A stretch of 34,313 nucleotides of DNA from a virus, in the IMG/VR virus record IMGVR_UViG_3300031578_000191, positions 1 to 34,313 of that record. One strand, 5' to 3'. Below are positions 1 through 34,313 of this stretch, piece by piece; position 1 is the stretch's first letter, and each line of letters begins with the position of its first letter. The position numbers and the translations under genes are program-made. Below the pieces are notes generated by a model that saw only the letters and a program-made list of their open reading frames with translations, searched no databases and was not told the origin of the DNA.

Positions 1-78
1 GAAGTCCTCGTAGTCGGCCGCGAAGCCGGAGCTGAAGGCGTTGACGAAGTGCAGCTGGTCCATCAGTCGAATGTTCAA
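1..78 (-). CDS. Partial gene downstream of the capsid gene (5' end only)
   Basis: Only the first 26 codons lie in the window; the gene runs off the left edge. The start chosen is TTG, 9 nt after a GGGAGG ribosome site that follows the capsid stop. An in-frame ATG five codons later is the alternative. The visible peptide (MDQLHFVNAFSSGF after the ATG) matches nothing I recognise. By position just after the major capsid gene it is probably a head-completion or connector gene, but that is inference from gene order only. Confidence 0.5.
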   Translation of the reverse strand, partial: MNIRLMDQLHFVNAFSSGFAADYEDF

Positions 79-110
79 AGTATTCTACCTCCCTTCTCGC
101 GCGTCGGCGC

Positions 111-1418
111 TCAGATGGCCGCCAACAGGACGACCGGGGACATATAGTGGGTCGTCGCGTAGCGCGGGGTCATGTACGTTCTCCACCAGGGCTGGCCGTC
201 CATGCGGAAAGAGAACCGGAAGGCGGTCTGCCTGTAATCGAACTTCAGGTGGATCGATGAGTCGGCCACCAGGCCGCGCCCCCGCTTCTGGCCGAGGACG
301 TACTGGCTGAAGTCCACGAGCATCAGGTCGCCGGCGTCGCCGAGCTTCTGCGCGTGCTCCGTCACGATCCGCGGCAGGCCCAGGAGCGGCACGGGCGGCG
401 TCTGGACGCCCTGGCCGGAGGCGATGATCACGGTCGATCCGCCGGTCCCGACCGCCTGGTTGAGCCTGAGCATGTCGGGCAATGAGTCCGGGCCGTGCAG
501 CCAGACCGCGTTCTTGTATGACTGCGACGGCAGGCGGGCCAGCATCTTGACCACGTTGGCCCAGACTATCGTGTCGGTCGTCTGGCTGGTCTCGCCGGAG
601 ACTGAGACGGCGCAACTGGCGTTGATCACGCCGAGCGGCTGGCCGGCCCCGGTGCCGTTGATGATGATCTCATCCATGGTCCAGGCAAAGGCGTCGCCGA
701 AGGCCTTGGTCAAAATCGGCTCCAGCGAGATCGGGCTGTCCTCCAGCATTGAGTTGGTGGCGAATACCAGCCCGGTCAGGTCGTGGAGGTTGAGCCTGAT
801 GAGCTCGAACTTCGGCTTGCTCTCCGTGAGCAGCTCCTCCTGGCCGGCCCAGTAGAGCATGATCGCGCCCTGGACGTAGCCGGAGCTGTGGTCGTAGCCG
901 CCGATCGCCGGAATCTCGATGGAGCCGACCGACATTGGCATCTGGGTACAGCGCGCGGCGAAGTTGCTCTGCTCCAGGCCGATCTCCAGGACCTGGTTCG
1001 AGAACTCGGTCGGGATCAGATAGCCGCCCGAAACGCCCTCGTCCTCGCGCAGGCCGTCCCCGGCGGCTTTCGCACGGCGCAGCGTCTCATAGTCGACGAG
1101 GCGCTTGTCGATCTCGCCGCCGCCCTTGTGGCCGATCACCTCGGCGCGATAGACCGACTGCGCGAAGTCGGCGAAGTTCTTGAAGCCGGCCTTGGGGTCC
1201 TCGCGCTCGTCGGGCTTCCGCCCGGCGGCCAGCTTGTTCTCGCTGACGATGCTGGACAGCTCGCCGATCTGCTTCTCAAACGCGGCGACATGCTCCTGCC
1301 ATTTCTCGTCCCGCTGCTTCTCGGAGACCTCGTAGGCCTTTTGGACGGCCTGCTCGGTCATTTTGAGGACCTGCTCCATCGACAGCTCGAGGGTCCCCGT
1401 CTTTTCGTCTCTCATCAT
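111..1418 (-). CDS. HK97-fold major capsid protein
   Basis: A 435-residue shell protein. Residues 1 to about 105 are charged and helical, as in the delta/scaffolding domain that the prohead protease removes. From about residue 115 the HK97-fold pattern follows: a GGYLIPTEF start, a central domain with INGTGAGQPLGVIN, and a C-terminal LVDFSQYVLGQ segment. Length fits the family. It lies directly after protease, MuF and portal genes, the standard HK97 head order. ATG at 1418 follows an AGGAGAGACC ribosome site; a second ATG is the next codon. The product would assemble the icosahedral head around the portal. Confidence 0.93.
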   Translation of the reverse strand: MMRDEKTGTLELSMEQVLKMTEQAVQKAYEVSEKQRDEKWQEHVAAFEKQIGELSSIVSENKLAAGRKPDEREDPKAGFKNFADFAQSVYRAEVIGHKGGGEIDKRLVDYETLRRAKAAGDGLREDEGVSGGYLIPTEFSNQVLEIGLEQSNFAARCTQMPMSVGSIEIPAIGGYDHSSGYVQGAIMLYWAGQEELLTESKPKFELIRLNLHDLTGLVFATNSMLEDSPISLEPILTKAFGDAFAWTMDEIIINGTGAGQPLGVINASCAVSVSGETSQTTDTIVWANVVKMLARLPSQSYKNAVWLHGPDSLPDMLRLNQAVGTGGSTVIIASGQGVQTPPVPLLGLPRIVTEHAQKLGDAGDLMLVDFSQYVLGQKRGRGLVADSSIHLKFDYRQTAFRFSFRMDGQPWWRTYMTPRYATTHYMSPVVLLAAI

Positions 1419-1625
1419 GGTCTCTCCTGTTCAGGTTGCTCCGCGCCCCCCGCGCCGTCTCCCGGTCCGGCCACCGTCGGTCTCCAGCCCCCGCGCCCGC
1501 GCCTGGCGCCTGCTCTCCGGCCACCTCCGGCGCTGCTGTGGGGCCTGACCGCTCCGGGCCTCGCCCGGGACTCGCGGGAATCGCGCGTCGAAATCGATCG
1601 TTTTGCTTGTCTGCTCAGGCGGGGA
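1419..1625. other. Gene-free spacer between protease and capsid genes
   Basis: About 207 bases, very rich in G and C, with short inverted repeats such as CGCG pairs around 1575-1590 and the capsid ribosome site at the left end. No credible reading frame or clear terminator was seen. A small internal promoter or RNA processing site for strong capsid expression is possible but not demonstrated. Confidence 0.4.
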
Positions 1626-3242
1626 TCAGAACGGCGTCCCCGAAAGTCGTTTGAAGTTCTCGATCATCTGAGTCATCAGCCGCTCCTCGGACGCCCGCGA
1701 GGCCGCGACCACGGCCCGCGCGATGGTCTCCGACAGCTCGGCGGCGTTCACGCGGATTAACGGCCCCGACGGCTCTGTGCCCGGCGTCAGGGGCAGCGGC
1801 GCCTCCCGCGTGATGCGGATCATGGGCGGCTCTGCCTTCTCCGGTGCAGCGTCCCCGGCGGGCTTCGGCTCCGAGGCGGCCAACAGCTCCTTCAGGGCCG
1901 CAGCGGCCTCGGCCATCGCGGCGACGGCCTTCTCGACGGTCGCCCGGTTCTTGCCGGACAGGACGCGGCCCTCCTTGACGGCGGCCTTCCCAGGTCCCGG
2001 CCTCTCGACTCGGCGCATTTTGCCGCCGCACTCCGGGCACTTGATCTGGTCGCAGTGCTCGGCGCTGGTCAGTGTGTGCCCGCAGTCCAGGCATTCGCAT
2101 TCGTACTCGGCCTTGGCGTCAGGCTCAGGCTCCGCCTCCGGTTCGACAACCTTCAGCGCATCCGGATGGTCAGCCACCCACGTCTTTGCGGCGGCCAGCG
2201 TCCAACCCTCGGACTTCGGGAAGATGATGCTCTGAATCGTCATGGTATCCTGGCCCTTGAGCTTGCCCTGGACGGAACTCACCTGCGGCTTCTTCTCCTG
2301 GAGGGTCACGGTCCGCATGGTCCCGTCCTGGAAGTCGGCGGGATCGCGCACCCGGCGTCGGAAACTGCTCTCGGTCTCGTCCCAGCCGGGCTTCTCGACG
2401 ATCTCCCGGACGGCTCGCTCGATTTCCGCCCGGACCTCGGGGCCGCCGAAGCCGCCGTCGCCGTCCTTGCGCACGTCGAGCAGGAGTTCCCCGGCGGCGT
2501 CGTGGTAGCGCAGCGCCGGCTCCTCCCACGGCTGGACCGTCCGGTGAACAAGCCGGACCACGTAGCGGGCGGCCTCGTCGTCCGGCAGGTGGTCCAGGCC
2601 GGGCAGGACGCCCTTGGCGACCGCGATGGAGACGGCCTCCTGGTTGGCCGGGACGGGCACGTCGGAGTACTCCAGCAGCGCCCATTTGGTGTATATCCGC
2701 TTCGGGACCGCCGTCGGCGCCTTGCCATAGGCCGCCTTGAACTCGCCGCGCCAGGCTGTCAGGGCCTTCTCCCAGCCGGCGGCGTCCTGGTCGCGCGGCG
2801 TGACCGCCTCAAGCGGGATGAACCCGATGGACTCGGCCAGGGGGTTGCCGCGCTTGCGGTAGCCGTAGACCTTCTGCGCCTCCTCGTGCTCGTCGTAGAT
2901 GGTCTTCGCCACCAGGCCGGGGCCGTCCGGTTTGATCCAGACGTTCATACCGAGCGGCAACGTGTCGTATTTATGCGCCCAGAGGACCACCGGGTTGCGC
3001 CGGTAGTCGGTCAGGTCGCCTCCGGACGGCAAGACCACTTCCTCGTCGCGGTCGACGGCCAGGGTAGTGATGTAGGACACCGCGCCCCGCTCGCCCTCGG
3101 GGAACTCCACGTCGGCGGGGACCAGGCCCTTACGGATGAACGGGACCTCGTCGGCTTTCCCGAACCGGCCCCGAAGGGCCTCCGGGACGCCGACGCCGGG
3201 CATGACCTCAGCCAGGGTCTTCCGGGTGGTGATGAGCTCCAT
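1626..3242 (-). CDS. HK97-family prohead protease with long C-terminal extension and zinc ribbon
   Basis: A 538-residue protein. Residues 50-210 carry the prohead serine protease domain: NPVVLWAHKY supplies the likely catalytic His90 and LAESIGF the likely Ser138. The enzyme would cleave scaffold or delta domain during head maturation. The rest is unusual. Residues 290-365 hold an RRVRDPADFQDGTMRTV segment and a GWTLAAAKTWVADHPD segment, and residues 384-405 hold two CxxC pairs (CLDCG and CPECG), a likely zinc ribbon. An Ala/Pro-rich helical tail of about 130 residues follows and may act as the scaffold. The family core is usually only 160-220 residues. The gene sits 4 nt after the MuF gene. 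Confidence 0.87.
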   Translation of the reverse strand: MELITTRKTLAEVMPGVGVPEALRGRFGKADEVPFIRKGLVPADVEFPEGERGAVSYITTLAVDRDEEVVLPSGGDLTDYRRNPVVLWAHKYDTLPLGMNVWIKPDGPGLVAKTIYDEHEEAQKVYGYRKRGNPLAESIGFIPLEAVTPRDQDAAGWEKALTAWRGEFKAAYGKAPTAVPKRIYTKWALLEYSDVPVPANQEAVSIAVAKGVLPGLDHLPDDEAARYVVRLVHRTVQPWEEPALRYHDAAGELLLDVRKDGDGGFGGPEVRAEIERAVREIVEKPGWDETESSFRRRVRDPADFQDGTMRTVTLQEKKPQVSSVQGKLKGQDTMTIQSIIFPKSEGWTLAAAKTWVADHPDALKVVEPEAEPEPDAKAEYECECLDCGHTLTSAEHCDQIKCPECGGKMRRVERPGPGKAAVKEGRVLSGKNRATVEKAVAAMAEAAAALKELLAASEPKPAGDAAPEKAEPPMIRITREAPLPLTPGTEPSGPLIRVNAAELSETIARAVVAASRASEERLMTQMIENFKRLSGTPF

Positions 3243-3246
3243 CGGG

Positions 3247-4143
3247 TCACGCCTCCTTGATTATGGGAATTATGTCGCAGCGGCAGTTCGGATGCAGCGG
3301 TGGATATTGGATCGCCTCATATTCGACCGTCAGGTTGCCGGCGGCCCCGCCGGAAATCTCGTCGCCCTTGTTGGCGAAGTTGTCCGCCAGGGGTATGCCG
3401 CCCGCGTCCGGGCCGTATCTCTGGTCCATCTCGGCGCAGAAGTCGCAAAGCCGCTCGTCGTCGGCGATCAGCCACGCTTTCGACTCCACCACGCCGGACT
3501 GCTCCCAGGCCGACTGTGCCCCCTCGTGGCTCGCCCAGATGGTCTCCGTCCGCGCGATCATCCGCGCCCGGCTGGCCGTCGCGGCCTCGAACACCTGGCT
3601 CACCCGCGCCGACAGCTCCGGCATGGTCTCCCCGGCGTCGATCCCGGCGGCCAGCGTCCGGCGGATGGACCGGCGGGTCGTCTCGGTCACCTCGGCGGCG
3701 AACTTCCGGGTCCGGTTGCGCAGCTTGCGGGCCACGCCCGGGTCGTCCACGTTGAAGGCGACGCCCGCGCCCAGGACCTCCTCCATCGCCCGGTCGCCGT
3801 TCTGCTTGGCGATCCCGACGATGAACGGCGTCCCGCGCTCGATCTGGAGGTCTCGCCACTTCTCGTATGAGAACAGCCAGGTGTTGATCGCGTCCTTGCG
3901 GCGGGCGGCGGCCTTCGGGGACCGGCGCATGTTCCGCAGCACCTCGGCCTCCATCTCGCCGAAGCTCTTGACCAGGCTCGCCTCGAAATTCTTCTCCCAG
4001 GGCGCCTGGAGCTTGATGAACGCCTGCCAGCGGGCGGACAGTTCGGCATCCCGGGCCGATTCTCGCTCGATCTCGCGGACCAGCCGGTCGGCGACCATCG
4101 CGGCCGAGCGGTCCGACAGCAGGCAGGACGGCAGGCCGCTCAT
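3247..4143 (-). CDS. Minor head protein, SPP1 gp7 / Mu F-like
   Basis: A 298-residue MuF-type protein that normally sits with the portal inside the head. The C-terminal half shows the family signature: RMIARTET near residue 195, a DFCAEMD metal-like motif near 235, and the closing PPLHPNCRCDI motif. The N-terminal half is helical and charged. Its start overlaps the portal stop by 4 nt (ATGA), so translation is probably coupled. No toxin-like extension, as found in some MuF proteins, is visible. Confidence 0.9.
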   Translation of the reverse strand: MSGLPSCLLSDRSAAMVADRLVREIERESARDAELSARWQAFIKLQAPWEKNFEASLVKSFGEMEAEVLRNMRRSPKAAARRKDAINTWLFSYEKWRDLQIERGTPFIVGIAKQNGDRAMEEVLGAGVAFNVDDPGVARKLRNRTRKFAAEVTETTRRSIRRTLAAGIDAGETMPELSARVSQVFEAATASRARMIARTETIWASHEGAQSAWEQSGVVESKAWLIADDERLCDFCAEMDQRYGPDAGGIPLADNFANKGDEISGGAAGNLTVEYEAIQYPPLHPNCRCDIIPIIKEA

Positions 4144-5543
4144 GCCCGCACCCCATCGGCGGCGAGGCGGCGGCGGACCTTCTCGGCCACCAGCCCGGCG
4201 AAAGCTTGGAGCTGATCCCCGGAGGCGTCCCCGGCCTGGATCAGCATGCTCGACAGCCAGGGGCCATCGCCCCAGGCGCGCGGCCCGAGGCCATCCTGCT
4301 GGCGCTCCTCGTTGATGTCCGCGTAGCCGGTATCCAGGTGCGCCCTGATCTGCTCCAGCCGCAGCTGCTCGTCCGCCGGGACCGGGTTGTCGAAGGCGCA
4401 GAACAGGTCCGGGGAGAACATCGGCAGGAGCTTCTCGTTCAGCTTCTCCTCCATGCGGTGCAGCCGGGGCGCGACGGCGTACTTGCTGTAGGTGTACTCT
4501 GCCTGCTCGCTATTCGCCCGGTTGGACTCCTCAGAGTACATCCCGAGGTTCTGGCCGAAGGCGTTCATGATCTCTTCCTTGGTCAGCCGGCGGCCGGCCA
4601 GGAAGTTGAGCTCGCGGGGCGAGAGGCTGATCTGTTTGTAATGGACGCCCTTCTCCAGAAGGGCGACCTTGCCGGCGGCGCTCGTATCGCCGTAAGTGTT
4701 GACCCACTCCTCTTTCATCCGGTCGAACTCGTCTTTTTTGAGAGTTTCGTCCACCTCCAGCACGCCGTCGGGCCGGGCCATGTTCTTGAACGTCGCCCGC
4801 TCGTAGCGGGACATCTGCTCGCCGATCAGGACGGCGTCGATCACGGCGGCCAGCGGCCCCATGCCGTAGTATTCCGAGTGAGGGGACGGGAACTTGAAGT
4901 GGATGATCTCCGATTCGTCGAACGGGACGCGCTCCATGCCCGTCTCGTAGACGTAGCCGGCGATGAACTGCTTCCGGTCGGGAACTATCCGCATCCCCTG
5001 GGCCGGGACCGGCCACAGTTCGGCGGGTTGGCCCAGACGGTTGCGCAGGACGTACCAGTAGGCGTTGCCCAAAAGCTCCAGGAAAAGCTCGGTGGTCTCC
5101 ATCAGGTAGAATCGATTCATGAATTTGTTGACGCGGCGGAACAGCCGGAGGAACTGGTGGTCGGTCAGTTCCTCGATCTCGGCGGCCTTCTGGAAGGCGG
5201 CCAGGCCGGCCACGACGGGGTTCAGTTCGAGCTCCCGGTGGAGCCGCCGGTCGACGGCGCGGGACGGGAACAGAACCTTGACGTCCCTGGAGGGCTTGCT
5301 GACGAACAGGCGGAGGTTGCCGTGCGCGACGGCGGTGGCGTTCCGGCTGGCGCAGATGTAGGTCCAGCTCTTGCAGAGCCGGACCAGCGCCTCGAAGTCA
5401 CCCCTGGTCGTCAGCGGCCGGCCGTAGTCCCAGGCCGGCAGCAGAGCGCCGGCGAGCGCGTTGGGCCGCATCGGCGTGGACTCGGCGGCGGCGTCCATGC
5501 GCTGGGCGCGGGCGATGGCCAGGGTCATTTCGCGGAGGCCCAC
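4140..5543 (-). CDS. HK97-type portal protein
   Basis: About 467 residues, a normal portal length. Diagnostic stretches are LELLGNAYWYVLRN, IIHFKFPSPHSEYYGMGPL, a long alpha-helical stem, the LNFLAGRRLTKEEIMNAFG segment, and a C-terminal NEERQQDGLGP. Twelve copies would form the head vertex through which DNA is packaged. The reading frame stays open further upstream, but that part has no portal character and overlaps the membrane protein. I chose GTG because an AGGGGGTGA ribosome site lies 8-10 nt before it. TTG at 5549, overlapping the upstream stop as TTGA, and ATG at 5528 are alternatives. Confidence 0.9.
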   Translation of the reverse strand: MGLREMTLAIARAQRMDAAAESTPMRPNALAGALLPAWDYGRPLTTRGDFEALVRLCKSWTYICASRNATAVAHGNLRLFVSKPSRDVKVLFPSRAVDRRLHRELELNPVVAGLAAFQKAAEIEELTDHQFLRLFRRVNKFMNRFYLMETTELFLELLGNAYWYVLRNRLGQPAELWPVPAQGMRIVPDRKQFIAGYVYETGMERVPFDESEIIHFKFPSPHSEYYGMGPLAAVIDAVLIGEQMSRYERATFKNMARPDGVLEVDETLKKDEFDRMKEEWVNTYGDTSAAGKVALLEKGVHYKQISLSPRELNFLAGRRLTKEEIMNAFGQNLGMYSEESNRANSEQAEYTYSKYAVAPRLHRMEEKLNEKLLPMFSPDLFCAFDNPVPADEQLRLEQIRAHLDTGYADINEERQQDGLGPRAWGDGPWLSSMLIQAGDASGDQLQAFAGLVAEKVRRRLAADGVRA

Positions 5544-5545
5544 GG

Positions 5546-5806
5546 TCAAGTCACCCCCTGGAGCCTCAGCCAGTTGGTGACCACGGTCGCGAACACCAGC
5601 GTGAGCGTCAGAATGGCCACGGCGATCAGGCCGACGATCCAGGCCAGGCCGTGGTAGTAGAGCAGGCGGCCGATCAGCCGGGTCTCCCGCAGCTTTTCGA
5701 GCATGACCACGAAGTAGATCGTGTAGGCCGACCAGGCCAGGTAGAACAAGAAGCAGAGGCCGACGGCGGCGGTCATCACCGGGTTGGTCAGAAGCAAGGC
5801 GGTCAT
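5546..5806 (-). CDS. Small two-helix membrane protein, unknown function
   Basis: An 86-residue protein with two hydrophobic segments (about residues 8-35 and 52-78) separated by a charged loop LEKLRETRLIGR. I do not recognise a family. It is the first gene after the promoter/leader/terminator region and is directly coupled to the portal gene. ATG at 5806 touches its GGAGG ribosome site, so the in-frame TTG three codons later may be the real start. A holin or superinfection role is possible by size and topology only. Confidence 0.7.
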   Translation of the reverse strand: MTALLLTNPVMTAAVGLCFLFYLAWSAYTIYFVVMLEKLRETRLIGRLLYYHGLAWIVGLIAVAILTLTLVFATVVTNWLRLQGVT

Positions 5807-5813
5807 CCTCCGT

Positions 5814-5867
5814 GAAAAAGAAAAAGCCCACCCCCGCCACCCTTGCCTTGGGTGGTAGGAGCGGGCT
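5814..5867 (-). terminator. Strong intrinsic terminator upstream of the head operon
   Basis: Read on the minus strand, an arm beginning AGCCCGCTCC pairs with an arm ending GGTGGGCT to form an 18-position stem (17 pairs including wobbles, one mismatch) around a 7-nt AAGGCAA loop, followed by TTTTCTTTTT. It ends about 8 nt before the membrane protein gene. It would stop readthrough from the terminase side and also transcripts from the promoter at 6027, unless it is regulated. Confidence 0.8.
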
Positions 5868-5882
5868 GGACAGGACCTTTCG

Positions 5883-5901
5883 GGGGAGGGGACCCCTCCC
5901 C
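5883..5901. repeat. Perfect 9-bp inverted repeat in the leader
   Basis: GGGGAGGGG and CCCCTCCCC are separated by one base. The near-zero loop makes it a poor RNA hairpin but a good DNA palindrome, so it may be a protein-binding operator between the leader peptide and the terminator. Confidence 0.6.
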
Positions 5902-5918
5902 GCGATTCTCAGGCTATC

Positions 5919-5975
5919 TCAGGACCCGTTTTTTCGGCTGATTTCCTGCGGCTCGACGTCTGCGTGTTGCTTCAC
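5919..5975 (-). CDS. Predicted 18-residue leader peptide of the head operon
   Basis: A GTG-started frame encoding MKQHADVEPQEISRKNGS lies about 10 nt after an AGGGAGG ribosome site. It sits between a good promoter and the terminator. No run of one amino acid stands out. It could be an attenuation leader peptide; it is too short to be judged by composition. Confidence 0.4.
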   Translation of the reverse strand: MKQHADVEPQEISRKNGS

Positions 5976-6026
5976 CGCAGTTATTCCTCCCTGGGATAGG
6001 TGTATTTCAATGCTACCGTTGTAGTG

Positions 6027-6055
6027 AGCATATTTGAGTCCGCGCAGAAAGTCAA
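6027..6055 (-). promoter_or_regulatory. Sigma-70-type promoter for the head operon
   Basis: Minus-strand TTGACT, a 17-nt spacer and TATGCT. The start point would fall near 6020, giving a leader of roughly 210 nt before the first structural gene. The spacer length matches five other promoters in the window. Confidence 0.65.
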
Positions 6056-6090
6056 GAACTTTTTCAGGGGTCCACTTGCCCGGAGCCATC

Positions 6091-6447
6091 TCAGCCAATG
6101 CCGAGCTCCCGGATGAACCGCCTGACGACCTCCGCCGGCGGGGGGACCCCCTCGTGCGACCGCCCGGCGTCGCCGCCGTCCGCGCTCGGCCCCGGCTTGA
6201 GGTAGAAGTAGAGACCTTTCGGGATTTGCTGCCGGGCCTCCTCCGGCGTCCCGACGAAGTGCCGGAGTGTCAGGCTGGCGCCGTCGCGCTCGATGATGAC
6301 GCCCTCGGGGATGCCCGGCAGTCCCGCCGCGTTGTCCGGCACCGAGGCCTCGCCGCCGGACTGCTTGACCAGCGCGATCAGGCTGCCGATCAGAAGCCGG
6401 AAGACCTCGGGGTCGACCAACTGCATAGCGCCAGGGGGAAGGTTCAC
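6091..6447 (-). CDS. Hypothetical phage protein
   Basis: A 118-residue protein of unknown family with a hydrophobic stretch (FRLLIGSLIALVK) near residue 20 and a Pro-rich C-terminus ending PPPAEVVRRFIRELGIG. That ending resembles PPPGEVVDAFLRSLG in the membrane protein two genes upstream, which suggests a shared short interaction motif or duplication. GTG start overlaps the upstream stop as GTGA. It is the last gene before the terminator/promoter region. Confidence 0.65.
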   Translation of the reverse strand: MNLPPGAMQLVDPEVFRLLIGSLIALVKQSGGEASVPDNAAGLPGIPEGVIIERDGASLTLRHFVGTPEEARQQIPKGLYFYLKPGPSADGGDAGRSHEGVPPPAEVVRRFIRELGIG

Positions 6448-7121
6448 GGTAACTCCCCGAGCACCCGTCGCGCCCTGGCCCGCGCCCGCTCCAGCCGCGC
6501 AGTCGCCAGGCGCAACTCCCGGATCACGTCCGCGGTCGCGGCGTCGATCTCCCGGAGGGCATCGCCAGCATCGTCAGTCCGGCGGGCCAGCTCGGCGGTC
6601 AGTGCGGCCTCCCGCTTTCCGGCGGCTGCGGTTCGGGAGCGGGTTCCTCTTCCGGCCACGGCCCCTTCCGGATCAGGCGACCGTCGAGGCCGCCGGGCAG
6701 CAGCTCCATGATACGATATTTCCCGCCGCCTATCAGCAGCGCTTGGGCGTTCTTCCCGACCGGGATCACCTCCCCCGGCTCCGGCAGGCGGTCCAGCGTG
6801 AACACGGGACCGATCTTTGCCGTCATGGTCGCCGTCAATTTCGCCTTCGCCATTTTCTTTTTTCTCCTTTCGTTTCGCCTGGCCGTCTGGCCGCAGCGTC
6901 CGCGCCCTCCCGGGTAGCCGCCGCGCAGTCTCACTGAACGGCATCCCCGCCTGCGAGTCCCGGCAGTCCCGCCGGATGATCTCCCGCGCGGCCTCGTCGA
7001 AGTCGGGGTCGCCGGGGCGCAGCAGACCGAGCTTGCGGGCGGCGGCTTCGTCGCCCTCGGCCTTGGCGCGGCGCAGCAGTTCGGCGGGATCGTCGGCAAA
7101 CACCGGTTGAGAATGGCTCAC
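6444..7121 (-). CDS. Hypothetical helical protein with a gene nested in its middle
   Basis: A 225-codon open frame starting at GTG after a TGAGG ribosome site. Residues 1-75 (DDPAELLRRAKAEGDEAAARKLG) and the last 58 (helical, RELRLATARLERARARARR) both look like real protein. The middle, roughly 90-165, is Gly/Arg/Pro-rich and is the out-of-frame shadow of a second credible gene. Either this is one protein with a dual-coded middle, or two genes whose second part starts at an unusual CTG overlapping the nested gene's stop. No family recognised. Confidence 0.5.
   Translation of the reverse strand: MSHSQPVFADDPAELLRRAKAEGDEAAARKLGLLRPGDPDFDEAAREIIRRDCRDSQAGMPFSETARRLPGRARTLRPDGQAKRKEKKENGEGEIDGDHDGKDRSRVHAGPPAGAGGGDPGREERPSAADRRREISYHGAAARRPRRSPDPEGAVAGRGTRSRTAAAGKREAALTAELARRTDDAGDALREIDAATADVIRELRLATARLERARARARRVLGELP
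6599..6853 (-). CDS. Hypothetical protein nested in a longer frame
   Basis: An 84-residue protein beginning MAKAKLTATMTAKIGPVF after an AAAGGAG ribosome site. The sequence (RLPEPGEVIPVGKNAQALLIGG) has balanced composition and predicted strands, unlike the overlapping frame, so I regard it as the better supported reading here. The C-terminus is Pro/Glu-rich. Function unknown; it lies between terminase and portal genes. Confidence 0.65.
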   Translation of the reverse strand: MAKAKLTATMTAKIGPVFTLDRLPEPGEVIPVGKNAQALLIGGGKYRIMELLPGGLDGRLIRKGPWPEEEPAPEPQPPESGRPH

Positions 7122-7131
7122 GTCGCAAACC

Positions 7132-7182
7132 TCAAAAATCGCTCAGGACTGGCGATGTCCCCCGCCGGGTAGTTCCGGGCAT
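7132..7182 (-). CDS. Doubtful 16-residue frame between two genes
   Basis: ATG frame encoding MPGTTRRGTSPVLSDF in an otherwise gene-free 73-nt gap. It contains the 21-bp segment repeated near 27.55 kb, where the same frame again reads RGTSPVL. It may be a relic of a duplicated coding fragment. The ribosome site is weak. Confidence 0.2.
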   Translation of the reverse strand: MPGTTRRGTSPVLSDF

Positions 7183-7194
7183 CCCCCGGCGCGG

Positions 7195-7515
7195 TTACGG
7201 CTCCCTCCCCTGGCCACGCTCGCCTGGCGGCCCTCCGGCGCCGGGGCCGAGGGACCGCAGGAAGGCGTCGACGACCTCGCCAGGTGGAGGCCCCGGGTCC
7301 GGGAAGACGCAGCGGCAGTTGACGTGCGGCGTCATCAGCCGGTTCATCCGCTCGGTCCACTTGCGCTCCTGGGCGTCGCGCCGCCGCCGCTCGCGGACCT
7401 CGCGCACCCAAGGGGTCACCAGGTCCACCATGATGTCTTCGTTGACGCTCAGGACACAGACCACGAGGCAGAGGACCAGCCATATGATGAGCAGCGCCAC
7501 CGGCGGGGTCGGCAT
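7195..7515 (-). CDS. Small single-pass membrane protein
   Basis: About 106 residues. A strongly hydrophobic N-terminal segment (VALLIIWLVLCLVVCVLSV) is followed by a charged region and a Cys-containing HVNCRCVFPDP motif. That motif recalls the HPNCRC ending of MuF proteins, but the rest does not match. ATG overlaps the upstream stop as TGATG; GTG one codon earlier is also possible. Likely inserted in the inner membrane; function unknown. Confidence 0.65.
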   Translation of the reverse strand: MPTPPVALLIIWLVLCLVVCVLSVNEDIMVDLVTPWVREVRERRRRDAQERKWTERMNRLMTPHVNCRCVFPDPGPPPGEVVDAFLRSLGPGAGGPPGERGQGREP

Positions 7516-8114
7516 CACGGCTCCACCCGCTCCATCTCGCGGCCACAAACGCCGTACTGCGTGTTGTCGCCCCCGAAAAGCGGCGCCTGGCACTTCTGCG
7601 GCTCTCCGGTGTCCGGCCTTTCGGTCTCGCCATGCACCGGGCAGCGAAACCGCCGGAACCGGAAGGCGTTGACAGCCGCCCACCGCTCCAGCTGGATTCG
7701 CTCGGCGGTCTTGTCATGGTCGGTCCCGGCGTTCTCGTGGTGGCCGCAGTTGCACCACCAGATCATCGGGTACTGCGTCGGATAGGATGTCAGACAGCGC
7801 CCGTCGGAGATGCGGATCATCAGCCGGCCGCAGTCCGGGCAGGTCTTGGTCTCCGGGGCTGCGCCGGCGGCGTCCCGGGCGACCACGCGGAGGCGGGCGC
7901 CGCCGTCCAGGATCAGTATGCGCTTGGCTGCGACCGATGCCCCGGCGATGTCGAGGGCCTGCAACATGTCCATGCGAAGTATCTCATATTGAGCGCCGGT
8001 CAGCGGCTTCGGCACCTCCAGGACCAGGACCTCTCCATCCCGGAGCGTCAGCCGGCTCAGGTCGCCGCGGATGGTGATGTCGACCGCCGCCGTTTTTTCC
8101 TGCTTTTTCTTCAT
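7515..8114 (-). CDS. Hypothetical protein with zinc-ribbon-like cysteines
   Basis: A 199-residue protein. Residues 1-90 form a compact alpha/beta segment (ITIRGDLSRLTLRDGEVLVLEVP). After it come CPDCGRLM, WWCNCGHHE and, near the end, FRCPVHGE, which could bind one or two zinc ions. A strong AAGGAGG ribosome site precedes the ATG. It follows the large terminase gene by 26 nt. No family recognised; a DNA- or terminase-associated role is only positional inference. Confidence 0.7.
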   Translation of the reverse strand: MKKKQEKTAAVDITIRGDLSRLTLRDGEVLVLEVPKPLTGAQYEILRMDMLQALDIAGASVAAKRILILDGGARLRVVARDAAGAAPETKTCPDCGRLMIRISDGRCLTSYPTQYPMIWWCNCGHHENAGTDHDKTAERIQLERWAAVNAFRFRRFRCPVHGETERPDTGEPQKCQAPLFGGDNTQYGVCGREMERVEP

Positions 8115-8140
8115 GTCCTCAGCCTCCTTGGTTTAACGGC

Positions 8141-9403
8141 CTACGTGATCCGCCGGATGCGGGGACGGCCCCCGGTTTCCAGGTCGTGCAGGTAGTGCAG
8201 ACTATACCGGACCGCGTCGAGTCCGTGGTCGTTCAGCTTGATCGGCTCGTCGAGCGGCATCCCGTTCTTCTCTCGCCAGCGGTAGCCCTCCAGCTCCTTG
8301 ATCAGCCCGACGGAGCCGCGATGCACGTGCATTGTCCGCCGCTTGCACACGTCGATCCCGGCCATGACTGACCCGGGCCCCTTCTCGCAGGCCCGGACGG
8401 AGTAGCCCGCGTCCCCGATCTCCTTGATGGCCTCCGGCTTCTCCTCGTCGGCGATTATCTCCCAGCCCCGGTTGACGCCGAGCTCGCCCATCCGGGCGAT
8501 CAGCTCCCGGTTCGTCATCCCCCGCTCGTAGACCAGCTCGCGCAGCCACGGCTCGCCGTCCCGGATGCCGATCTCCACCAGGGCGGTCTCGACCGTGAAG
8601 CCGAAGTCGAGGCCGTAGATCACGATGTCGAAGCTGCCGGGCCAGTCGTCCTCGACGCGCCAGTTATCATAGATCAGGCCCCTCAGCTCGCCCCACTCGC
8701 CGAGCGTGTAGACCCGGTGGTAGTTCTCGTTCTCCCGCTCATAGGCCTCAAGCTGGCCCCGGTAGTCGTCGTCCAGGAAGCGGTTGTCCTTGTAGGTCGA
8801 GTGGTGGAGCTCCGTCTGCTGGAGCCGGTGCGCCGGGGTTTTCGGGTCGAAGAAGTGCTGGTAGACCCAGTTGCGGCGGCTGATCGGGTTGAAGCTGAGC
8901 ATGATCTGGAAGTAGGTCAGCGGGCGGTCATGCGGCCCCCGGCGGCCCCGGAGCCGGAGGTTGACCTGCGTGAAGTCATCTGGGGTGAACTCCGTCGCCT
9001 CCTCCATCCAGGCCGTCGTGATCCCGCTCAAGCTCTTGAGCTTCTCCGGATCGTCCACGCCCTGGCAGTAGTCGACCGTCCCGTCGATCCAGTGGAACGT
9101 CATGTCCGTCTCGTGCGTCTCGACCAGCGGGCGCAGCTCCCACTCGGCGATCCAGTCCTTCATGTCCCTGAACACGGACCGCCGCGCCGCCGGACCGGTC
9201 TTGCGCAGTAGGAGGAAGCTGTGCCGGATGCCGCGCTGGAGGCCGAGGATGCGCCGCGTGAGAAGCTTCTGGGCGCAGAACTGCGACTTGCCCGCGCCGG
9301 CACCGCCCCGGAGGACCAGGAAGCGCTTGCGGCAGGTCATCAGCGGCCAGAAGGCGTCGTTGACGGTCTCGCGGAGGCCGGTCAGGTCGATGTCCAGGTC
9401 CAT
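8141..9403 (-). CDS. terL: Large terminase subunit (PBSX-like)
   Basis: A 420-residue packaging motor. The N-terminal ATPase shows Walker A GGAGAGKS at residues 33-40 and a Walker B-like TTAWMEEAT at 129-137. The C-terminal RNase H-like nuclease shows GLDFGF with Asp266, an IIADEEKPE acidic motif at 317-325 and NDHGLDAVRY with Asp396. It would cut and translocate phage DNA into the head through the portal. Length and motif order match PBSX-type terminases of HK97-like phages. The small subunit lies 1.7 kb upstream, with four small genes between. Confidence 0.94.
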   Translation of the reverse strand: MDLDIDLTGLRETVNDAFWPLMTCRKRFLVLRGGAGAGKSQFCAQKLLTRRILGLQRGIRHSFLLLRKTGPAARRSVFRDMKDWIAEWELRPLVETHETDMTFHWIDGTVDYCQGVDDPEKLKSLSGITTAWMEEATEFTPDDFTQVNLRLRGRRGPHDRPLTYFQIMLSFNPISRRNWVYQHFFDPKTPAHRLQQTELHHSTYKDNRFLDDDYRGQLEAYERENENYHRVYTLGEWGELRGLIYDNWRVEDDWPGSFDIVIYGLDFGFTVETALVEIGIRDGEPWLRELVYERGMTNRELIARMGELGVNRGWEIIADEEKPEAIKEIGDAGYSVRACEKGPGSVMAGIDVCKRRTMHVHRGSVGLIKELEGYRWREKNGMPLDEPIKLNDHGLDAVRYSLHYLHDLETGGRPRIRRIT

Positions 9404-9407
9404 GCCG

Positions 9408-9938
9408 TTATTGTATCACCTTCTCGGCGAGACCGGCCTCCTGGACTTCATTTTCCAGGTCAAGTCCGAGTTGCAGGTCGTCTATCGCCATGAAGACCTT
9501 GGTGAATTCGTTCAGCCCCCGGAACTTATTACGCCAGATCAGGAGTCCGCTGAGCGCATCTTGAAAAACGCTCTTGCGCTGCTCTTCGTCGGACAGGGCG
9601 TCCGGCACCGAACAATAACTGCGTTCGCCGTCATCATCCGGCAGGCTGACATAGGCCCTTATCGGCTCACTTTCCTTCTCCTCCGTTTCGTAAATGACCA
9701 CCAGACAAGCGACAAGCTGGCGAGCCTGCCAGAGCCTATGTTCCTGGCCGGCTATGGTATCATCCCATTCGAACACGGAATGAAGGGGAGATTTTTTGCC
9801 TTTAGCGGCCTTCACGATTGCCGGCGGCTGAAGCTTGCCGTCATTCTTCTCCCGTATGGTTTCAAAACACTCATGCGCGACTTGGGGATCGACCCCGAAC
9901 CGTGCTCCCGATTTCCACTGATAAACCATGCCCATCAC
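9408..9938 (-). CDS. Conserved-looking phage protein next to terL, unknown function
   Basis: About 175 residues, opening YQWKSGARFGVDPQVAHECFE and containing the segment HSVFEWDDTIAGQEHRLWQARQ. I have the impression that proteins with this pattern occur beside terminase genes in other phages and elements, but I cannot name a function. GTG then ATG lie after a GGAGGGTGA ribosome site. The gene ends 4 nt before terL, so they are probably translated from one message. Confidence 0.75.
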   Translation of the reverse strand: MMGMVYQWKSGARFGVDPQVAHECFETIREKNDGKLQPPAIVKAAKGKKSPLHSVFEWDDTIAGQEHRLWQARQLVACLVVIYETEEKESEPIRAYVSLPDDDGERSYCSVPDALSDEEQRKSVFQDALSGLLIWRNKFRGLNEFTKVFMAIDDLQLGLDLENEVQEAGLAEKVIQ

Positions 9939-10027
9939 TTCACCCTCCGGTTAAAAGAAACCACGCTTTGTCTTCTTTTTTTGGCTGTCGCCCCGCCCAG
10001 ATCGGACAGGGCGACAACCGTCAACCC

Positions 10028-10087
10028 GTGCCACGCCTTGCCACGCCCCGCCATGCCGTGCCAAGCCACGCCAAGCCGTGCCTCGCC
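10028..10087. repeat. Period-5 GGCNN tandem repeat
   Basis: On the minus strand twelve consecutive 5-mers have the form GGCNN (for example GGCAC GGCTT GGCGT). The repeat fills much of a 151-nt gap between two genes, just past the upstream stop. The gap also holds a GTCGCCC/GGGCGAC hairpin at 9987-10015 without a T-run. The fixed GGC spacing is not codon-based because nothing is translated here. It may be a protein- or RNA-binding repeat. Confidence 0.75.
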
Positions 10088-10089
10088 GC

Positions 10090-10368
10090 CTACTTCCGTA
10101 GCCCTTGAAGCCTCAGCGGCCGCAGCGCCCCGATCTGCCGCTGGGCCTCCCGCGCGTCCTCCCGGTCGGCGAACTCGATCTCGCAGTGGACCGTCAGGAC
10201 GTGCCGCCGGCCGGCCGTCGCGAGGATCGTCTGCCGGTTCACCCCTCGCAGGCCGTTAACCTCCAGGTCGCGCTTGACCCGCGCCTCGCGCTCGGCCCGG
10301 GCCTTCTCGGCGGCGGCGCGCGCCAGGGCGGCCTCCTCCTCGGGCGTCAAATCTCGCTTGTCTGCCAT
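10090..10368 (-). CDS. Hypothetical basic coiled-coil protein
   Basis: A 92-residue protein. The first 40 residues are a charged Ala/Arg/Glu helix (EEEAALARAAAEKARAERE) and the rest a small alpha/beta segment (TVHCEIEFADREDAREAQ). ATG follows a GGAGGGAGC ribosome site. The start lies inside the end of the upstream gene (22-nt overlap). No family recognised. Confidence 0.65.
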   Translation of the reverse strand: MADKRDLTPEEEAALARAAAEKARAEREARVKRDLEVNGLRGVNRQTILATAGRRHVLTVHCEIEFADREDAREAQRQIGALRPLRLQGLRK

Positions 10369-10865
10369 GCTCCCTCCCTCCAGGTTTTGCCATGTTTCCA
10401 GCTCATGTAAAAGTCCAGCCAGATTTCGTCGGCGGTCTTGCCCTCGTAGTCCTTGTCGGCGTCCAGATAGTCATCGATGAACGTCCAGAATACCAGAACG
10501 ATGTCCTCTCCCCGCGCCTGCCCGATCATCCGCTGGAGATATCCCTGGTCCGGCAGGAAGACCACCGGGCACTCGCCGTCCGGGACGGCCCTCGGCTCCC
10601 CCGCCGGCTCCCGCTCCCGGGCGCGGTCGGCGTCGATCAGCATGAACGGCAGACCGCCGCGCTCCGGCATCGGCTCGCCGAGCCGGGCCATTGTCCGCCG
10701 GGAGGCCCACAGGGCCACGCAGACGCGGCCGATCCGGCGGTCCCAGACCAGCATCGGGAGCGCGGCCACCATCTCCGGGAAGGGCCGCCGCCCGATGGCA
10801 TCCTGGAGCTCCGTCGCCGCCTGGTACTTGGCGACCAGGCCGGGCGTGACATCGGCGGGGATCAC
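10347..10865 (-). CDS. Hypothetical phage protein in the terminase region
   Basis: A 172-residue acidic protein, starting VIPADVTPGLVAKYQAATEL and ending in an aromatic helix (IWLDFYMSWKHGKTW). A GTG start overlaps the upstream stop as GTGA. The open frame continues upstream, but there it shadows other genes. Possible substrate-binding or small enzyme fold (FPEMVAALPMLVWDRR); I do not recognise it. Confidence 0.65.
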   Translation of the reverse strand: MIPADVTPGLVAKYQAATELQDAIGRRPFPEMVAALPMLVWDRRIGRVCVALWASRRTMARLGEPMPERGGLPFMLIDADRAREREPAGEPRAVPDGECPVVFLPDQGYLQRMIGQARGEDIVLVFWTFIDDYLDADKDYEGKTADEIWLDFYMSWKHGKTWREGAWQTSEI

Positions 10866-11071
10866 GGCTTCGCCCCGGCTTTCTTCTCCCGCGCCTCGCG
10901 GGCGGCGATCCGCTCCATGAACCGCCGGGCCGCCATGACTTCGCCGAGGTCGCGCTCCAGGTCGTTGCGCTGCTGCTGGAGCCGGCGCAGCTCCTCCGCC
11001 GTGGCTTCGAGTTCCTTCTTCAGGGCGGCCTCGATGCGGGCAAGGCCGTCCGCGGTCATGTCTGCTGGCAT
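10862..11071 (-). CDS. Small coiled-coil protein
   Basis: A 69-residue protein that is almost entirely helical and charged (LEATAEELRRLQQQRNDLERDL), typical of a short coiled coil. ATG follows a GAGGGAAC ribosome site. It lies between TerS and an uncharacterised gene and is coupled to the latter by GTGA. Function unknown. Confidence 0.6.
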   Translation of the reverse strand: MPADMTADGLARIEAALKKELEATAEELRRLQQQRNDLERDLGEVMAARRFMERIAAREAREKKAGAKP

Positions 11072-11092
11072 GTTCCCTCCTCTCGGTTTGGG

Positions 11093-11584
11093 TCAGGCGT
11101 CCTCCGGCCCGATCCCCGGCGCCGGCTTGACGCGAATCTTGATCTCGTGGCTGTCGGTGGTCTCGCCGCGCACCAGGCGGTCGGCCTTGATGAGGTTCAC
11201 GTGGCAGTCCACGAGCCTTTTCATGTCCTCGATGTCCTTCACGCTCAGCGTCGGGTTGAGCTTCAGCTTGCCCTCGCCGTTCTTCACCAGGGCCGTCGCC
11301 AGGGACAGCCGGATCAGGTTGAGGCTCTGGTTGATCTCCTGGAGGTGCTGCGCGGTCGACCGGACGACGGCCTGGTCGGTCCGGCGCTCCAGCGCCTCGC
11401 CGTTCACGCGGTCCCGCTCGGCCACGCGCCGCTGCCACTCAAGGGACCGGCTCCACTGCTCCGCCGTCCGCTTGACGACACCAAACTGGGCGGCGACCGC
11501 TTCGAGGGTCCGGCCCTCGCCGAGACCGTAGTAGTAGTCGAACGCCTCCCGGTGCTGGAGGGTCTCGGTCACGGTTTCCTCCAC
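11093..11584 (-). CDS. terS: Probable small terminase subunit (HTH)
   Basis: About 163 residues. The N-terminus (FDYYYGLGEGRTLEAVAAQFGVVKRTAEQWSRSLEWQRRV) is a helix-turn-helix like those of small terminase subunits, which recognise packaging sites on phage DNA. A long central helix and a C-terminal tail follow. The frame is open further upstream, but that part shadows other genes. The GTG start at VEETVTETLQ overlaps the preceding micro-gene by 16 nt. Position before terL supports the call. The family is too divergent to be certain by eye. Confidence 0.65.
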   Translation of the reverse strand: MEETVTETLQHREAFDYYYGLGEGRTLEAVAAQFGVVKRTAEQWSRSLEWQRRVAERDRVNGEALERRTDQAVVRSTAQHLQEINQSLNLIRLSLATALVKNGEGKLKLNPTLSVKDIEDMKRLVDCHVNLIKADRLVRGETTDSHEIKIRVKPAPGIGPEDA

Positions 11585-11721
11585 GCTACCGCCAGCAGCG
11601 CCAGGACCAGCGATCCGCCGGCCAGCAGATACCAGGCGTCCGGTCCCCAATTCTCGGTCGCCACGCGGAACAGGCTGAGGCCGAGCAGGGCCAGCGAACC
11701 GACGGTCAGAGCCGTCCTCAT
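11569..11721 (-). CDS. 50-residue two-helix membrane micro-protein
   Basis: Starts MRTALTVGSLALLGLSLF and contains a second hydrophobic stretch (WYLLAGGSLVLALLAVAW). ATG overlaps the upstream stop as ATGA, and the stop lies 16 nt inside the terS gene. Topology fits a small inner-membrane protein; holin-like or superinfection roles are possible but unsupported. It is one of four such membrane micro-proteins in the window. Confidence 0.6.
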   Translation of the reverse strand: MRTALTVGSLALLGLSLFRVATENWGPDAWYLLAGGSLVLALLAVAWRKP

Positions 11722-11915
11722 GGCTCGGGTTTATCCGCCTGCTCGGCCCCGGCCATCCCGGAATCGCCCAAGGTAGGCAATGCCCGGCCTGTACCGTCTG
11801 CGGCGTCCAGGGGGAGAATCGGCACGTAGGGGCTCGGACGCCCCTTCCAGTGAGCCTCAAGGAACCGGCGGTCCTCCGGCGTCAATCCGACGGGATGATA
11901 CTCAAGCTCACTCAT
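11718..11915 (-). CDS. Hypothetical 65-residue protein, first gene of the terminase operon
   Basis: Begins MSELEYHPVGLTPEDRRFLE, a segment that could be a short helical hairpin, then a disordered Pro/Gly/Ala tail. The ATG lies only about 10 nt downstream of a good -10 box. The message may therefore be nearly leaderless, even though a GGAG sits 5 nt before the ATG. No family recognised. Confidence 0.6.
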   Translation of the reverse strand: MSELEYHPVGLTPEDRRFLEAHWKGRPSPYVPILPLDAADGTGRALPTLGDSGMAGAEQADKPEP

Positions 11916-11924
11916 GTCGTCTCC

Positions 11925-11953
11925 AATATACCCCCCGGCGGCCTTCCGGTCAA
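11925..11953 (-). promoter_or_regulatory. Promoter of the terminase operon
   Basis: Minus-strand TTGACC, a 17-nt spacer and TATATT, matching the pattern seen elsewhere in the window. The -10 sits 9 nt from the ATG of the first gene, so the transcript would have a very short or no leader. Confidence 0.65.
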
Positions 11954-11987
11954 GGGGTCCCCGGCGGTCCCCCCGACGCGGGGTCAG

Positions 11988-12701
11988 TCAGGCCAGCCAC
12001 CGGCGCAGGTCGGCCTTGAGGTAATATGCCGCGCCCAAGGATTCCAGTTTGGCCTTGACCGCTCGGGCAAATACGGGCCAATCGATTTCGCGGGCCTCGG
12101 CGCGGTGATTCAGGGTGCCGACCTTGTAGTGGTCAACGTAGCCGTGAGTCCGCTCGATGATCGCCAGCGTCTCGGCTGGATCGATCACAGGCTCAAGGCT
12201 GGCCCAGGTCGCTATCCCGGCGGCCTTCGCCAGCCGCAGCGTCTCGAACCGATCCTCCGGCGGCGCGGCTCCCGGCTCCCAATGGCGCGACTTCTCCGGC
12301 GTGATGAACGTCAGGGTCATGCCGAAAATTCCGTGCGCCTGCCGGATTAGATCGAAATCGCGCCGGGCGAGGCTCGCCTTGGTGAGGATGCGCGGGATCA
12401 CATCGGCGTCGCGCATCAATTCGAGCGTTCGCCGGGTCAGGCCGTGCTCGGCCTCGATTGGCTGGTAGGGGTCGCAGGAGAAACACAGGAGCACTTCGCG
12501 GCCCCAGTATCCGGGCAGCTCGGCCTCAAGGGCCTGGATAATGCCCAGCCTCGGCGCGGCGCAGCCGAAGGTATCAACCGTCTGATGCCGGATCGCTGGC
12601 ATATAGCAATATCCGCAGCGGTGGCCGCAGCCGGCGTAAAGATTGGCCGCCAGGTCGCAATACTCGGCGGCGCGGCCTTTCGGTTCGTAGACAGCCTTCA
12701 T
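11988..12701 (-). CDS. SplB-like radical SAM protein
   Basis: About 237 residues. The motif YAGCGHRCGYCYMP carries the CxxxCxxC cluster that binds the 4Fe-4S centre of radical SAM enzymes. ILTKASLARRDFDLI and MTLTFITPEKSRHWEPGAAPPEDRFETL resemble the spore-photoproduct-lyase-like (SplB) group. The substrate is unknown; a role in phage DNA or nucleotide chemistry is inference. Start: ATG at MKAVYEPKG, overlapping the HTH gene stop as ATGA; the upstream open frame is a shadow. It forms a tight unit with the HTH gene. Confidence 0.8.
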   Translation of the reverse strand: MKAVYEPKGRAAEYCDLAANLYAGCGHRCGYCYMPAIRHQTVDTFGCAAPRLGIIQALEAELPGYWGREVLLCFSCDPYQPIEAEHGLTRRTLELMRDADVIPRILTKASLARRDFDLIRQAHGIFGMTLTFITPEKSRHWEPGAAPPEDRFETLRLAKAAGIATWASLEPVIDPAETLAIIERTHGYVDHYKVGTLNHRAEAREIDWPVFARAVKAKLESLGAAYYLKADLRRWLA

Positions 12702-12907
12702 GTGCCCTCCGGGGTTTCGGTTTTTTCGGCCAGCCGTTCCAGCGCCAGGCCGAGATAGGGCGGCAACGGATGTAGGCCGGACTCCCACCGCGAGACCGTG
12801 GTGACGGTCACGCCGAGGGCGGCGGCGAGCCGGGCCTGGGTGTAGCCGTTTGCGGCTCGCCACGATTTCAGCCCATTGTCCTGGGCGCTTATTCCGCTTT
12901 GAACCAT
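12698..12907 (-). CDS. Small XRE-type helix-turn-helix protein
   Basis: A 69-residue protein with one HTH domain at about residues 12-60 (RAANGYTQARLAAALGVTVTTVSRWESG), the classic XRE/Cro pattern. It probably binds DNA and may regulate nearby promoters such as the one at 13450. It is coupled to the radical SAM gene. It lacks the peptidase or oligomerisation domain of a full CI repressor. Confidence 0.8.
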   Translation of the reverse strand: MVQSGISAQDNGLKSWRAANGYTQARLAAALGVTVTTVSRWESGLHPLPPYLGLALERLAEKTETPEGT

Positions 12908-13068
12908 AATTCAACCTCGGATTCCACGGCGAGCTCATATCTATCATCGCCAGTCCAGACCTTAAATCCCGGTATTTTGCCGCCGATCAAGACGCGACTT
13001 TCAACTTTGCCCCGGAAGGGCAGGCCGGACCTGTCCTTGATCCAGTCTCCTATCTCCACTGGTTGCAT
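12889..13068 (-). CDS. Hypothetical 59-residue beta-rich protein
   Basis: Starts MQPVEIGDWIKDRSGLPFRG. The pattern of short strands (GKVESRVLIGGKIPGFKVWTG) suggests a small SH3-like barrel. AAGGAG lies 5 nt before the ATG. Its stop overlaps the HTH gene by 19 nt. Function unknown. Confidence 0.6.
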   Translation of the reverse strand: MQPVEIGDWIKDRSGLPFRGKVESRVLIGGKIPGFKVWTGDDRYELAVESEVELWFKAE

Positions 13069-13092
13069 CACGACTCCTTGGACCGAATCCGT

Positions 13093-13389
13093 CTAAGCCA
13101 CGGCCTCCGCCAGCAACCGATGATCATACTCAATGTCTGCCTTGAGTTCCCGGAAAATTCTCCGGGCGTAGCTCGGTGAATAGCCCGATGCTACGTAATC
13201 GATTCCGGCATCGCTGAATCTGGCATACCAGCGACCGCTCCCCTCGGGCATATCGCCCGGCATGGCCGAATAAACCTGACCGTGCTCGCGGGAATACTCC
13301 ACGACGGTCATTTTGCCGTCGGTGGTCCGTCGCAAGAGCAGGAACTGCTCTCCTGCGGTCTCCTCGACCATTTCCCATTTCGCGCCCAT
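13093..13389 (-). CDS. Hypothetical 98-residue protein
   Basis: Begins MGAKWEMVEETAGEQFLLLRR; a beta-rich first half and a helical second half (YARRIFRELKADIEYDHRLL). A strong GAAGGAGCGG ribosome site precedes it. It is the first gene after the promoter at 13450. No family recognised. Confidence 0.65.
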   Translation of the reverse strand: MGAKWEMVEETAGEQFLLLRRTTDGKMTVVEYSREHGQVYSAMPGDMPEGSGRWYARFSDAGIDYVASGYSPSYARRIFRELKADIEYDHRLLAEAVA

Positions 13390-13449
13390 CGTCTCCGCTC
13401 CTTCCGCCCCATCGGGCGGCGTTGAGGTTGCTCAACCATCTCTGCTAAT

Positions 13450-13478
13450 AATATAGTCTATTATATACGTCATGTCAA
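13450..13478 (-). promoter_or_regulatory. Consensus promoter upstream of the 13.4-12.0 kb unit
   Basis: Minus-strand TTGACA (perfect), a 17-nt spacer and TATATT, in an AT-rich stretch. It would drive the 98-residue gene, the HTH protein and the radical SAM gene. A short GGTTGAGCAACC palindrome lies just downstream (13421-13432) and could be an operator. Confidence 0.7.
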
Positions 13479-13557
13479 GCCTTTTTCTTGCTTTTCGTCT
13501 TTCGCCCCAAAATATCGTCCTCCGCACGTGTCCCATAATCGATCTTTTTATTCCGGC

Positions 13558-13704
13558 CTATGTAATTATACCCGTTTCCAAAAAAGACGCCGTAAATCGC
13601 GCCTGTAAAACATTTCTACGCAACAGTTTACGGCCTCGACTCCATTTTCTGCCACTACCCGTTTTGCCCCGCTTGCTCTTGCGCTGTAAATCGTTTATAT
13701 ACAA
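13558..13704 (-). CDS. Doubtful 48-residue basic frame in an AT-rich gap
   Basis: The 334-bp gap between the methyltransferase-like gene and the 98-residue gene is AT-rich compared with the rest of the window. The only frame of note here has a TTG start and is very Arg/Lys-rich (RKSKRGKTGSGRKWSRGRK). It has no clear ribosome site, so it may not be translated. A GGTATAAT box near 13564-13572 lacks a good -35. Confidence 0.25.
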   Translation of the reverse strand: MYINDLQRKSKRGKTGSGRKWSRGRKLLRRNVLQARFTASFLETGIIT

Positions 13705-13723
13705 CAGGTTAGCTCACCGACTT

Positions 13724-14305
13724 TCAGACTCTCCCGATCAAAAATCCCCAATATCCCATCTGCCTGGCATGGCCGCCGCGAACTATCTGCGCCGATGCCA
13801 CCTTCCGCCCGACCGTTGCCGCTATATGCTCCATATGCTTTAGACAGGCGGCCTCGTAATGATGGATTAGCCACAATTTGGACCTTTTGGTTTGCTGGCA
13901 GCCGCACAGTTCAATCGCCCAGATCGGGACTCTGCCGCCGAATTTTAGGCTGGCAAGGGCCGCGTCCGTCGCCACGATCCCCAGCGGATCGGCGGCACAG
14001 AGCGGCAACAGCCTTTCAATCACCGGCCAAGGGTTTGAGTAGGTGTCCACATCCACCAGGTTGGCTTCGATGCTCTTAATGTCTTCCAGTGGTAGCGGGT
14101 TCGCCTGATAGGGATACTGATGCCAAATGTGCCGGTGCATCATGCCGGAGCCGGGGAAGACATCGAAGACCGCCGGATTGTCGAGTAGGTCAGCCACGGC
14201 CTTCCTGATTTTAACTTTCGACAGGATGTCTGTGTTGTCCCGATGGATGAATTGCCGGCTACGTCTTGAACTTGTAGCCGCACTTCGGGCAGGTCGTCTC
14301 GTCAT
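13724..14305 (-). CDS. Possible small methyltransferase-like protein
   Basis: Up to 193 residues; the first 18 are probably not conserved. NPAVFDVFPGSGMMHRHIW resembles the glycine-rich SAM-binding motif I, and IEANLVDVDTYSNPWPVIE resembles motif II/III of Rossmann methyltransferases, with a later ADPLGIVATDAAL strand. Target unknown (DNA, RNA or tRNA). The start overlaps the ParB-fold gene by 47 nt after a GAGG site. The gene is noticeably richer in A and T than its neighbours, suggesting separate origin. Confidence 0.5.
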   Translation of the reverse strand: MTRRPARSAATSSRRSRQFIHRDNTDILSKVKIRKAVADLLDNPAVFDVFPGSGMMHRHIWHQYPYQANPLPLEDIKSIEANLVDVDTYSNPWPVIERLLPLCAADPLGIVATDAALASLKFGGRVPIWAIELCGCQQTKRSKLWLIHHYEAACLKHMEHIAATVGRKVASAQIVRGGHARQMGYWGFLIGRV

Positions 14306-14801
14306 ATTGCGCCTCGCCGGCCAGCTTCGGGTCTATCGTGTTCGGCGTCCACGTCATCAGCTTCTCCATCTCCTCCGGCGTCCAGCCGAGAACGTCCGTC
14401 GGGAACGCCCCAGTGTCCAACTCGGTCAGCAGGTCGGCCAGCGGCGCGTAGTCCCAGTCGGCCACGACCTCAGCCAGCCGGTTGTCCGCCACGTTGTAGG
14501 CGTGGGCCGTCTCCGCGTCCGCGAACGGCAGGACCACCACCGGGACGACCTCAAGTCCGGCGGCCCTTGCGGCCTCGACGCGCTGGTGGCCGGCCACGAT
14601 CTCAAGGCCGGCCGGGGACCGCCAGGCGAGGATCGGCGCGGTAAAGCCGAACGCCTTGATACTCTTGCGGAGCCGGTCGAGGCCATCCGGGGTCGCCCGG
14701 CGCGGGTTGCCGGCGAAGGGCCGCAGGTCCGCCAGGGGGACGTAGACGATCGACAGGCCGGGCCGGGACGGCTGATCGGGCTGCTTCTTGGCCGCGCTCA
14801 T
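14259..14801 (-). CDS. ParB/sulfiredoxin-fold protein
   Basis: A 180-residue protein. Residues 15-105 show the ParB N-terminal fold: VPLADLRPFAGNPRRA, LRKSIKAFGFTAPILAW and the nucleotide-binding AGHQRVEAARAAG box (70-82). The central ParB HTH domain is absent. The C-terminus has one CPKCG pair. Phages often pair such a domain with DNA methyltransferases, and a methyltransferase-like gene follows here. It is unlikely to be the partner of the parS-like site at 22205, since the DNA-binding HTH is missing. Confidence 0.85.
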   Translation of the reverse strand: MSAAKKQPDQPSRPGLSIVYVPLADLRPFAGNPRRATPDGLDRLRKSIKAFGFTAPILAWRSPAGLEIVAGHQRVEAARAAGLEVVPVVVLPFADAETAHAYNVADNRLAEVVADWDYAPLADLLTELDTGAFPTDVLGWTPEEMEKLMTWTPNTIDPKLAGEAQYDETTCPKCGYKFKT

Positions 14802-15154
14802 GTGATGCCCCCGGTCTGCTGGGCGGTTAAAGCTGTCACCTGTTCTAATGTATATCCGGGAGGCACATGCAAACCAAACGCATGTTGAGCGTCCTTTAAT
14901 CGGCTGATAGCAATTTCAGTTTTTGCCGCCTCATAGCCCCCCAGCCGCGCCCGCTCGATCTCGGCAACCCTGGCGGCGTCGGATTCGCGCCATTCGCGTT
15001 TGACCTCTTCCCAAAAAGCTACGGTTTCTCCGTATCTACAATCTCTTCTGTCTTCAATCAATCGAGCGCTATTATTCCCAGGATAAAGAGCCTTTAACTT
15101 TAGATTCAATTTCTTCCCGAGACGCATTATCCGGCTATTCGGCGTCGGTTGCAT
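14798..15154 (-). CDS. Hypothetical 118-residue basic protein
   Basis: Starts MQPTPNSRIMRLGKKLNLKL with an AGGAGG ribosome site; the frame is open further upstream but there shadows another gene. The middle is a charged helix (WEEVKREWRESDAARVAEIER). The first codons and ribosome site lie in a 39-bp segment repeated upstream of the sigma gene. The stop overlaps the ParB-fold start as ATGA. No family recognised. Confidence 0.65.
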   Translation of the reverse strand: MQPTPNSRIMRLGKKLNLKLKALYPGNNSARLIEDRRDCRYGETVAFWEEVKREWRESDAARVAEIERARLGGYEAAKTEIAISRLKDAQHAFGLHVPPGYTLEQVTALTAQQTGGIT

Positions 15155-15166
15155 CAGCGGCCTCCT
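15128..15166. repeat. 39-bp dispersed repeat, copy 1
   Basis: 38 of 39 positions match the segment at 21429-21467. This copy covers the end of the 315-residue gene (ADATDAE then stop) and, in another frame, the ribosome site and start MQPT of the next gene. Confidence 0.9.
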
Positions 15167-16082
15167 TCGCCGTCGCGCCGAGCATCCGGTCGCGGGCCGC
15201 CTCGGCCTGGTCGCGGTTATCATAGTCGGGCGGCGCCGGGCCGCTGTCCTCAGCCGAGAGGATTCCGTCGGCATCAGGCGCGACGGCGCGGCTGCCGTCT
15301 CCGGCAAGGTAAGCCAATCCAGCCTCAAGCTCCCCGATTCTGGCTCCCGCCAAATCCCTGATTGCCGCCTTGAGGTCTTCGCTGAAGCCATCAATGATCG
15401 GCTCGTGCCGCTTTAGTAACTCGACCAATTCCTCCATCGAGCCGCAGTCCACGAGCCGGTTCAGATACCAGGCCTCGACATCATCGGCCTTCCAGTCCGT
15501 GAAGTCCGGCACGCTCCACAGGTCGGCGGCCAGACCCGGGTCCCCATCGCTGGCCGGTTGCTCGAATATCTCGCGCTGCAGTTCCGCCGGGGCCAGCGGG
15601 CAAGTGGCGAGTATCTCCCCGGTCTCCAGCGACACCAGCCGCTTGACCCGGGCCGCGTGGTCGATCCAGACCTCGCAGGCGACGGTGGCCAGGTCGCCCT
15701 CGCGGATGCGGGAGGCCAGGGCGGAGGCGCGGTCCATCCGCTCGTCTATCCGGCCCTTGAAGTCTTTCTTGATCACTGCCAGTTCCGCCTCGAGCTCGTC
15801 GATCCGTCCGAGTACGGCCGCCAGCTCATCGGCCGTCTCGACCTTCGCCATGATGGACAGCGGGACGCGGACGTTGTGCTCCTCCGAGTCCGGCAGCTTG
15901 ACGAATGACTCCGGGACGGACTGCGGCTCTGCGGATGCGGTCGCGGTGGCCACCTCCGGTTCCTCGTCGCCGGTGGTTGCGGCCATCGGCTCGGTCTCGT
16001 TGGTCGGCGGCGTTCCCTGCTCCGGCTCCCGTTGCTGCGGGGTCGCGGTCTCTACGGTCTCCTCAGCCTTGCGCTTCCACAT
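15135..16082 (-). CDS. Hypothetical 315-residue acidic protein
   Basis: The N-terminal 65 residues are Glu/Thr/Pro-rich and probably disordered. A coiled coil (ADELAAVLGRIDELEAELAVIKKDFKGR) and a compact domain with VACEVWIDHAARVKRLVSLETGEIL follow; the C-terminus is Asp/Ala-rich. A GGGAGGAG ribosome site precedes the ATG. It lies among replication and recombination genes. I do not recognise a family. Confidence 0.7.
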   Translation of the reverse strand: MWKRKAEETVETATPQQREPEQGTPPTNETEPMAATTGDEEPEVATATASAEPQSVPESFVKLPDSEEHNVRVPLSIMAKVETADELAAVLGRIDELEAELAVIKKDFKGRIDERMDRASALASRIREGDLATVACEVWIDHAARVKRLVSLETGEILATCPLAPAELQREIFEQPASDGDPGLAADLWSVPDFTDWKADDVEAWYLNRLVDCGSMEELVELLKRHEPIIDGFSEDLKAAIRDLAGARIGELEAGLAYLAGDGSRAVAPDADGILSAEDSGPAPPDYDNRDQAEAARDRMLGATAKEAADATDAE

Positions 16083-16103
16083 GGGACTCCTCCCGGTTTA
16101 TGG

Positions 16104-16526
16104 TTATCCTTCCGGTAATTCGGTAAGTTCGATTGCCACTTCACTCCGCCCAGCGTAAGCCTTCTCGCAGAACAGCCGGACGATCTGCCCGTCGTCCCGA
16201 TAGGCGATCCCGTTCAGGCCATCCATCACCGCCTTGGCAAGATTCTCCACATCCGGACGCGTGTCCTTCCAGGCTTTCCATTTTGGTGCCGACTTCGGAC
16301 GGCAGAAGTGGAATGCCATTTGCGCCTGTATCGGCCCTTCCAGCATGGGAGCGTTCTCGGCCTGCGCCGCAAGCTTCACCAGGTGCTCATATCGCTCGGT
16401 CTTCTGCGGCGTGTGCATAGCGATGAAGGCACCCCGGCGGACGGCTCGCGGGCGGCCCTTCGGGACGGCCTCGCCGGGGACTATCAGTCGGAAGCTCCGA
16501 CACTGGTTAATCGTCCGTTTTGGCAT
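16104..16526 (-). CDS. rusA: RusA-family Holliday junction resolvase
   Basis: About 140 residues. The family core is plain: GEAVPKGRPRA near the N-terminus and RPDVENLAKAVMDGLNGIAYRDDGQIV at 90-116, containing the conserved aspartates that bind catalytic metal, followed by a Lys-containing strand. The dimer cuts four-way DNA junctions during replication and recombination, consistent with Rad52-type and replication genes nearby. Start: ATG at MPKRTINQC after GAAAGAGG; the longer open frame is less likely. Confidence 0.9.
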   Translation of the reverse strand: MPKRTINQCRSFRLIVPGEAVPKGRPRAVRRGAFIAMHTPQKTERYEHLVKLAAQAENAPMLEGPIQAQMAFHFCRPKSAPKWKAWKDTRPDVENLAKAVMDGLNGIAYRDDGQIVRLFCEKAYAGRSEVAIELTELPEG

Positions 16527-16728
16527 CGGTCCTCTTTCGGTCGCCGAACCAGGCCGCGATCCATTCGGCAATCTCTTCCGCGGCCATCATCCGCGTCCGC
16601 GCTCGCTGGCTATGCAGTGCCACGTCGAGCCAGGCATACGACAGGTCACTCAGCCTGATTTGATGCTTCCGCAGTTCCCGCTGGAGATCCTCCATCGGCA
16701 GACTGTCTCGGATCACGTCAGTGGTCAC
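16507..16728 (-). CDS. Hypothetical 73-residue helical protein
   Basis: Starts VTTDVIRDSLPMEDLQRELR with GTG overlapping the upstream stop as GTGA. Mostly helical (RMMAAEEIAEWIAAWFGDRKR), ending in a charged tail. Its stop lies inside the rusA gene start. Function unknown. Confidence 0.6.
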   Translation of the reverse strand: MTTDVIRDSLPMEDLQRELRKHQIRLSDLSYAWLDVALHSQRARTRMMAAEEIAEWIAAWFGDRKRTDAKTDD

Positions 16729-17036
16729 GGTAGCACCCCCGGGACGTAGCAACCCGGCTCGCTGAACGCCCGGCGGAACATCCTCTCCAGGCGCGGCCCC
16801 GGGCCCTCGCGGACGAGCGCGAACTGGTTGATGGCCACCGCGCCCGTCCGGGCGTCCGGGACGGCCTCCGGCGCGGGCCGGGACCCCCGGCGGGCCACCG
16901 GCGGGAAGGCCCCGAGGTTGCCCTTGGCCCTGGCCCGCGCGTAGCACCGCGCGATCAGCCCGCGGGCGTAGATACGGCCCTCGGCGCCGCAGCAGACGCA
17001 GCGCCCGATCCTGTGTCGGTCAGTCTCCACTCCCAT
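16725..17036 (-). CDS. Small zinc-finger-like protein
   Basis: A 103-residue protein. CVCCGAEGRIYARGLIARCYARARAKG resembles a short treble-clef zinc finger with Cys pairs, followed by a disordered Arg/Pro region. Possible nucleic-acid binding. An AAAGGAGCGG ribosome site precedes the ATG. No family recognised with certainty. Confidence 0.6.
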   Translation of the reverse strand: MGVETDRHRIGRCVCCGAEGRIYARGLIARCYARARAKGNLGAFPPVARRGSRPAPEAVPDARTGAVAINQFALVREGPGPRLERMFRRAFSEPGCYVPGVLP

Positions 17037-17058
17037 GTTCCGCTCCTTTCGGTAGGTG

Positions 17059-17226
17059 TTATTTCAGCATCCAGATGGCCAGCAGCCCCAAACTTGCCGA
17101 CAGCCAGACCGTGCATCGCTCGCCGGGTATCTTGTAGGCCCGCTGGTTGAGATATTTCAGGCTCAGCAGCCACCTGCCGCCCAAAACAAGGGTGATCCAG
17201 TAACCGCCGATGGTAAAAGATCGCAT
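17059..17226 (-). CDS. 55-residue two-helix membrane micro-protein
   Basis: Starts MRSFTIGGYWITLVLGGRW, has a basic loop (KYLNQRAYKIPGE) and a second hydrophobic helix (VWLSASLGLLAIWML). It sits 6 nt after the DnaC-type gene. The ribosome site is weak. Membrane location is predicted; function unknown. Confidence 0.55.
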   Translation of the reverse strand: MRSFTIGGYWITLVLGGRWLLSLKYLNQRAYKIPGERCTVWLSASLGLLAIWMLK

Positions 17227-17232
17227 CACTAT

Positions 17233-17862
17233 TTACTTCTTTCCGGCCAGGCGGCGGTCGCCGGCCCGCTCGATGATCCGGTCCTTGCCGCACATCCCGG
17301 CGATCCGGCTCGACAGCCGCCGATCGATCCAGGCGTCGACCTCGTTGAGGTTGAGGTTCGACGTGATGATCGTCGGGAGGTCCCACTGCTCCCGGTGGTT
17401 GATGATGAGATAGTAGGTCTGCCTGGTGAAGTCCGTCAGCTTCTCGGCCCCGAAGTCGTCAAGCATCAGCCAGCCGGGGAAGCGCATGACCTCCCGGACC
17501 TCGTAGTTGGCCGCTTCGTAGTCCCCCTGGAGGCCGAAGATGAAGTCGGGGCAGGACAGGAACCGGACCATCCCGGTCCCCCGGCGGAGGGCCATCAGCC
17601 GGAGGGCCATCAGGCCGAGCACCGTCTTGCCGGAGCCGGGCGCGCCGTGGATGAACAGGTTGCCGCCGACCAGCTTGCGAGCCAGCACCTCATCCCCGAA
17701 CGCGTCGACCAGGCCGCGAAAGTGCGGGGGGACCATCAGGCTGAACTGCTCCAGGATGGCGGCCCGGATGCGCTCTCGGTCCGCTGGAGTCATTCGCGGC
17801 TCAGGCGGTGATGCCAAAACCGTCAAACTTGTGGCCGACAGGTCCACGTTGATCTTTTTCAC
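17233..17862 (-). CDS. DnaC/IstB-type helicase loader ATPase
   Basis: A 209-residue AAA+ protein. Walker A GAPGSGKT is at 73-80, Walker B WLMLDDFGAEK at 131-141, sensor I TSN at 167-169, and an Arg finger region RRLSSRIAG at 181-189. It would load the replicative helicase (host DnaB, since none is encoded here) at the phage origin. The first 35 residues may contact the helicase. GTG start after AAGGAGACC. It overlaps the replication initiator gene by 62 nt, a classic initiator-loader pair. Confidence 0.88.
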   Translation of the reverse strand: MKKINVDLSATSLTVLASPPEPRMTPADRERIRAAILEQFSLMVPPHFRGLVDAFGDEVLARKLVGGNLFIHGAPGSGKTVLGLMALRLMALRRGTGMVRFLSCPDFIFGLQGDYEAANYEVREVMRFPGWLMLDDFGAEKLTDFTRQTYYLIINHREQWDLPTIITSNLNLNEVDAWIDRRLSSRIAGMCGKDRIIERAGDRRLAGKK

Positions 17863-18634
17863 TACGGTCTCCTTGCTTCATTGCGGCCTCGATGACCTCC
17901 CACCGAGTCCGGTCCCCCCGACGCGTCCGTCCCCGCATCGCCGCCGGGCTGCGGCAGTTCTCGGCCCAAAAGGCGTCAGTCACGGCCCAGGCCATAAGCG
18001 CCTCTATCTCAGGCGGCGGGTGGCCGTCCACCTCGACCAGCATCCCGATCTCGTTGGCCCAGGCGGCGTAGCCGTCGAGCACCGGGTCGAGGCCGTTGGC
18101 GAACGGCTTGTGGGTCAGGCAGAGGTCCCGGAGCTTTTGAGCGAGGATGAGATAGTCGGGATTCCGCCGACGGCGGTCTTTTGTAGAGACGTTTTTTTCA
18201 TTCTTACCATTCTTACCATTCTTACCATTCTTGTTTGTGGCCGGTTGTTGGCCGGTTGTTGGTCGGTTGTTGGTCGCTGTTTGGTCGTTCTGCTGGTCGA
18301 TTTCTACGCTCTCGGACTGATAAATGCCCCAATTTGTTATAGTTACGACTGAGTATTTGTTGGTCGTTTTGATGGTCAGATTTCCTGACTTTTCCAAAAT
18401 GGATAAGCAGGTCCGAATATTCCTCTCCGTCTGCCTTAATTCGGCGGCGGCGGCTTGGCGTCCGAAAATAAACTGGCCCGGCAGTAGGTCGATGAGCTGG
18501 TTTCCGACCATCGTTTTATGCCTCCGATGGCTTGCCCGAATCAGGCACCAGGTCCAGAATGTCCATATCTTCGGTCTCTGCATCAAGCCCGAATCCCGGC
18601 TCTTTCGCCACAGTCTTATCCAACCCCTATCCAA
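17801..18634 (-). CDS. Phage replication initiator (replisome organiser type)
   Basis: A 277-residue protein. Residues 1-105 match the N-terminal winged-helix region of phage initiators (GWIRLWRK, LLPGQFIFGRQAAAAELRQTERNIRTCLSIL, VVTITNWGIYQ). Residues 115-150 form a low-complexity Asn/Gln/Lys linker encoded by tandem DNA repeats. The C-terminal 120 residues resemble a loader-binding region (AWAVTDAFWAENCRSPAAMRG). It would bind the iterons in its own gene and recruit the DnaC-type protein. The start is TTG without a strong ribosome site, which may limit expression. Confidence 0.8.
   Translation of the reverse strand: MDRGWIRLWRKSRDSGLMQRPKIWTFWTWCLIRASHRRHKTMVGNQLIDLLPGQFIFGRQAAAAELRQTERNIRTCLSILEKSGNLTIKTTNKYSVVTITNWGIYQSESVEIDQQNDQTATNNRPTTGQQPATNKNGKNGKNGKNEKNVSTKDRRRRNPDYLILAQKLRDLCLTHKPFANGLDPVLDGYAAWANEIGMLVEVDGHPPPEIEALMAWAVTDAFWAENCRSPAAMRGRTRRGDRTRWEVIEAAMKQGDRSEKDQRGPVGHKFDGFGITA
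18199..18233. repeat. 9-bp tandem repeat in the initiator gene
   Basis: About 3.9 copies of CATTCTTAC (plus strand), encoding KNGKNGKN on the minus strand. It borders the 11-bp iterons and is AT-rich, as expected of a DNA-unwinding element. Confidence 0.85.
18239..18299. repeat. Iteron-like 11-bp repeats, candidate replication origin
   Basis: Three near-identical units of GGYCGGTTGTT in tandem, then GGTCGCTGTTT, a diverged 12-mer and a GGTCG half unit. They lie inside the initiator gene, as iterons do in lambda-type initiator genes. The 9-bp AT-richer repeat is adjacent. Together they are the best candidate origin in the window. Confidence 0.6.
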
Positions 18635-18645
18635 TTAATTACCCT

Positions 18646-18725
18646 CAAGCACAAGAAAGCCCCCGGATCGGGCGGTGGAGGGCATTGGAACCCTTTGGAA
18701 CCGTCACCGGGGGCTTCTGTGCTTG
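18646..18725 (-). terminator. Large hairpin/terminator in the replication operon leader
   Basis: On the minus strand CAAGCACAGAAGCCCCCGG pairs with CCGGGGGCTTTCTTGTGCTTG (two bulged bases), enclosing about 40 nt with two GGTTCC copies. The inner stem AAGCCCCCGG/CCGGGGGCTT is followed by TCTTGTGCTT, a weak T-rich tract. It ends a few bases before the initiator start. Confidence 0.65.
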
Positions 18726-18778
18726 CCGTTGATTTTGTGGTCTCTCCAATGATTCCACCTTTGAGCCTGAGCATACAT
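18704..18778 (-). CDS. Predicted 24-residue leader peptide of the replication operon
   Basis: An ATG frame follows an AAAGGGAG ribosome site 4 nt away. The peptide is His/Trp/Arg-rich (MYAQAQRWNHWRDH and so on). Its last seven codons (GKHRSPR) cover the left arm of the downstream hairpin, and its stop sits just past that arm. A ribosome there would block the hairpin, which is the geometry of translational attenuation. Confidence 0.5.
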   Translation of the reverse strand: MYAQAQRWNHWRDHKINGKHRSPR

Positions 18779-18804
18779 CCTGCTCCCTTTCTCAGCCTGC
18801 ACCC

Positions 18805-18834
18805 AGTATAATATACCTATCCACGCCGCGTCAA
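18805..18834 (-). promoter_or_regulatory. Promoter of the replication operon
   Basis: Minus-strand TTGACG, 18-nt spacer, TATACT. The spacer shares GCGG-GGAT-GG text with the promoter at 20508. It precedes the leader peptide and hairpin. Confidence 0.5.
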
Positions 18835-18905
18835 TCATTTTTTAAGAAGTCGGCCGGATTCCCTCGTTCCACTTGCGCGAGGTCGAAAGCGTCTTGAGTA
18901 TGAGC

Positions 18906-19424
18906 CTACCGCGTGCCATTGGCAGTGTCGCCTCCAAAACGGATGATCCTGTCGGCAAGCTTCTCAGCGCGGTCAATGGGGATGCAAAAACCCTTACTTG
19001 TCCCGGTGGGTGCTGGCCGGTAAAGCCATTTAGGGTTATGTTGGTCGAGCCGTTTCAGCGTGTTCTTGCTAAATATATAAAAGATGGTATAGTCACCGAT
19101 ACCATAGAGCCAACTATTGTCATTGCGGTATATGCCACTCAGCACATAAGCGGCGTTGTCCTCATGTGCTTTTTCGGCGGTTTCTATATAGACGCGGCCC
19201 GTTTCAACCATCCGCTTGTCCAGCTTGATCTCAAGTCCCAAAAGGTTTTCCCGCTTGAACTGATATTGCTTGGAGGTCATGTTTTGTAACACAATGCCGC
19301 GCCGGTGTAGTTCTTCGCAAATGAAGTCCTGATAAGGCTTTGCGTCTTTTAGCTGGTATTCTCTATATTCTTCATAGCTGCCGAACTGCTCGCGGCTCCG
19401 GCCTGCTTGCCCCACGTCTCCCAT
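18906..19424 (-). CDS. Candidate PD-(D/E)XK restriction-type endonuclease
   Basis: A 172-residue protein. YQDFICEELHRRG gives a helix Glu (38), RENLLGLEIKLDKR gives an E65-x-K67 pair, and GRVYIETAEKA gives a second Glu/Lys strand; this order resembles PD-(D/E)XK nucleases. The later SGIYRNDNSWLYGIGDYTIFYI strand set also fits. It overlaps the MT-A70 methyltransferase by 76 nt, yet its ATG has an AAGGAGG site 7 nt upstream, so the overlap is real. The pair looks like a compact restriction-modification unit, but the nuclease activity is inferred, not proven. Confidence 0.55.
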   Translation of the reverse strand: MGDVGQAGRSREQFGSYEEYREYQLKDAKPYQDFICEELHRRGIVLQNMTSKQYQFKRENLLGLEIKLDKRMVETGRVYIETAEKAHEDNAAYVLSGIYRNDNSWLYGIGDYTIFYIFSKNTLKRLDQHNPKWLYRPAPTGTSKGFCIPIDRAEKLADRIIRFGGDTANGTR

Positions 19425-20368
19425 CCGGGCACCTCCTTGCGGGCGAACAACTCTATGCGCTTCCCGTGAATGTAGAGCTTGTCTATGAGTTCCCGGAAAT
19501 ACTCCGGTTTCTCGGAATGAACGGCGCTCCTCTCTATTGAAATTACGCTGTCATGTAGTTCCGCCGCGTCCGGGATGCAGCTACCCCTTGTCGCCACAAG
19601 AAGCAGTTCGTGTCTGACCGAATTGTAATGGCCGGGGTTGTGCCCCACCTTGTCCCATATGAAGCTGGTCTTATATTGAAAGCCCCACGCCTCGATAACC
19701 TTGAATGAGTCCTGAAGCATAGGCGATGTAACCCAAAGAAAGAGCACGGCGTTGTCGGCGAGACTGTTCTTGATGTCGAGAGCACAAAGTTCATCAATGC
19801 TCATAGTCGAATAATGTTTCTCGGCGCGTCCGTATTGGCCGGTTATGACTCCGGCATCGGCGTATTGCCAGGGCGGGTCAGCGTAGACGACGCGGAACTT
19901 CCCTTTGATCTCGCCCGCAATAGCTTCGGCCGCCCGCTTCCGGCGGCGCACTTCCTGGCGAAGCTCGGCCCGCGTCCAGCCGTTTTGCTCGGCCAGATCA
20001 AGCAATTCGTCTTGTTCGGCTTTCGTCTCACGGCCCGCGACTTCTTTGTGATGAGACCAACTAAGAACTTCTCGCCGGCGAGAAGTTTCTATTTTGCCAG
20101 CAACCCATCCGGCATCGGCGAAAGTTTGGAAAGCAAAGCGTTCCGAATCAACAGCCTGGGCTGCCCGCTTGCCGTAAGCGTGCTCGCCATAGTGCCACCA
20201 GTCGCCGATCCACCACATGTAGCCGCTCTCGATGGCCGAAAGAGGGGCCGCTATCGCCTCCCATTGCTCGAAAGAAAGACCGGGCGGCAGTATAAGGGCC
20301 ATCCGGGTAATTTTAGTTCCGGCGGGCAAGGACAAATCCAGAGCGGATTTAGCCAGCGGATACTTCAA
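19349..20368 (-). CDS. MT-A70-family adenine methyltransferase
   Basis: A 339-residue protein. The N-terminal 155 residues form a separate helical domain (SAIESGYMWWIGDWWHYGEHAYGKR) ending in a basic helix. The catalytic part has the DPPW motif (VVYADPPWQY, 164-167), NAVLFLWVTSPML and the SAM-binding HELLLVATRG. Such enzymes methylate adenine N6 in DNA. Start: TTG, overlapping the upstream 40-residue frame as TTGA after AAAGGAGG. The C-terminal 25 residues are dual-coded with the candidate nuclease. It may protect phage DNA or pair with the nuclease. Confidence 0.85.
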   Translation of the reverse strand: MKYPLAKSALDLSLPAGTKITRMALILPPGLSFEQWEAIAAPLSAIESGYMWWIGDWWHYGEHAYGKRAAQAVDSERFAFQTFADAGWVAGKIETSRRREVLSWSHHKEVAGRETKAEQDELLDLAEQNGWTRAELRQEVRRRKRAAEAIAGEIKGKFRVVYADPPWQYADAGVITGQYGRAEKHYSTMSIDELCALDIKNSLADNAVLFLWVTSPMLQDSFKVIEAWGFQYKTSFIWDKVGHNPGHYNSVRHELLLVATRGSCIPDAAELHDSVISIERSAVHSEKPEYFRELIDKLYIHGKRIELFARKEVPGWETWGKQAGAASSSAAMKNIENTS

Positions 20369-20487
20369 TCTCGCCTCCTTTCAGGCAAAAAGAAGCCCCT
20401 GCTCCGGGCGTAGATAGCGGCGGCGACCGCTTCGGAGACCCTCGGCAGAGGCTTCAGTTTGCTCAAATCGTGGTATCTCGCCGCCAT
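20365..20487 (-). CDS. 40-residue leader-type frame before the methyltransferase
   Basis: Starts MAARYHDLSKLKPLPRVSEA after a GCAGGAGG ribosome site and only about 15 nt after the predicted transcription start. Its end passes through a terminator-like hairpin, and its stop overlaps the methyltransferase TTG. Translation of this frame would disrupt the hairpin and feed ribosomes to the methyltransferase. The peptide itself is basic with no known family. Confidence 0.55.
   Translation of the reverse strand: MAARYHDLSKLKPLPRVSEAVAAAIYARSRGFFLPERRRD
20387..20409 (-). terminator. Terminator-like hairpin inside the 40-residue frame
   Basis: Minus-strand GCCC-GGAGCAG-GGGC followed by TTCTTTTTG. 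A longer alternative stem, GAAGCCTC with GGGGCTTC (one wobble), spans more of the frame and ends in the same T-run. Confidence 0.5.
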
Positions 20488-20507
20488 ATCTACTACCTCC
20501 TGCCGTC

Positions 20508-20536
20508 AATATACGCGCCCATCCGCGCCGTGTCCA
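20508..20536 (-). promoter_or_regulatory. Promoter of the methyltransferase unit
   Basis: Minus-strand TGGACA, 17-nt spacer, TATATT. It lies between the sigma gene stop and the 40-residue frame, with the ribosome site just downstream. Confidence 0.65.
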
Positions 20537-20545
20537 GCGGTTTTT

Positions 20546-21400
20546 TCACCGGAACGCCTCCAGCCGTCCCGCCCGCGAGACGTGCCGCAGCCGCCGCAGC
20601 GCCCCGTCCCTTATCTGCCGGACCCGTTCTCGCGTAAGGTTGAGGTTCGCGCCGATCTCTTCCAGGGTGTATGTCCCGCCGCCGCCGAGGCCGTAGTAGA
20701 GCCGCAGGACCTCTCGCTCGCGGTTGGTGAGCGTCCCGAGCAGGCGCCCGAACTCCCCGGCCAGCAGGCCGGCGTCCAGCCGGTCGTCCAGATCGGGCTG
20801 CTTCCGGTCCTCGATGGCGTCCACCAGGTGCAGATCCAGCCGGAAGTCATCGTCCCCGTCCCGGTCGCATGCCGCGTCCAGCGACAAGGGTTGGCCGGAC
20901 ATGGCGAGCGCCCGGGCCAGCCTGTCCTCCCTCATCCCCATGGCCTCGGCCAGCTCGGCGAGCGACGGCTCCCGGCCCCGGCGCTGGCCGAGCCGGGCGC
21001 CGGCGCGATCAATGCGGTAGAGCTCGCCGATGCGGTGGGCGGGCATTCGGATCGTCCGCGACTGGTTGGCGACGGTCGAGCGGATCCGCGCCCGAATCCA
21101 CCAGACGGCGTAGGTGAGGAACGTCAGGCCCCGACGCTCGTCCCAGCGCCGTGCCGCCATGATCAGCCCGAGATTGCCGGCACTGATCAGGTCCAGCAGA
21201 TCAAGCCCGCGGCCCCGATAGTCCTTAGCCACTGTGACGACGAAGCGCAGGTTGGCCTCTACCAGCGCAGCCAGGGCCTCCGGGTCGCTGCTTTCGCGGA
21301 TACGCCGGCCCAGGGCGGCCTCCTCCTCGCGGCTCAACAGCGGTATCTGGCCGATCTCCCCCAGGTAGCGACGAAGGGATGCGGAATGCGGCTCCGGCAC
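20546..21400 (-). CDS. Sigma-70-family RNA polymerase sigma factor
   Basis: A 284-residue factor. Region 1.2 is YLGEIGQIPLLSREEEAALG (12-31). Region 2 runs 45-115 (ANLRFVVTVAKDYRGRGLDLLDLISAGNLGL and FLTYAVWWIRARI). Region 3 spans about 118-195. Region 4 is at 215-275 with LTNREREVLRLYYG and the HTH ANLNLTRERVRQIRDGALRRLR. It would direct RNA polymerase to promoters, plausibly the TATATT set in this window. It lacks region 1.1, like alternative factors. GTG start, 4 nt after a 16-residue frame. Complete sigma factors are uncommon in siphoviruses. Confidence 0.9.
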   Translation of the reverse strand: MPEPHSASLRRYLGEIGQIPLLSREEEAALGRRIRESSDPEALAALVEANLRFVVTVAKDYRGRGLDLLDLISAGNLGLIMAARRWDERRGLTFLTYAVWWIRARIRSTVANQSRTIRMPAHRIGELYRIDRAGARLGQRRGREPSLAELAEAMGMREDRLARALAMSGQPLSLDAACDRDGDDDFRLDLHLVDAIEDRKQPDLDDRLDAGLLAGEFGRLLGTLTNREREVLRLYYGLGGGGTYTLEEIGANLNLTRERVRQIRDGALRRLRHVSRAGRLEAFR

Positions 21401-21404
21401 GGGG

Positions 21405-21455
21405 TCAGGCCTCCCGGTCCAAACGTCGTATCCGGCTATTCAGCGTCGGTTGCAT
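21405..21455 (-). CDS. 16-residue frame directly before the sigma gene
   Basis: Encodes MQPTLNSRIRRLDREA after a TAGGAGG site. Eight of its first nine residues equal the start of the 118-residue protein at 15154 because of the shared 39-bp repeat. It may be a truncated duplicate, or an upstream frame that couples translation into the sigma GTG 4 nt later. Confidence 0.4.
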   Translation of the reverse strand: MQPTLNSRIRRLDREA

Positions 21456-21467
21456 CAGCGGCCTCCT
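21429..21467. repeat. 39-bp dispersed repeat, copy 2
   Basis: Matches 15128-15166 at 38 of 39 positions. Here the frame that ended a gene in copy 1 is closed upstream by TAG, so only the ribosome site and MQPT start remain useful. Confidence 0.9.
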
Positions 21468-21573
21468 AAGCTCGGTTGGGGTCTTCTGCAAAACTTATCA
21501 CACATCGTAATTCGTCGGATATACAGCCTTGTGTTATTTCACCTCGATCAACACGATCCAACAGAGAGGTCAA
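21466..21573 (-). CDS. 35-residue frame, possibly the second half of a split gene
   Basis: TTG frame overlapping the previous stop as TTGA: TSLLDRVDRGEITQGCISDE and onward. Composition looks protein-like. Joined to the preceding 17 residues by a one-base shift, it would give a single 52-residue helical protein, so a frameshift (mutation, sequencing error or programmed) is possible. Confidence 0.4.
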   Translation of the reverse strand: MTSLLDRVDRGEITQGCISDELRCVISFAEDPNRA

Positions 21574-21623
21574 TCTTTTACTATCGCCTGCAATGCTTCT
21601 TCAGCGGTCCATAGGTCACTCAC
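21570..21623 (-). CDS. 17-residue frame, possibly the first half of a split gene
   Basis: GTG frame VSDLWTAEEALQAIVKD overlapping the upstream stop as GTGA. It ends at TGA immediately after AAAGAT. See the following frame, whose TTG shares that stop. Confidence 0.4.
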   Translation of the reverse strand: MSDLWTAEEALQAIVKD

Positions 21624-21943
21624 TTTCCCGCCTCCTCTCTCAGCACCGCTTCAAGGCAGGAAAGGGCGGCGATGGTGGGGTCAGGGGCATATACTTCTTC
21701 CAGAGAGGTTGTTACATGCCTATGAGTATTGTAGTGAAAATATATGGCCCGCTCTTTCGGCACAAGCTTGCTTCTATTCCCCCAATACCAAGATATATCA
21801 CGTTCGGTTAACTCACGCAGCACATCATCCAGCGTCGGCTCCCGGAAGCCCGTGCCGTGGCAGATAGGACACCTATACTCCTCACCCTCGAAGATGCCAG
21901 GCGAGTGCTTGCGGATCGAGGCGATCAGAGCTTGACTGGTCAT
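21620..21943 (-). CDS. Hypothetical 107-residue protein with a CxxC motif
   Basis: Begins MTSQALIASIRKHSPGIFEG; YRCPICHGTGFREPT near residue 25 resembles a zinc knuckle of the CxxCxGxG type. A helical region and TSLEEVYAPDPTIAALSCLE follow. It is coupled by GTGA to the small frames before the sigma gene. Function unknown. Confidence 0.6.
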   Translation of the reverse strand: MTSQALIASIRKHSPGIFEGEEYRCPICHGTGFREPTLDDVLRELTERDISWYWGNRSKLVPKERAIYFHYNTHRHVTTSLEEVYAPDPTIAALSCLEAVLREEAGK

Positions 21944-21990
21944 TGGGTATTCCTCTCAATGCACTCAAGCCATGCAACAGCAACCGGCGT

Positions 21991-22179
21991 TTACTCCTTC
22001 GTCGCCGGAATGGTCCCGGCCGCGGCGTCCTCCGCCTGGGCGTCGATGATATCCGTCACGTAGTCGATGAGGTTCTTCTGGCGCCGGATCAGCCCGTTCA
22101 GGGCTTTGCGCTCGGCCCTCAACCTGTCCAGTTCCCTCACCTGGTTGTTTTGGTACTGCTCAAGCTCGTCCATTTTCAT
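21991..22179 (-). CDS. Small coiled-coil protein
   Basis: About 62 residues, starting MKMDELEQYQNNQVRELDRL; almost wholly helical and charged. GGGAGGG lies 7 nt before the ATG; an upstream in-frame GTG overlaps the parS-like site and is less likely. Function unknown. Confidence 0.6.
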   Translation of the reverse strand: MKMDELEQYQNNQVRELDRLRAERKALNGLIRRQKNLIDYVTDIIDAQAEDAAAGTIPATKE

Positions 22180-22204
22180 CTTCAATCCCTCCCTTTCGGT
22201 TTTT

Positions 22205-22220
22205 GGTTCCACGTGAAACG
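22205..22220. promoter_or_regulatory. parS-like centromere site
   Basis: GGTTCCACGTGAAACG matches the chromosomal parS consensus TGTTNCACGTGAAACA at every position except the outermost base on each side. The central 14 bases are exact. It lies in a gene-free stretch upstream of the coiled-coil gene. No ParA or complete ParB is encoded in the window, so a host ParB would be the likely reader. Confidence 0.75.
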
Positions 22221-22301
22221 GGGTCCGGGGCGGAGTCCCTCGCCTCCCCCGGTCCGGCGTGACAGTCCGAGTTGGCCGGATCGGCTCCCGGACCCCGGTT
22301 T
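22216..22301. repeat. Imperfect inverted repeat next to the parS-like site
   Basis: AAACGGGGTCCGGG (plus strand) is mirrored by CCCGGACCCCGGTTT about 57 nt away, giving a 14-bp stem with one bulge. The left arm overlaps the parS-like site. No T-run follows on either strand, so it is not a normal terminator. Confidence 0.65.
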
Positions 22302-22304
22302 CGC

Positions 22305-22481
22305 TCAGTCAGTCAGCCGGGCGGTTCCATCGCTATTCAGGTCGACCATCTTCCCGTCGATCACCAGGCCGCCCAGCCGCATGTGCTCCCGCTGCTCGCG
22401 GTCCTCCAGGGCGTCCCGGCGCTCCTCCTCGCGCTCGGCGGCCCGGTCGTCCGTGTTCGGCTCGTACATTCGCCAGCCCAT
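22305..22481 (-). CDS. Hypothetical 58-residue charged protein
   Basis: Starts MGWRMYEPNTDDRAAEREEE, then an Arg/Glu-rich helix and a short strand pair (MRLGGLVIDGKMVDLNSDG). A GAGAGGGGGGAC ribosome site precedes the ATG. Function unknown. Confidence 0.55.
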   Translation of the reverse strand: MGWRMYEPNTDDRAAEREEERRDALEDREQREHMRLGGLVIDGKMVDLNSDGTARLTD

Positions 22482-22503
22482 CGGTCCCCCCTCTCGATGT
22501 TAT

Positions 22504-22582
22504 GGGGACGGGGTAGGTATCGAACCTACAATTCCCGTGGCCATCTCGGGCGTGTTCCGGTACTATACACTTCTCCGCCCCC
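22504..22582 (-). tRNA. tRNA-like element, atypical
   Basis: On the minus strand GGGGGCGG pairs with CCGTCCCC as an 8-bp acceptor-like stem, GTGT/ACAC forms a D-arm, CCCG/CGGG an anticodon-like arm, and GTAGG-TTCGATA-CCTAC a perfect T-arm. The length of 79 nt fits. It departs from a normal tRNA: a 4-nt linker before the D-arm, a 9-nt anticodon loop (AGATGGCCA), no clean U33, and one extra base after the T-arm. It may be a degenerate tRNA or a tRNA mimic. It starts 14 nt after the rad52 stop, so it would be processed from that message. Confidence 0.35.
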
Positions 22583-22596
22583 AATTCGCTATTTAG

Positions 22597-23853
22597 TTAG
22601 AACGGCAGCCCATCGTCGTCCGCGCCCGGCTCGCGGTCCAGCCCGGCCAGCTCCCGGATTTGGGGCCGCCAGCGGGCATAGCCCTCGATGGAGTCGTCCC
22701 GGAGGTCTCGCTCAAGCTTCTGGATGATCCCCCGGCTCTGGCCTCGCGGCGGACCGCCGAGCTGCGCTTCCAGCGCGGTCTTGCGGTTGGACTCGCCGAG
22801 CAGGCTGGCGGCCTCGCAGGCCGAGCCCCAGACGGCCCAGAGGGTTTTGAGCATGTTCTCCGTCGGCGGCTTGCCATCGGCCTCCTTGTCCGGTTCCGGC
22901 TTGGCCGCGGCCTTCTCGACCGGCGCGCCCTCGCCGCCAATCTGCTTGATGAAGCGGACCGTTTCCTCAAAGCCCTCGGCCTCGTCCCGCTTTAGCTGGT
23001 CGATCAGGGCCGAGGCCCGCCACTTCGGCAGGTTGGTCAGGCTGTCGATCTGGCAATAGGCGTGGATGGCCCGCTCCTTGCCCTTGTAGTCGGCGACCCC
23101 GGCCTTCTCGCAGGCCGAGCCGAAGATCGCCCAGAGGGCCTTGCGCTGTCCCTCGGTCAGCGTTACCGGGTCGTCGCCCTCGCCGCCGGAGGACCCCCCG
23201 CCGTTCCGGGCGTCGCCGGACCGGGACCCCTGCGAAGCCGCGCCACCATTGGTCTTGGTTGCGCTGGCGTGGCCGCCGCCGTTGCTACCGGCCTCCTCGG
23301 CCCGCTCCTCATCCTGGCTGACGCCGGAGGGCAGCGCCGCCTTGAGCTTGCGAACGTCGCCGCCGGGCAGGGCGTTCTCGGGCAGTGCCGGCGGGTCCCA
23401 GCGGAACGCCTCTTTGTCTTTGGTACGGCCCCGGTAGGCACCGCCCTTGTGAACGTCGGCGAAGGCCGCGTCGAGCTTATAGAGGTAGCGGCCGATCCCC
23501 CACTGGACCGCCGCCCGCTTCATCGCACCGGACAGGCCGCCCTTGACCGGCTCGATGTCCGTGTTCTCCGCCCCGTCTTCCTTGGCGACCCACTCGCCGC
23601 TCTCCGGCCGATGGATCGAGATGATACAGACGACGCCGCCGGAGGGTCCGGCCCGGAACTCGTTTCGCCAGCCGAGCGGCCCGAACACCTCGTCAAGGCG
23701 CTCCATGATCGCCCGGTTCTGGACGTAGGGCACTACTATCGCCCAGATCGAGCCGTCGTCGCGCTTGCGGCAGGTCTGGACCTTCCACTCGATGTCCTCG
23801 GCGGGGAATGCCTCGATCAGTTTCCCCAGGTCCGGCTTCCGCTCCTCAGCCAC
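22597..23853 (-). CDS. Rad52/Rad22-type single-strand annealing protein
   Basis: A 418-residue protein. Residues 18-160 match the Rad52 core: EDIEWKVQTC, AIVVPYVQNRAIMERLDEVFGPLGWRN, GAENTDIEPVKGGLSGAMKRAAVQWGIGRYLY. It would form rings that anneal complementary single strands in phage recombination, together with the RusA resolvase. The C-terminal 220 residues hold a Gly/Ser-rich linker and two copies of a helical repeat (ALWAIFGSACEKAG and TLWAVWGSACEAAS), which is unusual. GTG start after GAGGGGG. It stands behind its own promoter and hairpin leader. Confidence 0.9.
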   Translation of the reverse strand: MAEERKPDLGKLIEAFPAEDIEWKVQTCRKRDDGSIWAIVVPYVQNRAIMERLDEVFGPLGWRNEFRAGPSGGVVCIISIHRPESGEWVAKEDGAENTDIEPVKGGLSGAMKRAAVQWGIGRYLYKLDAAFADVHKGGAYRGRTKDKEAFRWDPPALPENALPGGDVRKLKAALPSGVSQDEERAEEAGSNGGGHASATKTNGGAASQGSRSGDARNGGGSSGGEGDDPVTLTEGQRKALWAIFGSACEKAGVADYKGKERAIHAYCQIDSLTNLPKWRASALIDQLKRDEAEGFEETVRFIKQIGGEGAPVEKAAAKPEPDKEADGKPPTENMLKTLWAVWGSACEAASLLGESNRKTALEAQLGGPPRGQSRGIIQKLERDLRDDSIEGYARWRPQIRELAGLDREPGADDDGLPF

Positions 23854-24017
23854 GGAAAGCCCCCTCTCTCAAAAAAGGATAGGGCCCCGACTTGCGCCGA
23901 GGCCCCCGGCGCGGCGGTCGCACGGAGGAGTGGAGGCAGAACCGTGCTCACGCTCGCGTTTTTGATGGTCTTGATTTTGCAGTCTTCCGGCAAGGGTTCC
24001 ACTCCTTTTTCAGCCAC
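23817..24017 (-). CDS. Leader frame running through the hairpin into rad52
   Basis: An open frame of up to 66 codons starting at GTG (MAEKGVEPLPEDCKIKTIKN) or at TTG eight nt after a GGAG site. It reads through the terminator hairpin and ends 37 nt inside rad52. Composition is not convincing as a stable protein, so it may serve only as translated leader. An alternative is that it is chance and the RNA is untranslated. Confidence 0.3.
   Translation of the reverse strand: MAEKGVEPLPEDCKIKTIKNASVSTVLPPLLRATAAPGASAQVGALSFFERGGFPWLRSGSRTWGN
23871..23905 (-). terminator. Intrinsic terminator with GCAA tetraloop before rad52
   Basis: On the minus strand an arm GGGCCTCGGC pairs with GTCGGGGCCC (10 pairs, two wobbles) around a GCAA GNRA tetraloop. 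TATCC then TTTTTT follow. It ends about 18 nt before the rad52 start, so it would stop transcripts from the promoter at 24022 unless it is opened. Confidence 0.7.
23927..24005 (-). ncRNA. Structured leader RNA of rad52
   Basis: GGAGTGG and CCACTCC at the two ends pair perfectly, with AACC/GGTT just inside and a CTTG/CAAG helix within. This closed multi-branch shape lies between the promoter and the GCAA terminator, the usual layout of a cis-acting RNA switch. No known riboswitch class was recognised. Confidence 0.35.
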
Positions 24018-24021
24018 CTAC

Positions 24022-24050
24022 AATATAGGGACCGGACGGCCTCCGGTCCA
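24022..24050 (-). promoter_or_regulatory. Promoter of the rad52 leader
   Basis: Minus-strand TGGACC, 17-nt spacer, TATATT. The spacer contains an inverted GGACCGGAGGCC/CCGGTCC pattern that could be an operator. It lies just past the end of the small membrane protein gene. Confidence 0.65.
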
Positions 24051-24065
24051 GCCTTTTCTCCGGCC

Positions 24066-24230
24066 TCAGCCCCGGGCGTCCCCGGCGTCGATCTCTTCGC
24101 GCCGTCGCCGGACGGCATCCGCGGCCATGCGGTCGCCCCGCGCGGCGGCGCGGGCCAGGCACCAGCCGAACAGCCAGCCGCCGACCCAGACTACCAGGCC
24201 AGTAATGCCAATCCACAGGATGTTGCTCAT
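24066..24230 (-). CDS. 54-residue single-pass membrane protein
   Basis: Starts MSNILWIGITGLVVWVGGWL, one hydrophobic helix, then a basic cytoplasmic-type tail (ARGDRMAADAVRRRREE). A strong GGAGGCGAG ribosome site precedes the ATG. It is the last gene of the 26.5-24.1 kb run. Function unknown. Confidence 0.6.
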   Translation of the reverse strand: MSNILWIGITGLVVWVGGWLFGWCLARAAARGDRMAADAVRRRREEIDAGDARG

Positions 24231-24232
24231 AT

Positions 24233-24460
24233 TTAACTTCTCGCCTCCTTTGCCGCCAGAATATCACCGGCCATTGCCAAAGCTTCGGACCATGCTTCCC
24301 GGTATTCAGCAGTTACAAGATTTTTAAATTCAATCTCCTGTATCTTCTCCGCCAGTTCTTCGCCCGCATCGGCTTGGGTGCAAAGAGCATCAAAGTTTCT
24401 ACAAGTTTCGTGCACGGCCTCGCTTACTTCTCTTCGGGATTCTAACGGTTCCTGATTCAT
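24233..24460 (-). CDS. Hypothetical 75-residue helical acidic protein
   Basis: Begins MNQEPLESRREVSEAVHETC; helical and acidic. Coupled to the upstream gene by ATGA, and 2 nt from the next. AAAGGAG ribosome site. No family recognised. Confidence 0.6.
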   Translation of the reverse strand: MNQEPLESRREVSEAVHETCRNFDALCTQADAGEELAEKIQEIEFKNLVTAEYREAWSEALAMAGDILAAKEARS

Positions 24461-24687
24461 CCTTCGCTCCTTTCCTGCCGCTCCCAGCGGTCCAGCACCT
24501 CGTCCGGGTCCGGCAGCTCGCCCGGCTCGCCCCGGATGGCCAGTCGCTCCGCCTCCACCGCGAACAGCTCCAAGATGCTCCGCCGGTCGGCGATGGAATG
24601 GCCGCGCCCGCGGGCCAGATGGTCCAGGTAGTTCTCGGCCCGCTGAAGCTGCTGCTCCGGGTCGGTCCGGTTAGGCTCGGTCATCAT
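24457..24687 (-). CDS. Hypothetical 76-residue protein
   Basis: Starts MMTEPNRTDPEQQLQRAENY; helical, ending ELPDPDEVLDRWERQERS. The open frame extends upstream but shadows another gene there. Overlaps the upstream gene by 17 nt. Function unknown. Confidence 0.55.
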   Translation of the reverse strand: MMTEPNRTDPEQQLQRAENYLDHLARGRGHSIADRRSILELFAVEAERLAIRGEPGELPDPDEVLDRWERQERSEG

Positions 24688-25045
24688 CGGGGGCGACCTC
24701 CCGTTCTCCCTCATCCAGCAACAGCGAGTCCAAGCCCGGCATCGACACCCGCCGGCCACAGGCCCGGCACTCATACTCCGCGCCAGCCGATCCCATGCCA
24801 GTCAGTTTGATGTGCCGGTGGGTGCAGGTCTCCGGCTCTATGAACAGCCTCGGCGCCAGCCGGGCGGCCATGCCCTGGACGAAGTTGATCTCGGCCAGGT
24901 CCTCATTCAGCGTCGCCGCGACCTGCTCCCTGGTGCCGACGCTGGGCTTTCCCGCCGTCAGACGTTCGATCCGCGCCTGGGCGTCCGCCTCCAGCAGGCC
25001 GCGCATCCGGTCCAGGACGGCCTCGAACTCCGCTCGGGTCGTCAT
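24671..25045 (-). CDS. Hypothetical 124-residue protein with zinc-binding-like motif
   Basis: A helical N-terminal half (FEAVLDRMRGLLEADAQARIE), then PETCTHRHIKLTG and EYECRACGRRVSM, which together could hold one zinc with Cys and His ligands. ATGA-coupled to the gene upstream. Function unknown. Confidence 0.6.
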   Translation of the reverse strand: MTTRAEFEAVLDRMRGLLEADAQARIERLTAGKPSVGTREQVAATLNEDLAEINFVQGMAARLAPRLFIEPETCTHRHIKLTGMGSAGAEYECRACGRRVSMPGLDSLLLDEGEREVAPDDDRA

Positions 25046-25287
25046 CGGGATTTCGCCGCGTCGCGCAGCGCCTCGCGCGTCAGGACGATCTCGCGCTCGA
25101 AAGTGGTGGCGGCCTTGGCGACGGCCTCGCGCAGGGCGGCGAGTTCGGCGGCGATACCCTGAAGAGCCAGAACTAAAGCGCGGGACTGGTCTACGGACGG
25201 CTCATCATCGGCCTGCACGGTGGCCCTGGCGTGGGTTAAATTATCCAGAGCATCGGCGAACTTACTCTCGGTGTATGCCAGCATCAT
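25042..25287 (-). CDS. Hypothetical 81-residue coiled-coil protein
   Basis: MMLAYTESKFADALDNLTHA, then a long helix (LALQGIAAELAALREAVAKA). It overlaps both neighbours by 4 nt (ATGA), so it is part of a translationally chained set of small genes. Confidence 0.6.
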   Translation of the reverse strand: MMLAYTESKFADALDNLTHARATVQADDEPSVDQSRALVLALQGIAAELAALREAVAKAATTFEREIVLTREALRDAAKSR

Positions 25288-25691
25288 GGCATTTCCCCCT
25301 TCTCGACGGGCACGGCCAGCGTGGTCCGGCAGGCCGCGCAGTTATAGAGCCGCAGGTCCGGCAGTCCCGGCACGGTGTGCTGGACGCCGATGAACTCGCG
25401 GCCCCGGTCGTGGCGGCACCGGCCATCCGGGCGCTCGGCCAGCCGCCGGACGACCAGTTCGCGCGCCAGCCGGAGACCGTCCACCTCGGGCAGCGCCGCG
25501 AGTACCGCGTGGCCGGGCAGGTCGCCGTAGAGCAGGGCCGCCGATAGCAGCAGGTCCGCCGCCGAGTCGAGGTCCGTCCCGTCCGGCTCGCGCGGGCAGG
25601 CCCGGCGCAGGCTGGCGCCGATCCGCTTCCAGGCGAGCTCGAGGGCCGAGAGGGCCAAGCCGGCACTGGTGCTCCCACCTATTGACCGCAT
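25284..25691 (-). CDS. Hypothetical 135-residue protein with C-terminal CxxC
   Basis: The N-terminal part is helical and Leu/Ala-rich; DLDSAADLLLSAALLYGDLPGHAVLAALPEVD lies mid-protein (quoted in parts: DLDSAADLLL, GDLPGHAVLAALP). The C-terminus YNCAACRTTLAVPVEKG is a zinc-knuckle-like ending. The ribosome site GGAAGGAGC spans the upstream stop. Function unknown. Confidence 0.55.
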   Translation of the reverse strand: MRSIGGSTSAGLALSALELAWKRIGASLRRACPREPDGTDLDSAADLLLSAALLYGDLPGHAVLAALPEVDGLRLARELVVRRLAERPDGRCRHDRGREFIGVQHTVPGLPDLRLYNCAACRTTLAVPVEKGEMP

Positions 25692-25694
25692 AAT

Positions 25695-26357
25695 TCATGC
25701 TCCTTCCAGATAATCAATGAGTCGCGTGAATTGCCAAGAATTTTCAGCGTCCCCTGCGGCGTCCCCTGTGGCGTCCCCTGCGGCGTCCCCTGTGGCGTCC
25801 CCTGCGGCGGCCCATGTGGCGGCCCATGCGGCGTCCCCTGTGGCGTCCCCTGCGGCGGCCCCTGCGGCGGCCCATGCGGCGGCCCCTGCGGCGGCCCCTG
25901 CGGCGGTCCCTGCGGCGGTCCCTGCGGCGTCTAATTGTTCCTTATCAATTTCACCATGCGCGAACCGCCGGGCCGCCTCAATGGCTCGCGCCGGACGATC
26001 ATCACCAGGATATTTCGCTGTCCACAGATGCAGGACGTGCTCGGCGCAATCGGCGGCGAATAGTCGGATCGCGCGCGGCCCCATCGCCTGCCGGATCAGC
26101 CGCGCTTGGCTGAACACGTGCTTATTGCCGCCATGCTCGACGTGCTCTCCGCGCCCCTCGGCCAGATAAATGTAGTCGCCTTGCAGCCATTGGAGTATAT
26201 CTTTGGCCTCGACAAGGTGATAACCGCGCTTACATGGGATGATGTTTCGGAGCCGGGGCATCCAGCGACCGGGCCGCTTACCCTTCGGTAGATGCCACGC
26301 GCCGGAGCCGCCGTTGCAGGGCTCTCCATCCGCGTTCAGTATCTTGTAGTAATTCAT
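25695..26357 (-). CDS. Two-part protein: Cys-containing N-terminal domain and Ala/Gly/Asp repeat tail
   Basis: A 220-residue protein. Residues 1-140 form a small domain (MNYYKILNADGEPCNGG, IIPCKRGYHLVEAKDILQWL, YIYLAEGRGE) resembling a widespread uncharacterised phage/bacterial family that I can only name loosely (DUF7666-like). Residues 145-205 are repeats of AAGDATGD and AAGAAAWA type encoded by a GC minisatellite. It ends in SWQFTRLIDYLEGA. It may be a structural repeat helix. Start: ATG coupled as ATGA to the HTH gene. Confidence 0.65.
   Translation of the reverse strand: MNYYKILNADGEPCNGGSGAWHLPKGKRPGRWMPRLRNIIPCKRGYHLVEAKDILQWLQGDYIYLAEGRGEHVEHGGNKHVFSQARLIRQAMGPRAIRLFAADCAEHVLHLWTAKYPGDDRPARAIEAARRFAHGEIDKEQLDAAGTAAGTAAGAAAGAAAWAAAGAAAGDATGDAAWAATWAAAGDATGDAAGDATGDAAGDAENSWQFTRLIDYLEGA
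25748..25930. repeat. GC minisatellite inside the repeat protein gene
   Basis: About 180 bp of 12-bp and 6-bp units built from GGCGTCCCCTGY and GGCGGCCCCTGC (plus strand). All changes keep the minus-strand frame as Ala/Gly/Asp/Thr/Trp codons, so it evolves by slippage in multiples of 3. Confidence 0.9.
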
Positions 26358-26554
26358 GTTTCCGCTCCTTTCTCCGGTCGGCAGCTCCCGTCACGCTCAA
26401 TCTGGCCCAGCGCCAGGTCCAGCCAGCCGGGCACCGGGACGTGCCCGCGCTCCCAGCGCCGGACGGTCCGCTCTGAGCAGTTGAGCCAAAACGCGAGGGC
26501 GGCGCGGGATAGACCGAGCGCGACGCGGCGGGTGGTTAAATCGGCAGGGATCAT
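26354..26554 (-). CDS. Small helix-turn-helix protein, first gene of the early operon
   Basis: A 66-residue protein. RRVALGLSRAALAFWLNCSERTVRRWERG is a single XRE-like HTH, and the tail (GWLDLALGQIE) is short. AAAAAGGAGCGG precedes the ATG. It follows the promoter at 26597 and could autoregulate it or control later promoters. Too small for a full repressor. Confidence 0.75.
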   Translation of the reverse strand: MIPADLTTRRVALGLSRAALAFWLNCSERTVRRWERGHVPVPGWLDLALGQIERDGSCRPEKGAET

Positions 26555-26596
26555 CTCCGCTCCTTTTTGAGGGGTCCATCTCTACCTTCCGTCCTT

Positions 26597-26625
26597 AATA
26601 TATATCATCCCGGACAGATTGTCCA
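26597..26625 (-). promoter_or_regulatory. Promoter of the early operon
   Basis: Minus-strand TGGACA, 17-nt spacer, TATATT, with A-rich runs just upstream that would act as an UP element (the T-rich stretch at 26627-26656 on the plus strand). A GGACAGATTGTCC palindrome (plus strand, 26612-26624) overlaps the -35 and is a natural operator candidate. Confidence 0.75.
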
Positions 26626-26684
26626 GCCTTTTTTTCACTTTTTTTACGATTTTTTCCTGGGCCGCCGGGCTGGCTCCCGGCCGC

Positions 26685-26736
26685 AAAAAACCCGGAGGGG
26701 GGTCCGTTCTTTCGTCTGGACCCCGCCGTCCGGGTT
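26685..26736 (-). terminator. Late-operon intrinsic terminator
   Basis: Minus-strand AACCCGGA and GGGGTCC arms pair with GGACCCC and TCCGGGTT, followed by TTTTTT. A second GC hairpin (26660-26684) lies next to it. It separates the lysis/tail genes from the early promoter. Confidence 0.85.
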
Positions 26737-26763
26737 CGCTCGCCCTCCCGGCTGAGGGAGGAC

Positions 26764-27066
26764 TTACGGCGAGCTTGCTTGCTTGCTCTCGGCCTCGGAT
26801 GGCTCCGGCTTCTTCAGGCCGTCGGCCAGGCCGCGCAGAATGTCATAGGCCGTATTCCGGACGTTGCCCCAGACCTTAGACGAGCTCTCCTGGCCAGCCT
26901 TCCGATTGATGGTCCGGCCTATCAGCCGGCCGAGCTTGAAGGCCAGCTTGTAGGTCAGCGTCCGCGGTGTGATGGCGACGCCAAGAGCCGCCGCGATTGC
27001 CACCACGGCGTCGAGGTTGCTGATCGCCCAACTGGCCGCGTGCGTCAGTATCCCGATCAGGTGCAT
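26764..27066 (-). CDS. Holin-like small membrane protein
   Basis: A 100-residue protein. An N-terminal hydrophobic stretch (AASWAISNLDAVVAIAAALGVAI) is followed by a basic amphipathic region and a Pro/Glu/Ser tail. A GGAAAGGAG site lies 7 nt before the ATG. It is the last gene before the late terminator, a usual place for lysis genes, but one helix alone is weak evidence for a holin. It overlaps the upstream gene by 191 nt in another frame. Confidence 0.6.
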   Translation of the reverse strand: MHLIGILTHAASWAISNLDAVVAIAAALGVAITPRTLTYKLAFKLGRLIGRTINRKAGQESSSKVWGNVRNTAYDILRGLADGLKKPEPSEAESKQASSP

Positions 27067-27481
27067 TTGGCTGCTCCTTTCCGGTTGAATCGACTATCTC
27101 GACCACGATCTTCGTCTCCGGCTCCAGCAGGGCGATCAGGGCCGCGAAGGCCACCCGCGACCGCAGGACCGCCCGGCGACCATCCAGCCAACCCGACTGC
27201 TCGCCTGGCAGGATGCAGCCGTCAGTGTCCGTCGCCCAGTTGCCCCAGTGTATTTCGATGTCCCGGCGGTTCGGGACGTTCACCAGCTTGAACGTCGGCC
27301 CGTAGGTCGGCGACTCGAAGCGGACGGCCCGGTAGACCCCCGGCGGGATGCAGGACTCGCCCGGCAGATTATCCCGCCAGGGCGGCTCCAGCGTCGCGCA
27401 TTGGTACTCCCCGTCCAGCCGGAGCTCGCCGACGGTCTCCGTCGGGTTGCTCTCGCGGCGAATGATCTTGAGCTGCCTCAT
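26876..27481 (-). CDS. DUF5675-family protein, possible L,D-transpeptidase-like cell-wall enzyme
   Basis: A 201-residue frame. Residues 5-130 match DUF5675: ATLEPPWRDNLPGESCIPPGVY, VPNRRDIEIHWGNWATDTDGCILPG, RSRVAFAALIALL. The His in IHWGN and Cys in DGCILPG recall the catalytic pair of YkuD L,D-transpeptidases, so a peptidoglycan role is plausible, but it is not established. The last 63 residues (Arg/Gly/Asp-rich) are out of frame over the membrane-protein gene and look like a readthrough shadow, suggesting a lost stop. ATG after GGGAGATGA. Confidence 0.7.
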   Translation of the reverse strand: MRQLKIIRRESNPTETVGELRLDGEYQCATLEPPWRDNLPGESCIPPGVYRAVRFESPTYGPTFKLVNVPNRRDIEIHWGNWATDTDGCILPGEQSGWLDGRRAVLRSRVAFAALIALLEPETKIVVEIVDSTGKEQPNAPDRDTDARGQLGDQQPRRRGGNRGGSWRRHHTADADLQAGLQARPADRPDHQSEGWPGELV

Positions 27482-27621
27482 GCCGTTTCATCTCCCGGCG
27501 GGGTCAGAGTTGCCGCCCAGGATGCCCGCCAGGGCCTCCAGGACGCGCCAGGACCGGCGATGTCCCCCGGAGACGCCTTTCTCTCTCTCTACCTGGCCGG
27601 GTATTCACTGTCCGGCTCTTC
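27482..27621. other. 140-nt spacer with a 21-bp repeat
   Basis: A GTG frame (MNTRPGRERERRLRGTSPVL and onward, 34 residues) starts at 27608 but has a weak ribosome site. Bases 27549-27569 match 7144-7164 at 20 of 21 positions. No promoter or terminator was seen. Confidence 0.4.
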
Positions 27622-27849
27622 TCAGAGCAGGACCGCGCCGGATAGCAGCGCGATCTCCGCCTCGGCCCGGTTCAGCTTTACGTCGACGGCCGCCTCGTCC
27701 TTGGCCGCGATCTTGATGCCCTCGGCTTCGGCCAGTTCGGACAGCCGCCGGAGCCGGGTAAGGAGCTGGTCTATGGTATTCACCTTTTCCCTGATGCGGT
27801 TGTTTCGCTGCATCAAGCCGTCGAGCTTTACCAGCCTCGCTTCGTTCAT
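27622..27849 (-). CDS. Small coiled-coil protein
   Basis: A 75-residue helical protein (MQRNNRIREKVNTIDQLLTR, ELAEAEGIKIAAKDE) with heptad-like Leu/Ile spacing. ATG overlaps the tail-tip stop as ATGA. It may be a tail-fibre or lysis accessory; no family recognised. Confidence 0.6.
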   Translation of the reverse strand: MNEARLVKLDGLMQRNNRIREKVNTIDQLLTRLRRLSELAEAEGIKIAAKDEAAVDVKLNRAEAEIALLSGAVLL

Positions 27850-30800
27850 ACCGCCTCCAATTCGGTTACGCGGCCTCTCAGCCGCTCGTTTTCGGTCTCC
27901 AACTCGACGATCCGGCCCTCGTGGTCCTGGAGCGCCAAGTGGTGGCCGGCGATCACCACCCCGCGCCGCATGGCCGCCGGCAACCCCTCTTCGTCATAGA
28001 CCAGGAAATCGGCCAGCCCCGCTTCGTGGAAATCTTCGGCGATGAACCCGAAGCTGGTCTGTGGCGTCGCCCCGTCCTTCTCTTGCTTGGTGTCGTAAGA
28101 CCGGACCGGCTGATCCAGGAATGCGCGCAGATTGAGCGGCCAGCCGCGCACGTTGTCCTTGAATCGCAGACTGGAGCTTTCATAATAGATTAGATCGTTG
28201 CCGGCGTCATATTCAACGGCGGCCCCTGCGTAGCTCTTGCCGTAAAACCCGTCTATGGACAGCGCCCCGGCGAGTGCCCCGGCGAGTTGAAATTTCATTC
28301 CATAGGTGCCGCTGCCCCAAGTCGTGCCCGGCGCGGCGTCATACACCAGGACCAGACTGTCCGCCGAGTAATCATAATAGGTATAGCGGGCCGCCAGGTC
28401 GCCGCAGTCCCAGAGGATGCCCGCGTCGAAATTGCCGGTGTGCTCGATCTCGAAGACTGACCCGGCGGAGGCCTGCGCCCGGCTCATCACGCAGCGGTTA
28501 AGGCCGCCGTCGATCAGGAGCGCGCTGGCCTCGCCATCAGTCTCGAAGCGGGAGTCGAGGTCTATTCCGCCCTCGTTAAAGACCGTCTCGGTGCTGGAAA
28601 AGCTGAGTCGGCTGTCATTTGTTATCGCTTGTCCAGCAGCTATTCCAAAGTCCGCATATATTGCAAGCACATCGTTATATTTGGATATAAAAAAGTTCGA
28701 GCCCGCGTCGGAGCTTTTCCACCCAGTTTGATAGTAACAGTCAAAGGCGATGTTGATACTATCGTGTGACATATTCATTAGTTGCATCAGCGGGTAATCA
28801 TCGCTCGCCGTCGTGAACTGCATATGAGGTCCGGCCGCGCTCGCGTTCGGCCCCTCAATCGCCAGCTTCGCCATGCCGACGGCGCCCTTCGGCGGGTCGG
28901 TGCCGATCTCGCCGATCATGAGACCGGAGAGGATGTGGACGTACTGTCCGCTGGTGAGGCGAAGACCTTCAGCCAGTGCTCCCGTATTCCGTGTGAACCA
29001 GGATATCCGGGTCGGATAGGCCACCTCCGACCAGTTCCCATCGGCCACGAAACGGACATGGCTTCCGACATAGTAGTTGGTGCCCCCGAATCCGAAGGCG
29101 GGGATGAGGCCGATATAGTCGCCCGAGACCAGGGCAACCTCCCCGGCCCCCACGTCGCGCGACTTATAGAAGCACAAGGCAGCGTTGTCTATATTGGCTC
29201 CGCTCTCGGCGAGGTACATGTTCCACGCCTCCAGCTCGCAGCCGGGCATCGATATCCCATAGACCGATCCGCGAATCATAACCTCCCCTATCTCTATCTG
29301 GCCCACCCCGGCGGTGTTGAAGAAGGTGATGTTCCCGCTCGCGTCCCACTGCCCCAGCGAGGCGGCATTCAGCCTGATCCTTATCCCGTTGGTCGAATCC
29401 ACGGTGATGTTGACCTTGCCCGCCCCGTACTCCCCGAGGCCGATCCCCCACGCGGTCGCCGCGTAGCCGTAGACGCCGTTCAGGTTGCCGAACTGGCTGT
29501 AGTAGGTCTGCGTCGTCCAGGGCGCGCCCGCGTGGGTGAACACCCGCACGTAAGGCGCGTTCCCGGCGGTGGCCCCGGAGGCGATCAGGACGCCGCCCTC
29601 GCCGGACGCCCCGTAGTTGACGACCGTGGCGCCCTTCTTCCAGGCTGGATTAGTGTTCGGGGCGTAAGCGCCGGCCATGTCCCGGTTGACGATGTAATTT
29701 GGTGCGCCCGCGCTGTTTGTCACTTCGAACCACTCATCGTCGAGGCCGTCCTTGATTCGCAGCATGTCCCCGACGGCGAAGGTCTCGGCCCCGGAGACGA
29801 GCAGATATACAGGCCCCTCCCAAATGGTCATATCACCAGCCAGCACGTCCGATGGCCGGACCAGCAGGTAGCCGCCGACGGCCGATACCACGTCCTTCTG
29901 GAAGACGGCCGTGCGGATCATGCCCCGCGCCCGGATGTTGCCGACCTCCAACAGGTCCGGCTCAAGCGTGAAGCCCGCGCCGGCGACTCCGGTCACGTAG
30001 TTGGATGAGCGGACGCGCAGGTTGGCCCCGTCGATGGTGATGTAGTTTCCCGCCGTCGGCCCGCAGCGGATGAGCGTGTTCCCGGCGTCGAGGAGTATCT
30101 TGGCGCTGGCCGCCGTCGCGTTGTCGGCGAGCGTGGTGCTCGTGAAGTGGAATCCGGCGAGCTTCTGCTGCGTGTCGCTCATCTCGAAGATCACGGTCGA
30201 ACCGTCGGTGGCATAGCCCTTAAGGCCGTAGACCCCGGCGGACAGGTAGCCGACCTCCACGCGCTTGGCCGTGTCCTCATAGACGATCAGCCCCGGATTG
30301 CCGGAGGCGAGGACCACGCCGTCATTCGGGCTGGATGTGGGCGTCCCCGAGGCCAGCTTGTACAGGTAGCCAGCGATAACCGTCCAGCCGGCGATAGCGC
30401 CGGAGGTGGCCGTGATCGATCCGGTTATCGTGGCGCTCGAAGCCGTGAAAGCCCCACCGGCCGTGAGCGACGTGTTGACGCCCGCCCAGGACAGGTTGGT
30501 CCCGTCGAACTTGATGAAGCGGGTGCCGCCCGCGCCGCCGGCGTAGAATCGCGGCGTCCCCGCGTTGTATTGGCACTGGACGCCCTGGTTGCCGAAGGTC
30601 GAGGTCTTGAACCACCACTGCGTCCCGTCGAGGTCGAAGGCGGCGGTGTTGGCGGCGTTCTGGATCAGGCCGGTGACCAGCGTCCCCATGTCCGGCGAGC
30701 CGTCGGAGAGATATCGTTGGGTTGTCCCGCTGAACGAGCCGGAGAAGTCTGAGGCGGTGCCCGCGCTCGTGTAAGCCTTGACCCAGAAGAAAAACTCGGT

Positions 30801-33107
30801 GTTGCGCAGGAAACCGCCCGATGGGGCGATCTCGCCGGTCGTGACGAAGCCGCCAGCCTCATAGTAGCTGGTAACCAGGCACATGGCGGTTGCGGTGTTC
30901 GGGTCATTCACCGTGTTGTACCAGACCTCGTAGTAGCGGGCACCCTCGACGACCTCCCAGGCCAGCTTGACGCCCGCCCAGGTGGTGTCGAGAACCTCCA
31001 CCGCGATGGGTGCCGACGGCGCGACCGGCACCTGGTCGATGGCCTCCGAGTCGTCGGCGGCCGCCGGCAGGTCCTGGCGGGCTTGGTTATCGTTGACGCT
31101 CCGCAATTTGACGTATAGCGTGTCGCCGACCTTGAATTTCCCCTTGGCCCCGTCGAGCACGTAGCCCGCGCCGCTCTTGTCGTTCCCGTAGTAGACGTAG
31201 GTCGAGTCATCGGTGGACAGCCAGACCTCGACATGGTTCCAAAAGATATTGTCGGGCGGCGTGAACGTCAGGGTCACCGTCGACGTCCAGGAGTGGTCGG
31301 CCTGCTCCACGATGTCGGCCGCGGCGGTCTCGGTCAGCGTGATGGCCGTGCAGGTCTCGGCCGTCCACGGGTTCGGCAGGGTCGCCCCGCCGGTGTTCGC
31401 CTGGGACGGCGCCTTGACGTCCGAGTAGATGTTCTGGTACTCGCGGAGGATGAAGTGCATCGTGTGGTCGTCGTTGTAGGACTTCCCGACTACCACGAAC
31501 GCCTTGGCGTTAAATCCCGTCGTGGCGCTGAATGTCACAGCCACCCGGTCGTAGAGTTCGAGGTCCGCAGCGCTGTCGGTCGTGTCGCCGGAGATGCAGT
31601 CGAGTTCGACCATGTAGCGGCACCAGGTCACCCGGTTGAACAGGAACTGGGCCCGCCGCTGGGCGATCTCCTCGTTGGTGATGTATTGGCAATTCTGCGT
31701 GAGCAGCTTTTCGCCCACGTCGTTCACGCTGTCGTCGTCCCGGACTGTCACCTGCGACTCCGGGAAGGTCGCGGCGGTCCCGTCCAGGTAGTTGACGCGG
31801 ACGGAGTTGGCGACCAGCTCGCGGCTCCAGGACACCGAGCCGGGGACTATGTTCGAGGTCGTGAAGGTGTAGAGGGCCGAACTTTGGAGGTGGTCGTAGA
31901 CGACCTTCCAGACCGTCGCGTAGCTGGAGTTCATCGATTTGACGAGCGTCCCGTGGAAGCTGGAACAGATCAGCCGCTGCATGTCGCCGAGCGACATCTC
32001 GGTATCGAATGAATAGTCAAAGCGGTAGCGCGGGATCGTATGGCCGGAGGGCACGGCGTCGGCGTACTCCTCCAGGGCCAGGAACGACGTGGTGTCGATG
32101 GTGACGGTCTCCTTGCGGACGTTCACGAGGAAGTCGCGGAGGATGACCGCCGGGTTGCGCGTGAAGCCCTCCGTCATGTCGATGTCGGCCTTGTTCGCCA
32201 CGAGCAGGCAGGAGGTCGCGCCCTTGTCGTCGAGGTCGCTGCTCAAGGCGTCGCCCATCCTGGTGACCAGGCTCGCCGAATACTGGGCGACCCAGCCCTT
32301 GCCGAGCGTGCTCGTGATGTACGACCGCAGCTCCGAGAGCGTGTCCTTGTTCGCGTCGGTCAGCGTCAGGACGTCGCTCCCGGCATACTGGCCGCCGGTG
32401 ATGGTGAGCGTCATGGTGTTCCCGGAGATGGCGACCGTGGCGTCCGTCGCCGGCGGGCTGCCGCTGTTGGCGTTGTAGATGTAGAAGACGGTCAATCCGC
32501 CGTCGGCCAGCGGGATCGGCGCCAGCTTCCGCGCCTGGACGATGGCCTTGATCTGCGGGTTGGCCCAGAACTGGTTGGAGCTTTTGTCGATGCTGACCTT
32601 GGCCCAGGCGGTCCCGCGCCGCGCCTGGTTTTCCCCGGCCGTGAACTTGGTCGCCGAGGCGTCGGCGGTCTGCGTGCGGTTGCCAGGCCAGTCGGTCGTT
32701 ATGCCGGAGGACCGCTGCTGGCCGTTGAGATAGATGTCGGTCGTGGTCAACTGGTTGACGGGTCCCTGGCAAAACGCGGCGGCGACGTAGAGCATCGAAC
32801 TGGAGCCGATGCCCGCCTCGGCCTGGACGTTGTAGCCCGGCAGGAGCACCCGCCCGTAGGCTAAAGGCACGCAGTCGGTCCGCCGGGGCGCGCCCGAGGC
32901 CGTCCCGTATCGGCTAAAGCCCTCCCGATATCGGTGGGAATGTCGGGCGAAATAATCCTGAATCTGGTAGATGGCGACGCCGGCGAACACCCCGCCGACG
33001 GCGAAGGGCGCGATGGTGGCCAGGAGCGATTTGGCGGCGACCGCAACGCCGGTCTCGATCCCGCGCTCGGCGGCCATCGCCCCCTGAATACCGATGGGAA
33101 CAGGCAT
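27846..33107 (-). CDS. Tail-tip/central fibre protein with S74 chaperone
   Basis: A 1753-residue protein. Residues 15-50 are hydrophobic, and the first 500 resemble lambda gpJ-type tail-tip hubs (CVPLAYGRVLLPGYNVQAEAG, QLTTTDIYLNG). Residues about 600-830 look like fibronectin-III-type domains (TWAGVKLAWEVVEGARYYEVWY). A long beta-rich receptor-binding region follows. The C-terminal 109 residues are an S74 intramolecular chaperone: SSLRFKDNVRG carries the cleavage Ser (about 1645) and TSFGFIAEDFHEAG the dyad region, with a final coiled coil. It likely self-cleaves after trimerisation. It contacts the host and sets host range. Confidence 0.88.
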   Translation of the reverse strand: MPVPIGIQGAMAAERGIETGVAVAAKSLLATIAPFAVGGVFAGVAIYQIQDYFARHSHRYREGFSRYGTASGAPRRTDCVPLAYGRVLLPGYNVQAEAGIGSSSMLYVAAAFCQGPVNQLTTTDIYLNGQQRSSGITTDWPGNRTQTADASATKFTAGENQARRGTAWAKVSIDKSSNQFWANPQIKAIVQARKLAPIPLADGGLTVFYIYNANSGSPPATDATVAISGNTMTLTITGGQYAGSDVLTLTDANKDTLSELRSYITSTLGKGWVAQYSASLVTRMGDALSSDLDDKGATSCLLVANKADIDMTEGFTRNPAVILRDFLVNVRKETVTIDTTSFLALEEYADAVPSGHTIPRYRFDYSFDTEMSLGDMQRLICSSFHGTLVKSMNSSYATVWKVVYDHLQSSALYTFTTSNIVPGSVSWSRELVANSVRVNYLDGTAATFPESQVTVRDDDSVNDVGEKLLTQNCQYITNEEIAQRRAQFLFNRVTWCRYMVELDCISGDTTDSAADLELYDRVAVTFSATTGFNAKAFVVVGKSYNDDHTMHFILREYQNIYSDVKAPSQANTGGATLPNPWTAETCTAITLTETAAADIVEQADHSWTSTVTLTFTPPDNIFWNHVEVWLSTDDSTYVYYGNDKSGAGYVLDGAKGKFKVGDTLYVKLRSVNDNQARQDLPAAADDSEAIDQVPVAPSAPIAVEVLDTTWAGVKLAWEVVEGARYYEVWYNTVNDPNTATAMCLVTSYYEAGGFVTTGEIAPSGGFLRNTEFFFWVKAYTSAGTASDFSGSFSGTTQRYLSDGSPDMGTLVTGLIQNAANTAAFDLDGTQWWFKTSTFGNQGVQCQYNAGTPRFYAGGAGGTRFIKFDGTNLSWAGVNTSLTAGGAFTASSATITGSITATSGAIAGWTVIAGYLYKLASGTPTSSPNDGVVLASGNPGLIVYEDTAKRVEVGYLSAGVYGLKGYATDGSTVIFEMSDTQQKLAGFHFTSTTLADNATAASAKILLDAGNTLIRCGPTAGNYITIDGANLRVRSSNYVTGVAGAGFTLEPDLLEVGNIRARGMIRTAVFQKDVVSAVGGYLLVRPSDVLAGDMTIWEGPVYLLVSGAETFAVGDMLRIKDGLDDEWFEVTNSAGAPNYIVNRDMAGAYAPNTNPAWKKGATVVNYGASGEGGVLIASGATAGNAPYVRVFTHAGAPWTTQTYYSQFGNLNGVYGYAATAWGIGLGEYGAGKVNITVDSTNGIRIRLNAASLGQWDASGNITFFNTAGVGQIEIGEVMIRGSVYGISMPGCELEAWNMYLAESGANIDNAALCFYKSRDVGAGEVALVSGDYIGLIPAFGFGGTNYYVGSHVRFVADGNWSEVAYPTRISWFTRNTGALAEGLRLTSGQYVHILSGLMIGEIGTDPPKGAVGMAKLAIEGPNASAAGPHMQFTTASDDYPLMQLMNMSHDSINIAFDCYYQTGWKSSDAGSNFFISKYNDVLAIYADFGIAAGQAITNDSRLSFSSTETVFNEGGIDLDSRFETDGEASALLIDGGLNRCVMSRAQASAGSVFEIEHTGNFDAGILWDCGDLAARYTYYDYSADSLVLVYDAAPGTTWGSGTYGMKFQLAGALAGALSIDGFYGKSYAGAAVEYDAGNDLIYYESSSLRFKDNVRGWPLNLRAFLDQPVRSYDTKQEKDGATPQTSFGFIAEDFHEAGLADFLVYDEEGLPAAMRRGVVIAGHHLALQDHEGRIVELETENERLRGRVTELEAV

Positions 33108-33110
33108 TGC

Positions 33111-34025
33111 TCAGTCCACCCCCGAGGATTCGGTTTCGATGGGAACGGCCAGGAAGCCCCCGAAATTGGCCTTGTTGTCCGCCGACGGCCCCGAGGCCGT
33201 ATTGTGCGCACAGGTGTTGTAGAGTTTGGTGCAACCCTTATAGAGCGTCCAAGTATCATTCTCGGCCGGAGTCACGGCGGCCCCGGCGTCGGTCTGTAGC
33301 GGCAGCTGCCAGATGATTTTATCGCTTGACGCCGTAAAACTATAGACAGTCCGAGTAAGGGTCTTTCCGATGGAAGCTATTGTTATCTCGATGATTCCCT
33401 CATTCCAATAGCCATTGATATCGACAATTTGAGAGTCCGTAAGCTGCGTTGAGGAACAGCCGGCGGCGTCGGCTGCGTTCAGTGTCCCAGTGCGCTTCAT
33501 CGGCGCGATCGCCACGTCGGTCAGGTCTGCATAGCCATCGGCGTTGCACTCGGTCCCGCCGAAGCGCCAGCCGCAGAGCTGCGAAAACTTCCGGCCGGTC
33601 CACTTGCGGGCGATCCCCTTGTCCTCGGACGCCCGGATGGCCAGCCAGGTGTCGTCGAGGCCGGCCGAGTTGATCCAGCCGTCGAAGACCAGCTCGAAGT
33701 CGTTATCGCCGAGGTCGTCGGTGAATACGCGGCGGATGATGAGCTTGCAGAGCGTGAGCTGGCTGTACCAGACGTAGGCCGTCATGTCGCCCGACACGTT
33801 GTCGAGCCGGAGTTGGGCGGTCTGCGGCTGGTCCTCAAGCATCTGGACCGGGCCGACGACCATGGCCTTGGCCGTCCAGGTCTGGCCGGAATTCCAGGTT
33901 GTGTCGTCCTTGCCGGAGCAGAAATAGATGGTCCCCTGCTCAAGCTGGATTTCCACCAGCCAGACGGGCTTCTTGGCCGCCGCCTTTATCTGCGTCAGGT
34001 AGTCCGCGCTCAGTGATTTGGCCAT
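33111..34025 (-). CDS. Tail-assembly protein of the BR0599/DUF2163 type
   Basis: A 304-residue protein. Family marks are FSQLCGWRFGGTECNADGY near residue 155 and the C-terminal YKGCTKLYNTCAHN and NFGGFLAVP. The N-terminus MAKSLSADYLTQIKAAAKKP and VWLVEIQLEQGTIYF fit. Such proteins sit at the tail tip just before the gpJ-like hub in gene-transfer-agent and siphovirus clusters, as here. GAGGT site before the ATG. Confidence 0.85.
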   Translation of the reverse strand: MAKSLSADYLTQIKAAAKKPVWLVEIQLEQGTIYFCSGKDDTTWNSGQTWTAKAMVVGPVQMLEDQPQTAQLRLDNVSGDMTAYVWYSQLTLCKLIIRRVFTDDLGDNDFELVFDGWINSAGLDDTWLAIRASEDKGIARKWTGRKFSQLCGWRFGGTECNADGYADLTDVAIAPMKRTGTLNAADAAGCSSTQLTDSQIVDINGYWNEGIIEITIASIGKTLTRTVYSFTASSDKIIWQLPLQTDAGAAVTPAENDTWTLYKGCTKLYNTCAHNTASGPSADNKANFGGFLAVPIETESSGVD

Positions 34026-34050
34026 GTTTTAAAATTTACCTCATGCTGGA

Positions 34051-34143
34051 TTAAATTTCTCCACGAGTTCGTTTTTTTACCCACGTTTTGAAATCTTCCT
34101 CACGCAAAGCTAAATTTGCTTTTGCTCTCGTTTTTTTACCCAC
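34051..34143 (-). CDS. 30-residue frame across the first array unit
   Basis: GTG frame encoding VGKKTRAKANLALREEDFKT and a basic end (WVKKRTRGEI). It resembles a helical basic peptide. Units further out each contain a GTG and give a closely related 30-residue frame with a different end. It may be the 3' end of an upstream tail gene distorted by the repeat. Confidence 0.3.
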   Translation of the reverse strand: MGKKTRAKANLALREEDFKTWVKKRTRGEI

Positions 34144-34313
34144 GTTTTGAAATCTTCCTCACGCAAAGCTAAATTTGCTTTTGCTCTCGTTTTTTTACCC
34201 ACGTTTTGAAATCTTCCTCACGCAAAGCTAAATTTGCTTTTGCTCTCGTTTTTTTACCCACGTTTTGAAATCTTCCTCACGCAAAGCTAAATTTGCTTTT
34301 GCTCTCGTTTTTT
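34079..34313. repeat. 59-bp tandem array at the right edge
   Basis: Four units with exact 59-bp period, the last truncated by the edge, and one diverged copy at 34025-34078. AT-rich, each with a GAGGAAG site and GTG on the minus strand. Exact identity at a contig end also fits an assembly loop. Confidence 0.85.

Follow-up and report, generated by a model that had tools for sequence, protein, structure and literature searches.

Does the stretch in front of the Rad52/Erf-type annealing gene of an uncultured phage encode a regulatory RNA, and if so, of which kind? The gene lies in the virus record IMGVR_UViG_3300031578_000191, which was analysed over its full 34,313 bases (the window) and in which the confidently called genes are all on the minus strand. 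The leader feature runs from 24060 to 23853 on that strand. Reading from 24060 towards 23800, GAGAAAAGGC, TGGACC, a 17-nt spacer and TATATT are followed by AAAAAGGAG, a TTG codon 8 nt further on, the arms AGGAGTGGA and TCCACTCCT, and a GCAA-looped hairpin; TATCC, TTTTTT, GAGAGAGGGGG and the GTG start codon of the annealing gene complete the series (Table 1). A sequence-only reading of this DNA had described a promoter, a closed multi-helix RNA and a terminator preceding an annealing gene, in the layout of a riboswitch or attenuator. The promoter, the GCAA hairpin and the annealing gene hold good, and the closed multi-helix RNA proved the weak part of that description.

Over window positions 1-20481, a second assembly of the phage (IMGVR_UViG_3300031673_000376) shows 100% identity; it stops short of rad52 and reaches 7,231 bases past window position 1. 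Several repeats occur in the record. A 59-nt tandem repeat (34010-34304; about four copies and one diverged) is found at its very end, and approximately 14 tandem 12-nt units of the GCGTCCCCTGCG type (25723-25950) lie in an Imm5-like immunity-protein gene (25695-26357). A 39-nt repeat is present twice (15128-15166 and 21429-21467; 97% identity): gene 15135-16082 overlaps with the first copy at its 3' end, and the second copy maps just upstream of a gene for a sigma-70-family factor featuring regions 1.2, 2, 3 and 4 (20546-21400, minus strand), which is in turn directly upstream of the MT-A70 module described below.

Table 1 Features of the rad52 leader and of related sites in the window.
Feature	Position	Strand	Details
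rad52 promoter	24022..24060	-	Upstream GAGAAAAGGC; -35 TGGACC (24050-24045); 17-nt spacer; -10 TATATT (24027-24022)
Perfect palindrome GGACCGGA-GGCCG-TCCGGTCC	24029..24049	-	8-bp arms, 100% complementary; spans -35 to spacer
SD-like AAAAAGGAG at leader 5' end	24002..24010	-	8 nt ahead of TTG codon
5' arm AGGAGTGGA of closing helix	23998..24006	-	Overlaps leader Shine-Dalgarno site
Possible leader ORF MPEDCKIKTIKNASVSTVLPPLLRATAAPGASAQVGALSFFERGGFPWLRSGSRTWGN	23817..23993	-	TTG start, 58 codons; longer form from 24017
Competing GCACGG/CCGTGC hairpin	23947-23920	-	
3' arm TCCACTCCT of closing helix	23926..23934	-	Sits in loop of competing GCACGG/CCGTGC hairpin
Part of 3' arm, UCCACUCC	23934-23927	-	
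Early hairpin over GCGCCGGGGGCCTCGGCGC	23894..23912	-	-13.1 kcal/mol; complete before terminator 3' arm
Terminator-like hairpin GGGCCTCGGC-GCAA-GTCGGGGCCC	23905-23882	-	Followed by TATCC and TTTTTT (23876-23871)
SD-like GAGAGAGGGGG ahead of rad52	23870-23860	-	
rad52/erf-type ssDNA annealing gene	22597..23853	-	418 aa, GTG start; PF04098, phrog_1097, alignment
MT-A70 methylase module	20369..20536	-	Promoter 20536-20508; ATG sORF 20487-20365
MT-A70 terminator	20455-20392	-	11-bp base stem and TTTTT, then SD, TTG 20368; z = -3.8
DnaD-like gene module	18635..18834	-	Promoter 18834-18805; ATG sORF 18778-18704; next start 18634
DnaD terminator	18717-18656	-	T-rich tail (TTTCTTG); z = -4.0
Fourth hairpin with T-run	5815..5865	-	Directly before gene start 5806; z = -4.2

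The promoter, for which the sequence-only reading stated no strand, is confirmed on the minus strand and is supported by a family of similar sites. The pattern T[TG]GACA-N17-TATATT matches the minus strand at 26625, 20536 and 13478 (12/12 each) and at 24050 and 11953 (11/12 each), and a weaker sixth member, with an 18-nt spacer, is found on the same strand at 18834. These five matches of at least 11/12 compare with 0.025 expected in Markov sequences for both strands together; the plus strand of the window carries no family site at this level. An A-rich tract lies just 5' of several family promoters. A promoter call at 6055 falls within a small gene and was discarded. A phage-encoded sigma factor may read the family promoters, though their hexamers are those of ordinary sigma-70. 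The palindrome in the rad52 promoter is possibly an operator; for a common operator of the form GGAC-N-GTCC, enrichment was not clear. The promoters at 20536-20508 and 18834-18805 (minus strand) have a spacer element, CGGCGYGGATRGG, in common between the -35 and -10 hexamers, which may be the site of a regulator.

The product of the annealing gene matches PF04098 (Rad52_Rad22; E = 2.8e-15) and phrog_1097, an Erf-like annealing PHROG (E = 3.7e-65), and the gene had thus been named correctly. The alignment of this product with Sf6 and other phage proteins extends almost to its N-terminus, so that the assigned start (23853) can be regarded as sound. Directly downstream of the gene lies a tRNA-like element (22504-22580, minus strand) in which the acceptor has 7 bp (GGGGGCG/CGTCCCC) and the T-arm is perfect (GTAGG-TTCGATA-CCTAC). 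A tRNA call by ARAGORN (Pro, tgg) is obtained solely at a relaxed threshold, and the Rfam tRNA-Sec score of the element, 19.6 bits, is below the cut-off; it may be a phage tRNA that has decayed or is of an odd type.

A leader in this place is unusual. Rad52 protein and alignment scans of IMG/VR, GTDB genomes and phage records yielded 168 rad52 loci; the upstream gene could be placed in 153, whose gaps have a median of 7 nt and exceed 100 nt in only 10 cases. By the criteria used, three of these 153 loci have a hairpin with a run of at least four T residues within 220 nt upstream of rad52. Searches for homologues of the leader by blastn and nhmmer over all fetched rad52 loci, by blastn in phage records and by exact pattern in IMG/VR retrieved nothing convincing.

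The hairpin ahead of rad52 is confirmed, on the minus strand, with a stem of 10-11 bp, a GNRA (GCAA) loop and the TTTTTT run, and it ends 28 nt ahead of the gene. Its predicted energy is about -20 to -22.7 kcal/mol (z = -2.3, 5 of 200 shuffles being equally good), and among the hairpins of the window that precede a run of at least five T residues only one is stronger. The T6 run begins 5 nt after the stem, from which it is separated by TATCC, and a d'Aubenton-Carafa-type score is +2.2 or -11.9, according to the choice of stem end. As an intrinsic terminator the hairpin is therefore borderline: its stability is in favour of the proposed role, but the offset of the run and the score are not. In predicted folds, it is mutually exclusive with the early hairpin, a candidate anti-terminator that is GC-rich and so may have arisen by chance.

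Further evidence comes from the rest of the genome. A scan for terminators (stems of at least 8 pairs, long loops allowed, T-rich tail) gave seven minus-strand hits at six distinct sites, all intergenic, Markov sequences giving 1-6 per strand. Four of these six sites end 14-28 nt before a start codon, namely those of rad52, the MT-A70 and DnaD-like genes and gene 5806. The two others (26735-26690 and 13637-13586) each precede a family promoter and have the appearance of operon-end terminators. The hairpin ahead of gene 5806, with its very strong 16-bp stem and CTTTTTCTTTTT directly ahead of the gene's SD, comes after a small gene (6098-5919), has no family promoter just upstream and is possibly an ordinary intercistronic terminator. 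In the rad52, MT-A70 and DnaD modules, 53-116 nt separate a family promoter from the hairpin that follows it, and the terminator ends 24-28 nt before the gene, with no family promoter between. Three of six promoters with a downstream terminator is not significant alone (P = 0.07 within intergenic space).

The leaders are also related in sequence, which is stronger evidence than their position. When the rad52 leader is compared with the whole genome, the DnaD leader is its highest-scoring match other than itself (62, against 49 for the next), with a dinucleotide-shuffle p of about 2e-5. The MT-A70 leader, over nearly its full length and with its promoter, matches the DnaD leader (score 69, p about 2e-6), which scores at most 37 against the sequences ahead of 44 other genes. 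Both p values were obtained with permissive scoring and both members shuffled; strict gap scoring gives only 0.03-0.04. Between the rad52 and MT-A70 leaders there is no direct match (p = 0.12). An alignment of the MT-A70 and DnaD terminators covers both completely (64 columns). All 11 bp of the base stem are paired in each of them, and the two stems differ by two double-sided and two one-sided changes that are compatible with pairing, none of which breaks a pair; a pair-shuffle control of this two-sequence covariation was not significant (67/500). The alignment supports, rather than proves, a hairpin common to the two. A palindrome, AACTTCTCGCCGGCGAGAAGTT, occurs at 20059-20094 within the MT-A70 methylase gene.

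The layout recurs at two further genes in related sequence, and an attenuator is the best available reading of it. We give roughly even chances that the rad52 leader is a phage transcription attenuator, the MT-A70 and DnaD modules being its relatives within the genome.

The hairpin and U-run might act instead on translation initiation, the hairpin insulating the rad52 ribosome site and the TTTTTT before GAGAGAGGGGG serving as a U-rich standby or S1 site rather than as part of a terminator. Runs of five or six T residues lie 9-19 nt ahead of three start codons (rad52, MT-A70 and 5806), each directly followed by an SD, and the offset U-run and borderline score at rad52 point in the same direction. 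The related MT-A70 and DnaD hairpins, however, have terminator-like U-tracts that begin 0-1 nt after the stem, and the two other hairpins of the set are placed upstream of promoters, where operon-end terminators belong; we consider the translational reading unlikely.

The unit could also be a stand-alone, trans-acting phage sRNA of about 140 nt, reaching from the promoter at 24050 to the hairpin, with rad52 as a mere neighbour that is read from upstream. Promoter and terminator indeed enclose a discrete unit of 140 nt, and related units are found at two further places. In Rfam 15, the window has no match at gathering score, and the earlier statement that no known class fits is true at these thresholds; a sub-threshold search gave a hit with E = 0.0074 in 21 kb. 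The sole notable hint, BjrC68 (RF02353), is an sRNA, but it scores 25.5 bits against a cut-off of 39 and its match, which we rejected, is driven by the GCAA terminator hairpin. Moreover, the spacing of terminator and gene in the three modules, uninterrupted by any family promoter, fits control in cis better, and an independent sRNA appears quite improbable.

Under the attenuator reading, RNA polymerase would initiate at about 24015 from a sigma-70-type promoter that the phage uses repeatedly, and would make a leader of about 140 nt before meeting the GC-rich hairpin and its U-run 28 nt before rad52. Some transcripts would stop there, and the remainder would read through into rad52. We infer that termination at the hairpin occurs and is adjustable. 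Since no promoter-like site is present between the hairpin and the gene, expression of rad52 would depend on read-through, either from this promoter or from one upstream. The most likely means of control would be the loading of a ribosome at the AGGAG/TTG site of the leader, other signals being possible: a ribosome trailing the polymerase would prevent the hairpin from forming, while a helix between AGGAGUGGA and UCCACUCCU would mask the site and favour termination. Control by an antitermination protein of the phage or of its host, or a fixed level of partial termination, would fit almost as well.

Translation of the leader is attractive on two grounds. A predicted alternative fold masks the SD or start codon in both the rad52 and MT-A70 leaders; in the latter, the terminator (-45.4) and the alternative fold that hides the sORF start (-44.8) are near isoenergetic. 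In addition, suppression of nearby intrinsic terminators by translating ribosomes has been shown in E. coli (PMC4824070; PMC5021804). Such suppression in the rad52 leader is not assured, because PMC4824070 also reports efficient function of terminators that lie no more than 100 bp into a coding region. In all three leaders the promoter is closely followed by an SD and a start codon (TTG 23993, ATG 20487 and ATG 18778), which behind the promoters at 20536 and 18834 stand at about the distance seen in the rad52 leader. The rad52 leader ORF extends through the terminator and ends within rad52. Its codon score is weakly above the intergenic null (p about 0.03); for the three leader ORFs, p values of 0.03, 0.16 and 0.44 indicate a weak or absent signal. 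As codon scores are weak and homologues of the rad52 leader ORF were not found in the collections searched, we treat leader translation as hypothetical.

These ORFs invite another explanation, in which a moron-like cassette consisting of a promoter, a real small gene and a terminator was inserted before rad52. The SD and start codon behind each of the three promoters and the codon score of the rad52 leader ORF are what such a cassette would show. Yet the ORF crosses the terminator in the rad52 and MT-A70 modules, and in the former ends inside the gene; with no homologues of the rad52 leader ORF in the collections searched and no codon signal in the other two, a genuine small gene is very unlikely.

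The closed multi-helix RNA is a different matter. Its GGAGTGG/CCACTCC ends lie within an inverted repeat that matches perfectly over 9 bp, with 63 nt between the arms, and the resulting closing helix has a predicted pairing probability of 0.55-0.74. The perfect helix thus stands, but the enclosed domain is no stabler than shuffled sequence (z = -0.3 to -1.0). The pre-terminator transcript has a z of +0.5 and the whole leader region one of -1.7, and in the full leader fold, the GCACGG/CCGTGC hairpin displaces the closing helix. The helix and the rad52 terminator can both form; the helix is, therefore, not a classical anti-terminator. As it overlaps AGGAG, it could hide the leader ribosome site. 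Taking GGAGTGG/CCACTCC as the acceptor of a tRNA or tRNA-like structure was rejected, as ARAGORN finds none here by default or at the relaxed -ps90 setting. A riboswitch in which the closed domain would bind a ligand as aptamer is highly improbable: the order of domain and terminator and the perfect closing helix suit it, but the domain is not unusually stable, its helix is not exclusive with the terminator, no Rfam class matches at gathering score and no conserved leader is seen at the 168 rad52 loci.

If termination is real and regulated, related leader switches would gate three DNA-metabolism genes of this phage and would provide a defined three-member set for testing the timing of early expression in an uncultured phage. 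Otherwise, this would be a promising single leader, still better explained by its relatives in the genome than by a new riboswitch class. A more ambitious and doubtful view is that a duplicated cassette (promoter, leader with ribosome site, terminator) fronts recombination, DNA-methylation and replication genes, and that antitermination in response to a single factor or condition opens all three; they would then be a phage regulon controlled at the level of the leader RNA, with an undescribed leader family.

Ribosome-controlled transcription attenuators with a leader ORF, of the trp, his and mgtCBR type, are similar: their leader lies close to the promoter, contains a short ORF, can adopt alternative folds and has an intrinsic terminator shortly ahead of the structural gene. 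Unlike these, the rad52 leader shows no regulatory codon runs and its closing helix is not exclusive with the terminator; since the ORF crosses the terminator, a ribosome should suppress it rather than choose between two folds. In phage lambda, late control at PR'-tR' works by Q antitermination. The PR' and tR' arrangement (described in PMC4604602) likewise consists of a phage sigma-70 promoter, a short leader and an intrinsic terminator, followed by genes that need read-through, whereas here three modules are found, before early-type genes. A Q gene was not identified; a 107-aa ORF (21620-21943) matches a Q-like PHROG weakly (17 bits, E = 0.0068) and has a weak YmcF-like Pfam match. The start-associated and extended start-associated sequences (SAS/ESAS) of Cluster K mycobacteriophages, repeats with inverted repeats directly 5' of the start codons of a subset of genes (PMC3203893), are comparable as repeated elements directly before the starts of some genes in one phage genome, but SAS is a conserved 13-bp repeat, while the part shared by the three copies in the present phage consists of a promoter and a leader that has diverged and carries a U-tract. 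BjrC68, an sRNA of Bradyrhizobiaceae, has a GCAA-looped, GC-rich terminator with a split U-tract as well; at its sub-cut-off score, the likeness is essentially that of the terminator alone. The best supported view is that of a promoter-proximal attenuator among three related modules; phage leader attenuators are a known kind, and the most interesting aspect of this one is its family within the genome.
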